This document shows, one piece after another, positions 1 to 64,000 of a DNA stretch of 64,000 bases. The position numbers and the translations under genes are program-made. The notes under the pieces are model-generated. The model had not been told where the DNA came from. It saw only the letters and a program-made list of their open reading frames with translations, and made no database searches. The number at the start of each line of letters is the position of its first letter. The stretch's first letter is position 1. Origin of the DNA: Streptomyces chromofuscus (GTDB lineage Bacteria; Actinomycetota; Actinomycetes; Streptomycetales; Streptomycetaceae); assembly GCF_015160875.1 (NCBI RefSeq), contig NZ_CP063374.1, positions 5,149,501 to 5,213,500 of the forward strand. Direction: 5' to 3'.

Positions 1-209
1 TACGGACGAGGCGAGGGCGGGGTTGCCAGTTCAGCAGTTCGGCGCGAAGCGACCGCCGACCGGCCCTGCGCTCCCACCGGTCTTCGGAGAGTCTGGCTCC
101 ACCCCGACCACGGCCGTCTGCTGGCGGGGTCGGTGGCCGGATCGTCGATCCAGCGGATGGACTGCTCCATGAACCACTCGACGGCCCACACGCCCGCGCC
201 TACGCCGCC

Positions 210-659
210 GTGCACGAGAGCTCCATGGCCGCGCGCGCCCTGCTCGCCGCCGAAGACGCCCTCCTCCGCGATGACGACCCCCAGCCCAGCTACTCCCGCG
301 TCAGCGGCCCCGCCGCCGGCACCGTGGCCAGCCACACCGCCCGCACCCTGACCGACCTCGCCGACCACATCGGCGCCGAACAGCAGCACCGAGACGCCCT
401 CACCCGCTGGGACCCCGAAAAGTACAAGCGCGTCCATGCCCTCACCCACGCCGACCTCGGCGACAGTCTCGCCGCCCAGGCCCTCGCCGACGAAGCGGTC
501 ACCGCATGGACCCAGGCCCTGGTCCTGATGGAGGGCATGACCTCCGACCGGACCCGGAAGGCGATTACATCGATCCGCTCCACGCTCGCGGTCTACCAGC
601 GCCGCCGCGTTCCTGGCGCCTCCGATCTCGCCCGCCGTGCCCACGAGGCTCTCGCCTAA
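210..659 (+). CDS. C-terminal fragment of an XRE/TPR-type regulator
   Basis: The 149 codons from the GTG at 210 resemble the C-terminal helical (TPR-like) half of the Streptomyces XRE-family regulators that often sit next to NUDIX genes. Typical segments are YSRVSGPAAGT and LTHADLGDSLAAQA. The frame stays open upstream to base 1. From about 126 it still reads like the family, but before that it becomes Arg/Pro/Ser-rich and unlike it, and no DNA-binding helix-turn-helix is visible. The GTG has no ribosome binding site. I infer a 5'-degraded or frameshifted remnant rather than an intact gene. The NUDIX gene follows directly, which is the usual pairing. Confidence 0.5.
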   Translation: MHESSMAARALLAAEDALLRDDDPQPSYSRVSGPAAGTVASHTARTLTDLADHIGAEQQHRDALTRWDPEKYKRVHALTHADLGDSLAAQALADEAVTAWTQALVLMEGMTSDRTRKAITSIRSTLAVYQRRRVPGASDLARRAHEALA

Positions 660-693
660 CATGCCCAACAACCCGCCCGACGAAGGGAACACC

Positions 694-1197
694 GTGGCCC
701 AGCAGACCGACGACCGCTCCCAAGCCCTCAAGCCGGCGCTCGAATCGATGACCCTGCTGGTCGCGGCCGTCATCGTCCACGACAAGGCCACCAACCGCGT
801 CGTCCTCCTCCAGCGCAGCGAAAACGCCAAGTTCGCCCAGGGCCTGTGGGACCTGCCCATCGGCAAGAGTGAGCCGGGCGAACCCATCACGGGGACCGCG
901 GTCCGCGAGCTCTACGAGGAGACGGGCCTCACGGTGAAGCCCGAGTCCCTCAAGGTCGCCCACATCATCCACGGCGCCTGGGGCGTCGAGGCCCCCAACG
1001 GCTTCCTCACCGTCGTCTTCGCCGCCCACGAATGGACCGGCGAACCCGAAAACCGCGAACCCCGCAAGCACTCCCAGGTCCGCTGGGTCGACGTCAACTC
1101 CATCCCCGAGGCGTTTGTGGATACCACTGCCAGCGCCCTCCACCAATACTTGAATGACGGCTCGGAGGTCTCGCTGGACGGCTGGTCGGCAGCGTGA
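694..1197 (+). CDS. NUDIX hydrolase
   Basis: A 167-residue NUDIX-fold protein that probably hydrolyses a nucleoside-diphosphate-linked substrate in the cytoplasm. The NUDIX box lies at about residues 57-79: G, E six residues on, then RELYEETGL with the metal-binding REx2EE core. I chose the GTG at 694 because GAAGGGA at 682-688 is a well-spaced ribosome binding site. In-frame ATGs at 637 and 661 lack one, and the first overlaps the preceding frame. The next gene starts inside the stop codon, so they are translationally coupled. The substrate cannot be told from sequence. Confidence 0.8.
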   Translation: MAQQTDDRSQALKPALESMTLLVAAVIVHDKATNRVVLLQRSENAKFAQGLWDLPIGKSEPGEPITGTAVRELYEETGLTVKPESLKVAHIIHGAWGVEAPNGFLTVVFAAHEWTGEPENREPRKHSQVRWVDVNSIPEAFVDTTASALHQYLNDGSEVSLDGWSAA

Positions 1198-1655
1198 GCA
1201 TCACGCTGCTCCACCTCATACCCAAGGACCCGCGCTTTTCGCCTGCGCCGGCTGCGAGCGAGGCTGCGCAGGCCCGGCTACAGCAACTGGTTCCTGAGGC
1301 GTTGGGCGGTTACGACGTTGGGGACATCCCCGGCACAGCCTTCATTGATCCCGGGGAGAACTGGTGTGGTGTTCGGTGCCCCGTATGCAGCTCCGATATC
1401 GAAGACTGGTGGGGCAACGCGATGGACAGTGCAGCCCGTCCGGACGGCTATTTCGACGCACTTGCCGTGACGATGCCCTGTTGCTCTGCCCAGACGGACT
1501 TGAACGCCCTGGACTACGTCTGGGCTGCGGGTTTCGCCAGGTACAGCATCGTAACCACAGATCCAGAATGCGAGCTGCCACTACCGCCAGCCAGCGTCCA
1601 GGCGTTGGAGGACCTCCTGGGCACGGACCTGCGACAGGTCATCGCCCGGTACTGA
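1194..1655 (+). CDS. Conserved hypothetical protein with cysteine pairs
   Basis: A 153-residue protein of unrecognised family. Its GTG overlaps the NUDIX stop by four bases (GTGA), so the two are probably co-translated. It has a CPVC pair near residue 61 and an adjacent CC pair near residue 95, which could form a small metal site, and it lacks a signal peptide or membrane segment. The acidic, Trp-containing stretch after CPVC (SSDIEDWWGN) resembles small cytoplasmic proteins found in accessory immunity-type loci. Function is unknown; the metal site is inference. Confidence 0.6.
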   Translation: MSITLLHLIPKDPRFSPAPAASEAAQARLQQLVPEALGGYDVGDIPGTAFIDPGENWCGVRCPVCSSDIEDWWGNAMDSAARPDGYFDALAVTMPCCSAQTDLNALDYVWAAGFARYSIVTTDPECELPLPPASVQALEDLLGTDLRQVIARY

Positions 1656-1673
1656 CGTCAAGCGCTGGCTTCG

Positions 1674-2216
1674 CTATGCAGGGCCGCTCGGAAACAGAAG
1701 CTCGTACGGCAGGTGATCGTCGTCCGGTACGTGCGGCACGTAGTCCGGGGCCGTGTGTGCGGCCACAGCCAGCAGGCGAGCGGCAGCCTCCTCCTCGGAG
1801 AGGGCGGCAAGCCCGAGGGCGTGCAGAAGGCGGTCGCGCTCTGCGTCGAAGTCCGGGTGGTCGGCTCGAAGGTCCGATCCGAGCTCGCTGATGACGAAGC
1901 CCTTCGCCAGGTCGCGCCAGAAGGGCAGTACGGCGATGAGCGTGATGGCCTCGACGAGGTCGGCGCCGATCAACGTGGCCTGGCCCTCGGAATCGGCGTA
2001 CAGGACGGGCCTCTCCTCGGCCCCGGCTTCCCCGCACAGGAAGTACGTGCCGCCGGCGCCGCATCCGGCTATCGGATGTAGGGGGATCCAGGTGGGAAGG
2101 GCAAGGTCCTCAATGGGGTCCCGGCGCTCGACGTCGAAGTCGCCAGGCCAGGCGAGCGCGGCAGCAAGGGAAGGCTCCTGTTCGATCCGAAGGAGTAGAT
2201 CGTCTGGTGCGGGCAT
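1674..2216 (-). CDS. Hypothetical protein, possible immunity-type
   Basis: A soluble protein of about 180 residues with no signal peptide, convergent with the preceding gene. It begins MPAPDDLLLRIEQ from the ATG at 2216; a longer form could begin at 2261 or 2303, and none of the starts has a clear ribosome binding site. The central segment (GAGGTYFLCG, then YADSEGQATLIGADL) reads like SMI1/KNR4-like or related immunity-type proteins that sense a partner, but I cannot assign the family. The opposite strand also has open frames here, but their composition is Arg/Ser-rich and unconvincing. Confidence 0.5.
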   Translation of the reverse strand: MPAPDDLLLRIEQEPSLAAALAWPGDFDVERRDPIEDLALPTWIPLHPIAGCGAGGTYFLCGEAGAEERPVLYADSEGQATLIGADLVEAITLIAVLPFWRDLAKGFVISELGSDLRADHPDFDAERDRLLHALGLAALSEEEAAARLLAVAAHTAPDYVPHVPDDDHLPYELLFPSGPA

Positions 2217-2312
2217 GGGTGGAACGTAACAGCGCTCTCGGACATCTGGTGCGGCTGGCATGCTGATCGACGCTGAAGGGGTGCTGTCAGTGGGGCATGG
2301 CACGGTTCGGCC

Positions 2313-2669
2313 ATGAGCTATGACCTGGCGGTGTGGGAAGGCAGCAAGCCGGCTGACGATGTGATCGCGGGCGAGGTCCTCACCCAGCTGTACGACCGCT
2401 ACATCGACACGGAGGAAGAGTTTCCACCGTCACCGCGTATCGCGGAGTACGTTGCTGGGCTCTTGGCGCGATGGGTGGATCTCACGGAGGACGAGGAGGA
2501 CACCTCCCCCTGGTCGACGGGGCCGTTGATCGGCGAGGCGTCCGGGCCGTTCATCTACTTCCCGATGCGGTACAGCATGGCCGAGGAGGCTTCGGCCTAC
2601 GCCGCTGATCTCGCGGCATCGACGGGGCTCGTTTGCTATGACCCGCAGGCGCGGCTGCTGCGGCCGTGA
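2313..2669 (+). CDS. Small conserved protein (MSYDLAVWEG type)
   Basis: A 118-residue acidic cytoplasmic protein that starts with MSYDLAVWEG, an N-terminus I recognise from small actinobacterial proteins of unknown role that are frequent in toxin-immunity islands. It carries an acidic run (LTEDEEDTSPW) and aromatic patches typical of protein-interaction surfaces, and no signal peptide. It is divergent from the gene ending at 1674 and precedes the broken CbrC-family gene on the same strand. An immunity function is inference from context only. Confidence 0.6.
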   Translation: MSYDLAVWEGSKPADDVIAGEVLTQLYDRYIDTEEEFPPSPRIAEYVAGLLARWVDLTEDEEDTSPWSTGPLIGEASGPFIYFPMRYSMAEEASAYAADLAASTGLVCYDPQARLLRP

Positions 2670-2736
2670 CCGCCTTCGGATCGAGGGCCGGGTGCAGTCC
2701 GGCACGACCTTCCTGTGCGCAGGTGGCGTGACCGGC

Positions 2737-3399
2737 ATGTCCGAGGAGTTGCCCGGTTTTCCCTAACACCCCGACCCGTTGGCGACCGGGGCGGTCGTTG
2801 CGTCCAGCACGACGTGCCTCTGTTGCGGGAGGGCGCGGGGGTTCATTCACACGGGCCCGGTGTACGCGGTCGAGGAACTTTCCCACCTGCGGTGCCCGTG
2901 GTGCATCGCGGATGGCAGCGCGGCTGCGAAGTACGACGCGCACTTCATCGGTGACCCGGTCGGGGACGATGTCCCGCTTGAGGTCGTGATGCCCGTCGAT
3001 GCGGGTACGCCGGGCTTCTCATTCTGGCAGGACCCGCGGTGGTTCTTTCACTGCGGTGACGGTACGGCGTTCATGGGGGCGGTCGGGGCGGCCGAGTTGG
3101 CCGCGTTCCCGGATGCGCGGGAGGAACTGCGCAGCGAGGCCGGCGTGTGGGGGTGGTCCGCCGGGGCAGTGGAGAGCTATCTGGGTGCTCTGGACAAGGA
3201 CAGTCAGCCCACCGGCTACCTTTTCAAGTGCCGTACCTGCGGCCGGTACATGGCGTACGCGGACTCACGTAGCCGCAGTCAGACAGCTGCGGCTACGGCC
3301 GGGTCCAGCCGTTGGCGAAGTCGCATGGGAGGTCCGTCCAGCGGCGACGCTCGACGGGGGTGTAGGCGGGGTTGTCGCGGAGGTGGGCCAGGGCGTTGA
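2737..3399 (+). pseudogene. CbrC-family (UPF0167) gene interrupted by TAA
   Basis: Family members begin with a short leader followed by F-x-Y-H-P-D-P-x-A-T-G. Here an ATG at 2737 reads MSEELPGFP, then TAA at 2764-2766, then HPDPLATGAVV in the same frame. The stop therefore sits exactly where the family has Tyr (TAC to TAA). The rest of the domain is intact, with cysteine pairs CLCC, CPWC and CRTC. A TTG at 2779 could reinitiate but has no ribosome binding site. The 3' end also overruns the expected family end (about AYADS) by some 40 Arg/Gly-rich residues antisense to the next gene, which suggests an indel near 3265-3285. CbrC-like proteins are linked to colicin tolerance in E. coli. Confidence 0.65.
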
Positions 3400-3925
3400 C
3401 CCACTGGTCCCAGAGACCATCAGGCTGGGTGAAGCGGTCCGCATGGTGGGTGCCAAGGTGCGCGTCGAGGCGGAGGAGTGCACCGAGGGCTGCTGGCTGG
3501 TCGTAGCGGAGGTCGGTGCGGGGGAGGTAGCGGTTCAGGTAGGAGGCGAGGATCTCGGCGTCCGCGTGGGTGCCGAAGCGGGCCAGGGCGAAGCAGTAGG
3601 CGCTGCCGGAGAAGCAGAACTCGCTGGCCAGGAGCAGGTCGCCGATGCGTTCGCGGAACGTGGCGCGTCGGCCTACGCCGATCAGCCAGGCGGCGGTGAG
3701 GCGTGAGCGCCACTCGTAGCCGAGGAGGGCCTCCAGCTCGTCATCGGTGATCGTGACTGCGTCGTCGATGAGGTGACGGGCGAAGCGTTCGGCATGTGGC
3801 CACCCGGGCCGCAGGACGCGACCGCTCTTCAGTTCGCGGTAGCGCGGATGGTCCGAGTCCTTCCTCGTCACATAGCGCTCGATTACGTAGCCGCAGCCGA
3901 TCTCCTCGGGGTGCTGGAACGGCAT
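3293..3925 (-). CDS. DUF6000-like protein
   Basis: A 210-residue soluble alpha-helical protein, the third gene of a three-gene minus-strand operon; its ATG lies 3 bases after the stop of the HEAT-repeat gene. The N-terminal region (about IERYVT, then YRELKSGRVLRPGWP) and the helical core with EASYLNRYLPR-like repeats match what I remember of the DUF6000 family, but I cannot verify it here. It overlaps the run-on 3' end of the CbrC pseudogene on the other strand. The operon mate types (CPCC, HEAT) suggest an accessory or immunity role, not housekeeping. Confidence 0.6.
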   Translation of the reverse strand: MPFQHPEEIGCGYVIERYVTRKDSDHPRYRELKSGRVLRPGWPHAERFARHLIDDAVTITDDELEALLGYEWRSRLTAAWLIGVGRRATFRERIGDLLLASEFCFSGSAYCFALARFGTHADAEILASYLNRYLPRTDLRYDQPAALGALLRLDAHLGTHHADRFTQPDGLWDQWVNALAHLRDNPAYTPVERRRWTDLPCDFANGWTRP

Positions 3926-3928
3926 CGG

Positions 3929-4660
3929 TCACCACTCCGGGTACAGGTCGGCACGGTCGATCCAGGTGGGGGCGACGAAGATGTTGCTGCCGGTGGGGGC
4001 TTCGGACGCTTCCAGCAGGGACCAGGTGCGGGACTCTTCGACCAGGTGCTCCCAGGGCGCGGTCCAGTCGAGTTCCCAATCCAGGCCGGGACCGGAGATG
4101 CCGTACGTGCGGCCGGCGTCCACTCGCCAGAACTGGGAGTAGAGGATCACCTGGGCGTGGTCGGCCAGGTCGTTGACGATCTCGGTGAAGTGGGCCGAGG
4201 GCCAGCCTGGGGCGTTGTCCGCAGCGGTGGGGCCTAGGCGTGCGGTGAGCGGTGGGACGACGGGGGTGCGTGCGCCGAGTTCGGTCAGCGCCCAGCGGAT
4301 GCCGACGGACTCGGTCCAGTCCGGTGGGGTCGCCCGTTCCAGGCAGGCGCGGTAGGCGCGGCGCAGGGGCTCGATGGCGCCGTCGAGCTCCAGGCTCGCC
4401 AGGGCCATGGCCGCCCATTCGCGGACGGTCGGGTTGTCGCTGTCCAGCAGGCCGATGAGAACGGGGCCGCAACGTGGATCGCCCACCTCCTCGAAGACCT
4501 CGATGGCGGTCAGCTGACCGAAGCCGCTGAGGGAGGGCAGGCCGTTGATGACGGCGGGTATGGCGTCGGCGCCGATCCAGATCAGCTCCGCGCGGGCGTC
4601 GTAGGACTCGTCGGCCTTGCCGTCGAGCTGCTGGACGAGTGTCTCGATGTGGGAGGTCAT
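3929..4660 (-). CDS. HEAT-repeat protein
   Basis: A 243-residue protein made of HEAT-like helical pairs in its first half: AIPAVINGLPSL, then a unit ending GPVLIGLLDSDNPTVREWAA, then LELDGAIEPLRRAY. The C-terminal half is rich in Trp and acidic residues. No signal peptide. The ATG at 4660 overlaps the stop of the upstream CPCC gene by four bases (ATGA), indicating translational coupling. The same frame is open further upstream, but that part is antisense-like Arg/Pro-rich sequence overlapping the CPCC gene. HEAT folds mediate protein contacts; the partner is unknown. Confidence 0.7.
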   Translation of the reverse strand: MTSHIETLVQQLDGKADESYDARAELIWIGADAIPAVINGLPSLSGFGQLTAIEVFEEVGDPRCGPVLIGLLDSDNPTVREWAAMALASLELDGAIEPLRRAYRACLERATPPDWTESVGIRWALTELGARTPVVPPLTARLGPTAADNAPGWPSAHFTEIVNDLADHAQVILYSQFWRVDAGRTYGISGPGLDWELDWTAPWEHLVEESRTWSLLEASEAPTGSNIFVAPTWIDRADLYPEW

Positions 4661-5043
4661 GACGCGGAGTGGTCCCGGCGCCAGAAGGTGGGCAGCCACC
4701 AGCAGAGCACCGAGTGGTCGTCGGGCCACGGGGCGCGGTCCTCGGCCGTCCAGTCCTCGAAGGAGTCCCGTGTCAGATCGATGGGGCGCCAGGCGGGGTC
4801 GAGCGGTTCGTCCTCGGCCGGCGGGCGGACGTGCCGGCGGCCGTGCTCGTCGCAGGCGCCGAAGTCCTGGTAGTTCCGCTGGGCCTCGATCAGGGAGACC
4901 TTGTTCGCGCCGCCGCTCATGGTGGGCCAGCGGAACTGGACCCCGTCGTCCTCCCAGAAGCAGACGGGGCAGATCTCGTACGAGCCGGGCATCGCGTCCA
5001 GCACGCGGTGCCCGCAGCAGGGACAGGGGTAGGAGTCGCTCAC
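4657..5043 (-). CDS. CPCC-family cysteine-rich protein
   Basis: A 128-residue protein of the cysteine-rich CPCC family: CPCCGHRVL at residues 7-15 and CPVCFWEDDG at 25-34, the two halves of a zinc-ribbon-like module, followed by SLIEAQRNYQDFGACDE. The GTG at 5043 is chosen because AAGGAG lies nine bases upstream and the protein then begins directly before the first Cys pair. In-frame ATGs further upstream give a low-complexity leader. First gene of the CPCC-HEAT-DUF6000-like operon. Family function is unknown; members often occur in toxin-immunity loci. Confidence 0.75.
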   Translation of the reverse strand: MSDSYPCPCCGHRVLDAMPGSYEICPVCFWEDDGVQFRWPTMSGGANKVSLIEAQRNYQDFGACDEHGRRHVRPPAEDEPLDPAWRPIDLTRDSFEDWTAEDRAPWPDDHSVLCWWLPTFWRRDHSAS

Positions 5044-5160
5044 CTGCGCAGTCTCCTTGCAGGCCCCGCCGGTGTGCCAGGGATTTCGCCGCCTCGGAGC
5101 CCCAGGCCAGTCCGCAGCCAGTCCGCAGGACACCCGTCAACGGCCGTCGGGAGCCAACGC

Positions 5161-5250
5161 ATGCCGACCATAAAATCCCGGGCCAGAGCCCTGGAGGGGG
5201 CTCCGCCGCAGGTCAGGATCGGGCCGCAGACGTTCCGCTTCAACGTCTAG
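5161..5250 (+). CDS. Possible 29-residue peptide
   Basis: ATG at 5161 with GGGAG at 5149-5153 (7-base spacing) opens a 29-codon frame that ends TFRFNV and TAG at 5248. The peptide is basic at the N-terminus (SRARALEG) and hydrophobic at the C-terminus. The good ribosome binding site is the main support; there is no recognised homologue or processing motif. It could be a real micropeptide, a remnant of a longer gene, or chance. Confidence 0.25.
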   Translation: MPTIKSRARALEGAPPQVRIGPQTFRFNV

Positions 5251-5810
5251 CGGCGCCACGGTGCGCGTTCGCCGATCTTGCGGACGCCAAGGCCGGGCGG
5301 GGTCGGGTCGCTGGCGGTCCGGCCCCGTTCCGCCCGCACTCCGTGGACGGTGACGTCCAACGTCCACATTCCGGGTGACCGCTCCGCTTCCGTCGACCTT
5401 CCGCCCTGGCGACCTTTCTGCCGCCCGTCCGGATGCCGCGCGAACACCTTCCGTGCAGGGGGTGTCAGCGTGTGTGCGCGAAGCGCGGGAGACCTTCCCG
5501 GCAGGTGACCGGCTGGTCCGATGCCAGTCGGTTCGCAACGCCGGCACGGCGGTCCACAAGTAGGGCGATGCGGCGTCTCGTTCAGCCACACTGGTGGCGC
5601 GCGTACCATCTCCTCGTTGCAGCCTCGGGCTCCGTGGCAGCCGGGCGGTCCGCCGGAGTGGCCGGTCAGCGGTACGCGCTCACCATTGAGGTATCGCTTC
5701 ACCGTTCGACATGTCACACATACCGCTGAAAAGTCCGCGACACAACGATCACCGCGCGCGCACGGCCCCCACTTGATCAAGCTGGTGTCTTCAGCGAAGG
5801 AGACGCCACC
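5251..5810. other. 560-bp non-coding stretch before the condensation gene
   Basis: No convincing gene is seen; open frames on both strands are Arg/Pro/Thr-rich. The only structure noted is an inverted repeat, TCAGCGGTA at 5666-5674 and TACCGCTGA at 5721-5729, about 80-140 bp before the next start, which may belong to a control region. No clear -35/-10 pair was identified. Confidence 0.4.
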
Positions 5811-7223
5811 GTGCGAATTTCTGACATTCAGCGCTGTGAGGTCCGGGCCGGACGGCTCGTCGAGTGGACGTTCAGCAAGGCGACCATCGCGGCCGCGGCA
5901 GCGCTGCCGCCGGATCCGCGGCCGCCGGCATACATTCAGGAGTCGCACATCAGGACGGCGCGACTGGTGCGGGAAGACGGTCTGTTCGTACCGACTTGGC
6001 TGGGCACGGCGTTCGACCTGCCGGGCCGAGCCGACCTCGACGCGCTGGAACAGGCCCTGCGTGGCTGGACGCTGCGCCACGAGACCCTGCGCAGCGGCTT
6101 CCGGTGGGTCGGCGACGACATGCACCGTTTCACGCTCCGCGGCAACGACGTGTCGCTGCAGCGCGAGGTGATCGGCGACTTCGTCGACACGGAGACGCTG
6201 ACCCGGTACCTGCAGGATCGATTCGACGTCGCGGCGGACGCGCTCGGCTGGCCGAACATCATCTATGCCGCGATCGTCCGCGACGAATCCACCAGTGTGT
6301 ACATGGCCTTCGACCACACCAACGTCGACGCCTACTCCCTCCAGCGCATCCCGGACGAAATTCACGAACTCTACGTCGCGGGCGTCATGGGGCGACCTCT
6401 CAGCGGCGCACCCGCGCGAAGTTACGTCGACTTCTGCCAGCAGGAACGGACAGACGCGGACGGGATCGACGACACACACGTGATCGTCGCGCGCTGGCGG
6501 GAGTTCATCGGACGGTGTGACGGGAGGCTGCCGGAGTTCCCTGTCGACCTCGGTCTGCGTCCCGGTGACCCGCTGCCCACCCAGAAGTTGGTGTGCGAGC
6601 CGCTTGTCGACGCGGAGGCCGCCGCCGCGTTCGAGGCTCACTGCCGACCCTACGGCGGAAGCCTGGTAGGCATTTTGGCCGCGACCAGTCTGATCGTCCA
6701 GGAACTCGGTGGGCAGCCGGTCTACCGTACGGTGGTGCCGTTCCACACCCGGCTGAAGTCCGCGTGGTCGGACTCCGTGGGCTGGTACGTCGGCGGCGCA
6801 CCCATCGAAGTGCCCGCGGCACGCGACTTCCACGGGGCGCTGGAGACGGTCCGCGCCGAGTTGCGGGCCAACCGGTCACTGGCGCGCATTCCACTGGCCC
6901 GCGTACTGCGTCTGCTCGGCAGGGACTTCCGCCCGAACTCCCCCGACATGTACTCGATCGTCTCTTACGTGGACGCCCGCCTCATCCCGGGCGCGGCCCA
7001 CTGGGCCGAGCAGAGGGCGTACGGGCTGATCCGGGTGTCGTACGGCGACCAGGTGTGCGTCTGGGTCAACCGGCTGCACGAGGGACTGTGGTTCGCCTGC
7101 CGGTACCCGGACACCGACGTCGCCTACAAGAACGTGCGGCGCTATGTCGAAGGGCTGCGGGACCTGATCGTCTCCGTCTCGGCGCGCGATCGCGTCCTGG
7201 CCCCGGAATGGGAATTCTCGTGA
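5811..7223 (+). CDS. Stand-alone condensation-domain protein
   Basis: A 470-residue single-domain member of the NRPS condensation / acyltransferase superfamily, expected to join an acyl or aminoacyl donor to a nucleophile in the cytoplasm. The catalytic HHxxxDG motif appears as DHTNVDA at residues 168-174: the second His (169) and the Asp (173) are kept, the first His is Asp and the Gly is Ala. This pattern is known in tolerant or PapA-like members. Other family features are LRHETLRSGF near 88-97 and GWYVGGAPIEV. The GTG at 5811 has a strong GAAGGAGA site. No adenylation or carrier protein lies nearby, so the substrate is unknown; it may be an orphan tailoring enzyme. Confidence 0.75.
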   Translation: MRISDIQRCEVRAGRLVEWTFSKATIAAAAALPPDPRPPAYIQESHIRTARLVREDGLFVPTWLGTAFDLPGRADLDALEQALRGWTLRHETLRSGFRWVGDDMHRFTLRGNDVSLQREVIGDFVDTETLTRYLQDRFDVAADALGWPNIIYAAIVRDESTSVYMAFDHTNVDAYSLQRIPDEIHELYVAGVMGRPLSGAPARSYVDFCQQERTDADGIDDTHVIVARWREFIGRCDGRLPEFPVDLGLRPGDPLPTQKLVCEPLVDAEAAAAFEAHCRPYGGSLVGILAATSLIVQELGGQPVYRTVVPFHTRLKSAWSDSVGWYVGGAPIEVPAARDFHGALETVRAELRANRSLARIPLARVLRLLGRDFRPNSPDMYSIVSYVDARLIPGAAHWAEQRAYGLIRVSYGDQVCVWVNRLHEGLWFACRYPDTDVAYKNVRRYVEGLRDLIVSVSARDRVLAPEWEFS

Positions 7224-7478
7224 CGCGATTCCTTCTTCTTCCAGTCGAGTTGGCGCGGGCGTCGAGCCGTGCCTGATCCCTGTTGCCCTGACGTGAGGGC
7301 GCGGACTGAACGGCAATCCAGCTGCTTATACGGCCAATTGACGTCCATCCGGTGATGGTGTGAGCCAATGCCCCTCGGAGGGAGGCTCAGTGTGGCAAGT
7401 CGCGAGTGATTACTGATAGTGTCCATACAGTCACGGTAGGCAATCAGCCTCGATGTACGAGCGAGAACCGAGGGTTCC

Positions 7479-7721
7479 ATGCGCAAGCTTCAGCAGGTCG
7501 TGATCGCAGCAGTGGCGGCGGGCGGCCTGTCCGCCGTCGGCGCCGGTACCGCTACCGCCGACGCCCCTGACAGCGGAGTGCGGTTGACCGACCTCTACCG
7601 CCCCTACCAGGAGTGCAGTCCGCAGACGGTGTCCGAGAACGACGTCCCGATCGGTGTGCTCGGCCTCGCGGGCGCCATGGACACGGCCTGCGGCCAGTAC
7701 AACAACGCCTTCACCGGCTGA
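7479..7721 (+). CDS. Small secreted protein, RPYQECSPQ family (short form)
   Basis: An 80-residue precursor with a typical Sec signal peptide (MRKLQQ, hydrophobic to about residue 24, cleavage likely after TATA or ATADA). The roughly 50-residue mature protein has two cysteines, C46 and C71, and the motif LYRPYQECSPQ followed by DVPIGVL. The same motif and exactly the same 25-residue Cys spacing recur in the protein encoded at 10234-10713, so the two are paralogues. I do not recognise a functional family. The short, disulfide-ready mature form suggests an extracellular or surface role. It heads a run of similar genes ending in a chaplin. Confidence 0.8.
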   Translation: MRKLQQVVIAAVAAGGLSAVGAGTATADAPDSGVRLTDLYRPYQECSPQTVSENDVPIGVLGLAGAMDTACGQYNNAFTG

Positions 7722-7819
7722 GTTCGGCGGCGTCGACGCGCCCGAGGCTCGGCGGACCTTTCGCGGCCGGCCTCGAAGGGCCCCCTTCCCCGGGCCGGTT
7801 GTCTGAGTGTCGAAGACGG

Positions 7820-7854
7820 TGCCCGGCCCGCCCGGTGTTCAGGGGTGCCGGGCA
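7820..7854 (+). promoter_or_regulatory. Leader hairpin before secreted-protein gene
   Basis: TGCCCGGC at 7820-7827 pairs perfectly with GCCGGGCA at 7847-7854 around a 19-base loop. The hairpin ends about 8 bases before the GAAGGG ribosome binding site of the gene at 7879. The paralogous gene at 8993 has a longer hairpin in the same position, so this may be an mRNA-leader element; it could also help terminate the gene ending at 7721. Confidence 0.4.
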
Positions 7855-7878
7855 TCCCTACGAAGGGAAGCGCATCAC

Positions 7879-8220
7879 ATGTTCAGCAGGAAGAAGATCG
7901 CGGTGGTCTCGGTGCTCGTCGGCGGCCTCGCAGTGGCCTGCGCCGGAACGAGCCATGCGACTGTCGGGGAGACCTCGGGAGGCTGTACTCGTGACCTCCT
8001 GGGCAACATCTCCTGCACTCAGCGGATCCAGGGCGTGATCCCCGAGGACGGCGTCGTCCCCCACCAGGAGACCTGCATGCCGGTGAAGCCGTTGACGCTG
8101 CCCGCCGCCTGGGGGACCGGGACGACACGGCTCGGGCCTGAGGTGACCTGTTCCCCTACGACTACGGGAGCGCCCGACGAGGCTGACGGCGTGCCGGAGT
8201 CGTTCGGCCTGACGGGCTGA
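7879..8220 (+). CDS. Small secreted four-cysteine protein (paralogue of 8993)
   Basis: A 113-residue precursor with a signal peptide (MFSRKKIAVVSVLVGGLAVACAG, cleavage probably after SHA at residue 27). The mature chain has cysteines at 36, 46, 66 and 91, consistent with two disulfides. The protein from 8993 has cysteines at 36, 46, 68 and 97 and shares the leader MFxxRKIAxVS, a QExC context and GPxVxCS, so they are paralogues. The C-terminus is acidic and ends FGLTG. A Cys at 21 lies inside the signal peptide but does not fit a lipobox. The function is unknown; secretion and disulfides are inference from sequence. Confidence 0.75.
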   Translation: MFSRKKIAVVSVLVGGLAVACAGTSHATVGETSGGCTRDLLGNISCTQRIQGVIPEDGVVPHQETCMPVKPLTLPAAWGTGTTRLGPEVTCSPTTTGAPDEADGVPESFGLTG

Positions 8221-8386
8221 GTACGGCAGACCACATCCTTCCGGCCGACGTCGTTCCCTGCTGCGCGACGCGGCACGGGCCGACACGACGTCGAGAACGT
8301 AGATCCCGAAATGTGACCAACTGTGCGTATATGATCACAAACAGTATTCAAGCCGGGCAACTCGCCTGGGTAAGAAAGGGTCATTC

Positions 8387-8671
8387 ATGCACAAGTTGCA
8401 GCGCGTTGCAGTCGTCGCCGTGGCGGTCGCGGGACTGTCCGCCTTCGGTGCCGGGGTCAGCTTCGCCGGCGAGGGCGACACTCCGCCTGTCACCGCCGTG
8501 GCCAACTCGTCGGCCAACGCCGTGGCTGTCGGCGGCGGCTACTACGTTCAGCCGCACGCCGCGCCGGAGCAGCAGAAGCACGGCGAGCCCGAGCAGGACT
8601 ACGGCCAGCACGGCGAGGGTGAGCACGGTGAGGGCCAGCACGGCGAGGGTGAGCACGGCGAGGGCGAGTAA
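8387..8671 (+). CDS. Secreted protein with His/Glu/Gly repeat tail
   Basis: A 94-residue precursor with a Sec signal peptide (MHKLQRVAVVAVAVAG, cleavage near SFA at 28). The leader is closely similar to the neighbouring MRKL proteins. The mature part starts polar, then from about residue 65 consists of HGEG(E/Q) units repeated to the C-terminus. It has no cysteine. The His/Glu density could bind divalent metals; that is inference. AGAAAGGG upstream is the ribosome binding site. A TATGAT at 8330-8335 could be a -10 element but no matching -35 is obvious. Confidence 0.75.
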   Translation: MHKLQRVAVVAVAVAGLSAFGAGVSFAGEGDTPPVTAVANSSANAVAVGGGYYVQPHAAPEQQKHGEPEQDYGQHGEGEHGEGQHGEGEHGEGE

Positions 8672-8814
8672 AGGCGTACCGAGAGCTCATTCTCTTGGCG
8701 CTACCACGGGCCATCGACCTTCTTCGGAAGCGAGAAGCTCAGGGCACACCACCGCAACGGCCTGATCCCGACTCGGCCTGCTCCCTCGTGTGCTGAGTGA
8801 CATCCGTGGCGAAG

Positions 8815-8859
8815 GCAGCCCGGACGCGCAGCAGTCATGACTGTCCGCGTCCGGGCTGC
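8815..8859 (+). terminator. Hairpin terminator after the His/Glu-tail gene
   Basis: Perfect 14-bp stem: 8815-8828 (GCAGCCCGGACGCG) pairs with 8846-8859, loop of 17 bases. It lies 144 bases after the stop at 8671 and before the next leader; no strong T-run follows. Confidence 0.55.
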
Positions 8860-8926
8860 GGCAATCTTGCCGCCGGGCGCAGCTGACTATGCATTCCGGC
8901 GTAGAACGATCAGTTTCGACAATCTC

Positions 8927-8970
8927 AGGCCCGGGCGCACGCCAGTCACATGACAACGGCGCCCGGGCCT
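8927..8970 (+). promoter_or_regulatory. Leader hairpin before gene 8993
   Basis: AGGCCCGGGCGC (8927-8938) pairs perfectly with 8959-8970. It ends about 9 bases before the AAAGGAG ribosome binding site of the gene at 8993. Its position mirrors the hairpin in front of the paralogous gene at 7879, suggesting a conserved mRNA-leader structure. Confidence 0.45.
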
Positions 8971-8992
8971 ACGTCGTAAAGGAGCGCAGCAC

Positions 8993-9337
8993 ATGTTCAC
9001 TTCGCGGAAGATCGCCACTGTCTCGGGGATCGTCGGAAGTCTCGCCGCAATCTGTGTCGGTGCCGGACACGCATCCGCAGATGGGCGCTCGGGCAACTGC
9101 GAGAGCACCGTGCAGGGTGGCACGGTCTGCATTCGCAAGAGCGAGACCCGTATGGACAAGGACGGCGAGCATGTCATCAGGCAGGAGCAGGAATGCTCGA
9201 CGACCGACCGGCCGAACGTGGTGTTTCGGGACGACCAACTGTTGGGTGGCGGGTCCGCCGGCGTGGGGCCGGTTGTGGACTGCTCCAACACGGCGAAGCT
9301 GCCGAAGGGCTTCAAGAAGCCGCATGTCGAGATCTGA
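8993..9337 (+). CDS. Small secreted four-cysteine protein (paralogue of 7879)
   Basis: A 114-residue precursor with signal peptide (MFTSRKIATVSGIVGSLAA, cleavage probably after GHASA at 29). The mature chain has cysteines at 36, 46, 68 and 97, matching the paralogue encoded at 7879, and shares the GPxVxCS segment; unlike it, this copy is basic at the C-terminus (GFKKPHVEI). The start is fixed by AAAGGAG eight bases upstream. A GC-rich hairpin precedes the ribosome binding site and a strong terminator follows, so it is likely monocistronic. No known domain recognised. Confidence 0.75.
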   Translation: MFTSRKIATVSGIVGSLAAICVGAGHASADGRSGNCESTVQGGTVCIRKSETRMDKDGEHVIRQEQECSTTDRPNVVFRDDQLLGGGSAGVGPVVDCSNTAKLPKGFKKPHVEI

Positions 9338-9347
9338 GCGCCGTCGG

Positions 9348-9390
9348 CGAATGCCGGGCCGGGACGATTCCCGGCCCGGCATTCGTTTGT
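9348..9390 (+). terminator. Rho-independent terminator
   Basis: Perfect 17-bp stem (9348-9364 with 9369-9385) closed by a four-base CGAT loop and followed by TTTGT. It lies 11 bases after the stop of the gene at 8993. Confidence 0.85.
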
Positions 9391-9458
9391 GCCTCGCCCT
9401 ACGTGACGCTGACCCTGTTGTCGCAGTTCCGCGGCTCGCCGATGCCGACTACGTTCTG

Positions 9459-9493
9459 CCGGACGCCGGACGCCGGACGCCGGACGCCGGACG
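9459..9493. repeat. Tandem repeat (CCGGACG)x5
   Basis: Five perfect contiguous 7-bp units between two convergent transcription units. Slippage-prone and likely variable in copy number among strains. Confidence 0.85.
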
Positions 9494-9663
9494 ACCGTTG
9501 TGGCTGTGGATCTCGCCCGCGCCCTCCCGTCGACCGGACGATCCGTCACACCGCGCCCGGACCGCGGCACGCGCAGTGGTCGAGGAGTGCGTCGCGTGAC
9601 TGAAAGCGCGGGGGATCTGCCGCAAGGCCCGGTACGGCCCGCGAATCTGCCGGCGCACGCAGA

Positions 9664-9703
9664 TGGTCCCGGCGCCTAGCCCTGGGGCCTGGTGCCGGGA
9701 CCA
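9664..9703 (-). terminator. Terminator of minus-strand secreted-protein gene
   Basis: 13-bp stem (9664-9676 with 9691-9703, one G-U pair) with a 14-base loop, 33 bases beyond the stop codon at 9736. Confidence 0.55.
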
Positions 9704-9735
9704 ACTCGCTCGGCGGCTGTGCGCCGACCGGAACG

Positions 9736-10017
9736 TCAGAAGGCGCTGTTGTTGCAGCCCATGGTGGAACCGATGTGGGAGGACTGGGCGCCCGGGTTGC
9801 CCTCGCCGTTGAGCCCGTTGCCCAGCAGGCCGTTGAGGAGGCCGACCTGGCCAAGGATGTCGAGGTTCAGGTCGTGCGACTTGCACTGGGAGTTCTGCGA
9901 GATGTGGAACTTGTCGCCGTCCTTGCCCTTGCCCTGGTCGGCGTGGGCCGTGCCGCCCACGAGGCCGATGCTGCCGAGTGCGGCGACCAGGACGGCAACG
10001 GTGCGAAGCTTGCGCAT
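9736..10017 (-). CDS. Small secreted protein, NGEGNPGAQ family (copy 1)
   Basis: A 93-residue precursor with a Sec signal peptide (MRKLRTVAVLVAALGS, cleavage after AHA at 26). The mature protein has a short Lys/Gly/Asp linker and then a 44-residue core from C45 to C88 that contains LNGEGNPGAQ and ends HIGSTMGCN. The copy encoded at 11976 shares 30 of 44 core residues and exactly the same Cys-Cys spacing. The Leu/Gly/Asn-rich core is reminiscent of surface-active or amyloid-prone secreted proteins, but it is not a chaplin or rodlin by motif. GGAG lies just upstream of the ATG. Confidence 0.8.
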   Translation of the reverse strand: MRKLRTVAVLVAALGSIGLVGGTAHADQGKGKDGDKFHISQNSQCKSHDLNLDILGQVGLLNGLLGNGLNGEGNPGAQSSHIGSTMGCNNSAF

Positions 10018-10081
10018 TTCATCTCCGGTGGAGTGGGTGGGTGCGATCTGCGGGAGATCGACTTTCTACAGTTCCCGGAGA

Positions 10082-10109
10082 CTAATAGGAAATGCGACAA
10101 AGCGGGCAA
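10082..10109 (-). promoter_or_regulatory. Possible promoter of minus-strand gene 9736-10017
   Basis: Read on the minus strand: TTGCCC (10109-10104), 16-base spacer, TATTAG (10087-10082), about 65 bases before the start at 10017. A moderate match to a housekeeping-type promoter; unverified. Confidence 0.3.
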
Positions 10110-10168
10110 AGGCGCGCCGATCTTGCGAACATGCGGCGGAAGCACCCGAAAAGCCGTATCGCATGCGA

Positions 10169-10201
10169 ACCGGCCTGCGCCGCGAAGCGCGGGAGGCCGG
10201 T
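10169..10201 (-). terminator. Hairpin after minus-strand gene 10234-10713
   Basis: ACCGGCCT (10169-10176) pairs with AGGCCGGT (10194-10201) 33 bases beyond the TAG stop at 10234. Confidence 0.45.
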
Positions 10202-10233
10202 GCCGGGCGGCAACGCGTGGCTGTCCGACGGTG

Positions 10234-10713
10234 CTACCGCGTGCGCGCGTTGGCGAAGGAATTCGCCTGACTGTTGGCCTGGGTGCAGTCGACGCCCCGG
10301 GTCTGGGAGGCGGCGAGCAGGGCGACCGGTACGTTCGCGGCGAGCAGGTTCTGCGGACTGCATTCCTGGTACGGCCGGAACAGGTTGGCCTGGCCCACCG
10401 GACCGCCCTGCTCCGACTGCGGGGCTTGCGGAGAAATGTGAGGGTTGATCTGCGGGTTCAGCTGAGGGTTGACCTGCGGGCTGACCTGGGTGCCCCGCTG
10501 GGGTGCCGCCTGCTGCGGAGCCGGCGAGCCGTAGGTCTGCACGGACGCCTGCGAGGAGGTGGCCGAGGCGGCCTGGGCGTCCGGCTGCGAGACGGGAGGC
10601 GGCACAGTCCCGTCGTAGGCGACCGGAGTGACGGCTGAGCTGGGGCCGGCGCCGACGGCGGACAGGCCACCGGCTGCTGCTACGACGAGCGCGACTCGCT
10701 GAAGTTTGCGCAT
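10234..10713 (-). CDS. Secreted protein, RPYQECSPQ family (long form with PQxNPQ repeats)
   Basis: A 159-residue precursor. Its signal peptide is almost identical to that of the protein from 7479 (MRKLQRVALVVAAAGGLSAVGAG). The mature chain has a Pro/Gln/Ser-rich linker, then PQVNPQLNPQINPHISP at about 79-95, then the C-terminal module LFRPYQECSPQ with C118 and C143, the same 25-residue spacing as the short paralogue. The PQ(V/I/L)NPQ repeats also occur in the Gln-rich protein encoded divergently at 11184. It is a modular surface-type protein of unknown function. The start region is nearly identical in DNA to that of 11184. Confidence 0.8.
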   Translation of the reverse strand: MRKLQRVALVVAAAGGLSAVGAGPSSAVTPVAYDGTVPPPVSQPDAQAASATSSQASVQTYGSPAPQQAAPQRGTQVSPQVNPQLNPQINPHISPQAPQSEQGGPVGQANLFRPYQECSPQNLLAANVPVALLAASQTRGVDCTQANSQANSFANARTR

Positions 10714-11183
10714 GAAATTCTCGGCCCTTCATTGACCTGTTCACGGAACCTGGTGAATTGCTCAAGTGGCAGCGTGATTGCCGCTGTTGTGCCGCCTGGT
10801 GCGGCTGCGACAGACCATCGTTCTTGCCCCGTGGGGAACGAGGTGAGCGCGAAGCCAGATACGGGCGGTGGGCCGTGGTCACCCATTTGACGCAAGGGTG
10901 CAGAGAGTCGCCACGACGCCCGTGCCGGTAGCGGCAAATGGGTGACGGACCTGTGTGTGCCGTGACCGCGGCGAGGAAAACCTCGTTCCACGTGGGGAGG
11001 GCAGCGAACGTGGACCCGAAGAGGCGTGAGGGAATGTGCTGCCGGCTCCGATGCGACGTCCGCGGGTTCCTCAAGCTTGACCGCTGCTGAGGGTGCGGCT
11101 GTGAGTATCGCACCGAGTGCATGCGTGACGGCGCACTGAATGCAATGGATTACCAATTCAGGTATCGAAGGGCCGAGGGTTTC
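10714..11183. promoter_or_regulatory. 470-bp divergent intergenic region with long inverted repeat
   Basis: Contains no gene but carries a 16-bp inverted repeat: 10878-10893 and 10931-10946 match in 15 of 16 positions when one is reversed (core CACCCATTTG / CAAATGGGTG). It lies between the divergent genes 10234 (minus) and 11184 (plus). A smaller hairpin GCGAGGAAAACCTCG lies at about 10971-10985. The arrangement fits a shared operator or two oppositely oriented promoter elements; no -35/-10 assignment is safe. Confidence 0.5.
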
Positions 11184-11900
11184 ATGCGCAAGCTTCACAA
11201 GGCCGCGCTCGTCGTAGCAGCGGCCGGCGGTCTGACCGGCGTTGGCGCCGACGCCAGCCATGCCACTGTCCCCGCCGGACACGGCGCTGCCGCTCCAATG
11301 TCGGCTCCCGACTACCCGGCCCCGCAGCCCGCCCCGCCGCCCGGTCCTGCCGCCTCGGCCGTATCGCAGGGAACGGCGCAGGCCGCCGCGCCGCAGTACC
11401 AGCAGCAGCCTGCCCCGCAGTACCAGCAGCAACCTGCTCCCCAGTATCAGCAGCAACCTGCGCCGCAGTACCAGCAGCAGCCCGCGCCGCAGTATCAGCA
11501 GCAGGCCCCGCCGGCACAGCAGACCGGTCACGCCTACGCCGCGGCCTCGTCGCACGGATCGGCGCAGGCGGCCGCGTCCCCGCACCAGCAGCAGCCTGCC
11601 CCGCAGTATCCACAGCAGTACCAACCGCAGGCCCCTCAGCCGCAGCAGCCCCAGGTCATGCCTCAGGTGGTGCCGCAGGTCATGCCACAAGTGGCCCCGC
11701 AGGTAGCCGTACCTCAGGCCTTCGCTCCTGAGCCCCCGATGCAGGTCACCCCCCAGGTGAACCCGCAGATCAACCCGCAGCTGAACCCGATCGTCAGCCC
11801 GCTCATCTCGCCGGCGAGCGCACCGCAGTTGGCGCCGGTCGGCCTCGGGCAGATCGCGGCACCGCCCCTCGGCCAGATGGGACTTCCCCGGCTCGGCTGA
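11184..11900 (+). CDS. Secreted Gln/Pro-rich repeat protein
   Basis: A 238-residue precursor with a signal peptide like its neighbours (MRKLHKAALVVAAAGG, cleavage near SHA at 27). The mature protein is almost entirely low complexity: five tandem APQYQQQP units at about residues 69-108, further QQQP/QYQPQ segments, then QVMPQVVPQV and QVNPQINPQLNP repeats, ending in a hydrophobic Pro/Leu/Gly tail. It has no cysteine. Such Gln/Asn/Pro repeats suggest an extended surface or matrix protein; no enzymatic motif is present. The PQxNPQ segment is shared with the divergent gene 10234. The ATG at 11184 follows GAAGGGCCGAG. Confidence 0.75.
   Translation: MRKLHKAALVVAAAGGLTGVGADASHATVPAGHGAAAPMSAPDYPAPQPAPPPGPAASAVSQGTAQAAAPQYQQQPAPQYQQQPAPQYQQQPAPQYQQQPAPQYQQQAPPAQQTGHAYAAASSHGSAQAAASPHQQQPAPQYPQQYQPQAPQPQQPQVMPQVVPQVMPQVAPQVAVPQAFAPEPPMQVTPQVNPQINPQLNPIVSPLISPASAPQLAPVGLGQIAAPPLGQMGLPRLG
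11391..11510 (+). repeat. Five 24-bp tandem repeats within the Gln-rich gene
   Basis: Five in-frame 24-bp units (11391, 11415, 11439, 11463, 11487), each encoding an eight-residue PQYQQQPA-type block. Third-position differences between copies show the repeats are not very recent duplications. Confidence 0.85.
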
Positions 11901-11975
11901 CGGCCTCCCCTGGTGCCGCCCTCAATCCCAACACCACGTGCTACGAACCCCATCCGCTCGATCAACGGAGAACCC

Positions 11976-12248
11976 ATGCGCAAGTTTCAGAAGGTCGTCC
12001 TCGTGAGCGCCATTCTCGGCAGCGTCGGCTCACTCGGTGGCAACACCGCCGTGGCCGACGAGCCGTACAGCGACCTCGACATCACGCAGGGCATCGAGTG
12101 CCGCTCGCACGACATGAACATCGAGGTGCTCGGCAGCGTTGGCGCCCTCACCGGCCTGGCAGGCAATCTGCTGAACGGCGAGGGCAACCCCGGGGCACAG
12201 CAGAACCACCTCGGTTCAGACATGGGTTGCAACAGCCAGGCGCTCTGA
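11976..12248 (+). CDS. Small secreted protein, NGEGNPGAQ family (copy 2)
   Basis: A 90-residue precursor: signal peptide MRKFQKVVLVSAILGSVGSL with cleavage near AVA at 27, then a 44-residue core from C42 to C85 containing LNGEGNPGAQ and ending HLGSDMGCN. The core is 30/44 identical to the protein from 9736 with the same Cys spacing, so the genes are a diverged duplicate on opposite strands. The CGGAG ribosome binding site fixes the start. A perfect terminator follows. No known family assigned; Leu/Gly/Asn content suggests a surface-associated role. Confidence 0.8.
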   Translation: MRKFQKVVLVSAILGSVGSLGGNTAVADEPYSDLDITQGIECRSHDMNIEVLGSVGALTGLAGNLLNGEGNPGAQQNHLGSDMGCNSQAL

Positions 12249-12307
12249 CCCGCACAGGTCCTCCTGGCAGAACGCCGCGCCACCGTCACATGTGACGACG
12301 ACCGCAA

Positions 12308-12349
12308 CAGAAAGAGGGACGCCAGCACCCGCTGGCGTCCCTCTTTCTG
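12308..12349. terminator. Bidirectional terminator
   Basis: Perfect 19-bp stem (12308-12326 with 12331-12349), ACCC loop, with AAAG and CTTTCT flanks that serve as T-tracts in either direction. It separates the gene ending at 12248 from the convergent chaplin gene. Confidence 0.9.
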
Positions 12350-12539
12350 CCTGCTGTAGGACCGCTATGTCGTTTTCGGCGCCACCCGAACCGGACTCGA
12401 TCGGGAGCGGGCGAGCCGGCGGGACCGGTCCAGAACAGCAGACCGCCGCCGCCCCGACGCTCATTGGCGACGGTGACGGCGGCTTGACCCGCTACTCGTC
12501 CGGACCGGGGCGTACCCGGTGGAGTCGTGCGCGTCCGGG

Positions 12540-13322
12540 TCAGTGATTGCGGCCCGGGCGGTAGCGGCGGTACAGGGTCGCGCCCGTGACGAGGAGCGCG
12601 GCGCTGCCGGCCACAGCGGTGGCCGTGAGGTCCGCTCCGGTGTGGGCCAGCGTGGGCGTCCCCAGGTGCGGGCTCGGCTGGGATCGGGAGATCGTGGGAG
12701 ACTCCGGGGCCTGGGGCTTCGGGGCCGGGGTGTCCGTGACCGGGGGCTTCGGCGCCGGGGTGTTCGCAGCCGGGGTGCTCGGTGGCTGGAGGGTCTCGGT
12801 CCCGGGCCCGTTGACCGACTCGTTCCCGAAGACCGGGTTGCCCAGGCCGGCCACGTTGACACTGTTGCCGGAAACGTTCACCGGCAGGTCGACGGGGAGC
12901 TGGATGCCGTTGCCTGCGATCAGCCCGGGCGAATCCGAGGTGAGGGCCTCGGCCGATGCCCCGCCGGACGTCGCCGATCCGCCGGTGGCCTCCGTACTGC
13001 CACCGGCCGCCGATCCGCCGCTCTGCGCCGAACTGTCGTCGTCCTTCACACCACCGGCCTTCGCCGCGCCCTTGTTGGCGCAGGTGTTGCCCGCGGCCGG
13101 GTTGAGCAGTCCGACGACGTCCACCGTGTTGCCGCAGACGTTCACCGGCACGTCCACCGGGATCTGGATGGTGTTGCCGGAGGCCAGCCCGGGCGAGCCG
13201 ACCGTCGTGCCGTCGGCGCCGGCTCCGTCGGCCGCGAGCGCGGCGGACACCGGGAGTGCCATGACCATCGCGCCGGAAGCGGCGACGACGGCAATCACAC
13301 CGTTTCGGGTAGCCCGTCTCAT
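12540..13322 (-). CDS. Long chaplin with two chaplin domains and sortase signal
   Basis: A 260-residue secreted surface protein. Signal peptide to about residue 31; chaplin domain 1 at about 42-83 (GSPGLASGNTIQIPVDVPVN, then C63 and C81); a Gly/Ser linker; chaplin domain 2 at about 130-171 with Ser replacing both Cys; a Pro/Thr/Lys wall-spanning region; LAHTG at 225-229 followed by a hydrophobic helix and RRYRPGRNH, a classic sortase-anchoring tail. Long chaplins are anchored to the wall and help form the hydrophobic amyloid coat of aerial hyphae. A sigma-BldN-like promoter lies upstream. It resembles the ChpA-C class; I cannot assign a specific letter. Confidence 0.93.
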   Translation of the reverse strand: MRRATRNGVIAVVAASGAMVMALPVSAALAADGAGADGTTVGSPGLASGNTIQIPVDVPVNVCGNTVDVVGLLNPAAGNTCANKGAAKAGGVKDDDSSAQSGGSAAGGSTEATGGSATSGGASAEALTSDSPGLIAGNGIQLPVDLPVNVSGNSVNVAGLGNPVFGNESVNGPGTETLQPPSTPAANTPAPKPPVTDTPAPKPQAPESPTISRSQPSPHLGTPTLAHTGADLTATAVAGSAALLVTGATLYRRYRPGRNH

Positions 13323-13372
13323 AGGTTCACTGCCTTCCTGACATCATCGCGGGCACTCACCCGCATTTCGTA

Positions 13373-13398
13373 AACGCAGGTGCACCAATCAGGTTATG
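13373..13398 (-). promoter_or_regulatory. Sigma-BldN-like promoter of the chaplin gene
   Basis: On the minus strand CATAAC (13398-13393), 16-base spacer, CGTT (13376-13373). This is one mismatch from the sigma-BldN consensus CGnAAC-N16-CGTT that is established for chaplin and rodlin genes. It lies about 50 bases before the chaplin start codon. Confidence 0.65.
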
Positions 13399-13433
13399 GG
13401 TGCCGTCCCGCAGGCCACTCTCGGGCACTAGTC

Positions 13434-13643
13434 TCAGACTTCTTTGCCGAACGGAAGGAGCTGGATGAGGGGCTCCGGAAGTGAAATGGGTCCCCCCTGC
13501 ACCAGACTCCCGAGCGGGTTCGGTTCCGCACCCTCGCTGTGGGCCACTGCAGCGGTTGCGGATGTCTCCGCCTGAGCGGGGGACATGGACAACATCATGC
13601 CGGTCGCCGCAGTGATCACTGCGGGCAGGATCATTTTCCTCAT
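13434..13643 (-). CDS. Small secreted protein
   Basis: A 69-residue precursor with a signal peptide (MRKMILPAVITAATGMMLSM, cleavage after AQA at 24). The mature peptide of about 45 residues is acidic, then ends with the hydrophobic stretch PEPLIQLLPFGKEV. No cysteine. It is transcribed in the same direction as the chaplin, upstream of its promoter. The ATG at 13643 has no good ribosome binding site, which lowers confidence. The longer frame upstream on the same strand is antisense to the SDR gene and is not believed. Confidence 0.55.
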   Translation of the reverse strand: MRKMILPAVITAATGMMLSMSPAQAETSATAAVAHSEGAEPNPLGSLVQGGPISLPEPLIQLLPFGKEV

Positions 13644-13818
13644 GCTTTGATCAACGAGACATGATGCAAATGGTTCGGCAGGTGAAAGCAAGTGAAAGCA
13701 AGTGAAAGGGGACCTCGCCCCGCGGTGCACAACAATCCTATGAGCGGCGAAAGCGGCGGAGCTGATTACCATAAAACCGGGATGTTGAGGTGTGCATCGT
13801 GTTGTCGACGGAGGGTCG

Positions 13819-14649
13819 ATGAACAAGGTCTGGCTGATCACGGGGGCGAGCAGCGGTTTCGGGCGGGCGCTCACCGAGGCGGCGCTCGCCGCCGGTGACG
13901 TGGTGGTCGGCGCCGCCCGGCGCACCGACGCGCTGGACGGCCTGGTCGCGGCCCACCCCGACCGGATGGAGGCGTTCCGGCTGGACGTCACCGACGTCCT
14001 CGCCGTCGACGCCGCCGTACGGGACGTCGTCGCCCGGCACGGACGCATCGACGTCCTCGTCAACAATGCCGGCCGCACTCACGTCGGCGCCTTCGAGGAG
14101 ACGGCCGACGACGAACTGCGCGCCCTGTTCGACGTGCACGTCCTGGGTCCCGCGGCGCTGGTGCGCGCCGTGCTGCCGCACATGCGCGAACGGCGGTCGG
14201 GCGCGATCGTGCAGATGAGCAGCGTGGGCGGGCAGATGTCGTTCGCGGGCTTCTCGGCGTACAGCGGGACGAAGTTCGCCCTGGAGGGCATGTCGGAGGC
14301 GCTCGCCGACGAGGTGTCCGACGTGGGCATCAAGGTGCTGATCGTGGAGCCGGGGGCGTTTCGGACCTCGCTGTTCGAGGGCGGCCGAGCCGGGTTCAGC
14401 GCCGACAGCGGGGTGTACGAGAAGGTGAGCCGGACGCGGGCGTACGTCTCCGGCGGTGACGGCACCCAGGCCGGCGACCCGGCGAAGGCGGCGGCGCTCA
14501 TCCGTGCCGCGCTGGACGCCGAACGCACGCCGCTGCGCCTGCCGCTCGGCGACGACTCGGTGACCGCCGTGCTGGACCACCTGGACCAGGTGCGGGCCGA
14601 CGTCACGGCGTGGGAGGAGCGGACCCGGGACACCGCGTTCGACGAGTGA
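13819..14649 (+). CDS. SDR-family oxidoreductase
   Basis: A 276-residue classical short-chain dehydrogenase/reductase. The N-terminal Rossmann motif is TGASSGFG at about residues 8-15, NNAG follows near 82, the catalytic Ser lies in QMSSVGGQ, and the Tyr/Lys pair is YSGTK. The R-rich segment after the second strand (AARRTDAL) suggests NADP(H) preference. The start at 13819 has GGAGG five bases upstream. The substrate is unknown; the closest style is the group of cytoplasmic SDRs annotated as oxidoreductases of broad specificity. A strong terminator follows, so it is monocistronic. Confidence 0.9.
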   Translation: MNKVWLITGASSGFGRALTEAALAAGDVVVGAARRTDALDGLVAAHPDRMEAFRLDVTDVLAVDAAVRDVVARHGRIDVLVNNAGRTHVGAFEETADDELRALFDVHVLGPAALVRAVLPHMRERRSGAIVQMSSVGGQMSFAGFSAYSGTKFALEGMSEALADEVSDVGIKVLIVEPGAFRTSLFEGGRAGFSADSGVYEKVSRTRAYVSGGDGTQAGDPAKAAALIRAALDAERTPLRLPLGDDSVTAVLDHLDQVRADVTAWEERTRDTAFDE

Positions 14650-14659
14650 GCGACCGGCG

Positions 14660-14696
14660 AGGCCCTCCCGGAGCGGATTCGGCTCCGGGAGGGCCT
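14660..14696 (+). terminator. Rho-independent terminator after SDR
   Basis: Perfect 15-bp stem (14660-14674 with 14682-14696), seven-base loop, ten bases after the SDR stop. Confidence 0.85.
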
Positions 14697-14881
14697 TGAC
14701 GCTCCGTCATGTCGGCCGTATGGCGGGCCGGTTACATCCGTGCAGGGCCCTTGTGCAATTCCTGTGGAAGCCTCAATCTTTCGGCTGACGCACAGGTGAG
14801 CCGCAACGGCTTGTCATGTTCCTGCCCATCTGAGGCGTCGCCCCCACGCCAGCGCACCACCGATTGAGGAGGACCCCTCAG

Positions 14882-16465
14882 ATGGCAGTGATGCGTACTC
14901 CCCACCGCACCACCCGGCGAAGACTGCCTGCGATCGGCGCCCTGACCAGCGCGGCGCTCGCCGCGGGCCTCGTCTCCGCCCTGCCCGCCGGGGCGGCCCC
15001 GGCGGCCGAAGGCCGCATCCAGTACGAGGGCGCGGCGAACGCCGTCGCCGACAGCTACATCGTGACCCTCAAGGCGGACCAGGCCCGCTCGGGCACCGCC
15101 GAGGGGCGCGCGCTGGCCAAGAAGTACGGCGCCACCATCGAGCGTACGTACACCAAGGCCCTGAACGGTTACGCGATCGAGGCCGACGCGGACGAGGCGA
15201 AACGTCTCGCCGCCGACCCGGCCGTCGCCTCCGTCGTCCAGAACCGCACCTTCACCATCGCCGCGACCCAGCCCAGCCCGCCCTCCTGGGGCCTGGACCG
15301 CGTCGACCAGCGCAACCTCCCGCTCAACAACTCGTACACCTACCCGGACAGCGCCGGGCAGGGCGTCACGGCGTACGTCATCGACACGGGCGTGCGCATC
15401 ACCCACAGCGACTTCGGCGGCCGCGCCTCCTACGGCTACGACGCCGTCGACAACGACAACACCGCCCAGGACGGCCACGGCCACGGCACCCATGTCGCCG
15501 GCACGGTCGCCGGCGGCGCCTACGGCGTCGCCAAGAAGGCGAACGTCGTCGGCGTCCGAGTGCTCAACAACTCCGGCTCCGGCACGACCGCGCAGGTCGT
15601 CGCCGGCATCGACTGGGTCGCCCGGAACGCGGTCAAGCCGGCCGTCGCCAACATGTCCCTCGGCGGCGGCGCGGACACGGCCATCGACACCGCCGTGCGC
15701 AACGCCATCGGCACCGGCGTCACCTTCGCCGTCGCCGCCGGCAACGAAACCACCAACGCCTCGACCAGGTCGCCCGCGCGCGTGACGGAGGCGATCACCG
15801 TCGGCGCCACCACCAGCACCGACGCCAAGGCGAGCTACTCCAACTACGGCTCGGTCCTCGACCTGTTCGCCCCCGGCTCGTCCATCACGTCCGCCTGGAA
15901 CACGGGCGACTCGGCCACCAACACCATCTCCGGCACGTCGATGGCGACCCCGCACGTCGCCGGAGCGGCGGCGCTCTACCTGGCCGCCAACCCCACGGCC
16001 ACGCCCGCCCAGGTGTCCACCGCGCTGACGTCCGCGGCCACCCCCAACGTCGTCACGAGCCCCGGCTCCGGCTCGCCCAACCTCCTGCTGTACGTCGGCG
16101 GCGGCACCCCCACGCCTCCCGGCCCGCGCTTCGAGAACACCGGGGACTACGCCATCGCCGACAACGCCACGGTCGAGTCCCCGGTGACGGTCACCGGCGT
16201 CTCCGGCAACGCGCCCTCCGCGCTCGCCGTCGAGGTCCACATCGTCCACACCTACATCGGTGACCTCCAGGTGCAGCTGATCGCCCCCGACGGCACGGCG
16301 TACACGCTCAAGGGCTACGGCACCGGCGGCAGTGCGGACAACATCGACACCACGTACACCGTCAACGCCTCCTCCGAGGTCGCAGGCGGCACGTGGAAGC
16401 TGAGGGTCAGCGACAACGCGCGCTACGACACCGGACGCATCGACGCCTGGGCGCTGCAGTTCTGA
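14882..16465 (+). CDS. Secreted subtilisin-like (S8) serine protease with P-domain
   Basis: A 527-residue precursor. Signal peptide to about residue 42 (AGAAPA region), inhibitor I9 propeptide about 57-127, then a proteinase K-like S8 catalytic domain with Asp168 (AYVIDTG), His201 (GHGHGTHVAG), oxyanion Asn288 (AAGNET) and Ser353 (GTSMATPHVAG). The C-terminus (about 420-527) is a P/homoB domain ending in RIDAWALQF. The ATG at 14882 is chosen because AGGAGGA lies eight bases upstream; a TTG just upstream overlaps that site. It is an extracellular protease. Its stop is 7 bases from that of a convergent serpin gene, a possible inhibitor pair. Confidence 0.93.
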   Translation: MAVMRTPHRTTRRRLPAIGALTSAALAAGLVSALPAGAAPAAEGRIQYEGAANAVADSYIVTLKADQARSGTAEGRALAKKYGATIERTYTKALNGYAIEADADEAKRLAADPAVASVVQNRTFTIAATQPSPPSWGLDRVDQRNLPLNNSYTYPDSAGQGVTAYVIDTGVRITHSDFGGRASYGYDAVDNDNTAQDGHGHGTHVAGTVAGGAYGVAKKANVVGVRVLNNSGSGTTAQVVAGIDWVARNAVKPAVANMSLGGGADTAIDTAVRNAIGTGVTFAVAAGNETTNASTRSPARVTEAITVGATTSTDAKASYSNYGSVLDLFAPGSSITSAWNTGDSATNTISGTSMATPHVAGAAALYLAANPTATPAQVSTALTSAATPNVVTSPGSGSPNLLLYVGGGTPTPPGPRFENTGDYAIADNATVESPVTVTGVSGNAPSALAVEVHIVHTYIGDLQVQLIAPDGTAYTLKGYGTGGSADNIDTTYTVNASSEVAGGTWKLRVSDNARYDTGRIDAWALQF

Positions 16466-16472
16466 CCTCGCA

Positions 16473-17702
16473 TCACCACTGATCGCTCGTCTCGTCCTCG
16501 CGGTAGGGCTTCGGGTCCGTGACCCAGCCCGCCGCGAGGACGAGACGCGTACGGCGGTCGAGGGCGAGGAAGCCGAAGGGCCGGTCGAAGGTGGCACGGG
16601 CCAGGGTGGTCACGTAACGGAGCTCGGGTATCCCGCCACCCGCCACCATGGCGACCGCCGTCACCGCTCCGGCCCGGAATCCCAGTGCGCCGAACCGCGC
16701 CAGCGCGGACTGCCGGGCCGAACCGACGGCCAATGGGCTGTCGCTGACACCGGGGAAGTGGCCTCGCGTGGCGTCCCGCGCCGTCGTCAGCCCGAACAGG
16801 CGGTGCGCCTCCAATAGATCGTGCTCGGCCGTCACGTCGTACGCCACCGTCCGCACGGAGAGCGTCGGCGGCTGCGGGGTGACGCACCACGTCTCCTCGA
16901 CGCGCAGGCCCGGCCCCGCGTCCCCGTACGGCAGCCGGGGCCCCGGCACCACGGTGTGCCGTCCCGCGAGGATGTCCACGCCCGCCGTCAGCACCTGACC
17001 CGGTGTCATCCGCTCCTCGCCCAGCAGCAGATGGACGCTGACGCCGTGGCCGCCCAGTACTTTCAGCTCGGTGACGCAACCGTCGGGTGTGTCGGCGACG
17101 CCGACCCGGTCCAGCAGGGCGCTCCGGCGGTTCAGGCCCACGAGGGTCCGACCCCTCCAGGGCCCGTCGGTCGGCCACAGCGGCATCTCCTCGAAGGGCC
17201 GCAGCCAGTCCGTCCGCAGGGCCATCGCACTCGCCAGGACCATCGCGGTGCCGTCCGTGAGCTCGACCGGCATACGCTCGATCAGCCCGCCCGTGCGCTT
17301 GCCCGCCCACGTGTCCAGCACCGCCCGGTCGGCCCCGAGGTCCCCGGTGAGCACCCCGTGCGCCTCCGCGGGCAGCCCCGTCTCCCAGGCCTCCTTCAAC
17401 TCCAGCGTGCGCTTCGTCCACAGGCCCAGGGCCGAGTTCAGGCCCGGCATCGCTTCCATGGCGGTGAGCAACTCCCGTGCGGCCCCGGCGGCGTGGTCCG
17501 CGGGCAGGCCCAGCGCGTCCGCCAGCTCCGCCCGCGCCGCACCCCCGGCCCCGTCCGCGAGGAAGGCGAGCAGGGGCCACACCCCGGCCGCCGAGAAGGC
17601 CGTGCCGTCCGTGACGGTCCCGGCCCAGCGGGCCGTCAGCCCGTTCACCGCCTGCGTCGTGGCCCGCGCAATCCGCATTCCGCCCCCACTCGTTCCCCGC
17701 AT
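16473..17702 (-). CDS. Serpin-family protein
   Basis: A 409-residue serpin, a suicide inhibitor fold of serine or cysteine proteases. The N-terminal helix region (TQAVNGLTARWA, then AFSAAGVWPLLAFLADGAGG) and the C-terminal signature (FDRPFGFLALDRRTRLVLAAGWV split around 370-390) are typical, with the reactive-centre loop just before it (about AVTAVAMVAGGGIPEL). The hinge differs from the strong inhibitory consensus but keeps small residues. No signal peptide, so it is probably cytoplasmic. Translation may start at 17678 (MRIARATTQ), preceded by a purine run, instead of 17702. Convergent with the S8 protease. Confidence 0.85.
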   Translation of the reverse strand: MRGTSGGGMRIARATTQAVNGLTARWAGTVTDGTAFSAAGVWPLLAFLADGAGGAARAELADALGLPADHAAGAARELLTAMEAMPGLNSALGLWTKRTLELKEAWETGLPAEAHGVLTGDLGADRAVLDTWAGKRTGGLIERMPVELTDGTAMVLASAMALRTDWLRPFEEMPLWPTDGPWRGRTLVGLNRRSALLDRVGVADTPDGCVTELKVLGGHGVSVHLLLGEERMTPGQVLTAGVDILAGRHTVVPGPRLPYGDAGPGLRVEETWCVTPQPPTLSVRTVAYDVTAEHDLLEAHRLFGLTTARDATRGHFPGVSDSPLAVGSARQSALARFGALGFRAGAVTAVAMVAGGGIPELRYVTTLARATFDRPFGFLALDRRTRLVLAAGWVTDPKPYREDETSDQW

Positions 17703-17788
17703 ACCATGCGCCAGTCGTACATCTCGTGCGTGAGACGTACGTCAGTTCCCCTGCCTCGTCCGAGGCCCGAACCAGGAGCACCGTACCT

Positions 17789-18988
17789 GTGTCCATACCC
17801 CCGCCCCCCGGGCCCCAGCAACCGCAGGACCCTCATGGCCCCTACGGTCCGTACCAGGCTCCGCAGGCCCAGGGTCCGTACGGCGGCCAGGGTCCGTACG
17901 GCGGCCAGGGTCCGTACGGGGCTCAGCCGCCGAACGGGGCGTGGGGCCCGTACCCGCCGGCTGGGCTGCCGCCGGTCAACGGCGTCGCGATCGCCGCCCT
18001 CGTGCTCGGCATCCTCTGCTTCCTGCCCGCCGTCGGGCTGGTGCTCGGCCTGATCGCGCTGCGGCAGATCAAACGCAAGGGGGAGCGCGGCAAGGGCATG
18101 GCGGTCACCGGGGCCGTGCTGTCGACCGTCGGGCTGGTGCTGCTGTCGCTGTCGCTCTCGACGGGCGCCGTGTCCGCCTTCTGGGAGGGCTTCAAGGAGG
18201 GCGCGCGGGACAGCGCGGTCGTCTCGCCGAACAAGGGGGAGTGCTTCAACCAGCCCAGTGGGTCGTTGGAGGGGGAGACGTACGACGTCGACGTGGTGCC
18301 CTGCTCCGGCAAGCACGACGGCGAGGTGTTCGCCACCGTCACCCTGCCCGGCGGCACGTTCCCCGGCGACGACCACATCACGAAGGTCGCCGACGACAAG
18401 TGCTACGCGCTCGAGAGCGAGTACGCCATGGACAGCTGGGCCCTGCCCGACGACGTCGACGTGTACTACCTGACGCCGACCCGGGACAGTTGGAGCCTCG
18501 GCGACCGGGAGATCACCTGCCTGTTCGGCAACACCGACGAGAAGGGCAGCCTGACCGGTTCGCTGCGCAACGACGAGACCACCCTCGGCGCGGACCAGGT
18601 CGTCCATCTCGACGCGGCCCGCGCCATCGACGCCGTGCTGGCCGAGGAGCCCGAGGCGTTCCCCGAGGAGGACCTGGCGGCGAACCGGGTCTGGGCACGG
18701 GACGTCCACGAGGTGCTCCTCGTGCAGGCCGCGGCGCTGGAGGCCCACACCTGGCCCGCGGACGCCGAACAGCCCATGGCCGCCCTGGTGACGGAGCTGG
18801 AGTCGGCCCGGGACGAGTGGGAGAAGGCGGCGGACGCGGGCGACGCGGACACCTTCTACACGCACTACGACGAGGCCTACGGGTTCTACGACAGCCCCAC
18901 CACCGTCGCGGCGCGCGAGGCCCTGGGACTGGACACCACCCCGCCCGCCGACGAGTCCGCTGAGGCCGCCCCGGACACGGACGTGTGA
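17789..18988 (+). CDS. DUF4190 / septum-formation-like membrane protein
   Basis: A 399-residue membrane protein. The N-terminus is Pro/Gly/Tyr-rich with tandem GPYGGQ repeats, then a DUF4190-type pair of transmembrane helices (GVAIAALVLGILCFLPAVGLVLGLIAL and AVTGAVLSTVGLVLLSLSL region), then an extracytoplasmic domain with conserved cysteines (GECFNQ, VVPCSGKHDGEVFA, KCYALE, ITCLFG) resembling the septum-formation domain. The GTG at 17789 is selected because AGGAG lies 11 bases upstream and the longer frame lacks any site. It is divergent from the serpin. A cell-envelope role is inferred. Confidence 0.8.
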   Translation: MSIPPPPGPQQPQDPHGPYGPYQAPQAQGPYGGQGPYGGQGPYGAQPPNGAWGPYPPAGLPPVNGVAIAALVLGILCFLPAVGLVLGLIALRQIKRKGERGKGMAVTGAVLSTVGLVLLSLSLSTGAVSAFWEGFKEGARDSAVVSPNKGECFNQPSGSLEGETYDVDVVPCSGKHDGEVFATVTLPGGTFPGDDHITKVADDKCYALESEYAMDSWALPDDVDVYYLTPTRDSWSLGDREITCLFGNTDEKGSLTGSLRNDETTLGADQVVHLDAARAIDAVLAEEPEAFPEEDLAANRVWARDVHEVLLVQAAALEAHTWPADAEQPMAALVTELESARDEWEKAADAGDADTFYTHYDEAYGFYDSPTTVAAREALGLDTTPPADESAEAAPDTDV

Positions 18989-19170
18989 GCGCGCCGCCGG
19001 CGATGATCCACTCCTGCTGCGACGGGAGGGATCCGGTCCCCCCGAAGTGATCAGCCCTGGCCGTCCGGGGGAGTGATCAGCCCCATAGCGGGGAGAAAGT
19101 GCCTGCGTGAAGCCTGTGGGGGCCAGAAGTCATCACATCGAGTGATTCTCTGGCCTTCGCTTGCCTGGCA

Positions 19171-19183
19171 CAACCGACGGTTG
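19171..19183. promoter_or_regulatory. Palindrome upstream of GntR gene
   Basis: CAACCGACGGTTG is a perfect 13-bp palindrome 40 bp before the GntR start. It overlaps a TTGCCA (19181-19186) that could be a -35 element with TACAAC at 19202-19207. Position and symmetry suggest an autoregulatory operator. Two copies of AGTGATCAGCCC also lie further upstream (19046 and 19072). Confidence 0.35.
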
Positions 19184-19223
19184 CCACGCTGTTGCTGTCT
19201 GTACAACCTGATGGGAGCGGCCA

Positions 19224-19976
19224 GTGACATTCGGTGAGCAGCCGGCGTACCTGCGCGTCGCGGGTGATCTCCGCCAGAAGATCGTCGACGGTCTGCTTCC
19301 ACCGCACACCCGCCTGCCCTCACAGGCGAGAATCCGCGAGGAGTACGGGGTCTCGGACACGGTCGCGCTGGAGGCGCGCAAGGTGCTCATGGCGGAGGGG
19401 CTGGTCGAGGGCCGCTCCGGCTCCGGGACCTACGTGCGGGAGCGGCCCGCGCCCCGGAGCATCGCCCGCTCCGGATACCGTCCGGCCGGCGGTGCCACGC
19501 CGTTCCGGCAGGAGCAGGCCGACGCCTCGGGGCGCGGCACCTGGGAGTCCAGCAGCGAGCAGACCGAGGCGAGCGGCGCCATCGCCGAGCGGCTCGGCAT
19601 CCGCCTCGGCGACCGGGTGATGTGCACCAAGTACCTCTTCCGGGACAACGGTGAGCCGATGATGCTGTCCACCTCCTGGGAGCCGCTCGCCGTCACGGGG
19701 CGCACGCCGGTGATGCTCCCCGAGGAGGGGCCGCTCGGCGGCATGGGCGTCGTCGAGCGCATGGCCGCCATCGACGTCGTGGTGGACAACGTCACCGAGG
19801 AGGTCGGCGCCCGCCCCGGACTGGCCGAGGAGCTGCTCGCGCTCGGTGGTGTCCCCGGACATGTCGTCCTCGTCGTGCAGCGCACCTTCTACGCCTCCGG
19901 ACGCCCGGTCGAGACGGCCGACGTCGTGATCCCGGCCGACCGCTACCGCGTTGCGTATCACCTCCCCGTGAAGTAG
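19224..19976 (+). CDS. GntR-family (HutC/UTRA) transcriptional regulator
   Basis: A 250-residue regulator. The N-terminal winged helix (AYLRVAGDLRQKIVDGLLPP, LPSQARIREEYGVSDTVALEARKVL) binds DNA and ends SGSGTYV. The C-terminal UTRA ligand domain runs from about 95 to 245. GTG start with GGGAG six bases upstream. It is preceded by a palindrome that may be its own operator and followed by a hairpin terminator, so it is monocistronic. The ligand and regulon are unknown; KorSA-like regulators share this architecture but no plasmid genes are nearby. Confidence 0.9.
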   Translation: MTFGEQPAYLRVAGDLRQKIVDGLLPPHTRLPSQARIREEYGVSDTVALEARKVLMAEGLVEGRSGSGTYVRERPAPRSIARSGYRPAGGATPFRQEQADASGRGTWESSSEQTEASGAIAERLGIRLGDRVMCTKYLFRDNGEPMMLSTSWEPLAVTGRTPVMLPEEGPLGGMGVVERMAAIDVVVDNVTEEVGARPGLAEELLALGGVPGHVVLVVQRTFYASGRPVETADVVIPADRYRVAYHLPVK

Positions 19977-20279
19977 CGCACAACTGTGCGGCAGTTGCTC
20001 CCGGCACGGGCGTGCCGGGGGCTGGGTCACGCGCCGGTGAATTCCGGACGTTCTCGCAGGTGGTCCCCGCCCTACCGGGTGTGCCCCCGACCGAATGCGC
20101 CGAGGTCTGCGGACGGCGCGTCCAGGCTTGTGCGCCCCCCGACGCTGGCTTGTTGCGTACCTCTTTGTGAAAAGGCGTATTCGCTGCGTGAAGGTTAGGC
20201 GTAGGCTCGGGCATATGCGGATTGCGGTTTCCTTAGCGGGCGGGGCGCGCGGGCCGAGGGCGGGAAGCGGAGGGGTGCG
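19977..20279. other. Intergenic stretch with terminator
   Basis: After the terminator at 20000-20019 no gene or strong promoter is evident. The region just before 20280 contains the good ribosome binding site GGAGGGG of the SPOR-like gene. Confidence 0.5.
20000..20019 (+). terminator. Terminator of GntR gene
   Basis: CCCGGCAC (20000-20007) pairs with GTGCCGGG (20012-20019) around GGGC, 24 bases after the stop. Confidence 0.6.
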
Positions 20280-20465
20280 ATGAACGACAGCACGGTGACT
20301 CTTCCGTGGCTGGTCATACGGCAGGACGACAACGGCAATCGCTACCGCGTGGGCCGGTACGCGACCCGGGCCGAGGCCCAGAAGATCGCGGACAGCCTCG
20401 ACAGCCGGGGCCACAAGCAGCTCTATTGGGTCGAGCGCATCGGGCAGAACGGGGACGAGGCCTGA
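20280..20465 (+). CDS. Small SPOR-like protein
   Basis: A 61-residue cytoplasmic protein beginning MNDSTVTLPWLVIRQDDNGN with YRVGRYATRAEAQKIADSL, the pattern of SPOR-type small proteins conserved in Streptomyces. The SPOR fold binds glycan strands when exported, but this copy has no signal peptide. GGAGGGG lies a few bases upstream of the ATG. A MutT-type gene follows 36 bases later and may be co-transcribed. Function unknown. Confidence 0.8.
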   Translation: MNDSTVTLPWLVIRQDDNGNRYRVGRYATRAEAQKIADSLDSRGHKQLYWVERIGQNGDEA

Positions 20466-20501
20466 GCGCCGCCGCCGGAGAGCTCCCGTAGGCTCCGGCG
20501 C

Positions 20502-20915
20502 ATGACGGAACGGATCGTGGTGGTGGGCGCCGCCCTGCTCGACGGCGGCCGGCTGCTCGCCGCGCGCCGCAGCGCGCCCCCCGAGCTGGCCGGCCGCTGG
20601 GAACTTCCCGGCGGCAAGGTCGAACCCGGCGAGACGCCCGAGGCGGCCCTGGTGCGGGAGTTGCGGGAGGAACTCGGCGTCGAGGCGGAGGCCGTGCGGC
20701 GCGTGCCGGGGGAGTGGATGCTCACCCCGCCGTACGTCCTTCAGGTGTGGACCGCGCGGCTGCGGGCCGGCTCGCCCGAGGCGAAGGCCCTTCAGGATCA
20801 CGACGAGTTGCGCTGGCTGACGGCCGGGACGCTGTGGAGCGTCGAGTGGCTGGAGCAGGACGTGGGGGCGGTCCGAGAGGTGGCGCAGGCGCTGAACGCC
20901 GGTGTGGAGCACTGA
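20502..20915 (+). CDS. MutT-type NUDIX hydrolase
   Basis: A 137-residue NUDIX enzyme of the (d)NTP-diphosphatase/8-oxo-dGTPase type that sanitises oxidised nucleotides. The NUDIX box is [18 protein letters not shown] followed by REELG, within WELPGGKVE, the typical MutT context. The length and the N-terminal [18 protein letters not shown] strand also match MutT. It follows the SPOR-like gene in the same direction. Substrate preference is inferred from the family only. Confidence 0.88.
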
Positions 20916-21137
20916 CGTAGGACCGGCGTGAGCTCTGGGCGCGGGGGAGCGTCACCGGCGTGATCGGCGCGGTCGCCCCCGCTGCCGGCGCACTGTCGGC
21001 GCACCCATTCGACCGGTACGCCGTTCGTGCCACCGTGCGCCCTTCCCGGCGGTACTGCCCCACGTATAGGGGGTATGTGCCCATTAACCCCACGAAACCG
21101 GACATGGGTGGGCTCACTGTCCTGGGAAGTGATCGGC

Positions 21138-21536
21138 GTGATCGACACCGAAGGCGACTGCGCCGAGTGGACCTTTCCCGCCGACCCCACGGCCGTGCGC
21201 GCGGCGCGCTCCGTCGTCCGCGGCCAGCTGAACGGCTGGGCGCTCGAGAGTGTGAGCGACATCACAGCACTGCTGGTCAGTGAGCTGGTGACGAACGCCC
21301 TTCGGCACGCCACGGGCCCCATCGGGGTGCGCCTGGTGCGCCCCGCCGGCCTGTCCGACGTCCTGCTCGTGGAAGTCTCCGACCCGATTCCGGACCCGCC
21401 CCGTGAACGCGCCGCCCGCCCCGAGGACGAGAGCGGACGCGGGCTGCAACTCGTGGCTTCCTCCTCGCGCCGCTGGGGCACCCGGCCCGGGGAGTCGGGC
21501 AAGACGGTCTGGTTCGAGCTCGCCGTCCCGGGCTGA
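21138..21536 (+). CDS. HATPase_c_2 anti-sigma-type regulator
   Basis: A 132-residue single-domain GHKL ATPase of the RsbW/SpoIIAB-like group that is very abundant in Streptomyces. Motifs: LLVSELVTNALRHA (N box) near residues 45-58, DESGRGLQLV (G box) and GKTVWFEL at the end. These proteins usually act as anti-sigma factors or serine kinases paired with SpoIIE-type phosphatases. The start is uncertain: GTG at 21138 has GGGAAG eight bases upstream; ATG at 21075 or GTG at 21027 are alternatives without good sites. The next gene encodes a phosphatase fused to a very similar HATPase domain. Confidence 0.8.
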   Translation: MIDTEGDCAEWTFPADPTAVRAARSVVRGQLNGWALESVSDITALLVSELVTNALRHATGPIGVRLVRPAGLSDVLLVEVSDPIPDPPRERAARPEDESGRGLQLVASSSRRWGTRPGESGKTVWFELAVPG

Positions 21537-21797
21537 GAGCGGGTCGTCGACCCCTTACAGCCGTCGTACTCCTGTCCACGGACGGGATCCGGCCGGAAGA
21601 CGTTGCCCAAAGGGGTGATTCGAGGGCGTGTCCCCTGGTTAGAAGACTGGAAGTGTTGTCGCGGTACGGTCTGAAAACCGCCTGGACCGTGCTGTGATCG
21701 TGAACACCGTGTTGTGCGGCGCCGTAGTGCTGGATACTGCGGGCAGCCGCCTCCGGTGACCGGTGCCGGACGCGGTGAGCTGGAGGGGACGGTTCGC

Positions 21798-24404
21798 GTG
21801 AGCGAGATACCAGCGAGGGCCACGGAGTCGGAGGACCCGTCGGGCGGCGCGAGGACGGAGGCGGCGGATGCCTCCGGACAGATGCCGCCCGCCGACGCCA
21901 TGTGGCAGAGCAGTCCGCCCGGCTCGATGTACGACTACATCAAGGTCGCCTCCTTCTCCATCGGCCCCGACGGACTCGTCGACCAGTGGAGCCTGCGCGC
22001 CGAGAACCTCTTCGGCATCCCGGCCGAGCGCGCCGTCGGGATGGACCCCATCGAGGCCTTCGTCGACCCCGATCTGCGCGAGCGCGGACAGCGGAAGATG
22101 GCCGAGATCCTGGACGGACGGGAGTGGACCGGCGTGGTGCCCTTCCGGCTGCCGGACAGGGCCGACGGCGGACGCGGCGGCACGGGGCTCGCCGAGGTCT
22201 ACGTGATGCCGACCCGCACCGAGGACGGCGACAAGGCCGCCGTCTGCATCGTCGTCGACGTGCGGGTGCTGCGCCGCATCGAGACCGACCTCGCCGCCTC
22301 TCAGGCGATATTCGGTCAATCCCCGTTCGGCTTCCTGCTGATCGACGCCGATCTGAAGGTGCGACGCGCCAACGAGCGGTTCGCGTCCATCTTCGGCGGC
22401 ACGCCCGACGACCACCGTGGCCGCGGGGTTCACGACTATCTGCCGCGCGGCGAGGCCGAGCGGGTCTCCGCGACGCTGCGCCGGGTCCTGGAGACCGGCA
22501 ACAGCATCACGGACATGCACGTCACGGGCTTCGTGCCCGGCTCCGACGACCGGCGTCACTGGTCGGTCAACCTCTACCGCGTGCACAGCGGAACCGGCCG
22601 CCCCATCGGCATCGCCTGGCTGGGAATCGACATCACCTCACGCCGCGCCGCCGCCCGCGAGGCCGCCGCGGCCCGGCGCAATCTCGCCCTGCTCAACGAG
22701 GCCGGCGCGCGCATCGGCAACTCCCTCGACCTGGAGACCACCGCCCGCGAACTCCTCGACGTCGTGGTCCCCGGCTTCTGCGACCTGGCCACCGTCGACC
22801 TCTACCAGGGACTGCTGGTGGGCGACCAGACTCCGCAGGGTCTTGCCGACGGCAGCGCGGAGGTGCGCCGCGTCGCTTTCGCCAGCGCCGTCTCCGACGC
22901 CCCGTTCATGGGCGCAGGCAAGCCGGTCACCGTCGGCGCCGTCCACCACTTCCCCTTCAACTCGCCCTGCGCCGACGCCCTGCGCACCGCCCGCCCGCAG
23001 ACCGTCCCAGCCGAGGACGGCGGCCTCGTCCAGTCGACGCTCGCCGTGCCGATGGTCGCCCACGACACGGTCGTGGGACTCGCGCAGTTCTCCCGCACCA
23101 AGGGCAGCGAGCCGTTCGGCGACCGGGACCGCGACCTCGCGGTCGAGCTCGCCGCGCGCGCCGCGGTCTGCATCGACAACGCGCGCCTCTACCGTCGTGA
23201 GCACGAACGCGCGTTGATACTGCAGCGGTCCCTGCTCCCGCCCGGCGACCCGGTCGCCTCGGGCCTCGACATTGCCTGCCGCTACCTGCCCGGGAACGCC
23301 TCCACCGGCCGCCCCAGCGAGGTCGGCGGCGACTGGTTCGACGTCATCGAACTGCCCGGCCACCGTACGGCGCTGGTGGTCGGCGACGTCATGGGCCGGG
23401 GCCTGCGCGCCGCGGTCGCCATGGGCGAACTGCGCACGGCCGTCCGCACGCTGGCCCAGCTCGACCTCGAACCGGCCGAGGTGCTCGCCCAGTTGGACGA
23501 GATCGCCCGCGGCCTCGGCGCCCCCGGCGGCATCCAGCAGGCCACCCGCGCCGCCCGCCGCCCCCGCGAGGCGGACCTGTCCGAGGTGTACCTGGCGACC
23601 TGCGTGTACGCGGTCTACGACTCCGTCACCCGCCGGTGCACCTTCGCCAACGCCGGGCACCTCCCGCCGGTCCTGGTCGAACCCGGCGAGGCGGCGCTGA
23701 TGCTCGACGTACCGCCGGGCCTGCCGCTCGGCGTGGGCGGAGAGCCCTTCGAGGAGGTCGAGGTCGAACTCCCCGAGGGTGCGCTGCTCGCGCTCTACAC
23801 GGATGGACTGGTCGAATCCCGCGACCACCCGCTGGACGAGGGCCTCCAGGCCTTCGTCGGCGCGCTCACCGACCCGGCGCGTCCCCTGGAGGACGTCTGC
23901 GACCAGGTCCTCCACACCCTCGACACCCATCACGGCGAGGACGACATCGCCCTGCTCATGGCACGCGTCCAGGGCCTGCCCACCGAGTCGGTCGGCGACT
24001 GGACGCTGCCGCGCGAGCCGCGCAGCGTGGGCCGGGCCCGCGAGTACGCCCGCGGTCAGCTCCTCAGCTGGGACATGGAGCCGCTGGTCGACACGACGGA
24101 GCTGCTGGTCAGCGAGCTGGTGACGAACGCGCTGCGGTACGGCGAGGGCGAGATCCGACTCCGTCTGCTGCTGGACCGCACCCTTGTCTGCGAGGTGTGG
24201 GACTCGGGCCTGGTCCAGCCGCGCCGCCGCCGCGCCCGCGACACCGACGAGGGTGGCCGGGGCCTCCAGCTCGTCGGCCTGTTGTCGGCCGCGTGGGGCT
24301 CCCGCCGCACCCACCGCGGCAAGACGGTGTGGTTCGAACTGCCGCTGCCGGACGGGGAGAACGGCGTGGCGGATCCGGCGGAGGCGCTGCTGAGCCTGTT
24401 CTAG
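21798..24404 (+). CDS. PAS-PAS-GAF-SpoIIE phosphatase-HATPase protein
   Basis: An 868-residue cytoplasmic signalling protein. PAS domains at about 45-150 and 165-290, GAF domain about 295-465, PP2C-type SpoIIE phosphatase about 470-720 (EVGGDWFDVIEL with the metal-binding Asp, GDVMGRGLRAA, YTDGLVESR, HGEDDIALLM), and a C-terminal HATPase_c_2 domain about 740-868 (ELLVSELVTNALRYG, EGGRGLQLVG, GKTVWFELPL). Such proteins dephosphorylate anti-anti-sigma factors and may also act as their kinases. GTG at 21798 follows GGAGGGGA by eight bases. The redox, light or ligand input cannot be told from sequence. Confidence 0.92.
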   Translation: MSEIPARATESEDPSGGARTEAADASGQMPPADAMWQSSPPGSMYDYIKVASFSIGPDGLVDQWSLRAENLFGIPAERAVGMDPIEAFVDPDLRERGQRKMAEILDGREWTGVVPFRLPDRADGGRGGTGLAEVYVMPTRTEDGDKAAVCIVVDVRVLRRIETDLAASQAIFGQSPFGFLLIDADLKVRRANERFASIFGGTPDDHRGRGVHDYLPRGEAERVSATLRRVLETGNSITDMHVTGFVPGSDDRRHWSVNLYRVHSGTGRPIGIAWLGIDITSRRAAAREAAAARRNLALLNEAGARIGNSLDLETTARELLDVVVPGFCDLATVDLYQGLLVGDQTPQGLADGSAEVRRVAFASAVSDAPFMGAGKPVTVGAVHHFPFNSPCADALRTARPQTVPAEDGGLVQSTLAVPMVAHDTVVGLAQFSRTKGSEPFGDRDRDLAVELAARAAVCIDNARLYRREHERALILQRSLLPPGDPVASGLDIACRYLPGNASTGRPSEVGGDWFDVIELPGHRTALVVGDVMGRGLRAAVAMGELRTAVRTLAQLDLEPAEVLAQLDEIARGLGAPGGIQQATRAARRPREADLSEVYLATCVYAVYDSVTRRCTFANAGHLPPVLVEPGEAALMLDVPPGLPLGVGGEPFEEVEVELPEGALLALYTDGLVESRDHPLDEGLQAFVGALTDPARPLEDVCDQVLHTLDTHHGEDDIALLMARVQGLPTESVGDWTLPREPRSVGRAREYARGQLLSWDMEPLVDTTELLVSELVTNALRYGEGEIRLRLLLDRTLVCEVWDSGLVQPRRRRARDTDEGGRGLQLVGLLSAAWGSRRTHRGKTVWFELPLPDGENGVADPAEALLSLF

Positions 24405-24464
24405 GCGGAACGGACGGCCAGGCGGTGCAGGGCCGACCGCCCGCCCCACCGCCCGGTTCGTGCC

Positions 24465-25316
24465 TTAGGTGGGGAACTCACCGAGCCAGTTGCGGCCCAG
24501 CAGGACCGCCGGCAGGTATTCGGAGTCCACCTCGACGGGAAGGCCGGCGTCGTGGGCGAAGCAGGCCATGGCGAGGGGAGCGAGTGCGACGAGACCCGAC
24601 GCCTGGAAGGCGCGGCTCTCCTCGGTCCAGTACTCCTTGTGCAGTTGCAGGGCGTGGACGAGCGCACGGTGGAATCCGTCGGTGTCCTGGCGCACGAAGC
24701 GGTGGAACATCTCCATCGGCGGGTACAGCAGCTTGCCGGCGGTCTCCGGATCGCGGGCCGCCGCCGGGTCCGTGCCGTCGACCGCGGCCACGAGCTTGGT
24801 GCCCAGGTCCGAACCGCCGCGCCAGTACGTCTGCAGCGTGTCGACCCAGCCGAAGTGGTACTCCTCGAACTGCCCGCCGTTCTCGCGGAGCAGAGACAGG
24901 GGCACCTCGCACAGCGCTGTGATCCGGTCCCGTTCCCGGCACACCACGGCGAGGTAGAAGGCGCTCAGCCAACTGCCCGGATTGACGTACCACTGCGGCC
25001 CGGTGGCCTCCAGCGTGCGGTCCTTGTGCGCGATACGGCACTGGACGTGGTCGTCCGACGTGGTCGCGGCGGCGAACACGGCGGAGCCCACCTGCATCGC
25101 GTTGACCCAGGCGTCCCAGGTGGGGAAGACCGAGGCCCGCGGATCCACCAGGCAGCGGGACATGGCCAGGGTGAGCGTGGTGCGCTGGGCGTCTCCCAGC
25201 CTGGTGGAGCGTTCCTCAAGACCGTCGATCAGCCCCTGCGCGTTCTCCTGGAGCACGGCGAGGCCCTGTTCCGCGTTCTCCATGGGGAGGGGAGGGCGGG
25301 TGATCGTCGAGACCAA
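24465..25316 (-). CDS. Imm49-like immunity protein
   Basis: A 283-residue soluble protein matching the Imm49 immunity family in length and in features such as LAMSRCLVDPRASVFPTWDAW, LSLLRENGGQ and a C-terminal DSEYLPAVLLG. Its TTG start at 25316 has AAGGAG seven bases upstream and lies 11 bases after the stop of the toxin gene. The direct adjacency to a polymorphic toxin strongly supports a role as cognate immunity protein that protects the producer from the C-terminal nuclease. An internal ATG (residue 12) is an alternative start. Confidence 0.8.
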   Translation of the reverse strand: MVSTITRPPLPMENAEQGLAVLQENAQGLIDGLEERSTRLGDAQRTTLTLAMSRCLVDPRASVFPTWDAWVNAMQVGSAVFAAATTSDDHVQCRIAHKDRTLEATGPQWYVNPGSWLSAFYLAVVCRERDRITALCEVPLSLLRENGGQFEEYHFGWVDTLQTYWRGGSDLGTKLVAAVDGTDPAAARDPETAGKLLYPPMEMFHRFVRQDTDGFHRALVHALQLHKEYWTEESRAFQASGLVALAPLAMACFAHDAGLPVEVDSEYLPAVLLGRNWLGEFPT

Positions 25317-25327
25317 CGCGATTCTCC

Positions 25328-28273
25328 TTAGAAGATCTTGAAGTGCTGCAGCTGGGCGCCAGCATACTTACCGGTGTTCTCGGCAGCCTGGACAAGGACG
25401 TAGCGCAGGGACTTGTTCTCGATGGCCGCCCTGATCTCCGCGGCGTACTTGGCGTCGTTCGGGGAGAAGAGGGCGCGTTCCTCCATGTCCGCCACGATCG
25501 TGCGGACGTACTCGATCGTTCCCTGCTTGACCATGGTGCCGCTGTCCTGGACACCGTTGCCCTGACGCCAGTCCAGCCGTGCGTTGGGGCCCTTCGCCTC
25601 GACGATGATGAGGTTGCCGTCCTTGTCCCGCCAGAGCTGGTCGAACCGCTTGGAGCCGTTGGCCGTTTCGGGCAGGTCGGTGATCTCCCTGGCGCCGTCG
25701 AACTCCTTCTGCATGAGCATGTGGCGGCGCGCGGCTTCCTCGCCGAGGGCTTCGCCGAGCTTGCTGTTGTTGCCCACTCCTTCGCCGACCGTCGCGTTGA
25801 AGTGGTCCTGCGCCTTGGCGAGCGCTTCGGCGGCCTCGTCAGTGGGCGTCGCGTCGAACGTCTTCTGGGCGTCGGTCAGCTGCATGCCGGCGAAGCGCTT
25901 CGCCGATACGTCGTCCAGGTGGCCGAGGTTCTCCGCGGGGACCGTGGACCGGCCCCTGTCCAGCGGGGTCAGGTGGAACCTGTCCGGGTTCGCGTACGGC
26001 ATGGCGTCCGCCGCCATCCAGCCGCCGCCCGGCTTCTCGACGAGCTTGGGCAGGAGCTGGCCGTCGACCATCTCTTCGGCGTTGTTCCGCTTGCCGGGGC
26101 CCCACTTGTCGTAGTGCTCCGCCCGCCAGACCGGGTCCTCGTTGGCCAGGCGGACGTGCTCGCGGGTTATCGCCGCCCGTTCGGCGGGCGTCCGCTCGTC
26201 GGCCGGCTTCTGACGTGCGGCCTCGTACTCCTCACGGCGTGCCGCCTCGGCCGCGTGGCGTGCCGCGTCGTCCGAGCCGCGTGCCGCGTCGTCCAGACCG
26301 CCCGGGAGGACGGCACCCCCTGACGGCGGGTCGAGAGGACCGCCGCCGGTGCCGGGACCGTCGGTGTGTCCGCCGCCTGTCCCCGGCCCCTCGGCATGGG
26401 TGCCACCCGTGCCGAGATCGTCCGTACGACCACCCGGCAGGTTGTCCCCCGTGCCGGTGACCGGGGTCGCGTTGTCGAGGCTGTTGGTCGGCAGGTTGCC
26501 GGCGGTGCCGCCGGGGAGGTTGTTCGCGGTGCCGCCGGGGAGGTCGTCGGTGGTGCCGGTGGGGGGTGTGGCGTCGTCGCCGGTGCGGCCGATGTCGCCG
26601 AGGTCGTCGAGGGCGTTGCCGAGGCGGATGTGCTGGCCGGCGTTGTCGGCGGTGCCGGTCGCGGCGCCGGCCATCGCCGGCTCGCGGACCGGGGAGTCCA
26701 CCCGGGGGAGATCGGCACCGTCGCGGGGCACCCCGGGCTGGTCGACGACGTCGCCGGGGCCGTCGTCGGACTTCTGGATGACGTTGCCGCCCTCGTCGAG
26801 GATGTTGCCCTCGGGGTCGTAGTAGCGGGCCGGGGCGCCGTCCTCGGTGGGCAGCTTGACCGTGCCCTCCGGCAGGACCGGGGCGTCGTCGGGGAGCTTG
26901 ACCGCGCCCTCGGGCAGCTCCACCGCGCCTGCGGGGACCGGGGTGCCCTCGGGCAGCTTCACGGCGCCGTTGCCCAGGTCGACCGCGCCGGGCGGCAGTG
27001 CGGTGCCCTCCGGGAGGGTGACCGCACCGCCCTCGGGGATCCTGATGCCGCCGGTGGGGATCGCCGCACCCTCCGGCAGCCGCACCGTTCCCTCCGGCAG
27101 CCGCACGGTGCCCTCGGGGAGGGTGATCGCGTTGTCGGGCAGCCGGGGGATCTCGATATTGCCGACGCCCTTCAGCGCCGCGCTGATGTCGCCGATCTTC
27201 GACAGGCCCGCACCCGCGCCCTTGGCGATGTACGTCATCGGGTCGATGACCTTCGCCGTCGTGCCCAGCACCTTCGCCACCGCGCCGGCCTTGCCCGCAC
27301 CCGACACCGCACCCCCCGCACCGCCGGTGAACACGGTCGTCAGCACGTTGAAGGTGACGGCTCCGGCGGCGCGGGCGGGGTTCTTGCCCCACTGGTCCCA
27401 CGCCACCAGCGCCTTGCCGGTCTCCTTCATCGCCGTGCGCGAGTCACGGATCCACGAGGGCAGCTTGTCGTCGGGCAGCAGCCAGAACGCCGCGCTCACC
27501 CCCGGCAGCGACGACAGGACCAGGCCCGTGGCCAGCTGCGCCAGGCCCTTCCAGGCCTGGCCCATCGCCTCCCAGCCACCGAAACCGACCAGCGTGCCCA
27601 AGCCCTTGATCGTGCCCCAGATACCGTCCACGATCAGGCCGTCCCACACGAACGACTTCACCCAGTGGCCGACCTCGTACCAGTGATGCTTCTCCTCCAC
27701 CGGGTCACCCCAGGGAAGCTTCGCGTTCTTCATGTCCTCCGCGGAGAACCCGTACTGGTCCTTACGGTCCGAGCCGTCCCCGGCGACCATCTGCGTGCCG
27801 CCCCACAACGCGGTGATCTTGTTGTGGCACGTGCGCTCCGCCGCCCAGAACGCCGCGACCGTCGCGGTGATGTCGTCGCGCAGCTGGTTGTGCTCGCCAA
27901 CCTTGTCCTCGTCGTACTCCCACTCGTCGTCGTCCTTCACCGACGCGACGAAGGCCGTCGCCTCCGCCTTCAGCTGCTTCAGCCGGTCCACCAGCGGACG
28001 GATCTCCGTCGCGTACGACGACAACGCACCCGACACCTTCTCCAAGTCGTCGGCGAACCCGTCCGCCCGGTCCTTGACCGGCTTCGTCGTCGCGAACAAC
28101 TGCTCGGCCTCCGGCGCCCGGTAATACGCCGACAACCCCTGGAACCGGGAATGCACATCGGCGCCCGCGTCACGGACATGGCCCGCGTCCGTCTTCAACG
28201 CCGCGTAATCCGCCTCCAACTGGGCCAAGTCACCAGTGAACTGCGGAATCTGCTCCGGTGTGATCACGCTCAA
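25328..28273 (-). CDS. Polymorphic toxin with type VII-type N-terminus and PD-(D/E)xK nuclease tail
   Basis: A 981-residue secreted-toxin architecture. Residues 1-160 form a helical ESX/WXG-like export domain (LEADYAALK, PEAEQLFATT, SSYATEIRPLVDRLK). 200-360 contain hydrophobic segments. 375-480 carry LPEG(T/A)V repeats, followed by DYDPEGN-like and Gly/Thr/Asp-rich linkers with repeated LPGGT. The C-terminal 250 residues hold a pre-toxin with GPGKRNNAEEMVDGQ and a restriction-endonuclease-fold domain with GNLIIVEAKG (Glu892, Lys894) as the ExK core. No Sec signal; type VII secretion is inferred. TTG at 28273 or GTG at 28267 starts it. The immunity gene follows at once. Confidence 0.85.
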   Translation of the reverse strand: MSVITPEQIPQFTGDLAQLEADYAALKTDAGHVRDAGADVHSRFQGLSAYYRAPEAEQLFATTKPVKDRADGFADDLEKVSGALSSYATEIRPLVDRLKQLKAEATAFVASVKDDDEWEYDEDKVGEHNQLRDDITATVAAFWAAERTCHNKITALWGGTQMVAGDGSDRKDQYGFSAEDMKNAKLPWGDPVEEKHHWYEVGHWVKSFVWDGLIVDGIWGTIKGLGTLVGFGGWEAMGQAWKGLAQLATGLVLSSLPGVSAAFWLLPDDKLPSWIRDSRTAMKETGKALVAWDQWGKNPARAAGAVTFNVLTTVFTGGAGGAVSGAGKAGAVAKVLGTTAKVIDPMTYIAKGAGAGLSKIGDISAALKGVGNIEIPRLPDNAITLPEGTVRLPEGTVRLPEGAAIPTGGIRIPEGGAVTLPEGTALPPGAVDLGNGAVKLPEGTPVPAGAVELPEGAVKLPDDAPVLPEGTVKLPTEDGAPARYYDPEGNILDEGGNVIQKSDDGPGDVVDQPGVPRDGADLPRVDSPVREPAMAGAATGTADNAGQHIRLGNALDDLGDIGRTGDDATPPTGTTDDLPGGTANNLPGGTAGNLPTNSLDNATPVTGTGDNLPGGRTDDLGTGGTHAEGPGTGGGHTDGPGTGGGPLDPPSGGAVLPGGLDDAARGSDDAARHAAEAARREEYEAARQKPADERTPAERAAITREHVRLANEDPVWRAEHYDKWGPGKRNNAEEMVDGQLLPKLVEKPGGGWMAADAMPYANPDRFHLTPLDRGRSTVPAENLGHLDDVSAKRFAGMQLTDAQKTFDATPTDEAAEALAKAQDHFNATVGEGVGNNSKLGEALGEEAARRHMLMQKEFDGAREITDLPETANGSKRFDQLWRDKDGNLIIVEAKGPNARLDWRQGNGVQDSGTMVKQGTIEYVRTIVADMEERALFSPNDAKYAAEIRAAIENKSLRYVLVQAAENTGKYAGAQLQHFKIF

Positions 28274-28374
28274 CTGCCCCCGCTCGTCCGCGCGTCATCG
28301 GACCGACCCTCAACAGGATCTCTCGGATCATCATATAAGGGGGGTGTGCCGAGTCCTGTGGGGCGCGAAGTTTG

Positions 28375-29961
28375 TTACGAGAGTGGGAAGTTACGGCGCG
28401 CGCGGCACCGTGGGCCGCCGAAGCTCGCGGGCGGCCCGGGAGTTGAGTCGTCGGGCAGCAGGATGCCGCCCAGGAGCGCCCCGCCGACGCCCGTCGAGTG
28501 CGGGGTCGTCGTGAGGACGGGGGTGCCGTGGACCCGGACGTCCTGTTCGGCCAGATGCAGGGCGGTGCGGGCGAGGGTGTCGGCGGTGAGGGGCTCGTCG
28601 GTCAGGAGCCGGTGCGCGGACGCCAGGCGCGTACGGGCCTCGCTGCCCACCGCACCCCGGTGCGTCGAGACGAAGCCGGCCGCCGCGGCCGTGGCGCTCC
28701 GGGCGACCAGCTCACCGGCCACCGGCAGGACCCCGGCCCGCCCCGCCGCGACCGGAACGACGGCCCGCACGACGCGACGCAGGACGTCGAGGGGGTCGTA
28801 CGGCCCGGTCGACAGCGTCTCGCGTACGGCGGCAAGGACGGCGTCGGCGTGCATCAGGCGCGACGTCAGCTCGCCGACGGGAAGGTCGGACACGACAACG
28901 CCGTCCGCCGCCCGGGTCACCCGCTCCCGCGCCCCCGCGATCTCCGCCTCCGCCCCCGTGAGGGTCGCCGGTACCAGCGTCTCGGCCGTCGACAGCTCCC
29001 CGGCGAGGCGGTCGACGGCGTCCACGAAGGTCGCCGCCTGGGCGATCGCGCCCTCGGCGGCGCGCAGATGGGCGGCGGCGCGGTCCGGCTCGCCCAGGTC
29101 GGCGCGCTGACGAGCCTGGTTGAGGTGGAGCGTCGTGAACACCAGGCGGTCCTTGGCCTGTTCGACGTACCCGACGACCGGGGCGGACGCCGTCGACGCG
29201 TACCGCCTGCCGAGTCGCGCCAGGGTCGCCTCCGCCGTCGCCGTACGGCCGGCCACCTCACGGAACCTGCCCTCCGCGACCTCCAGCGCCTTCCCGGTCC
29301 TGCACTCCGGACCGCGCACCGCGTCGAACGCCCCCGCCTCCGCGTCCAGCCGCCGTCCGGCCTCCGCGCACCGCCCGGCGATCCCGGCGAGCGCCTGCCG
29401 CCGGGCCGATGCCTCGGACGGGACACCGTCGTCGTACCGCTGCCGCATGGCGAACGCGGCCGACAGCTCCCACTCCGCCTCCCGCAGCGCCCGGACGAAG
29501 GGTTCCACGGCCTCCGGGCCCGACGCGGCCTCGGCGAAGGCGAGTTCCTCGCGGCTGGTGCGGACGCAGTTGTCGGCCTCCACCAGTAACGCCCGTGCCT
29601 GTTCGTCCGGTTCGGCGGGAGGTGACGGGGCGGCGGGCCTGCCGGACGGGAGGCCGCTGGGCGTGGTGCGCGTGCGGGTCCGCCGGCTCCTGCGCAGGTA
29701 GCCGTAGGCGGCCAGCACCACCGCCGTGCCCAGCGCGAGGAGCGGGAGGACGAAGTCGGCGATGGGCGTCTCCTCGACCTGGTCCTGCGCCGTCGGCTGC
29801 GGGGTGGCCGCGGCCCGGCGGTCGCCGCCCGAGGAGTCGGTCAGCTCCGGCCACAGCAGCCACAGGACCGCGATCACTGTGCCGAGAGTGGCGTGCGCGA
29901 TCCGCGCGGGTGTGCGCGAGGCGGCACGCCGGGGTCGGCCGCGGATCGAGGAGGGCGTCAC
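28375..29961 (-). CDS. Membrane protein with coiled-coil region
   Basis: A 528-residue protein. It has one hydrophobic helix at about 23-38 (HATLGTVIAVLWLLW), a Thr/Pro/Gln spacer and a second helix at about 68-89 (FVLPLLALGTAVVLAAYGYL) followed by an Arg-rich cytoplasmic anchor and a long Ala/Glu/Arg-rich helical region likely to form coiled coil. Its GTG at 29961 has no convincing ribosome binding site. It lies 100 bases upstream of the toxin on the same strand. The function is unrecognised; a structural or secretion-accessory role near the type VII toxin is only a guess. Confidence 0.7.
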   Translation of the reverse strand: MTPSSIRGRPRRAASRTPARIAHATLGTVIAVLWLLWPELTDSSGGDRRAAATPQPTAQDQVEETPIADFVLPLLALGTAVVLAAYGYLRRSRRTRTRTTPSGLPSGRPAAPSPPAEPDEQARALLVEADNCVRTSREELAFAEAASGPEAVEPFVRALREAEWELSAAFAMRQRYDDGVPSEASARRQALAGIAGRCAEAGRRLDAEAGAFDAVRGPECRTGKALEVAEGRFREVAGRTATAEATLARLGRRYASTASAPVVGYVEQAKDRLVFTTLHLNQARQRADLGEPDRAAAHLRAAEGAIAQAATFVDAVDRLAGELSTAETLVPATLTGAEAEIAGARERVTRAADGVVVSDLPVGELTSRLMHADAVLAAVRETLSTGPYDPLDVLRRVVRAVVPVAAGRAGVLPVAGELVARSATAAAAGFVSTHRGAVGSEARTRLASAHRLLTDEPLTADTLARTALHLAEQDVRVHGTPVLTTTPHSTGVGGALLGGILLPDDSTPGPPASFGGPRCRARRNFPLS

Positions 29962-30179
29962 ATTTCGGAGCGTATGAGCAGGAATGCGGCTCCGCGAGTG
30001 GGGTGCGTCCCTTACGTGGACGACGTGCGGGGCGAGCGCTCGAGCGGCGGCCCGCCCCGCGTCCCTACGTCACCCGTTCGTCGGACAGTCGTCAGGTGTG
30101 CTCTCCCTGGAGGGGTACCCCCGTTAGTTGTGGAGCGGCTGTGCGCGGCCTACGGTCCACGCCACTTCCCCTACTCCCT

Positions 30180-31034
30180 GTGAGGGTCACCCATCCATGC
30201 GAGCGCTACTCACCAGCAGGGTCGCCCGGCCGCGCCCTGCGGCCCGTCGCCGCACTGATCGACCAGCGCGTCGAGCGCGAGGTCCGGCGGGTCCTCGGCA
30301 ACACCTCCTACGACGCGGTGCAACAGGAGCTGAAGAGGGTGCGCGCCCGGCAGCGCCCCCTGGAACGGTTCTTCGACGGGACCGGGCGGGGTGCCTCACG
30401 GTTGCCGTCGGCGCCGCACCGGAACCGGACCATCGGGGAGCTGACCCGTGTCACCGGCGACGGTGACGGCGCGGAGCGGGCCGTCGGCCAGGCGTTCCGG
30501 CTGCTCATCGCGATGGAGGCGCTGGGCGTCGGCCGTGTGGCCGGCGGCACGATGTTCGGCGCGGCCCTCATCCGCATGATGGAGCGGACGGGGCGGGATC
30601 CGCGGCTGACGATCGTCGATCCGCTGGCCGGTCAGCAGCTGCAGCCCGGTACCACCATGGGTGGGGACGTGACGGGCACGCCGGTGCGGGAGGCCGCCGT
30701 GCGCGCCCATCTCGCGCTGGTGGGCGCGGCCGGTGCCGCGGCCCGGATCCAGCAGGGCGTCTCCGAGGACCCCGAGGTGCGTGCCGCCGTCTCCGACCGC
30801 GCCTACGGCGTGATCGTCGTCGACGGCGACCACTCCGCCGAAGGCGTGGCCAAGGACCTGGAGTGGGCCGAGCAGATCATCGCCCCTGGCGGCATCGTCG
30901 TCCTCGACGACTTCGGGCATCCGAAGTGGCTGGGCATCAAGGAGGCCTTCGAGAAGCACATGGCCTCCGACACCCGGTTCACCTTCCTCGGACAGGTGGC
31001 GCACTCGGGGTACCTGCGGGGCTCACTCGGCTGA
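30180..31034 (+). CDS. Class I SAM-dependent methyltransferase
   Basis: A protein of about 284 residues with a Methyltransf_24-type Rossmann fold: IGELTRVTGDGDGAERAVGQ, LTIVDPLAGQQLQPG (acidic SAM-contact strand), YGVIVVDGDHSAEGVAKDL and GGIVVLDDFGHPKW. The core starts at LRPVAALIDQRVEREVRRVL. The start is uncertain. GTG at 30180 is in frame but without a site, while ATG at 30197 with GAGGG upstream is in another frame that reads MRALLTSRVAR, a more family-like N-terminus, before losing sense near 30230. A single-base frameshift there is possible. Its stop overlaps the convergent sdhB end by 12 bases. Substrate unknown. Confidence 0.75.
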   Translation: MRVTHPCERYSPAGSPGRALRPVAALIDQRVEREVRRVLGNTSYDAVQQELKRVRARQRPLERFFDGTGRGASRLPSAPHRNRTIGELTRVTGDGDGAERAVGQAFRLLIAMEALGVGRVAGGTMFGAALIRMMERTGRDPRLTIVDPLAGQQLQPGTTMGGDVTGTPVREAAVRAHLALVGAAGAAARIQQGVSEDPEVRAAVSDRAYGVIVVDGDHSAEGVAKDLEWAEQIIAPGGIVVLDDFGHPKWLGIKEAFEKHMASDTRFTFLGQVAHSGYLRGSLG

Positions 31035-31802
31035 CGCGGACCGCCGACGGATCTTGTTGCCGAGCCAGACCAGCGGGTCGTACTTGCGGTCGACGGCCCG
31101 CTCCTTCAGCGGGATCAGTGCGTTGTCGGTGATCTTGATGCCCTCGGGGCAGACCTCGGTGCAGCACTTGGTGATGTTGCAGTAGCCGAGGCCGTGTTCG
31201 TCCTGGGCCGTGCGTTTGCGGTCGAGGCCGGACTCGGCCGCCGCGTCCAGCGGATGCATGTCAAGTTCCGCGACGCGCATCAGGAAACGCGGTCCCGCGA
31301 ACGCCTGCTTGTTCTCCTCGTGGTCGCGGACCACATGGCAGGTGTCCTGGCACAGGAAGCACTCGATGCACTTCCGGAACTCCTGTGACCGGTCCACGTC
31401 CTCCTGCATCATGCGGTACTCGCCGGGCCCCAGACCGGCCGGCGGCACGAAGGACGGGACCTCGCGCGCCTTCTCGTAGTTGAAGCCGACGTCCGTGACG
31501 AGATCCCGTACGACCGGGAAGGCGCGCAGCGGGGTGACGGTGATCGTCTCCTCGCGGTCGAACACCGACATCCGGGTCATGCACATCAGCCGGGGCCGCC
31601 CGTTGATCTCGGCGGAGCACGAACCGCACTTGCCCGCCTTGCAGTTCCAGCGCACGGCCAGGTCGGGGGCCTGGGTCGCCTGGAGGCGGTGGATGATGTC
31701 CAGCACCACCTCGCCGTCGTTCACCTCGACCCGGAAGTCCTCCAGGCCGCCCCCGTCCGCGTCCCCGCGCCACACCTTGAAGCGGGATTCGTAGCTGCTC
31801 AC
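31023..31802 (-). CDS. sdhB: Succinate dehydrogenase iron-sulfur subunit
   Basis: A 259-residue electron-transfer subunit of complex II. The [2Fe-2S] ligands are C54, C59, C62 and C74 (CKAGKCGSC...C). Two further cysteine clusters (CIECFLCQDTC and CNITKCCTEVCPEG) bind the [4Fe-4S] and [3Fe-4S] centres. The GTG at 31802 overlaps the sdhA stop (GTGA), giving translational coupling in the operon anchor-sdhA-sdhB. The length is typical of the Sdh1-type actinobacterial enzyme. Located on the cytoplasmic face of the membrane complex. Confidence 0.93.
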   Translation of the reverse strand: MSSYESRFKVWRGDADGGGLEDFRVEVNDGEVVLDIIHRLQATQAPDLAVRWNCKAGKCGSCSAEINGRPRLMCMTRMSVFDREETITVTPLRAFPVVRDLVTDVGFNYEKAREVPSFVPPAGLGPGEYRMMQEDVDRSQEFRKCIECFLCQDTCHVVRDHEENKQAFAGPRFLMRVAELDMHPLDAAAESGLDRKRTAQDEHGLGYCNITKCCTEVCPEGIKITDNALIPLKERAVDRKYDPLVWLGNKIRRRSASAE

Positions 31803-33745
31803 TCGTACAGCTCCTCTTCGGCGAGGTACTTGACCAGCTCCTCCTTGTCGAACAGGGCGAGCAGGTCGGGTCGGATGGGTTCGGTGGTCTCGCGGGTAAG
31901 GGTGATCTGGCCCCGGACCGGGTCCGTGGCCGCCAGGCCGCCCGTGGGGTCGGTGAGCCGGCAGAGCAGATTGATACGCCGCCACCTGCGGTCCATCGAC
32001 GGGTGGTCCTCGCGGGTGTGGCCGCCGCGCGACTCGTTGCGCTCCAGCGCAGCCCGCGCCACGCACTCGCTGACCAGCAGCATGTTCCTCAGGTCCAGGG
32101 CGAGGTGCCAGCCCGGGTTGAACTGGCGGTGGCCCTCGACGCCCGCGCGGCGGGCCCGTACCCGCAGCTCGGCCAGCTTCTCCAGGGCCTGCTTCATCTC
32201 CGCCTCGCGGCGGATGATGCCGACCAGGTCGTTCATAGTCTGCTGCAGTTCCTGGTGGAGGGTGTACGGGTTCTCCGGCGGGCCCCCGGCGGGCTCCTCG
32301 ATCTCCGCCTCGGCGGAGAAGGGGCGCAGGGCCTCCGCCGCCGCGCTGTCCACCTGGACGTCGTCCACCCGGGGCCGGGTCGTCGCCACCGAGGCCGCGT
32401 ACTCGGCGGCGTACTGTCCCGCCCGGCGGCCGAACACCAGCAGGTCGGAGAGCGAGTTGCCGCCGAGCCGGTTGGAGCCGTGCATCCCGCCGGCCACCTC
32501 ACCGGCCGCGTACAACCCCGGCACCCCGCGGGCCGCCGCCGAGTCGGAGTCGACGGCGATGCCGCCCATCACGTAGTGGCAGGTGGGCCCGACCTCCATC
32601 GCCTCGGCGGTGATGTCGACGTCGGCCAGCTCCTTGAACTGGTGGTACATCGACGGCAGCCGGCGCTTGATCACCTCGGCGGGCATCCGCGTCGACACGT
32701 CCAGGAACACACCGCCGTGCGGGGAGCCTCGGCCCTCCTTGACCTCGGTGTTGATCGCCCGGGCGACCTCGTCGCGGGGGAGCAGCTCCGGGGGGCGCCG
32801 GTTGGTGTCCGGGTCGTCGTACCAGCGGTCGGCCTCGTCCTCCGTCTCGGCGTACTTCTCCTTGAAGACGTCCGGGATGTAGTCGAACATGAACCGCTTG
32901 CCCTCGGAGTTGCGCAGCACGCCGCCGTCGCCGCGGACGGACTCGGTGACGAGGATGCCCTTCACCGAGGGCGGCCAGACCATGCCGGTCGGGTGGAACT
33001 GCACGAACTCCATGTTCAGCAGGGGCGCCCCGGCCAGCAGGGCCAGCGCGTGGCCGTCGCCCGTGTACTCCCAGGAGTTCGACGTGACCTTGAAGGACTT
33101 GCCGATGCCACCAGTCGCGATCACCACGGCGGGGGCCTGAAGGACGAAGAAGCGGCCCGACTCCCGCTCGTAGGCGAAGACACCGCTCACCCGGGAGCCG
33201 TCCTCGTCCTTGAGGACGCGGGTGACCGTGCACTCCTGGAAGACCTTCAGGCGGGACTCGTAGTCACCGGTCTCCTTGAAGTCCTCCTGCTGCAGCGCGA
33301 CGATCTTCTGCTGCAGGGTGCGGATCAGCTCGAGGCCGGTGCGGTCGCCGACGTGGGCGAGGCGCGGGTACTCGTGGCCGCCGAAGTTGCGCTGGGAGAT
33401 CCGGCCGTCCTTCGTACGGTCGAACAGGGCGCCCCAGGTCTCCAGCTCCCACACCCGGTCCGGGGCCTCCTGGGCGTGCAGTTCGGCCATCCGCCACTGG
33501 TTCAGGAACTTGCCGCCGCGCAGGGTGTCCCGGAAGTGCACCTGCCAGTTGTCGTGCGGGTTCGCGTTGGCCATCGCGGCGGCGATGCCGCCCTCGGCCA
33601 TCACCGTGTGCGCCTTGCCGAACAGCGACTTGCAGATCACGGCGGTACGGGCGCCGCGCTCGCGGGCCTCGATGGCGGCACGCAGCCCGGCGCCGCCCGC
33701 GCCGACCACGACGACGTCCCACTGCTGTCGCTCCACCACGGACAT
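31799..33745 (-). CDS. sdhA: Succinate dehydrogenase / fumarate reductase flavoprotein subunit
   Basis: A 648-residue catalytic flavoprotein. It has the FAD dinucleotide motif VVVVGAGGAGLRAAIEA at about 12-28, the covalent-FAD His46 in GKAHTVMAEGGIAAA, substrate-site segments FVQFHPTGMV and HGSNRLGGNSLSDLLVFGRR, and the C-terminal helical domain. It oxidises succinate to fumarate and feeds electrons to SdhB. The ATG at 33745 is family-like (MSVVERQQWDVVVVGAG). The anchor stop lies 17 bases upstream. The order anchor, A, B matches the mycobacterial Sdh1 type (Rv0249c-Rv0247c). Confidence 0.94.
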   Translation of the reverse strand: MSVVERQQWDVVVVGAGGAGLRAAIEARERGARTAVICKSLFGKAHTVMAEGGIAAAMANANPHDNWQVHFRDTLRGGKFLNQWRMAELHAQEAPDRVWELETWGALFDRTKDGRISQRNFGGHEYPRLAHVGDRTGLELIRTLQQKIVALQQEDFKETGDYESRLKVFQECTVTRVLKDEDGSRVSGVFAYERESGRFFVLQAPAVVIATGGIGKSFKVTSNSWEYTGDGHALALLAGAPLLNMEFVQFHPTGMVWPPSVKGILVTESVRGDGGVLRNSEGKRFMFDYIPDVFKEKYAETEDEADRWYDDPDTNRRPPELLPRDEVARAINTEVKEGRGSPHGGVFLDVSTRMPAEVIKRRLPSMYHQFKELADVDITAEAMEVGPTCHYVMGGIAVDSDSAAARGVPGLYAAGEVAGGMHGSNRLGGNSLSDLLVFGRRAGQYAAEYAASVATTRPRVDDVQVDSAAAEALRPFSAEAEIEEPAGGPPENPYTLHQELQQTMNDLVGIIRREAEMKQALEKLAELRVRARRAGVEGHRQFNPGWHLALDLRNMLLVSECVARAALERNESRGGHTREDHPSMDRRWRRINLLCRLTDPTGGLAATDPVRGQITLTRETTEPIRPDLLALFDKEELVKYLAEEELYE

Positions 33746-33762
33746 CACAGGGCCCCACTCAT

Positions 33763-34596
33763 CTAGAAGAAGCGCGGATCGTCGAAGACACCGGACGCGA
33801 GGAGATAGACGTAGAAGTCGGCGAGCGCCACGCTCACCAACGACGTCCAGGCGAGCAGCATGTGACGGGCGTTCAGCCTCCCGACCCACTGCCACATCCG
33901 GTAGCGCACCGGGTGTCTGGAGAAGTGCTTGAGCTTGCCGCCGACGATGTGCCGGCAGGAGTGGCAGGAGATCGTGTACGCCCAGATCAGCACGATGTTG
34001 ACGAGGAACACCAGCGTGCCGAGGCCCATGTGGCCCCACGCGTAGTTCTCGTCGCGGAAGGCGAGCACGGTGTCGTACGTCAGGATGCCGGCGACGAGGA
34101 TCGCGGCGTAGAAGAAGTACCGGTGGATGTTCTGCAGCACCAGCGGGAAGCGGGTCTCCCCGGTGTACTTCTTGTGCGGCTCGGCCACCGCGCAGGCCGG
34201 CGGGGACGCCCAGAAGCCCCGGTAGTAGGCCTTCCGGTAGTAGTAGCAGGTCAGGCGGAAGCCGAGCGGGAAGATCAGGATGATGATCGCGGGGGAGATG
34301 CCCCACCAGCCGCCGAAGATCTCCCAGTTCGGGCCCGCCTTCATCGGCTCGCAGTTCTCCGCCAGGCAAGGGGAGTAGAACGGCGATACGTACGGGGCCG
34401 CGTAGTAGTCGGCGTTCGCGAAGGCCCGCCAGGTCGAGTACACGATGAAGGCGAACAGCCCGGCGGCGGTGGCGGCCGGCGCCAGCCACCAGCGGTCGGT
34501 CCGCAGGTGCGGCGCGGCGATCGCGGCGCGGGACGCCGACCGGACGCCGCCCGGGGGACGGGGATCTGAGGTTGTGGGTTCCGTACCAGTGGCCAA
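33763..34596 (-). CDS. Sdh1-type succinate dehydrogenase membrane anchor
   Basis: A 277-residue integral membrane protein with about five transmembrane helices (near 40-57, 98-113, 150-170, 186-206, 245-265). It sits directly upstream of sdhA. Length and order match the membrane anchor of the mycobacterial Sdh1 complex (Rv0249c). Notable residues are CLAENCEP in an external loop, LQNIHRYFFYAA and TISCHSCRH between helices; cysteine/histidine motifs of this kind are consistent with the membrane-embedded Rieske-type cluster described for mycobacterial Sdh1. The N-terminal 30 residues are polar. ATG at 34596. Confidence 0.85.
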   Translation of the reverse strand: MATGTEPTTSDPRPPGGVRSASRAAIAAPHLRTDRWWLAPAATAAGLFAFIVYSTWRAFANADYYAAPYVSPFYSPCLAENCEPMKAGPNWEIFGGWWGISPAIIILIFPLGFRLTCYYYRKAYYRGFWASPPACAVAEPHKKYTGETRFPLVLQNIHRYFFYAAILVAGILTYDTVLAFRDENYAWGHMGLGTLVFLVNIVLIWAYTISCHSCRHIVGGKLKHFSRHPVRYRMWQWVGRLNARHMLLAWTSLVSVALADFYVYLLASGVFDDPRFF

Positions 34597-34629
34597 GGTG
34601 TGACTCCGGTCGGTCGGGACTCGGATCGG

Positions 34630-34920
34630 TCAGGGTGCGCGTCGGTCGCGGGCGCCGAGTCCCTCGTCGTCCGTGTCGACCCACAGGCTGTTGTCGTACG
34701 GCGTGTCGGGAATGGTGACGAGCTCCGGACGCCGCTGCGCGGCCGGTGTGCTGGACGCCTCGCGGAGCAGCGCGACGCTCTCGCGCAGGTGCTCGCAGTC
34801 GGTGCGCACGCGGCGTATGTCGAGCCCGCCGGTGCCGAGCTGCTGCTCCAGGCGGCCCAGCGACCGGGACAGGTCGTCCAGACAGCGCTGCACCGATGTC
34901 AGTTCGTCGTGCACGGACAT
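34630..34920 (-). CDS. Small conserved coiled-coil protein upstream of sdh
   Basis: A 96-residue soluble protein. Residues 1-55 form a heptad-like helix (LTSVQRCLDDLSRSLGRLEQQL, then ECEHLRESVALLREA-like); the tail is acidic. It is conserved in this position upstream of the succinate dehydrogenase operon of streptomycetes as far as I recall. Only 33 bases separate it from the anchor gene, so it is probably the first cistron of the operon. No membrane segment, so it is not the extra small Sdh subunit. Function unknown. Confidence 0.65.
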   Translation of the reverse strand: MSVHDELTSVQRCLDDLSRSLGRLEQQLGTGGLDIRRVRTDCEHLRESVALLREASSTPAAQRRPELVTIPDTPYDNSLWVDTDDEGLGARDRRAP

Positions 34921-35217
34921 GACGTGACCTCACTTCCGTCGGCCCTGCGGCCGTGGGTGGCAACGGTCATGCGCCTGCGAGTGTTGCGCGTCACACCTGC
35001 CGCTGGGAAGGGACGTGCACCGATTGGCCGAGGCGTACAGGTGCATCCCGGGGTGCGTTGCGCCGCACGGGTGGGGTTACCGGCCGTCGCCGCCGTGTCG
35101 CCCGCTGTTGCTGAACCCTTTCCTCTTCAGTGGCCGCGTAGAGCCGAGAACATCTGATCAGCTCCATATACCGCCAAAAGTGATCGTAACCCCCGCGGCC
35201 CCCGGAGGTAACCAGAG

Positions 35218-37302
35218 ATGTCCCACGACGGCGTCGGTCCGCGCGCAGTGCTGCGCTCGGTCGCCCTCCTCACCGCGGGTGTGCTCGCGGTGCCCGCGCT
35301 GACCGGATGCGGCTCGGACGACGAGGCCGGCAAGCCGCTGGCCGTACAGGACATCGCGCCCGCCGCCCGGGCGCAGGTCGCCGACGGCGGCACCCTGTAC
35401 TGGGCCGTGGACGCCGTGCCGGACACGCTGAACACCTTCCAGGCCGACGCCGACGCGACCACCACCCGGATCGCCCAGGCGGTGCTGCCGTCGCTGTACC
35501 GGCTGGACGACAGCGGGCGGCCGGAGATCAACCCCGACTACCTGGAGTCCGCCGAGGTCGTCGAGACCGAGCCGCGCCAGGTGGTCCTCTACAAGCTCAA
35601 CCAGCAGGCCGTCTGGACCGACGGCCGGGAGCTGGGCGCGGCCGACTTCGCCGCCCAGTGGCGGGCCCTGTCCGGGAAGGACAGCGCCTACTGGACCGCG
35701 CGCAACGCCGGGTACGACCGGATCGAGCGGATCGAGCGGGGCGGCAGCAACCTGGAGGTCAAGGTCACCTTCAGCCGGCCCTACGCCGACTGGAAGTCGC
35801 TGTTCTCGCCGCTGTACCCGAAGGAGGTCATGGGCACGCCCGATTCCTTCAACGACGGGGCCCGCAGCAAGCTCAAGGTCACCGCCGGACCGTTCACCGT
35901 GCAGCAGGTCGACCGGAAGAAGGACGAGGTCACCCTCGTGCGCAGCCCGCGCTGGTGGGGTGAGCCGGCCAAGCTCTCCAAGATCGTGCTGCGGGCCGTG
36001 CCGCGCGTGGAGCGGGCCGGCGCGCTGGCCGCCGGGACCGTGGACGTGGCCGACATCGACGCCGCCACCGCCCGGCGCGTCGAGATCGCCGGGCGCCCCA
36101 AGGGAACCGGGACGCCGCTGCAGGGCGCCAAGGCGGCGGAGGCCCCGGACACGGGGGCGCTGGCCCGCTACGAGGTCCGCAAGTCGCTGGAACCGGCCTA
36201 CACCCAGCTCGCCCTCAACGGCGCCGGCGGTCCGCTCGCCGACGAACGGGTCCGCCGGGCTGTCGCCCGCGCCCTGGACCGCAAGGAACTGGCGGAGGTC
36301 GTCCTGAAGCCGCTCGGGCTGCCCGCGGTGCCGGTCGGCAGCCACCTCGCGCTGGCCGGGCAGGCCGCGTACGCCGACAACAGCGGGGCGCTCGGCGGCG
36401 AGGACACCAAGGAGGCACAGGCCCTGCTCGCCGACGCGGGATGGGTGCGCGGCGGACCGCTGAAGGACCAGACGAAGAAGGAGAAGGCGGCGGGTGCCGA
36501 GGGGCAGTCGGCGTCGCCCGGGTCCGAGCAGTCGGCGGGGGAGGACGACGGGACGTACATCGTGGGGGAGGAGGACGGCAAGGCGGGCGAGGAACCCGAC
36601 GGGCGCGAGCCCGAGAAGGACCCCCGCAGTCTCGCCCAGGACGGCAAGCAGCACCTCCAGCAGGGCGGCGGGGCGCAGGGGGCGTACGCCCCCAAGGGCA
36701 CCGCGGCGCCGGGGGCCGCGGCCGGGCCGCTCGCCAAGGACGGCAAGCCGCTCACCCTGCGGTTCGTGCTGCCCTCGGGAGCGGGGTCCGACACGCTGCA
36801 CCAGGTCGCCGACCGCATCTCGCGCATGCTGCAGCGGGTGGGAATCCGCACGGAGACGACGAAGGTCTCCGACGAGAGCTACTTCAAGGACCACATCGCC
36901 AACGGCGAGTACGACCTGGCGCTGTACTCCTGGCCGGCGTCGGCGTTCCCCGCGACCGACGCCCGGCCGATCTACGCCAAGCCGGTACCGGCCGCCGACG
37001 GCTCCCTGAGCGTCGAGCAGAACTACACGCGGGTCGGCACCGACCAGGTCGACCAGCTCTTCGACCAGGCCATCGCCACGCTGGACGAGGAGGAGGCGCG
37101 CGACCTCGTGCGCAAGGCCGACTCCCGCATCTGGGCCGCCGCCGGCTCGATCCCCCTCTACCAGCGCCCGCAGCTCACCGCCGTCCGCAAGACCCTTGCC
37201 AACGCCGGGTCCTTCGGCTTCGAGACACCGGTGTACGAGGACATGGGCTTCTTGAAGAAGGCCCAGAAGGCGGCGGGTCCGCAGCGGGCGGACAAGGACT
37301 GA
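35218..37302 (+). CDS. Peptide-binding lipoprotein (SBP family 5) with low-complexity insertion
   Basis: A 694-residue extracytoplasmic solute-binding protein of the DppA/OppA family. The lipobox is ALTGC with the lipidated Cys31. Family-5 segments include GGTLYWAVDAVPDTLNTFQ, WTDGRELGAADFAAQW and ERVRRAVARALDRKELAE. Between about 415 and 515 an inserted Glu/Gly/Ala/Gln-rich stretch (SAGEDDGTYIVGEEDGKAGE region) interrupts the domain; usual members are about 540-600 residues. GGAGG lies upstream of the ATG. No permease or ATPase is adjacent; it may serve the BldK or the second transporter downstream. Confidence 0.85.
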   Translation: MSHDGVGPRAVLRSVALLTAGVLAVPALTGCGSDDEAGKPLAVQDIAPAARAQVADGGTLYWAVDAVPDTLNTFQADADATTTRIAQAVLPSLYRLDDSGRPEINPDYLESAEVVETEPRQVVLYKLNQQAVWTDGRELGAADFAAQWRALSGKDSAYWTARNAGYDRIERIERGGSNLEVKVTFSRPYADWKSLFSPLYPKEVMGTPDSFNDGARSKLKVTAGPFTVQQVDRKKDEVTLVRSPRWWGEPAKLSKIVLRAVPRVERAGALAAGTVDVADIDAATARRVEIAGRPKGTGTPLQGAKAAEAPDTGALARYEVRKSLEPAYTQLALNGAGGPLADERVRRAVARALDRKELAEVVLKPLGLPAVPVGSHLALAGQAAYADNSGALGGEDTKEAQALLADAGWVRGGPLKDQTKKEKAAGAEGQSASPGSEQSAGEDDGTYIVGEEDGKAGEEPDGREPEKDPRSLAQDGKQHLQQGGGAQGAYAPKGTAAPGAAAGPLAKDGKPLTLRFVLPSGAGSDTLHQVADRISRMLQRVGIRTETTKVSDESYFKDHIANGEYDLALYSWPASAFPATDARPIYAKPVPAADGSLSVEQNYTRVGTDQVDQLFDQAIATLDEEEARDLVRKADSRIWAAAGSIPLYQRPQLTAVRKTLANAGSFGFETPVYEDMGFLKKAQKAAGPQRADKD

Positions 37303-37503
37303 TCAGGGCGCGTCCCGCGGCCGGCGCACTCGGTGCGGGTGGGGCGACGAAACGGCTCCCACCTGCACCGACGCATCCGCGCAAGCCCCAGTCGCGGCAG
37401 CCCCGTACCATGGGGTGAGGCCGTGGCGTGTCAAGCCCGGCAGGGCGCGCGTAACTCAGTCCTACGCGCAGCCGTCCTCACCATCCCGGGAGTACGCCGC
37501 AAT

Positions 37504-39411
<1,908 letters not shown>

Positions 39412-39434
39412 CGGCCCTCCAAGGGCCCTCTGAC

Positions 39435-39480
39435 ACGACCCGTCTCCCTCCCGCGCGGGAGGGAGACGGGTCGTTGTTGT
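39435..39480 (+). terminator. Terminator of typA
   Basis: A perfect 20-bp inverted repeat (39435-39454 with 39455-39474) followed by TTGTTGT, 23 bases after the typA stop. Confidence 0.9.
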
Positions 39481-39791
39481 GGGCTCATTCAGCAGCCTGT
39501 CAGCGGCCCGTGAAGCCCTGTTCGGATATCGGTGCCCCGGCGATCAAGTTTCGGACATGTAAACAAAAATCCCTCCCACTATGTCCGGTTCGCCGATTTC
39601 ACGTCTCGCCTGTCAAGCGCGCGCAGGTGTCAATCTTTGCAATTTTTGCTCAAAAAATGGGCGGTAGGGAGATCCCTGTGCCTTCCGCCCTTGACGCGCG
39701 TTGATGCACTTGGCGAAAGTTCCCCCAAACCACAGAACCTGCCGGTATCTGTGCTGCGCTCAACTCTCCAACCCCCCGGGGGAAGAAACAC
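39481..39791 (+). promoter_or_regulatory. bldKA: Leader/promoter region of bldK operon
   Basis: About 310 bp without a gene. It contains the inverted repeat CGGACAT (39552-39558) / ATGTCCG (39581-39587) and an AT-rich segment with TTTTTG-CT-CAAAAA at 39643-39656, both unusual in this GC-rich window, ahead of the GGGGGAAG ribosome binding site at about 39777. Likely the control region of a developmentally important transporter; exact promoter not assigned. Confidence 0.45.
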
Positions 39792-40838
39792 ATGACCAGT
39801 CCAACCAAGGCCGAGGGCTCCGGGTCCACGGTCGCCTTGGACCCAGAGCTCGAGGCGACGTCGGAAGTCGCCAAGGGAGCAACGAAGCTTGAGGGTCGTT
39901 CCCCCGGGCAGTTGATGTGGCAGCGCTTCAAGCGTGACCGTACAGGGATGATCTGCGCCGGCGTAGTGATTTTCTTCTTCGTCATCGCGCTGTGCGCACC
40001 GCTGCTCACCATGATCAGCGGCACGGACCCGTACACCCTCTACGGCCAGGACCCGACGTACGCGGACAAGCCCGTCCTGGACGACTTCGGGCTTCCGCTC
40101 GGCTACTTCGGCGGCATGTCGGCCGAGCACTGGTTCGGCGTGGAGCCGCAGTACGGCCGGGACCTGTTCGCGATGCTGGTGTACGGCATGCGGACGTCGC
40201 TGTTCATGGCGCTGGGCGTGTCGGTGCTGCTGACGGTCACCGGTGTGGTCCTCGGTCTGATCGGTGGCTACTTCGCGGGTCGTACCGACTACTGGCTCGG
40301 CCGGGTCACGGACTTCTTCCTGTCCTTCCCCTCGCAGCTCTTCTTCATCGCCTTCATGCCCGTGGTGACCTCGTTCTTCGTGGACCCGCGCGACGAGACG
40401 CCCACGTACTTCCGGGCGCTGGCGATCCTGATCGTGCTGTGGGTGCTCGGTTGGATGGGTATGTCCCGTCTCGTCCGTTCCGTGGTGCTGGCGCTGCGTG
40501 AGCGGGAGTTCATCGAGGCCGCCAAGGTCTCCGGGGCCTCGCCGGGCCGGATCATCCGCAAGGAGGTCCTGCCGAACATCGTCACGCCGGTGCTGGTGCA
40601 GTTCACGTATCAGCTGCCCAGCACCATCCTGACCATCGCCTTCCTTTCCTTCGCGGGCGTCGGCTTCGTCGAGCCCACCCCGGACTGGGGGCGTCTGTTC
40701 GCCGCCGGCGCGAACTACACCCAGCAGGACCCCGCGTTCATCTTCTTCCCGGGTGTGGCGCTGGTGATCTTCATCCTGTGCTTCAACCTCCTCGGAGACT
40801 CGGTACGGGATGCCTTCGACCCCAAGTCCGGGCGCTGA
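39792..40838 (+). CDS. bldKA: Oligopeptide ABC transporter permease (BldKA-like)
   Basis: A 348-residue inner-membrane permease of the DppC/OppC type. A polar N-terminus of about 55 residues precedes the first helix (MICAGVVIFFFVIALCAPLLTM); five more helices follow, and the EAA loop reads EAAKVSGASPGRIIRKEVLPN. First gene of a permease, binding protein, permease, ATPase, ATPase operon behind typA, the order of bldKA-E in S. coelicolor, where it imports an extracellular peptide signal needed for aerial growth. The symbol is assigned on order and neighbours, not on alignment. Confidence 0.8.
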   Translation: MTSPTKAEGSGSTVALDPELEATSEVAKGATKLEGRSPGQLMWQRFKRDRTGMICAGVVIFFFVIALCAPLLTMISGTDPYTLYGQDPTYADKPVLDDFGLPLGYFGGMSAEHWFGVEPQYGRDLFAMLVYGMRTSLFMALGVSVLLTVTGVVLGLIGGYFAGRTDYWLGRVTDFFLSFPSQLFFIAFMPVVTSFFVDPRDETPTYFRALAILIVLWVLGWMGMSRLVRSVVLALREREFIEAAKVSGASPGRIIRKEVLPNIVTPVLVQFTYQLPSTILTIAFLSFAGVGFVEPTPDWGRLFAAGANYTQQDPAFIFFPGVALVIFILCFNLLGDSVRDAFDPKSGR

Positions 40839-40940
40839 GCCGTCCATTGGTGGGGGGTGGCTGCCGCCCCCGCGTCGGCCTACCAGCCGCGTCAGGCAGT
40901 ACTCATGGATAACAACCGACAGGTAGGTGCATACACCGCT

Positions 40941-42734
40941 ATGAAGTCGTTCACCTCGCGCAGAGGACGCGCCATGCTGGTCGCCATCGCGGCCGGTTCC
41001 CTCGCGCTCACCGGCTGCTCGGAGAACACCGGCAACAACTCCGGCGGGAACAAGGGCGAGAACCAGGACAAGGCCAAGGAGCAGGCGGCGGGCGTCGCCT
41101 ACCTGGACGCCGCGGCCTCGACCGGTCCGGCCGAGGAGGTCCCCGGGGCCAAGCCCGGCGGCACCATCACGGTCTACCAGGAGTCGGGTCTGTCCCACAT
41201 GGACCCGAGCCAGATATACGTCTCGGACGCCGGTCAGTTCGCCAACCTGGTCTTCCGCGGTCTGACCAACTTCCAGGAGGACGGCAAGGGCGGCGTCGCG
41301 GTCGTGGGTGACCTCGCGACCGACTCCGGCAAGCCGTCCAACGACAACAAGACCTGGACGTTCACGCTCAAGGACGGCGTCAAGGACCAGAACGGCAACG
41401 AGATCACCTCGGCCGACGTCCGCCACACCGTCGAGCGCCTGTACGCGGAGTTCATCTTCGACGGCCCGACCTACCTCCAGACCTGGCTGAGCGGCCCGGA
41501 CTACCGCAAGGCGCTGCCGGACGGCGGCTTCGGCAAGAAGCACCTGCCGGACTCGGTCCTGGAGACCCCGGACGACAAGACGATCGTCTTCCACTTCGAC
41601 AAGCCGCGTCCGGACCTGCCGATGACGCTGGCGATGCCGGGCTACTCCATCGTGCCGGAGAAGACCGACACCAAGGCGAAGTACGACACGGCCCCGGTCG
41701 CCCTCGGTCCCTACAAGATCGCGGAGTTCAAGGCGGGCAAGACCCTCAAGCTCGTCAAGAACGAGAACTGGGACCCGAAGACCGACTCGGTCCGTCACCA
41801 GTACGTCGACGGCTTCAACTTCCAGTTCGGTGTCACCGAGTCGACGCAGACCAAGCGCCTGATCTCCGACCAGGGCGACGCCAAGAACGCCATCCAGTTC
41901 ACCGGCAGTGTCGACTCCACCCAGATCCAGGACGTCATCAGCGACCCGGCCGTCAACAAGCGGACGATCAAGGGCTACCAGCCCTACGTCATGCAGCTGA
42001 CGTTCAACCTGGACCGCGTCAAGAACAAGGCCGTCCGTGACGCCGCCACCTACGCGGTGAACTCCAAGGCCCTGATCGCCGGTGAGGGTGGCGCGTTCGG
42101 CGGTGACGTCGCCCCGAACCTGTTCGCCCCGACCCTGCCGGGTTACGACGCGAAGTACGACCCCTACGGCCGTCTGAAGACGCCGGCGGGCAACATCGAG
42201 AAGGCCAAGGAGCTGCTGGCGGACGTCCCGGCCGCCGAGAAGAAGCTCGTCTTCGCCTACGCCAACTCCGAGGCGGGCCAGAAGCGCAAGGTCGCCATCG
42301 AGGACGCGCTCGGCAAGGTCGGCTTCGACGTGGTCTCCAAGGAGATCGACGCCGCGTCGTACTACGAGCAGATCGGCAAGCTCAAGAACCCGTACGACAT
42401 GTACATCACCGGCTGGGGCCAGGACTGGCCGTCCGCCGCGACGGTCGTGACCCCGATCTACGACGGTGACCAGGTCGCCGACGGTGCGTCGAACTACTCG
42501 CACATCAAGGACCCGAAGGTCCAGGAGCTGATCGCCAAGGCTCTGACCGAGGCCCCCGAGCAGGCCGCCAAGACCTGGGAAGAGGCTCACAAGTACATCC
42601 TGGAGGAGGTCAACCCGGCCGCTCCGCTGTGGTACACCAAGCAGTTCCAGCTCTACGGCTCGAACATCGGCGGTGCCCGCTACAGCACTGAGTCGAGCTA
42701 CATCGACGTCACCCAGCTGTACCTGAAGTCGTAA
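40941..42734 (+). CDS. bldKB: Oligopeptide-binding lipoprotein (BldKB-like)
   Basis: A 597-residue substrate-binding lipoprotein; the signal peptide ends in the lipobox LALTGC with Cys26, followed by an Asn/Gly/Lys linker. The SBP family 5 fold is seen in GGTITVYQESGLSHMDPSQIY, WTFTLKDGVKDQNG and a C-terminal WGQDWPSAA segment. It captures peptides outside the membrane for the flanking permeases. Length is near that of S. coelicolor BldKB. An upstream in-frame ATG at 40905 is possible; 40941 gives a normal signal peptide. A strong hairpin follows before bldKC, which may raise expression of this subunit. Confidence 0.85.
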   Translation: MKSFTSRRGRAMLVAIAAGSLALTGCSENTGNNSGGNKGENQDKAKEQAAGVAYLDAAASTGPAEEVPGAKPGGTITVYQESGLSHMDPSQIYVSDAGQFANLVFRGLTNFQEDGKGGVAVVGDLATDSGKPSNDNKTWTFTLKDGVKDQNGNEITSADVRHTVERLYAEFIFDGPTYLQTWLSGPDYRKALPDGGFGKKHLPDSVLETPDDKTIVFHFDKPRPDLPMTLAMPGYSIVPEKTDTKAKYDTAPVALGPYKIAEFKAGKTLKLVKNENWDPKTDSVRHQYVDGFNFQFGVTESTQTKRLISDQGDAKNAIQFTGSVDSTQIQDVISDPAVNKRTIKGYQPYVMQLTFNLDRVKNKAVRDAATYAVNSKALIAGEGGAFGGDVAPNLFAPTLPGYDAKYDPYGRLKTPAGNIEKAKELLADVPAAEKKLVFAYANSEAGQKRKVAIEDALGKVGFDVVSKEIDAASYYEQIGKLKNPYDMYITGWGQDWPSAATVVTPIYDGDQVADGASNYSHIKDPKVQELIAKALTEAPEQAAKTWEEAHKYILEEVNPAAPLWYTKQFQLYGSNIGGARYSTESSYIDVTQLYLKS

Positions 42735-42749
42735 CTCTCTACGGCTGTT

Positions 42750-42785
42750 CGCGGGGGTGCGCACCAGGCGGAGCGCGCCCCCGCG
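42750..42785 (+). terminator. Intercistronic hairpin between bldKB and bldKC
   Basis: 13-bp stem (42750-42762 with 42773-42785, one G-U) and a ten-base loop, 16 bases after the bldKB stop. It lies within the operon, so it probably attenuates or stabilises mRNA rather than ending it fully. Confidence 0.55.
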
Positions 42786-42831
42786 GTTCCGTGAACCCAT
42801 CCACCGTCTCCGCAGAGAGCAGCCCCCCGCC

Positions 42832-43809
42832 ATGCTTCAGTTCATCCTCCGGCGCTCGGTCGGTGCCGTCGTCACCTTGTTCCTGATCGGCGCCGCAACT
42901 TTCTTCCTCTTCGTCGCCGCGCCCTCCGACTACGCCTCCCTGGCCTGTGGCAAGGACTGCTCGCCCGCGCGACTGGAGGACATCCGGCACGCCCTCGGTC
43001 TCGACCAGCCGCTCGCCCAGCAGTTCTTCGAATTCATGTCCGGCATCGTCGCCGGCCGTGACTTCCCGGAGGGCGACTGCCCCGCACCGTGCCTGGGCCG
43101 GTCGTTCTACTACGGTGACAACGTCACCTCGATCATCATGGACCGCTTCCCGCTGACCCTCTCCCTGACGGTCGGCGCCCTGTTCGTCTTCCTCGTCCTC
43201 GGCATCGGCGCGGGCATGCTCGCCGCCTACCGGCGCGGCAGCATGGTGGACAAGGTCGCCACCGGTGCGTCCATGGTGCTCAGCTCGTTCCAGATCTACT
43301 TCCTCGGCCCGATCGTGCTGCTGATCTTCGTCTACAGCACCGGCTGGGTGGAGGACCCCAAGTACGTGCCGTTCACCGACAATCCGCTCGGCTGGCTCGC
43401 CGGGCTGTGGATCCCGATGGCCGTGATGGCCACGATCTTCACCGCCCAGTACACCCGTATGGCGCGCTCCTCGATGATCGAGCAGCTCTCCGAGGAGCAC
43501 GTGCGCACCGCGCGCGCCAAGGGCATGGGCAAGAAGTACGTCTTCTTCCGCTACGCCTGGCGCGGCTCGCTCATCCCCATCGTGACCATCCTCGGCATCG
43601 ACCTGAGCGCCCTGCTCGGCGGCGGTGTCGTCACCGAACTCACCTTCTCCCTCCAGGGGATCGGCCGCCTTGCCGTGGACGGGGCGGTCACCAAGGACCT
43701 TCCGCTGACGATGGGTGTCATGCTGGTCGGAGCCTTCTTCATCCTGCTCCTGAACATCCTCGTCGACATCGCGTACGCCTGGATCGATCCGCGCGTCCGG
43801 CTCTCCTAG
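42832..43809 (+). CDS. bldKC: Oligopeptide ABC transporter permease (BldKC-like)
   Basis: A 325-residue permease of the DppB/OppB type: MLQFILRRSVGAVVTLFLIGAATF at the N-terminus, an external loop with paired Cys (ACGKDCSPARL, GDCPAPCLG), then core helices and the EAA-type loop HVRTARAKGMGKKYVFFRYAWR. It pairs with BldKA to form the channel. ATG at 42832 follows AGAGAG. The neighbouring ATPase gene begins 15 bases later, consistent with one transcript. Confidence 0.85.
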   Translation: MLQFILRRSVGAVVTLFLIGAATFFLFVAAPSDYASLACGKDCSPARLEDIRHALGLDQPLAQQFFEFMSGIVAGRDFPEGDCPAPCLGRSFYYGDNVTSIIMDRFPLTLSLTVGALFVFLVLGIGAGMLAAYRRGSMVDKVATGASMVLSSFQIYFLGPIVLLIFVYSTGWVEDPKYVPFTDNPLGWLAGLWIPMAVMATIFTAQYTRMARSSMIEQLSEEHVRTARAKGMGKKYVFFRYAWRGSLIPIVTILGIDLSALLGGGVVTELTFSLQGIGRLAVDGAVTKDLPLTMGVMLVGAFFILLLNILVDIAYAWIDPRVRLS

Positions 43810-43824
43810 GAAGAACGAACCACC

Positions 43825-44886
43825 GTGACCACACTGACCAAAACCGAGGACGTCCCGGCCCAGACCGGGCCCGAGAGCTTCCTCTCGGTCCGTGACCTGC
43901 GGGTGCAGTTCTCCACCGAGGACGGCATCGTCAAGGCGGTCGACGGGCTCTCCTTCGATGTCAAGCGCGGCAGGACCCTCGGCATCGTCGGCGAGTCGGG
44001 TTCCGGCAAGTCCGTCACCAACCTGACCATCCTGGGCCTGCACAACCCGCGGACCACCACCATCGACGGCGAGATCGTCCTGGACGGCCAGGAACTCGTC
44101 ACCGCCAAGGAGAAGGAGCTGGAGAAGCTCCGCGGCAACAAGATGGCGATGATCTTCCAGGACCCGCTGACGGCGCTGTCGCCGTACTACACGGTGGGAC
44201 GGCAGCTCTCCGAGCCGTACATGAAGCACATGGGCGCCTCCAAGAAGGAGGCGAAGGACCGGGCGATCCAGATGCTGGAGAAGGTCGGCATCCCGCAGCC
44301 CAAGGTGCGCTTCGACGACTACCCGCACCAGTTCTCCGGCGGTATGCGCCAGCGCGCGATGATCGCCATGGCGCTGATGTGCGACCCCGACCTGCTCATA
44401 GCCGACGAGCCGACCACCGCGCTCGACGTGACCGTGCAGGCGCAGATCCTCGACCTGCTCAAGGACCTCCAGCAGGAGTTCGGCTCCGCGATCATCTTCA
44501 TCACCCACGACCTCGGTGTCATCGCCAACATGGCCGACGACCTGTTGGTGATGTACGCGGGCCGGGCCGTGGAGCGCGGCAGCGTCAAGGAGGTGCTGCG
44601 CACCCCGACGCACCCCTACACCTGGGGTCTGCTCAGCTCCATGCCGCGCCTCGACGGCGACATCCACCAGGAGCTGACGCCGATCCCGGGCAGCCCGCCG
44701 TCGCTGCTCAACCCGCCGTCCGGCTGCCCCTTCCACCCGCGCTGCGCCTACCGTGACAAGGTGTCCGGCAATCTGTGCACCGAGTCCCGTCCGTCGCTGG
44801 GCGAGGGCCGGGCCGCGGCCTGCCACCTCACGACGGAGCAGAAGCAGACCATCTTCATCGACGAGATCCAGCCCCGGCTGCGCTAG
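43825..44886 (+). CDS. bldKD: Oligopeptide ABC transporter ATPase (BldKD-like, OppD type)
   Basis: A 353-residue ATP-binding subunit: Walker [10 protein letters not shown]-loop [14 protein letters not shown], signature [15 protein letters not shown], Walker [13 protein letters not shown], and H-loop ITHDLG, followed by the oligopeptide C-terminal module with four cysteines ([12 protein letters not shown]...C...C), which in related proteins binds an Fe-S cluster. GTG start at 43825. It powers peptide uptake together with the next gene product. Confidence 0.9.
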
Positions 44887-44900
44887 GGAGAACCGAGATC

Positions 44901-46019
44901 ATGAGCGAGAACCTCACCCTCCCCGCACAGCAGGGCTCCACGTCCACCTCCACGGAACCCCTCCTGGAGGTCAAGGGCCTGACCAAGCACTTCCCGATCT
45001 ACGGCGGCTTCCCCATCAAACGCAGGGTCGGCGCCGTCCAGGCCGTCGACGGCGTCGACCTCAGCGTCGGGGTGGGCGAGAGCCTCGGACTGGTCGGCGA
45101 GTCGGGCTGTGGCAAGTCCACCACCGGACGCCTGATCACCAGGCTCCTGGAGCCGACCGCCGGGCAGATCACCTACGCCGGTCAGGACATCACGCGTGCC
45201 AAGCGCAAGCAGCTGGCGCCGGTGCGGTCCGAGATCCAGATGATCTTCCAGGACCCGTACTCGTCGCTGAACCCGCGACAGACCGTCGGCAGCATCATCA
45301 AGGCGCCGATGGAGGTCAACGGGATCACCCCCGCGGGCGGCCGGGAGAACCGCGTCCGGGAGCTGCTGGAACTGGTCGGCCTCAACCCGGAGCACTACAA
45401 CCGCTTCCCGCACGAGTTCTCCGGCGGTCAGCGCCAGCGCATCGGCGTCGCCCGTGCCCTGGCCCTGAACCCGAAGCTGATCGTCGCGGACGAGCCGGTC
45501 TCCGCGCTGGACGTGTCGATCCAGGCGCAGGTGGTGAACCTGCTCCAGAAGGTCCAGGACGAGCTGGGCATCGCGTTCGTCTTCATCGCCCACGACCTCG
45601 CGATCGTGCGGCACTTCTCGCAGCGCGTGGCCGTCATGTACCTCGGCAAGGTGGTCGAGGTCGGGGACCGGGACTCCATCTACAACCGGCCTCGGCACCC
45701 CTACACGCACGCCCTGCTCTCCGCGGTGCCCGAGGTGCAGGTCGACGACGACACCGAGCAGCGCGAGCGCATCCGCCTCGCCGGTGACGTGCCCTCGCCG
45801 ATCCACCCGCCGTCCGGCTGCCGCTTCCGCACCCGCTGCTGGAAGGCGCAGGACAAGTGCGCGACCGAGGAGCCGCCGCTGGTCCAGATCTCCGGCAACC
45901 GGTCCGGGCACCTGACGGCCTGCCACTTCCCGGAGGAGCCGACCACGGAGGCCCGCGCGGAGGACGTCGTCATGGACCCGGCGCTGAAGGCGCTGGAGGA
46001 GGCCCAGGACCAGCACTGA
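44901..46019 (+). CDS. bldKE: Oligopeptide ABC transporter ATPase (BldKE-like, OppF type)
   Basis: A 372-residue ATP-binding subunit of the OppF/DppF type. Walker [23 protein letters not shown], signature [15 protein letters not shown], Walker [13 protein letters not shown], and the C-terminal [15 protein letters not shown] cysteine module. ATG at 44901 follows AGGGAGAA. Last gene of the bldK-type operon; a hairpin terminator follows at 46032. Confidence 0.9.
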
Positions 46020-46031
46020 GCCACTCCCACG

Positions 46032-46065
46032 GCCCCCGGGAACCGCCTGCGCGGCTCCCGGGGGC
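46032..46065 (+). terminator. Terminator of the bldK-type operon
   Basis: 15-bp stem (46032-46046 with 46051-46065, one mismatch) around a CTGC loop, 12 bases after the bldKE stop. Confidence 0.75.
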
Positions 46066-46068
46066 TTC

Positions 46069-46196
46069 GTGCTGCCACGACAGGCGCGACGGCCGGCCTC
46101 GTGCTGCCGCGGGAGGCGCGACGGCCGGCCTCGTGCTGCCGCGGGAGGCGCGACGGCCGGCCTCGTGCTGCCGCGGGAGGCGCGACGGCCGGCAGG
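46069..46196. repeat. Tandem array of four 32-bp repeats (array 1)
   Basis: Units begin at 46069, 46101, 46133 and 46165, each starting GTGCTGCC and containing GGCGCGACGGCCGGC. The first copy is slightly diverged and the last differs only at its end. The 32-bp period is not a multiple of three, so the array is not protein-coding. It is directly next to the bldK-operon terminator. Confidence 0.9.
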
Positions 46197-46648
46197 CTCC
46201 GCCACCGTCCGCGCCCCGAGGGCAGCGGCGTGCCCCGGTCCGCCGTTCGTGGGCAGGATCGTGCCCCCGGTCCGTGCTTCGGGGGCAGGGGTGTGGTCCC
46301 GGTCCGTGCTTCGGCGGCAGGGGTGTGGTCCCGGTCCCATGGATTGAGGGGTGTCGTACGGCCCGGCGAGGGAGGCGTCGTAGAAGGAACGATCAACCAT
46401 CCGGGCAGTGTGCCTGCTGCTTCGCCGACCAGTACAGAAATCCGGGATTCACGGCGGGGGAAGGGCTGACGCCTGCCGCCGGGTGCTTCCGCCGGGGCCC
46501 GATCCGGACGACAGGCTCTAGCCCAAAGGGCCGCCCCCGTGTGCATTGCTCACCTTATGTGTCGATATTTACCGGTAACGGGGTCAGGATATTGGTCGAA
46601 CGGGTCAGCGCCCCGGCGCTGGCGGCAGCGCACCTGAGGAGGCACCCC
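46197..46648. other. Gene-free stretch before second transporter operon
   Basis: No gene supported on either strand. It holds repeat array 2 (46209-46335) and then about 310 bp leading to the binding-protein gene at 46649, including an AT-richer patch near 46555-46600 that is the likely promoter location; no consensus assigned. Confidence 0.5.
46209..46335. repeat. Tandem array of four 31-32-bp repeats (array 2)
   Basis: Units at 46209 (31 bp), 46240, 46272 and 46304 (32 bp each). All begin CCG, contain GGGCAG or GGGCAGG-like centres and end CCCGGT or CCCCGGT. Copies 3 and 4 are nearly identical, copies 1 and 2 are diverged. Different in sequence from array 1 but of the same period. Confidence 0.8.
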
Positions 46649-48274
46649 ATGCGTGGAGCACGGCACGCCCGATGGGCCGCGTGCGCGGCCGCGCTCGCCC
46701 TCGTGGGCACTGGCTGCGGCTCGGGCGGCGGCAGCGGCGACGGCGGCGCGGTGCTCAGCTCGTCCTGGGGCGACCCGCAGAACCCGCTGGAGCCGGCCAA
46801 CACCAACGAGGTCCAGGGCGGCAAGGTCCTCGACATGATCTTCCGCGGGCTGAAGAAGTACGACCCGGAGACCGGCAAGGCCGAGGACATGCTCGCCGAG
46901 AGCATCGAGACGACCGACTCGCGCACCTTCACCATCACCGTCAAGGAGGGCTGGACCTTCAGCAACGGCGAGAAGGTCACCGCCCGCTCCTTCGTCGACG
47001 CCTGGAACTACGGCGCGAGCCTGAGGAACAACCAGCGCAACGCCTACTTCTTCGGCTACATCGACGGCTACGACAAGGTGCACCCCGAGAACGGCGGCGA
47101 GCAGACCGCCGAGACCCTCTCCGGCCTGAAGGTCACCGGCGAGCGCACCTTCACCGTGAAACTCCGTCAGAAGTTCTCGAGCTTCCCCGACACGCTCGGC
47201 TACGCCGCCTTCGCCCCGCTGCCGAGGGCCTTCTTCGACGACCACGACGCCTGGCTGAGCCGGCCCGTCGGCAACGGCCCGTACGCCGTCGACGCGTACG
47301 TCAAGGGCTCCCAGATGTCGCTGCGCGCCTGGGACGGCTACCGCGGCCCCGACAAGGCGCGCAACGGCGGCGTCGACCTCAAGGTCTACACCGACAACAA
47401 CACCGCCTACACCGACCTCATGGCCGGCAACCTGGACCTGGTCGACGACGTCCCCGCGGCGCAGCTGAAGAACGTCCGGGCGGACCTCGGCGACCGCTAC
47501 CTCAACACCCCCGCCGGCATCCTGCAGACCCTCGCCTTCCCGTACTACGACAAGAACTGGAACAAGCCCGGCATGGACAAGGTCCGCAAGGGCCTGTCCC
47601 GGGCGATCGACCGGGAGCAGATCACCGAGACCATCTTCCACCGGACCCGCACCCCGGCGACTGACTGGACCTCACCGGTCCTCGGCAAGGGCGGCGGCTA
47701 CCGGGCGGGGCTGTGCGGCGAGTGGTGCGATTACGACCCCGCCGCGGCGAAGAAGCTGATCGAGGAGGGCGGCGGGCTGCCCGGCGGCCAGGTGAGGATC
47801 ACGGTCAACGCGGACACCGGCTCGCACAAGCAGTGGGTGGACGCGGTCTGCAACTCCATCAACAACGCCCTCGGCAACGAGCGCGCCTGCGTCACCAACC
47901 CGGTCGGCACGTTCGCCGACTTCCGCGGCCGGATCACCGACCACGAGATGACCGGCCCGTTCCGCGCCGGCTGGCAGATGGACTACCCGCTGATCCAGAA
48001 CTTCCTCCAGCCGCTGTACTACACCAACGCCTCCTCCAACGACGGCAAGTGGTCCAACGAGAAGTTCGACGAGCTGATCGACCGCGCCAACGCCGAGAGC
48101 GACACCGCCAAGGCCGTCGCGACCTTCCAGCAGGCCGAGGAGGTTGTCCGGGACGACATGGCCGCCATCCCGCTGTGGTACCAGAACGGCAGCGCGGGCT
48201 ACTCGGAGCGGCTGTCCGACGTGAAGCTCAACCCCTTCAGCGTCCCGGTCTACAACGAGATCAAGGTCAGCTGA
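46649..48274 (+). CDS. Peptide-binding lipoprotein of second transporter
   Basis: A 541-residue extracytoplasmic binding protein of SBP family 5. Signal peptide with lipobox-like VGTGC (Cys23). Typical segments are ESIETTDSRTFTITVKEGW, GNGPYAVDAYVKGSQM, and a C-terminal GWQMDYPLIQNFLQPLYY. GAGGAGG precedes the ATG at 46649. The gene starts an operon with two permeases and two ATPases in canonical Opp/Dpp order (A-B-C-D-F). Substrate is presumably oligopeptides; specificity unknown. Confidence 0.88.
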   Translation: MRGARHARWAACAAALALVGTGCGSGGGSGDGGAVLSSSWGDPQNPLEPANTNEVQGGKVLDMIFRGLKKYDPETGKAEDMLAESIETTDSRTFTITVKEGWTFSNGEKVTARSFVDAWNYGASLRNNQRNAYFFGYIDGYDKVHPENGGEQTAETLSGLKVTGERTFTVKLRQKFSSFPDTLGYAAFAPLPRAFFDDHDAWLSRPVGNGPYAVDAYVKGSQMSLRAWDGYRGPDKARNGGVDLKVYTDNNTAYTDLMAGNLDLVDDVPAAQLKNVRADLGDRYLNTPAGILQTLAFPYYDKNWNKPGMDKVRKGLSRAIDREQITETIFHRTRTPATDWTSPVLGKGGGYRAGLCGEWCDYDPAAAKKLIEEGGGLPGGQVRITVNADTGSHKQWVDAVCNSINNALGNERACVTNPVGTFADFRGRITDHEMTGPFRAGWQMDYPLIQNFLQPLYYTNASSNDGKWSNEKFDELIDRANAESDTAKAVATFQQAEEVVRDDMAAIPLWYQNGSAGYSERLSDVKLNPFSVPVYNEIKVS

Positions 48275-48283
48275 GGCGGCGCC

Positions 48284-49207
48284 ATGGGACGGTACGTCGT
48301 CCGGCGGCTGCTGCAGATGATCCCGGTCTTCTTCGGGGCCACCCTGCTGATCTTCCTGATGGTCAACGTGATGGGCGATCCCATCGCCGGCCTGTGCGGT
48401 GAACGGGAGTGCGACCCGGCGACGGCCGCCCAGCTCAGGAAGGAGTTCGGCCTCGACAAGCCCGTCTGGCAGCAATACCTGACCTACATGGGCAACGTCT
48501 TCACCGGCGACTTCGGCACCGCCTTCAACGGCCAGCCGGTCACCGAGCTGATGGGCAGCGCCTTCCCGGTCACCATCCGGCTGACGATCGTCGCGATCCT
48601 CTTCGAGATCGTCATCGGTATCACCCTGGGTGTGATCACCGGTCTGCGCCGGGGCCACCCCGTCGACACCTCCGTCCTGCTGGTGACCCTGGTGGTCATC
48701 TCCGTCCCCACCTTCGTCACCGGCCTGCTGCTGCAACTGCTGCTCGGTGTCCAGTGGGGCTGGATCCGCCCCTCGGTGTCCCCCGAGGCCCCCTTCGACG
48801 AGCTGATCGTGCCCGGGCTGGTCCTCGCCTCCGTCTCCCTGGCCTACGTCACCCGGCTGACCCGTACGTCCATCGCGGAGAACCGCCGCTCCGACTACGT
48901 CCGCACGGCCGTCGCCAAAGGGCTGCCCCGACGCCGGGTCGTCACCCGCCACCTGCTGCGCAACTCCCTCATCCCGGTCGTCACCTTCATCGGCACCGAC
49001 ATCGGCGCGCTGATGGGCGGCGCCATCGTCACCGAGCGCATCTTCAACATCCACGGCGTCGGATACCAGCTCTACCAGGGCATCCTCCGCCAGAACACCC
49101 AGACCGTCGTCGGCTTCGTGACCGTCCTCGTCCTGGTCTTCCTGCTCGCCAACCTCCTCGTCGACCTCCTGTACGCCGTACTCGACCCGAGGATCCGCTA
49201 TGCCTGA
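48284..49207 (+). CDS. Oligopeptide ABC transporter permease (OppB type)
   Basis: A 307-residue inner-membrane permease, MGRYVVRRLLQMIPVFFGATLLIFLMV at the start, an external loop with a Cys pair (GLCGERECDPATAAQLRKEF), about six helices and the EAA loop VRTAVAKGLPRRRVVTRHLLRN. It lies 9 bases after the binding-protein stop and its end overlaps the next gene by eight bases, a tightly coupled operon. Confidence 0.9.
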   Translation: MGRYVVRRLLQMIPVFFGATLLIFLMVNVMGDPIAGLCGERECDPATAAQLRKEFGLDKPVWQQYLTYMGNVFTGDFGTAFNGQPVTELMGSAFPVTIRLTIVAILFEIVIGITLGVITGLRRGHPVDTSVLLVTLVVISVPTFVTGLLLQLLLGVQWGWIRPSVSPEAPFDELIVPGLVLASVSLAYVTRLTRTSIAENRRSDYVRTAVAKGLPRRRVVTRHLLRNSLIPVVTFIGTDIGALMGGAIVTERIFNIHGVGYQLYQGILRQNTQTVVGFVTVLVLVFLLANLLVDLLYAVLDPRIRYA

Positions 49208-50186
49208 CGCTCAGCAGACAGGTGCGCCCGAGGGCGCCATCGCCGGGACGGGCATGGGCGGCGCGATGGACCTCGCCGCCGGCGAGGCGCGGACGGTGGA
49301 GCGGGCGCCGGGCGGCCCCGTCGGCGGCGGCCCCGCCGGCAAGCCCCGCTCGCTGTGGTCCGACGCCTGGCACGACCTGCGCCGCAACCCGGTCTTCATC
49401 GCCTCCGCCCTGGTGATCCTCTTCCTGGTGTTCATCTCGCTGTGGCCGTCCGCGATCGCCTCCGGCAGCCCGCTGCGCTGTGACCTGGCCAAGGCCCAGG
49501 AGGGCTCCCAGCCCGGCGCCCCCTTCGGGTACGACGGACAGGGCTGCGACGTCTACACGCGCACGGTCTACGGCGCGCGTACGTCCGTCGCGGTCGGCGT
49601 CTGCGCCACGCTCGGCGTCGCGGTCCTCGGCAGCGTCCTCGGCGGGCTCGCCGGCTTCTTCGGCGGCGTCGGGGACTCGATCCTGTCGCGGACGACCGAC
49701 ATCTTCTTCGCGATCCCGGTCGTCCTCGGCGGTCTCGTCCTGCTGTCGGTGGTGACCAGCAACACCATCTGGCCGGTCATCGGGTTCATGGTGCTGCTCG
49801 GCTGGCCGCAGATCTCCCGGATCGCCCGCGGCGCGGTCATCACCGCCCGGCAGAACGACTACGTCCAGGCCGCCCGCGCCCTCGGCGCCTCCAACTCCCG
49901 GCTGCTGCTGCGGCACATCGCGCCCAACGCCGTGGCGCCGGTGATCGTGGTGTCGACCATCGCGCTCGGCACGTACATCGCCCTGGAGGCGACCCTGTCC
50001 TACCTCGGCGTCGGCCTGAAGCCGCCCAGCGTCTCCTGGGGCATCGACATCTCCGCCGCCTCGCCCTACATCCGCAACGCCCCGCACGCACTGCTCTGGC
50101 CCTCCGGGGCGCTAGCCGTCACCGTGCTGGCGTTCATCATGCTCGGCGACGCGGTGCGCGACGCCCTCGACCCCAAGCTGAGGTGA
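49200..50186 (+). CDS. Oligopeptide ABC transporter permease (OppC type)
   Basis: A 328-residue permease with a polar, Gly/Ala-rich N-terminal tail of about 60 residues before the first helix (NPVFIASALVILFLVFISLW). The EAA loop is QAARALGASNSRLLLRHIAPN and the C-terminus LGDAVRDALDPKLR is family-typical. The external loop again carries two cysteines. Translation starts inside the preceding gene (8-bp overlap). Confidence 0.9.
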   Translation: MPDAQQTGAPEGAIAGTGMGGAMDLAAGEARTVERAPGGPVGGGPAGKPRSLWSDAWHDLRRNPVFIASALVILFLVFISLWPSAIASGSPLRCDLAKAQEGSQPGAPFGYDGQGCDVYTRTVYGARTSVAVGVCATLGVAVLGSVLGGLAGFFGGVGDSILSRTTDIFFAIPVVLGGLVLLSVVTSNTIWPVIGFMVLLGWPQISRIARGAVITARQNDYVQAARALGASNSRLLLRHIAPNAVAPVIVVSTIALGTYIALEATLSYLGVGLKPPSVSWGIDISAASPYIRNAPHALLWPSGALAVTVLAFIMLGDAVRDALDPKLR

Positions 50187-50195
50187 GGTGCCGTC

Positions 50196-51170
50196 ATGCT
50201 GCTCGACGTACGTGACCTGCACGTGGAGTTCCGCACCCGGGACGGCGTCGCCAAGGCCGTCAACGGCGTCAGCTACGGCGTGGACGCGGGCGAGACGCTC
50301 GCCGTGCTCGGCGAGTCGGGTTCCGGCAAGTCCGTCACCGCGCAGGCCGTCATGGGCATCCTCGACACGCCGCCCGGGCGGATCACCGGCGGCGAGGTCC
50401 TCTTCCGGGGCAGGGACCTGCTCACGCTCAAGGAGGAGGAGCGGCGCAGGGTCCGCGGCGCCGAGATGGCCATGATCTTCCAGGACGCCCTGTCCTCGCT
50501 CAACCCCGCCCTGACCGTGGGCGACCAGCTCGGCGAGATGTTCGTCGTCCACCGGGGCATGTCGAAGAAGGACGCCCGGGCCAGGGCCGTCGAGCTGATG
50601 GACCGGGTGCGCATCCCAGGCGCCAAGGAGCGGGTGAGGCAGTACCCGCACCAGTTCTCCGGCGGCATGCGCCAACGCGTGATGATCGCGATGGCGCTGG
50701 CCCTGGAACCCGCCCTGATCATCGCCGACGAGCCCACCACCGCCCTGGACGTCACCGTCCAGGCCCAGGTCATGGAGCTGCTCGCGGAGCTGCGGCGCGA
50801 GACGGACATGGGCCTGATCCTGATCACCCACGACCTCGGCGTGGTCGCCGACGTCGCCGACCGGATCGCGGTGATGTACGCGGGCCGGATCGTGGAGTCG
50901 GCACCGGTGCACGACATCTACAAGGCGCCGGCGCACCCGTACACACGCGGGCTGCTCGAATCCGTCCCGCGCCTGGACCACAAGGGCCGGGAGCTGTACG
51001 CCATCAGGGGCCTGCCGCCGAGCCTGCTGCACATCCCGCCGGGCTGTGCCTTCCACCCGCGCTGCCCCATGGCCCGGGACGTGTGCCGCACGGACGTCCC
51101 CCCGCTGTACGACGTGTCCGAACAGCGGGGGAGCGCCTGTCACTTCTGGCGGGAGTGCCTGGATGGCTGA
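50196..51170 (+). CDS. Oligopeptide ABC transporter ATPase (OppD type)
   Basis: A 324-residue ATPase: Walker [10 protein letters not shown]-loop [14 protein letters not shown], signature [15 protein letters not shown], Walker [13 protein letters not shown], and a C-terminal cysteine module [18 protein letters not shown] at 50196 nine bases after the permease stop. The following ATPase gene begins eight bases before its stop. Confidence 0.9.
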
Positions 51171-52200
51171 GCCGATTCTCGAGGTCAGCGGCCTCGTCAA
51201 GCACTACCCGCTCACCACGGGCGTCCTGTTCAGGAAGCAGGTCGGCTCCGTGAAGGCCGTCGACGGCGTCGACTTCACGCTCGACCGGGGCGAGACCCTC
51301 GGCATCGTCGGCGAGTCCGGCTGCGGCAAGTCGACGGTCGCCAGGATGCTGGTGCACCTGGAGAAGCCGACGGCCGGGGTGATCCGGTACAAGGGCGAGG
51401 ACGTCACCGAGTTGTCCGGCAAGGCGCTGAAGGCGGTCCGGCGCAACATCCAGATGGTGTTCCAGGACCCGTACACCTCGCTCAACCCCCGGATGACGGT
51501 GGGAGACATCATCGGGGAGCCGTACGAGATCCACCCCGAGGCGGCGCCGAAGGGCGACCGGCGCCGGAGGGTGCGGGAGCTGCTGGAGGTCGTGGGCCTC
51601 AACCCCGAGTACATCAACCGCTACCCGCACCAGTTCTCCGGCGGCCAGCGCCAGCGCATCGGCATCGCGCGGGGGCTGGCGCTGCGCCCGGAGATCATCG
51701 TCGCCGACGAACCGGTCTCCGCGCTGGACGTGTCCGTGCAGGCACAGGTGATCAACCTGCTGGACCGCCTGCAGCGGGAGTTCGAGCTCTCCTACCTCTT
51801 CATCGCGCACGACCTGTCCGTCGTCCGGCACATCTCCGACCGGGTGGCGGTGATGTACCTCGGCCGGATCGTGGAGATCGGCCGGCACACCGAGATCTAC
51901 GACCACCCCACGCACCCCTACACCCAGGCCCTGCTCTCCGCCGTCCCCGTGCCCGACCCGGAGGCCCGTGAACACCGCGAGCGGATCATCCTCGCCGGTG
52001 ACGTGCCCTCCCCGACGAACATCCCGTCCGGCTGCCGCTTCCGCACCCGGTGCTTCAAGGCCCGGGAGCGCTGCGCCGTGGAGGTCCCGGTACTGGCGGT
52101 CCCGGCCGAGTACCGCGGGACCACCGGCCCGGCGGCCCATGCCTCGGCGTGCCATTTCGCGGAGGAGCGGCAGGTCGTGGCACCCGGGGAGACGCGGTAA
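51163..52200 (+). CDS. Oligopeptide ABC transporter ATPase (OppF type)
   Basis: A 345-residue ATPase: Walker [23 protein letters not shown], signature [15 protein letters not shown], Walker [13 protein letters not shown] and the cysteine-containing end [18 protein letters not shown] at 51163 overlaps the upstream gene by eight bases. Last cistron of the second peptide-transport operon; a bidirectional terminator follows. Confidence 0.9.
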
Positions 52201-52279
52201 CACACAGGCAACTCCGCCGACCCTGCACCGATATACGGACGCGCCATCCTTCAGGACGTACGGCCGTGCGGGTGCCGTG

Positions 52280-52316
52280 AACGGGCCGGGGTGCCGCCAT
52301 GTCACCCCGGCCCGTT
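52280..52316. terminator. Bidirectional terminator between transporter and S9 peptidase
   Basis: Perfect 14-bp stem (52280-52293 with 52303-52316), nine-base loop, between two convergent units. Confidence 0.8.
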
Positions 52317-52323
52317 GCCGTGC

Positions 52324-54480
52324 CTACGCGAGCCGCAGCGAACGCCTGAGGAAGTCCACCTGGAGCAGCAGCAGGTTCTCGGCGACCTGCTCCTGCGGGG
52401 TCATGTGCGTGACGCCGGACAGCGGGAGCACCTCGTGCGGGCGGCCCGAGGCGAGCAGGGCGGACGACAGGCGCAGGGCGTGGGCGACCACCACGTTGTC
52501 GTCGGCCAGGCCGTGCACGATCATCAGCGGGCGGTGCGGCTCGGCCGGGGACGACAGGCCGTCGTCGGTGATCAGGGAGCTCTTCGCGTACGCCTCGGGG
52601 GAGTCGGCCGGGTGGCCCAGATACCGCTCGGTGTAGTGCGTGTCGTACAGCCGCCAGTCCGTCACCGGGGCGCCGGCGATGCCCGCGTGGAAGACGTCCG
52701 GGCGGCGCAGCACGGCCAGGGCGGCCAGCCAGCCGCCGTAGGACCAGCCGCGGATCGCGACCCGGGCGAGGTCCAGCGGGTGGCTTCGCGCGAGGTCCTG
52801 GAGCGCCTCGACCTGGTCGTCGAGGGAGACGGTGAAGTCGTCCCTGACCGCCTTCTCCCAGGCGGGGGAGCGGCCGGGCGTGCCGCGTCCGTCGGCGACG
52901 ACCACCGCGAACCCCTGGTCGGCGAACCACTGCGAGGTCAGGTGCGCGTTGTGCGCGGCGACCACGCGGGGGCCGTGCGGGCCGCCGTAGGGGTCGAGAA
53001 GAACCGGGAGGGGAGTGTCATCGTGGTAGTCCCGCGGCATAAGCACGGCGCACGGAATCCTCCGTGCGCCCCCCTCGGTCAGGGTCACGCGCGGGGACAT
53101 ACCGGGATCTTCGGCGTACGACGGGATGACCGTCACCGTCCCCCAGTCTTCGGCCGGGGAGGCGCCCGTCTCCTTCCGGTCGCCCTCGCGCAGCACCCGC
53201 ACCGTGGAGCCCGGCCGGTCCGGCGTCGCCGAGACGAGGACGGTCACGTCCCCGGCGCGCACCGCCGCGTGCACGCCCGGTTCCCGCGACAGCCGCTCGA
53301 CGCCGAGTTCGTTGACGCGGTAGACGTGCACCTCGCCGGTCTCGGGAGCCGCCGCCCCCTGGCCGGCCGACGCCGACACGAGCACGTCGTCGTCCGAGAC
53401 GTCGAGCACGGCCCGCAGATGCAACTGCGGCCCGGTCAGCGGGCGTTCACCCACCGCGAGCACTCGCGCGCCGCCCTCGTCGGCGATCCGCACCAGCTGC
53501 CCCGAGGGGGACCAGCACGGCACCCCAGGGAAAAGATCAAGCCAAATCGGATCTTCGTCGGCGTGCACCATCCGGGTCGCGCCCGTGTCCGGATCGACCG
53601 CCAGGTACAGCTGGCTGCGCTGGTCACGCGCCTGCACAAGGAGCAGCGGCGCACCCGCCGCTGACCAGTGCACTCGCGCCAGATACGGGTACCGCGCCCG
53701 GTCCCAGACGACCTCCGTGCGCGTCCCGTCCAGGCCGATCACGAACAGCCGGACGTCCGCGTTCTCCGTGCCGGCCGCCGGATAGGGGACGTGTTGTGGG
53801 TCACGTTCCGGCTGGGCCGGATCGGAGATCCACCACCGCCGTACCGGCGTGTCGTCCACCCGCGCCACCAGCAGCCGGTCGGACTCCGGCGCCCACCAGA
53901 AACCTCGCGAACGCCCCATTTCCTCGGCCGCGATGAACTCGGCCAGACCATAGGAAACCGACTCGCCGTCGGGTTCCGCGAGCGCCCGGTCGCCGTCGCC
54001 CTCGGCGCCGATCACCCGCAGGGCGCCCTGCGCGACGTACGCGACGTGCCGTCCGTCGGGGGAGGGGCGCGGGTCGATCACCGGTGCCTCGACAGGGAGT
54101 TCGCGTGCCGTGCCGGCCCGCAGCTCGGCCGTGAAAAGCCGCCCTGACAAGGCGAAAGCCGCCAACTCCGCAGCCGCGTCGGTCGCGTAGCCGACGATGC
54201 CGGCTCCGCCCTCACGGCTGCGTTCGCGGCGCGCCCGCTCCTCGGGCGAGAGGTCTTCCGCGGCCCCGCCCAGCAGGGCGCGCGGGTCGGCCGCCAGGCG
54301 CTCGGCGGCGTCCGCCAGGTCGAGCACCCACAGAGCGTTCGCCCGGTCCGTACCGGATTGCGAGCGCAGGAACACGACACGGGAACCGTCGGGGGCCACG
54401 GTGAACGAACGCGGCGCGCCGAGCGTGAACCGCTGGGTGCGGGCGTGCCGTCTGGGGAAGGAGTCAGGCTCGGTCGTCAT
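52324..54480 (-). CDS. S9 family peptidase (dipeptidyl-peptidase IV-like)
   Basis: A 718-residue prolyl-oligopeptidase-fold enzyme: an N-terminal beta-propeller domain (about 1-450, with repeated SPDGRHVAYV / RSQLYLAVD blades) and a C-terminal alpha/beta hydrolase with nucleophile GWSYGGW, Asp in HGLADDNVVV and His in GVTHM. DPP-IV-type members use a Glu pair in the propeller (EEMGRSRGFWW is the candidate). No signal peptide, so probably cytoplasmic: it could trim dipeptides from peptides imported by the adjacent transporters. ATG at 54480; a longer frame upstream is not family-like. Confidence 0.9.
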   Translation of the reverse strand: MTTEPDSFPRRHARTQRFTLGAPRSFTVAPDGSRVVFLRSQSGTDRANALWVLDLADAAERLAADPRALLGGAAEDLSPEERARRERSREGGAGIVGYATDAAAELAAFALSGRLFTAELRAGTARELPVEAPVIDPRPSPDGRHVAYVAQGALRVIGAEGDGDRALAEPDGESVSYGLAEFIAAEEMGRSRGFWWAPESDRLLVARVDDTPVRRWWISDPAQPERDPQHVPYPAAGTENADVRLFVIGLDGTRTEVVWDRARYPYLARVHWSAAGAPLLLVQARDQRSQLYLAVDPDTGATRMVHADEDPIWLDLFPGVPCWSPSGQLVRIADEGGARVLAVGERPLTGPQLHLRAVLDVSDDDVLVSASAGQGAAAPETGEVHVYRVNELGVERLSREPGVHAAVRAGDVTVLVSATPDRPGSTVRVLREGDRKETGASPAEDWGTVTVIPSYAEDPGMSPRVTLTEGGARRIPCAVLMPRDYHDDTPLPVLLDPYGGPHGPRVVAAHNAHLTSQWFADQGFAVVVADGRGTPGRSPAWEKAVRDDFTVSLDDQVEALQDLARSHPLDLARVAIRGWSYGGWLAALAVLRRPDVFHAGIAGAPVTDWRLYDTHYTERYLGHPADSPEAYAKSSLITDDGLSSPAEPHRPLMIVHGLADDNVVVAHALRLSSALLASGRPHEVLPLSGVTHMTPQEQVAENLLLLQVDFLRRSLRLA

Positions 54481-54656
54481 GCCCCGACCATATTGGCCAT
54501 GCGCCCCCTTGTGCGGCTGTGCGCCATTCGATGCGCGCGTACGGATAGTTATGATCACTAGCGCTGTGTGGGTATGAACCTGCTGGCCGCTGTATGGATG
54601 TACACGTTCCCTCGCACTGTTTCCCCCACATCCCGGGTTCTTGGAGGTGAGCCGCC

Positions 54657-54851
54657 GTGGCACTCTCGATTTCGGCGGTGGTGCTGCTGGCGATCATCGT
54701 CTTCCTGCTGATCAAGAAGTCAGGGCTGAAGGCCGGGCATGCCGTCGTGTGCATGCTGCTGGGCTTCTACCTGGCCTCGTCGACCGTGGCGCCCACGATC
54801 AGCGAGCTGACCACGAACATCGCCGGCATGATCGGCAGCATCAAGTTCTGA
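54657..54851 (+). CDS. Small two-helix membrane protein
   Basis: A 64-residue protein, GTG start with GGAGG upstream. Helix 1 at about 3-19 (LSISAVVLLAIIVFLLI), a short KKSGLKAG turn, helix 2 at about 27-45 (AVVCMLLGFYLASSTVA), then a mildly hydrophobic C-terminus. It is immediately upstream of mshB. Small conserved membrane proteins of this size occur in streptomycetes; function unknown. Confidence 0.8.
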   Translation: MALSISAVVLLAIIVFLLIKKSGLKAGHAVVCMLLGFYLASSTVAPTISELTTNIAGMIGSIKF

Positions 54852-54880
54852 CCGTCCCGGTCGGCTCGTAGGGTGGGGCC

Positions 54881-55807
54881 ATGACGGAACAGCCCTCCCC
54901 CGAGCTCTTCGAGCAGGGGGGACCCCCACCTCGCTCCGGGAGGCGTCTGCTGCTCGTGCACGCGCACCCCGACGATGAGTCGATCAACAACGGCGCGACC
55001 ATGGCCAAGTACGCGGCCGAGGGTGCCCATGTGACCCTGGTCACCTGCACCCTCGGTGAGCGTGGCGAGGTGATCCCGCCCGGGCTCGCGCATCTGACCG
55101 GTGCTGCCCTCGGCGAGCACCGGTTGCGCGAACTGACCGCCGCGATGCGGGAGTTGGGCGTCGACGACGTCCGTCTGCTCGGCGGGGCGGGCCGCTACCA
55201 GGACTCCGGGATGATGGGCCTGCCCGACAACGACGACCCCGGCTGCCTGTGGCGGGCGGACGTCGACGAGGCCGCGGCCCACCTCGTCGAGGTGATCCGC
55301 GAGGTACGGCCGCAGGTCCTCGTCACCTACGACCCGGACGGCGGCTACGGCCACCCCGACCACATCCAGGCCCACCGCATCGCCATGCGCGCCGCCGAGC
55401 TGGCCGACGAGGCGGGCCTCGGCATCGCCAAGGTCTACTGGAACCGCGTCCCGCGCACGGTCGCCGAGGAGGCCTTCGCCCGCCTCGCGGACGCGCTGCC
55501 CGGCCTGGCCTTCGCCAAGAGCGCCGTGATCGACGACGTGCCCGGTGTGGTCGACGACGAGCGGATCACCACCGAGGTCGACGGCACCGCGTACGCCGCT
55601 GCCAAGGCCGCCGCGATGGCCGCGCACGCCACGCAGATCGAGGTCGCCGAGCCGTACTTCGCGCTGTCCAACCAGCTCGCGCAGCCGCTGCTCACCACGG
55701 AGTACTACGAGTTGGTGCGCGGCGGGACCGGGGTTCCCCCGGCCGGGGGCCGAAGGGCCCAGGGGCGGGAGACGGACCTGTTCGCCGGGATCGAGGTGGC
55801 GTCATGA
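54881..55807 (+). CDS. mshB: N-acetyl-1-D-myo-inositol-2-amino-2-deoxy-alpha-D-glucopyranoside deacetylase
   Basis: A 308-residue zinc deacetylase of the LmbE/MshB family that removes acetate from GlcNAc-inositol in mycothiol biosynthesis, the main low-molecular-weight thiol of actinobacteria. The catalytic AHPDDE sits at 28-33 and the third metal ligand in [11 protein letters not shown] near 155. [17 protein letters not shown] is typical of MshB rather than Mca. ATG at 54881 gives a somewhat longer leader than usual. The next gene overlaps the stop (ATGA). Confidence 0.92.
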
Positions 55808-56217
55808 GCGACCGGCACCCGACACCGCTCGCGCAGCCGCTGCGACCGCCCTCCGCCGGGCGGATCGCGGCCTACCTCGGCCTGTTCGCGCTCGGCCTGC
55901 TGGTCGGAGCCGCCGGGGCGCTGGTGCAGGCCGCCTGGTTCCCGGGCGGGCTGCTGCTGGCGCTCGCGGCGGCCGCCGGAGCCTTCCTCGGCGGGGCGTG
56001 GGTGACCCGTGGCCGGGCCGGGGCCGTGGCGGGCGCGGCCGGCTGGCTGCTCTCCGTCATCCTGCTCACCGCCAGCCGGCCGGAGGGCGACTTCCTCTTC
56101 GCCGCGGGCGTGGGCTCGTACGCCTACCTCCTCGGCGGCATGGCCGTCGCTGTGATCTGTGCCACCCTCGCGCCGGCGCGGGGACCCGGGGGCCGGTCCG
56201 TCCGACTTGGCGAATGA
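55804..56217 (+). CDS. DUF6113-like membrane protein
   Basis: A 137-residue protein with about four transmembrane helices (22-45, 47-68, 74-92, 98-118), Ala/Gly/Leu-rich. ATG overlaps the mshB stop, so it is translationally coupled to it. Small membrane proteins directly behind mshB are conserved in streptomycetes; DUF6113 is my best recollection of the family. Function unknown. Confidence 0.7.
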
Positions 56218-56376
56218 CGTACCGGTTCGCCCTCGTGCGGTGGTGCGAGTCGCGTGCGGGTTTCCCCAACCGTCGCGGGAAACACGCGCGTAGTGGCCAG
56301 TATGGTGGAGCCGCCGCCGAGCCGCCCGCGTTTCCGAGGTCGTGCCGGGCGGTGGAGCCAACCGGGAGAACCTGCC

Positions 56377-58572
56377 TTGAGTCGTGAAACTGACAGTCCG
56401 TCCTCCGGGCCCAACGGGCGCGGGGGTACCGCATACCCCTCGGGCACGCCGCCCTACGGCACCCCCACGGCTTCCGACAGCGGTGCGGACGCGGGCCGTT
56501 CGGGCGCAGGGGCCGAGGAGCGCAAGACCGAGACCACGCTGACGACCCGGATCCGGATCAACATCCCCGGATCACGGCCCATTCCGCCGGTCGTCGTCCG
56601 CAAGCCCGTCGCCGACGCCGAGGGCGACGGCGGCACCGACACCGAGGCGGCGGCGCAGGGCGCGGCCTCCTCCCCGGGCGCGGCCGAGACCCCTGCCGAG
56701 CAGCAACAGCCGGGGCCCGCCGAGGAGAAGACGAGCGACTGGTTCGCGCCTGCGTCCCGCAAGTCCGGTCCGGCCAAGCCCGGTCCGGGCGGCGGCGCCG
56801 CCAACGGAACGGCGACGCCGGGCGGTTCGGCCGCTCCGGGCGCCGCGCGTCCCGGCGGTGTCGTCGGTTCCATGACCGTGCCGGGCGGCTCCAGGCCCGC
56901 CCCGCAGACCGGAGCCCGCCCGGCCGGCCCCAAGGGCGCCGGCCTGCCCGGCGCGACCGGCGGCCCGGTGGCCCCCGGCCACGGTGGCGGCACCGGCTCC
57001 TTCGACGTCACCGAGGCCCTCACGGCGGGCCCCCTGGGCAACGGCAACGGCTCCCGCCCCGGCGAGCCGCGCCGCGACGACCTGCCGTACTTCGCCGAGC
57101 ACGAACAAGCCGGCCAGAACGGGCAGAACGGCCAGGGTGCGCCCCACGGTCAGGACCCCTACGGCACGCACAGCCCGTACGGCGGTCAGGGCGCCGCCCG
57201 CGACAGCCGCGACGGGCTGAGCGGTTACGGCGGCCCGGCCGGCCCCGGCGGACCGTCCGGCCCGCAGGGCCCCGCGGGCCCGACCGGCGGCCCGGTCACC
57301 GGCGACAGCCAGCTCACCCGGCCCCGCGCGGCGGGAGCGCCCGCCGGCGTCCCGCACCCCGGCCCCGGCGGCGGGCTGAGCGACGACACCGCGATCCTCA
57401 CGCCGCAGCAGCCGGCCCCCGAGCCGCCCCCCGGCAGCCCCTTCGGCATGCCGGTCGCCAACGTCTCCGGGGACACCCTCACGAGCGGCATCCCGGTCGT
57501 GCCGCCCGCCGACCGGAGCACCCCGTTCGGTGCGGGCCCCGCCGCCGGCGGACCGCTGCCGCACACCCCGCCGAAGCGGTCCGAACCGCCGCGGCAGACC
57601 GCGCCCGCCGCGGCGCCCAAGAAGAAAAAGAAGGGCCGCAACAAGCTGGTGCTGCTCGGCGGCGGCGTGTTCGCCATCGCCGGTGTGGCCTACGGCGCCG
57701 GGCTGCTGATGAACCACTCCGACGTGCCCAAGGGCACCACCGTGCTCGGCGTGGACATCGGCGGCGGCACCCGCGACGACGCCGTGAAGAAGCTCGACGA
57801 GGCCCTCGGCGACCGCGTCGACAATCCGCTGAAGCTGTCCGTCGACGGCGAGACCGTCTCGCTCAGGCCGGACCAGTCGGGCCTGCAGTTCGACGCCGAC
57901 GCCACGGTCGACGCCGCCGCGAGGAGCGACTACAACCCGGTCTCCGTGATCGGCTCGCTCTTCGGCCAGGAACGGGTCGTGGAGCCGGTCATGCCGGTCG
58001 ACGAGGAGAAGCTGCACTCCGCCCTCCAGGCCGCGGCGGGCGGCGCGGGGAGCGCGACCGAGGGCACCATCAGGTTCGAGTCCGGCAAGGCGGTCGCCGT
58101 CTACGGCAAGGCCGGCAAGGGCATCGACGTCGACGGGTCCACCGACGCCGTCGAGGACGCCTACCGCACCCAGGTGGCGACCGGCACGGCCACGCCCGTC
58201 CGGGTGCCGACCACCGCCAAGAAGCCGACGGTGTCCAACGCCGAGGTCGACCGGATGATGAAGGAGTTCGCCGAGCCGGCGATGTCCGGCATCGTCACCG
58301 TCCAGACCGACGCGGCCCACTCGATCGCCTTCAGCCCGGAGAAGTCCCTGTGGAAGTTCCTCCGCGTCCAGGCGGTCGACGGCAAGCTCGTCGACACCTA
58401 TGACGAGGCCGCCCTGAAGGAGCTGTACGGCAGCACCTTCGACGACGTCCTGATCACCCGGGGCACGGGGCAGAAGACCCCGGTCACCGTCCAGGACGTG
58501 ATCGGCGCCCTGCGCCCGGCCCTGAAGAGCACGTCGAACCGCGTGGCGACGATCGACACCGACCCGAGCTAG
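56377..58572 (+). CDS. Large Pro/Gly-rich membrane protein with PG-binding (YoaR/VanW-type) domain
   Basis: A 731-residue protein. About 420 cytoplasmic residues are low complexity (Pro/Gly/Ala, with GPGGPSGPQGPAG collagen-like and NGQNGQ runs), then KKKKKGRNK and one transmembrane helix at about 423-445, then an extracytoplasmic region of tandem PG_binding_4-like domains (GTTVLGVDIGGGTRDDAVKKL, later IAFSPEKSLWKFL). It most likely contacts peptidoglycan. TTG at 56377 is chosen because GGGAG lies eight bases upstream and the homologous start LSRETD is recognisable; ATGs further upstream are not supported. Confidence 0.8.
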   Translation: MSRETDSPSSGPNGRGGTAYPSGTPPYGTPTASDSGADAGRSGAGAEERKTETTLTTRIRINIPGSRPIPPVVVRKPVADAEGDGGTDTEAAAQGAASSPGAAETPAEQQQPGPAEEKTSDWFAPASRKSGPAKPGPGGGAANGTATPGGSAAPGAARPGGVVGSMTVPGGSRPAPQTGARPAGPKGAGLPGATGGPVAPGHGGGTGSFDVTEALTAGPLGNGNGSRPGEPRRDDLPYFAEHEQAGQNGQNGQGAPHGQDPYGTHSPYGGQGAARDSRDGLSGYGGPAGPGGPSGPQGPAGPTGGPVTGDSQLTRPRAAGAPAGVPHPGPGGGLSDDTAILTPQQPAPEPPPGSPFGMPVANVSGDTLTSGIPVVPPADRSTPFGAGPAAGGPLPHTPPKRSEPPRQTAPAAAPKKKKKGRNKLVLLGGGVFAIAGVAYGAGLLMNHSDVPKGTTVLGVDIGGGTRDDAVKKLDEALGDRVDNPLKLSVDGETVSLRPDQSGLQFDADATVDAAARSDYNPVSVIGSLFGQERVVEPVMPVDEEKLHSALQAAAGGAGSATEGTIRFESGKAVAVYGKAGKGIDVDGSTDAVEDAYRTQVATGTATPVRVPTTAKKPTVSNAEVDRMMKEFAEPAMSGIVTVQTDAAHSIAFSPEKSLWKFLRVQAVDGKLVDTYDEAALKELYGSTFDDVLITRGTGQKTPVTVQDVIGALRPALKSTSNRVATIDTDPS

Positions 58573-58582
58573 CGAGGGAGGG

Positions 58583-58607
58583 GGGCACCCGAACCCGTCG
58601 GGTGCCC
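58583..58607 (+). terminator. Terminator after the PG-binding protein gene
   Basis: Perfect 10-bp stem (58583-58592 with 58598-58607), five-base loop, 10 bases after the stop. Confidence 0.8.
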
Positions 58608-58687
58608 GCTCCCGCCGTACGTCAGGGGCGGCGGACCCGGGGCGCGGGGGCCGCGTGACCGGCCCCGACACGGCCGCTACCGCCCCA

Positions 58688-59575
58688 TCAGTTCAACAGG
58701 GCGCGAGCGGCCCGCGCCTCCCCCCGCACCCGCTCCGCCGCCTCCTCGTCCACGACCTCCACCAGGTCGGCGTACGCGTCGAACTCGGCGGCCCCACCCA
58801 GGAAGTCGCCCCGCCGCAACAGCAGCTGGGCCCGCTCGTACCGCAGCCGGGCCGGATGCGAGGGCAGCAGCAACGACAGCTCCACGGCCCACAGCCCCAC
58901 GTCCGAGCGCTCGGCCCGGGCGGCGGCCCACGCCCGGATGTTGTTCAGGATCCGCAGCACCACGTCCAGCGGATCGGCGGGCGCCAGCATCGAGGGGTCG
59001 AGCGGCGCCCCCGTGGCCCCCACCACCAGCAACTCGGTGTCGTGCCCGCTCAGCACCCGTCCGGCGTCGAAGGGATCCGCGAGCACCTGCTCCTCGGCCC
59101 CGCCGGACAGCCCGGCGGACGGCTCGCCCGTCGCCCCGCCGAACCCGACCACGAAGTGCCCCGGCAACGCCACGCCGTACACCGGCGCTCCCGCCCGCCG
59201 CGCCACCTCCATCCACACCACCGACAGCAGGATCGGCAGTCCCCGCCGCCGCTGCAGGACGGCGTGCAGCAGCGACGACTCCAGCCGCTGGTAGTCCGCG
59301 GCGGAGCCGTGGAAGCCGCACCGCTCACCCAGCAGCTCCCGCATCGCCTCGGCCCAGGCCCGCGCCCCACCCGGCCGGAACGGCAGCAGCCCGGCCAGCC
59401 GGTCCAGCTCCACCTGGGCGGCGTCGATGCCCGCCTCGTCCAGGGCCGCGTCGGCCTGCGCGCCCACCAGCAGACACAGCGTCGCCAGATCGGGCCGCTC
59501 GGACCGCGCCTCCTCGGCGAACCGGCGCCGCAGCTCGGCCGACCGCTCCGGCGGTGGCGGGAAGGGTGGACGCAT
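58688..59575 (-). CDS. SirB1-family transglutaminase-like protein
   Basis: A 295-residue cytoplasmic protein of the SirB1/transglutaminase-like family: ESSLLHAVLQRRRGLPILLSVVWMEVARRAG and LPGHFVVGFGG give the core, and a C-terminal TPR-like tail (LRYERAQLLLRRGDFLGGAAEF) completes it. The catalytic Cys of true transglutaminases is not evident, as usual in this family. ATG at 59575 follows GGAGGG and lies 3 bases after the stop of the upstream GNAT gene, so they form an operon. Confidence 0.85.
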   Translation of the reverse strand: MRPPFPPPPERSAELRRRFAEEARSERPDLATLCLLVGAQADAALDEAGIDAAQVELDRLAGLLPFRPGGARAWAEAMRELLGERCGFHGSAADYQRLESSLLHAVLQRRRGLPILLSVVWMEVARRAGAPVYGVALPGHFVVGFGGATGEPSAGLSGGAEEQVLADPFDAGRVLSGHDTELLVVGATGAPLDPSMLAPADPLDVVLRILNNIRAWAAARAERSDVGLWAVELSLLLPSHPARLRYERAQLLLRRGDFLGGAAEFDAYADLVEVVDEEAAERVRGEARAARALLN

Positions 59576-59577
59576 GA

Positions 59578-60630
59578 CTACCTGCCCTCCGGCTCCCGGA
59601 CGTGGTGGTACGTGTGATGCACACCGAGGCCCAGCCCGGCGTACAACGCCCGTGCACCGGCATTGTCCGTCTCGACCTGGAGCCACGCCGCCGACGCGCC
59701 CTCGTCCAGCGCCCGCCGGGCCAGCGCGGCCATCACCTCGCTCGCCAGCCCTCTGCGCCGCAGCGCGGGGTCCACCTCCACGGCGGCGAACCCGGCCCAC
59801 CGCCCGTCGACGACGCACCGCCCGATCGCCGCCGGTACCGGGCCCCGGCCGCGCACGCTCGCGAACCACACCGAACCGCCGCTGCCGAGCACCCGCAGCG
59901 CGACCTCGCTCACCCCCTTGCGCTGGTACCGCGCCAGCCATCCCGCGTCCGCCTCCCGGGACAGCACCACCCCGGCGCCCTCGGCCCGGTCGGCGACCGG
60001 CGCGAGCCTACCGGTCCACAGCTCGGCGGAGACCTCCCGCACCCACCCCCGCCGCTCCAGCTCCGCGCACAGCAACTCCTGCGTGCCCTCGGCCCCGGTG
60101 GCGGTCTGGACGTACGCGGGCAGGCCCCGGTCGCCGTACCAGCGCCGTACGGCGCTCAGGGCCTCGTCCAGCGACACGCCGGGGTCGCCCAGCGGCAGCA
60201 CGGAGTTGGCGCGCCGCGTGAAGCCCGCCCGTCGCCCGGCCACCGCCCCCCACGGACGCGCTTCGCGCGGCACCTTCTCGACCGCCGCCCGCAGCTCCCA
60301 CTCGCCCAGCCGCTCGCTCTCCAGCGGCCGCCAGGCCCGCGCGGCGACCCGGGCCAGCTCCTCGAAGGAGGCGGCGGGGCCCCGGCGCCGGGCCGGCGCC
60401 GGGGGCACCACCTTGCCCGCGACCAGCGAACTCTCCGCGATCCGGACCTGTTCGCCGTCCCGTCGTGTGATCACGAGCACACCGTCGTTCCAGGATGTGA
60501 GAACACCCACCGTGTCGGTGAATTTCTGCACCGTGACACCAGGGTCCCCCAACCGCCGTACGGAGACTCGTTTGCCCACGTCAGCAGCGGTGATACGGAC
60601 CTCAAGGCGTCCAGTCGCCGATATTTCCAC
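59578..60630 (-). CDS. GNAT-family N-acetyltransferase
   Basis: A 350-residue protein with an N-terminal segment (EISATGRLEVRITAADVGKRV, a small SH3-like unit) and a C-terminal GNAT domain (residues about 225-350) whose motif A is AAVEVDPALRRRGLASEVM followed by LQVETDNAGARALYAGLGL. It transfers acetyl from acetyl-CoA to an unknown amine. The GTG at 60630 is preferred because GGAGGGG precedes it and the homologous start is VEISATG; ATG at 60660 is the longest alternative. Co-transcribed with the SirB1-type gene. Confidence 0.85.
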   Translation of the reverse strand: MEISATGRLEVRITAADVGKRVSVRRLGDPGVTVQKFTDTVGVLTSWNDGVLVITRRDGEQVRIAESSLVAGKVVPPAPARRRGPAASFEELARVAARAWRPLESERLGEWELRAAVEKVPREARPWGAVAGRRAGFTRRANSVLPLGDPGVSLDEALSAVRRWYGDRGLPAYVQTATGAEGTQELLCAELERRGWVREVSAELWTGRLAPVADRAEGAGVVLSREADAGWLARYQRKGVSEVALRVLGSGGSVWFASVRGRGPVPAAIGRCVVDGRWAGFAAVEVDPALRRRGLASEVMAALARRALDEGASAAWLQVETDNAGARALYAGLGLGVHHTYHHVREPEGR

Positions 60631-60770
60631 GGGTCGGTTCACCCCTCCTGTTCGGATCATGCCCAGGAACGGAGATACTAGGGGCGGGCATCGACGACGC
60701 CGCGCTCCCGCGCGCCAGGCGGCGGAGCCTGAGGAGGCCCGCCAGCGCCCTATCGAGGAGGAACGACAGC

Positions 60771-61091
60771 GTGACCTACGTCATCGCGCAGCCTTGTGTC
60801 GACGTCAAGGACAAGGCGTGCATCGAGGAGTGCCCGGTCGACTGCATCTACGAGGGCTCACGGTCCTTGTACATCCACCCGGACGAATGCGTCGACTGTG
60901 GTGCATGTGAGCCGGTCTGCCCGGTCGAGGCGATCTTCTACGAGGACGACGTGCCGGAGGAGTGGAAGGACTACTACAAGGCGAACGTCGAGTTCTTCGA
61001 CGAGCTGGGCTCGCCCGGCGGCGCGAGCAAGCTCGGCCTGATCGAGCGGGACCACCCCTTCGTCGCCGCGCTGCCGCCGCAGGGCGAGTGA
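60771..61091 (+). CDS. fdxA: 7Fe ferredoxin
   Basis: A 106-residue ferredoxin with the eight-cysteine pattern of the [3Fe-4S][4Fe-4S] FdxA family: CVDVKDKACIEECPVDC at 9-25 and CVDCGACEPVC at 40-50. Length and the C-terminal extension match the mycobacterial/streptomycete 7Fe type. GTG start with GAGGAGG upstream. It lies upstream of dapC, separated by a large hairpin. Electron donor/acceptor partners are unknown. Confidence 0.95.
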   Translation: MTYVIAQPCVDVKDKACIEECPVDCIYEGSRSLYIHPDECVDCGACEPVCPVEAIFYEDDVPEEWKDYYKANVEFFDELGSPGGASKLGLIERDHPFVAALPPQGE

Positions 61092-61117
61092 CTTCGTAAG
61101 CGGCCCAGAACCGCGCC

Positions 61118-61170
61118 GCCTCGGTCCCGTACGGCCCGATCACCCGATCGTCGCCGCACGGGACCGAGGC
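61118..61170 (+). terminator. Hairpin between fdxA and dapC
   Basis: Perfect 13-bp stem (61118-61130 with 61158-61170) with a 27-base loop that contains its own small palindrome; GTTTG follows. Likely fdxA terminator or attenuator before dapC. Confidence 0.7.
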
Positions 61171-61201
61171 GTTTGCCGCACCAGAAAGTGAGCCAGACAC
61201 C

Positions 61202-62296
61202 GTGTCCGCAGTCTCCGACCGCCTGCCCACCTTCCCCTGGGACAAGCTCGCGCCGTACAAGAAGACGGCCGCCGAGCACCCGGACGGCATCGTCGACCTC
61301 TCCGTCGGCACCCCGGTCGACCCGGTCCCCGAGCTGATCCAGAAGGCGCTGGTCGCCGCCGCCGACTCGCCCGGCTACCCGACCGTCTGGGGCACGCCCG
61401 AACTGCGCGACGCGATCACCGGCTGGCTGCGGCGCCGCCTCGGCGCCCGGGACGTCACCCACCACCACGTCCTGCCGATCGTCGGTTCCAAGGAACTCGT
61501 CGCCTGGCTCCCCACCCAGCTGGGCCTCGGCCCCGGCGACACGGTCGCCCACCCGCGTCTGGCCTACCCGACGTACGAGGTGGGCGCGCGCCTGGCCCGC
61601 GCGGACCACGTGGTGTACGACGACCCGGCGGAGCTGGACCCGGCGGACCTGAAGCTCCTGTGGCTGAACTCGCCCTCCAACCCGACGGGCAAGGTGCTGT
61701 CGAAGCAGGAGCTGACCCGGATCGTCGCCTGGGCCCGCGAGCACGGCGTGCTGGTCTTCTCCGACGAGTGCTACCTCGAACTCGGCTGGGAGGCCGACCC
61801 GGTCTCGGTGCTCCACCCGGACGTCAACGGCGGCTCGTACGAGGGCATCGTCTCGGTGCACTCCCTGTCCAAGCGCTCCAACCTCGCGGGCTACCGCGCC
61901 GCCTTCCTGGCCGGCGACCCGGCCGTCCTCGGGCCGCTGCTGGAGATCCGCAAGCACGGCGGCATGATGACGTCCGCGCCGACGCAGGCGGCGGTCGTGG
62001 CGGCCCTCGGCGACGACACCCACGTCCACGAGCAGCGCGAGCGGTACGCCGCCCGCCGCGCGGCCCTGCGCGAGGCCCTGCTGGGCCACGGCTTCCGCAT
62101 CGAGCACAGCGAGGCCGGCCTCTACCTGTGGGCGACAAGGGACGAGTCCTGCTGGACCACGGTCGCCCACCTGGCAGACCGGGGCATCCTGGTCGCGCCC
62201 GGCGACTTCTACGGTCCGGCGGGCGAGAACTTCGTCCGCGTGGCCCTGACGGCGACGGACGAGCGGGTGGCGGCGGCGGTCGCGCGCCTCGCGTGA
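61202..62296 (+). CDS. dapC: Succinyldiaminopimelate transaminase
   Basis: A 364-residue fold-type I PLP aminotransferase. It acts in the succinylase branch of lysine/meso-diaminopimelate synthesis, making a peptidoglycan precursor. Signature features: DRLPTFPWDKLAPYKKTAAEHP at the start, NSPSNPTGKVLS, DECYLELGWE, and the PLP-binding Lys in SVHSLSKRSNLAGYR near residue 223. GTG start at 61202. A terminator follows at 62303. The pairing of fdxA with dapC is conserved in actinobacteria. Confidence 0.93.
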   Translation: MSAVSDRLPTFPWDKLAPYKKTAAEHPDGIVDLSVGTPVDPVPELIQKALVAAADSPGYPTVWGTPELRDAITGWLRRRLGARDVTHHHVLPIVGSKELVAWLPTQLGLGPGDTVAHPRLAYPTYEVGARLARADHVVYDDPAELDPADLKLLWLNSPSNPTGKVLSKQELTRIVAWAREHGVLVFSDECYLELGWEADPVSVLHPDVNGGSYEGIVSVHSLSKRSNLAGYRAAFLAGDPAVLGPLLEIRKHGGMMTSAPTQAAVVAALGDDTHVHEQRERYAARRAALREALLGHGFRIEHSEAGLYLWATRDESCWTTVAHLADRGILVAPGDFYGPAGENFVRVALTATDERVAAAVARLA

Positions 62297-62302
62297 ACGC
62301 GG

Positions 62303-62337
62303 CGAAGGGGTCCAGGGAACGGTCCTGGACCCCTTCG
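62303..62337. terminator. Bidirectional terminator between dapC and secreted gene
   Basis: 14-bp stem (62303-62316 with 62324-62337) with a seven-base loop, between two convergent stops. Confidence 0.75.
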
Positions 62338-62359
62338 CTCAGGGAGCGGCGCTCGGCAC

Positions 62360-62809
62360 TCAGCCGATCGACAGACCCTTGGTCGGCAGGGACGGCGTGG
62401 GCAGCCCGCCCTGGGTCAGCCCGTCCGTCGGCAGCCCACCCGTGGTGGCGGCGGACGACGCCGCGTCGCCCACGACAGCCCCGGCGGCCCCGGCGGCGTC
62501 ACCCGCGACCTTCTGCACCGCCGGCATCGCCTTCTTCGCGGCCTGGCCACCGGTCTTGCCCGCGACCGGCACCGCCTTCTTGACCGCCTTGCTGCCGGCG
62601 TCACCAGCGGTTCCGGTCACGCTCTGGGCCGCGCTGTCGACGGTGTTGCCGACGTTCGCCGCGTCCAGGGCGGTCAGCCCGCCGAGGTTGCCGGTGGCGG
62701 GCAGTTCGGGGGCAGCGCTGGCGGAGCCGGCCGCACCGACCCCGGCAGCCGCCCCCGCTGCGACGAGCAGCGCGGCACGGGCGATCCGACGGGTCAGGGG
62801 GAGGGACAT
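62360..62809 (-). CDS. Secreted Ala/Gly-rich protein
   Basis: A 149-residue precursor with a Sec signal peptide (MSLPLTRRIARAALLVAAGAAAG, cleavage after ASA near 32). The mature protein has LPATGNLGGLTALDAANVGNTVDSAAQSVTG and then Ala/Lys/Gly helices (KKAVPVAGKTGG, AAKKAMPAVQKV) and ends in Gly/Leu/Pro repeats. No cysteine. Proteins like this are conserved and secreted in streptomycetes but have no assigned function. Confidence 0.75.
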   Translation of the reverse strand: MSLPLTRRIARAALLVAAGAAAGVGAAGSASAAPELPATGNLGGLTALDAANVGNTVDSAAQSVTGTAGDAGSKAVKKAVPVAGKTGGQAAKKAMPAVQKVAGDAAGAAGAVVGDAASSAATTGGLPTDGLTQGGLPTPSLPTKGLSIG

Positions 62810-63151
62810 GGTGCTCCTTCGACGGGAGAGAACGGTGAAGTGTCCAGCCGTGCCCGGGAGTCGACCCCGCGATGTCGGTCGCGGTGGCGGTCGCGCTCAC
62901 CCGGCTCGGACGCAGTGACTACCGCTCGAAGCCCGCGAAGGTTGCGGCGGGCCAACGTAAAGAGTTGGCAATGCGTCGCATAATCGGCTGCGGATAAAAG
63001 CGGGCAAAGAACACCTGGTCGGAAAGTGTGCCGAATCCTTACGGCGCCGTGTTTCCAAGGCTTTTGGCGGATGCGAGGGTGAGGTCACGAAAACCTGAGC
63101 ACCCCGTCGCCCCGAGGGGGCCGATGTAACCCCTGGGGATGACCGCTCGTA
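62810..63151. other. Intergenic region
   Basis: No gene seen. It holds the 5' region of the secreted-protein gene; no clear promoter motif or terminator found. Confidence 0.4.
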
Positions 63152-64000
63152 CTACTGCGCAGTGACGATCCGGACGGCGTTCGCGGCGTCCGTGCTTCCC
63201 GTGCGCTCCGCGTTCGTCGCGTTCCGCCACCGGCTGTCGGTGTGTCCGGCGACCCATTCCCGGCCGCCGTAGAGGACGCGTTCGATACGCAACGCGGAGG
63301 CGTTGGCCACGGCCCAGTGCGCGATCTGCCAGCCGCGTTCCCGGACGCCGCGCCCGTCGCCGTCCTCGGTCACCGGCACGGTCACCGTCCGCCCGCTCGT
63401 CTCGGTGACCAGGGTCGGCGTGGGCGTCGGCGTGGCGGCGCCCACCTCGGCCCCGGCCTGCTGGACGGCGTTCTGTCCGAAGTCCCGTACCAGCGCGGAG
63501 CGCGCCGCGTCCGGACCGGCGGTCGGGGTGGCGCCCGGCCGGCCCTCGCAGGTCAGCGTGGCGGCGGCGCGCCCCGTGAGGGCGGCGGCGAGCAGGGTCG
63601 CGTCGGGTTCGTGCTTGGCGTACGCCTGCGGGAAGCCGCTGCGTTGCACGCGCTGGGCGGCGACGGTCAGGGGCAGCCGGGTGTAGCCGGGGACCTTGAC
63701 CAGGTGGTCGTAGAACATGCCCGCCGAGTAGATCGGGTCCATGATCTGCTCCTCGGTTCCCCAGCCCTGCGAGGGCCGCTGCTGGAACAGACCGAGCGAG
63801 TCGCGGTCGCCGTGGCCGATGTTGCGCAGCGCGGACTCCTGCAGCGCGGTGGCGAGGGCGATGGTGACGGCCCGTTCGGGCAGACCGCGGGCGGTGCCGA
63901 CGGCGGTGATCGTCGCGGCGTTGACCGCCTGTTCGGGAGTGAACTCGTACGTCGCCCCGTCGTCGTCGGCCGAGGCGACCCTGCATCCCGGGCTGCCGGC
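63152..64000 (-). CDS. Secreted lysozyme-fold (transglycosylase-like) protein, 5' end outside window
   Basis: The frame is open from 63152 to the window end; the start lies beyond base 64000. The N-terminal visible part reads FTPEQAVNAATITAVGTARG, ATALQESALRNIGHGDRDSL and GLFQQRPSQGWGTEEQIMDP, the pattern of actinobacterial secreted lysozyme/transglycosylase-type proteins, with Glu in ALQESAL as the candidate catalytic acid. A Thr/Pro-rich linker and a polar C-terminal domain (TEDGDGRGVRERGWQIAHWA, HTDSRWRNATNAE) follow. Cell-wall hydrolysis is inferred; such proteins are often mis-annotated as heavy-metal transporters. Confidence 0.8.
   Translation of the reverse strand, partial: AGSPGCRVASADDDGATYEFTPEQAVNAATITAVGTARGLPERAVTIALATALQESALRNIGHGDRDSLGLFQQRPSQGWGTEEQIMDPIYSAGMFYDHLVKVPGYTRLPLTVAAQRVQRSGFPQAYAKHEPDATLLAAALTGRAAATLTCEGRPGATPTAGPDAARSALVRDFGQNAVQQAGAEVGAATPTPTPTLVTETSGRTVTVPVTEDGDGRGVRERGWQIAHWAVANASALRIERVLYGGREWVAGHTDSRWRNATNAERTGSTDAANAVRIVTAQ

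Follow-up and report, generated by a model that had tools for sequence, protein, structure and literature searches.

A co-inherited module of eight small secreted proteins in Streptomyces chromofuscus that looks like a set of outer spore coat components

The analyzed stretch of S. chromofuscus DNA (64,000 nt, referred to here as the window) contains a block of eight genes (positions 7479–12248) that form a true, co-inherited module. They encode three pairs of paralogous small proteins, A1/A2, B1/B2 and C1/C2, and two repeat proteins, D and E. The block recurs in 71 named loci and in 19 of 121 genomes of the genus, which is far beyond chance, and this co-inheritance supports a joint role of the encoded proteins. 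A role at the surface is likely, and the block looks like a set of previously undescribed building proteins of the outer spore coat.

Results

Composition of the module

The organization of the region is presented in Table 1; all ORFs were located where a preliminary description of this DNA had placed them.

Table 1. Features of the module and its immediate surroundings (coordinates of the 64,000-nt window)
Feature	Position	Strand	Description	Basis
COND	5811..7223	+	Enzyme consisting of a standalone condensation domain (CoA-dependent acyltransferase fold); flanks the module	PF00668 1.9e-15, DHTNVDA motif
A1	7479..7721	+	80 aa; leader, RPYQECSPQ, two Cys in mature chain	Sequence, profile comparison
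C1	7879..8220	+	113 aa; leader, four conserved Cys in mature chain	Sequence, profile comparison
D	8387..8671	+	His/Glu/Gly repeat protein; leader	Sequence, locus comparison
C2	8993..9337	+	114 aa; paralog of C1	Sequence, profile comparison
B1	9736..10017	-	93 aa; leader, NGEGNPGAQ	Sequence, profile comparison
A2	10234..10713	-	159 aa; PQVNPQLNP stretch fused to A domain	Sequence, profile comparison
E	11184..11900	+	Gln/Pro repeat protein; leader, PQVNPQ stretch, conserved GLGQ-to-GLPRLG-like C-terminus	
B2	11976..12248	+	90 aa; paralog of B1	Sequence, profile comparison
Long chaplin	12540..13322	-	Two ChpA-C stretches, LAHTG sortase-like end	PF03777 1.6e-45
Ninth small protein	13434..13643		Outside the block	No relative in 91 module loci

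When only the mature parts of the proteins were compared using hhalign, the three pairs proposed earlier held beyond the leader, with probabilities of 99.2% (A1 and the core of A2), 99.9% (B1 and B2) and 97.9% (C1 and C2). Comparison of A, B and C with one another gave no match (highest value 15%, for B1 and C2), and the mature chains lent no support to a single superfamily comprising A and B. The previously noted repeat character of D (His/Glu/Gly-rich) and E (Gln/Pro-rich) was confirmed, and the PQVNPQLNP stretch of A2 is common to E.

Secretion was assigned from Sec-type leaders judged by eye. A leader of the MRKL/MRKF/MHKL type is present in A1, A2, B1, B2, D and E. That of C1 and C2 is different (MF..KKIA.VS), and therefore the near-identical leaders originally attributed to the whole set are a property of six of the eight proteins.

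None of the nine small proteins exceeded a Pfam or NCBIfam cut-off, in agreement with the initial statement that they match no known family. Sub-threshold matches to PT-VENN and Zf_WRKY19 were taken as chance, as was that of D to PepSY_MTB (E 0.0046; 17.4 bits, with a cut-off of 60), which lies partly over the leader. AlphaFold models of B and C were poor (mean pLDDT 50.6 and 53.2). No TTA codons (bldA dependence) were present in ten window genes. A hairpin over the start of A1 was dropped from consideration, as it is not conserved in A2 or E. The ninth protein had been counted as part of the cluster; a tblastn search of the 71 named and 20 further module loci gave no match to it, and it was consequently rejected as a module member.

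Flanking genes

The long chaplin reported beside the cluster proved to be genuine (Table 1), and the best NCBIfam match to its LAHTG end lies below the cut-off of that model. A chaplin is found near the module in 28 of the 71 named loci. Co-occurrence of the small-protein families with chaplins, and their absence elsewhere, had been proposed as a check of a common function; since chaplins are present in all 121 genomes of the genus, such co-occurrence is uninformative as evidence and the check was not decisive.

COND was recognized as a condensation-domain protein both by its Pfam domain (PF00668, 56.9 bits, cut-off 30.6) and by its HxxxD motif, which takes the form DHTNVDA. Homologs of this protein were identified by tblastn in 39 of the 71 named loci, and COND-like copies (60–76% identical) also occur elsewhere in other genomes. 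In 18 loci, WS/DGAT and ketosynthase genes are placed near the module, never together with the condensation protein. A gene for a UgpC-like ABC-transporter ATPase lies close by in approximately 20 loci, which include many of those of the WS/DGAT type and a few others.

Distribution and gene order

A, B and C all gave strong matches in one identical set of 19 Streptomyces genomes out of 121; weak matches were left out of these counts, i.e. those in G004, G026 and G037 for A (E 3.0e-4 to 6.5e-4), in G026, G027, G105 and G107 for B, and in G026 and G027 for C. No strong match to A or C was located outside the module in the 121 genomes. B has dispersed extra copies as well, the strong ones only in module genomes. 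Thus, the independent scatter of families that had been named as evidence against an assembly is absent in the case of A and C, and is seen to this extent for B. Within the genomes sampled, the module is confined to Streptomycetaceae, with two matches from other families, covering 26–32 residues of a proline stretch, left out. On an rpoB tree of the 121 genomes its distribution is patchy, requiring at least 11 changes. A plasmid origin was considered and rejected; B was present in three plasmid records, and A2 and C2 in one, all from Streptomyces.

All of A1, A2, B1, B2, C1, C2 and E are present in 62 of the 71 named loci, and one gene order is conserved in 52 (loci sharing an isolate, L101 and L107, or a species, L105 and L112, were all kept). 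D is the most variable member, unrecognized in 15 loci, some of which are cut by contig ends. B1, present as one copy in the window strain, occurs in two or more tandem copies in most loci. The noursei clade carries the same families in a rearranged order. That the families remain together despite this rearrangement and the varied flanks is difficult to account for unless they are selected jointly.

Relationship to rodlins

Rodlins are missing from 13 of the 19 module genomes (one of the 13, G001, is only 79% complete), compared to 15 of the 102 others (Fisher 4.4e-6, not corrected for ancestry); both rodlins and the module are present in the remaining six module genomes. In a family-level sample, no rodlin match at 1e-10 was obtained for 11 of 18 further module-bearing Streptomyces. 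Among eight independent pairs defined on supported rpoB branches, a mean of 4.5 differed in the expected way, 0.3 in the opposite way and 3.2 showed no difference; with this tree correction the median p was 0.125 (range 0.03–1), which is not significant. The module is partly complementary to the rodlins in its distribution, a link that becomes weak when the pair test allows for ancestry. A low number of chaplin domains accompanies rodlin loss with or without the module (median 6 in both groups).

Spore-surface phenotypes

Spore ornament (smooth, spiny, hairy or rugose) is a classical taxonomic character of Streptomyces; a search of the open-access literature found no paper on its structural genes. 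Spiny, hairy or rough spores are recorded for all 11 module-positive species with a readable description (these represent 11 of the 42 named positives, and for two of the 11 only roughness is mentioned), a figure affected by selection, since the sources were found with words such as “spiny”. The text searched contained no surface description for the positive species S. monashensis, and the S. actinomycinicus PJ85 paper contained none of the spore surface.

S. chattanoogensis and S. piniterrae are spiny and module-positive, and the smooth species S. lydicus and S. kronopolitis are not among the module matches. Ornamented species also occur among the non-hits (S. viridosporus/ghanaensis, S. asenjonii, S. 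althioticus, S. griseomycini, S. griseostramineus, S. lomondensis, S. glomeratus, S. labedae and others), and thus ornaments do not always depend on the module. A non-hit here means a species with no match in the scanned collection, which may lack its genome. The positives comprised 11 ornamented and 0 smooth species, and the non-hits 10 ornamented and 9 smooth (Fisher 0.011). The association weakened to 0.038 on adding eight ornamented non-hits, new or without a species name, that were initially left out (triticiradicis, naphthomycinicus, sediminimaris, phytorum, EKL1.1, endophytica, NL15-2K and a single column in the glaucescens table). When the focal species were removed (the positives piniterrae and noursei, and harenosi, which is smooth), p was 0.026.

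Five within-paper contrasts point in the same direction (sign test 0.0625): (i) glaucescens against thinghirensis, (ii) rhizosphaerihabitans plus populi against siamensis, (iii) echinatus plus musisoli plus cellostaticus against corchorusii, (iv) chattanoogensis plus piniterrae against lydicus, and (v) spinosisporus against fumigatiscleroticus. Of species whose names mean spiny or hairy, 7 of 16 are positive, compared to a background of 19 of 121 (p 0.007), the 16 names having been picked after the match list was seen; a further prefix, “hisp”, yielded zero names.

Discussion

The undescribed surface or extracellular assembly envisaged in the preliminary description is favored by the co-inheritance of three unnamed families, their leaders, the chaplin proximity in 28 of 71 loci, the restriction to Streptomycetaceae in the sample and the partial rodlin complementarity; its ninth protein does not belong to the set. 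That description made no connection with spore ornament or rodlin loss; both are added here. From these computed features, together with gene order, cysteines, enzyme adjacency and the phenotypes of 11 species, we regard as evenly poised the proposal that the products of the eight genes are secreted and structural, belonging to an alternative or additional outer spore sheath, probably to its ornaments. A to E would be exported by the Sec route and, on top of the chaplin layer or jointly with it, would build an outer sheath around aerial hyphae and spores, as an alternative or addition to the rodlet layer formed by rodlins, and this sheath would most likely form or carry the spiny or hairy ornaments. 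A, B and C may be disulfide-bonded subunits, with flexible repeat linkers provided by D, E and the PQVNPQ segment of A2; the neighboring acyltransferase-fold enzyme might supply a lipid or acyl modification, and the long chaplin, presumably wall-anchored, could be an attachment point. Only tentatively can the module be seen as the genetic determinant of one class of Streptomyces spore ornaments, with disulfide-bonded A, B and C, together with D, E and the acyltransferase-fold partner, building spines or hairs, and with the rodlin layer dispensable in lineages that carry it.

The chaplin adjacency and rodlin complementarity would also suit a general sheath of aerial hyphae and spores (providing hydrophobicity, adhesion or protection) that replaces or supports the rodlins, the ornament correlation then reflecting ancestry or the selection of papers. 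The ornamented non-hits and the small, selected phenotype sample fit this explanation, which is nevertheless rather unlikely given that every described positive species is ornamented or rough and that the within-paper contrasts agree, though the sign test reaches only 0.0625.

It is improbable that the genes constitute a co-inherited, non-structural set for interaction or defence, antimicrobial-like or connected with a lipid or peptide produced with the help of the condensation or WS/DGAT enzyme. Small cysteine-containing secreted proteins, a patchy distribution, adjoining enzymes of secondary-metabolism type and the nearby UgpC-like ATPase gene are compatible with such a function. However, no immunity-like or regulator gene was recognized within the block, the ATPase gene accompanies some loci only and looks like a chromosomal neighbor, and the paralogous pairs, the proline/glutamine repeats and the chaplin adjacency suit an assembly. 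Patchiness on the rpoB tree could also mean that unrelated secreted functions are held together merely by physical linkage or joint transfer; this is very hard to credit, as the families stay together beside differing flanks and in the noursei-clade order, and A and C have no strong matches outside the module in the 121 genomes. If the proposed spore sheath is real, it would show that unrelated proteins can take the place of the rodlin layer. The eight-gene candidate, with carriers and relatives seemingly lacking it, makes the ornament question directly testable.

Comparison with known systems

Loci L075 and L076, in the rodlin-less genomes G026 and G027, encode two-cysteine proteins with an MRKYQ leader, similar to that of the module, as well as C-like proteins, near a chaplin. 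The C-like proteins are weakly similar to C1 (hhalign 63%) and C2 (70%); the loci differ from the module in that their mature parts have no match to B and strong matches to them occur in only 2 of the 121 genomes. SapB and SapC/D/E are spore-associated proteins of Streptomyces, and the module resembles them, by description only, in the spore association proposed for it. Chaplins (PF03777) are likewise short, secreted surface proteins, and the one in the window adjoins the module. PF03777 matches only the long chaplin and none of A to E, and the chaplin profile, which is a short stretch only, has no hhalign match to A, B or C. Chaplins also differ in their spread, being found in every genome of the genus sample, the module in fewer than a fifth.

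The rodlins RdlA and RdlB (NF041022), which form the rodlet layer, are similar in being small secreted two-cysteine paralogs that act with chaplins on the outside of aerial structures. The NCBIfam search gave no match of A1, A2, B1, B2, C1 or C2 to NF041022, and the mature chains of A, B and C have hhalign probabilities below 1% with 13 rodlins. Partly complementary to the rodlins in distribution, the module differs from them in bringing together several families in one block.

Composition of the module

The positions of the eight small-protein genes of the module and of adjacent features are listed below.

Features of the module and its surroundings (window positions)
Feature	Position	Strand	Remark
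Condensation-domain protein (COND)	5811-7223		flanks the module
Shared upstream sequence	before 7479 (A1), 10713 (A2, minus strand), 11184 (E)
A1	start 7479	+	two Cys in mature chain
C1	start 7879	+	four Cys in mature chain
D (His/Glu/Gly repeats)	start 8387	+
C2	start 8993	+	four Cys in mature chain
B1	start 9736	-	two Cys in mature chain
A2	start 10234	-	two Cys in mature chain
E (Gln/Pro repeats)	start 11184	+
B2	start 11976	+	two Cys in mature chain
Long chaplin	12540-13322	-
Small ORF	13434-13643		secretion-like leader
ORF past the chaplin	14864-16465		resembles a secreted subtilisin-like protease (by eye)

A MRKL/MRKF/MHKL-type leader is common to A1, A2, B1, B2, D and E, and a leader of another type is present in C1 and C2. 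Comparison with hhalign after removal of the leaders revealed homology within each pair (probability 99.2% for A1 with the A2 core, 99.9% for B1 with B2 and 97.9% for C1 with C2); this analysis detected no mutual match between the A, B and C groups and no resemblance of any of them to rodlins (RdlA/RdlB, NF041022) or to short chaplin (PF03777) stretches. The mature-chain cysteines, two in A and B and four in C, are conserved. The PQVNPQLNP stretch of A2 is found again in E.

A common GAAGGGCCGAGGGTT-like leader sequence lies ahead of the start codons of A1, A2 and E (about 60-70 loci each). Within the last 45 pre-start positions, the ungapped columns at least 90% identical numbered 17 for E, 11 for A1, 5 for A2 and 0 for chaplins (62, 61, 70 and 24 sequences, respectively). 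This conservation suggests a common origin of the three upstream sequences, and the genes may perhaps be under shared translational control.

A search of 91 further module loci revealed no relative of the small ORF beyond the chaplin, which is either strain-specific or not a gene.

Distribution and gene order

To map the distribution of the module, the window pairs were used as queries against 121 Streptomyces genomes, namely that of the window strain plus a sample of 120 others from the genus. Strong matches for A, B and C were found in the same 19 genomes, in which the three families are co-located; weak matches outside these genomes were set aside from the counts. Contig ends interrupt the module in G001, G084 and G085, the block of G063 has a run of N, and that of G090 includes extra B copies and a chaplin. 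Family B also occurs in dispersed copies, with up to 11 matches (E ≤ 0.001) in one genome. B-family genes away from the module (L079-L094) were observed in many module-bearing genomes.

A scan of a named collection with the A2 alignment identified 73 loci, 71 of them in Streptomycetaceae. These 71 cover 42 species with names, 41 in Streptomyces and one, Actinacidiphila paucisporea, outside it. The remaining two loci, in a Ruminococcus and a cyanobacterial MAG, were regarded as chance matches to 26-32 residues of the proline stretch. All eight families were found in 52 of the 71 loci, and A1, A2, B1, B2, C1, C2 and E occur together in 62. A single gene order is shared by 52 loci. Exceptions are due to contig ends, to inversions (L120, L121 and L130) and to a rearranged order in the noursei/chattanoogensis/albospinus/piniterrae group. 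A reduced set (C2, two B genes and A2) was observed in A. paucisporea and Streptomyces sp. NRRL F-5123.

In a family-level sample, the A2 alignment matched 30 of 297 genomes: 22 Streptomyces and 8 from four other genera, the latter with lower scores (one at only 5e-4). In a class-level sample of 246 genomes, matches to the B alignment were limited to 5, all Streptomyces, one of them weak.

Neighbouring genes

A chaplin was detected in 28 of the 71 loci. COND homologues are present in 39, usually no more than about 750 bases from where the module ends (in L110 the distance is 2.6 kb), and 18 have a FabF-like ketosynthase together with a WS/DGAT-like acyltransferase. These two types of neighbour are mutually exclusive (both in 0/71 loci); 14 loci contain neither, several of which end at contig borders. 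COND retains the HxxxD motif. Since copies of 60-76% identity occur elsewhere in module genomes, as well as in 16 genomes that lack it, the copy beside the module was possibly recruited. About 20 loci also have a gene for a UgpC-like ABC-transporter ATPase close to the module.

Rodlins and chaplins

Of the 121 genomes, 93 contain rodlins (92 above the cut-off); the 28 others comprise 20 that were directly negative and 8 assigned by exclusion. Rodlins are absent from 13 of the 19 module genomes (three by exclusion; G001 is only 79% complete) versus 15 of the 102 others (Fisher 4.4e-6). On an rpoB tree, the module changed at least 11 times and rodlins at least 16 times. Over eight independent pairs, a mean of 4.5 showed rodlin absence together with the module, 0.3 the opposite and 3.2 neither (median p 0.125). 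The association of the module with rodlin loss is thus suggestive and not proven. Among 18 further module-bearing Streptomyces of the family sample, a rodlin match at 1e-10 is lacking in 11 (six shown negative, the other five assigned by exclusion) and present in 7.

Chaplins are present in all 121 genomes. The median number of chaplin-domain matches in rodlin-less genomes is 6 both with and without the module (with rodlins, 14 and 9, respectively), so a low chaplin number tracks rodlin loss and not the module.

In two genomes, both without rodlins, a chaplin adjoins small two-cysteine proteins with MRKYQ leaders and C-like proteins (L075, 6404-9424; L076, 7190-9290), possibly an analogous cluster.

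Spore surface

In passages of the cited papers located by word search, the spores of module-positive species are described as hairy in S. glaucescens (PMC5307326) and S. rhizosphaerihabitans and rough in S. populi (PMC7023189); spiny in S. piniterrae and S. chattanoogensis (PMC7232196; the latter also PMC10111032), in S. noursei (PMC12417419; a strain other than that sequenced), in S. spinoverrucosus, named on the margin of a spiny-spored clade (PMC7656270), and in S. spinosisporus (PMC12166134); and spiny in S. echinatus and S. cellostaticus and rough in S. musisoli (PMC11061393). Non-hit species, i.e. those absent from the A2 match list of the named collection, are described as smooth (S. 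siamensis, lydicus, kronopolitis, corchorusii, harenosi, leeuwenhoekii, fumigatiscleroticus, capoamus and, by the column order of the source table, thinghirensis) or ornamented (S. viridosporus/ghanaensis, asenjonii, althioticus, griseomycini, griseostramineus, lomondensis, glomeratus, labedae, rugosispiralis and malaysiensis). For these module-positive and non-hit species, Fisher's test of module versus ornament gave p = 0.011, p = 0.038 after the addition of eight more ornamented non-hits and p = 0.026 after removal of three focal species. Among species names meaning spiny or hairy, picked once the match list was known, 7 of 16 are module-positive versus 19 of 121 (p = 0.007).

Discussion

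A role as structural surface proteins would agree with the leaders, the conserved cysteines, the repeats, the paralogue pairs and the proximity of a chaplin, and the rodlin pattern and spore phenotypes point to aerial hyphae or spores as the site of these proteins. Based on the phenotypes and species names, we propose that the module may build spore ornaments. We infer that the acyltransferase-fold enzymes could supply the putative sheath with a lipid or acyl partner.

In S. coelicolor, according to passages of PMC5314377, the rodlet layer requires amyloid formed by RdlB and may be a separate layer atop the chaplin layer. An outer layer of the rodlet sort made by the module would therefore be a known kind of structure, formed in this case by proteins unrelated to the rodlins.
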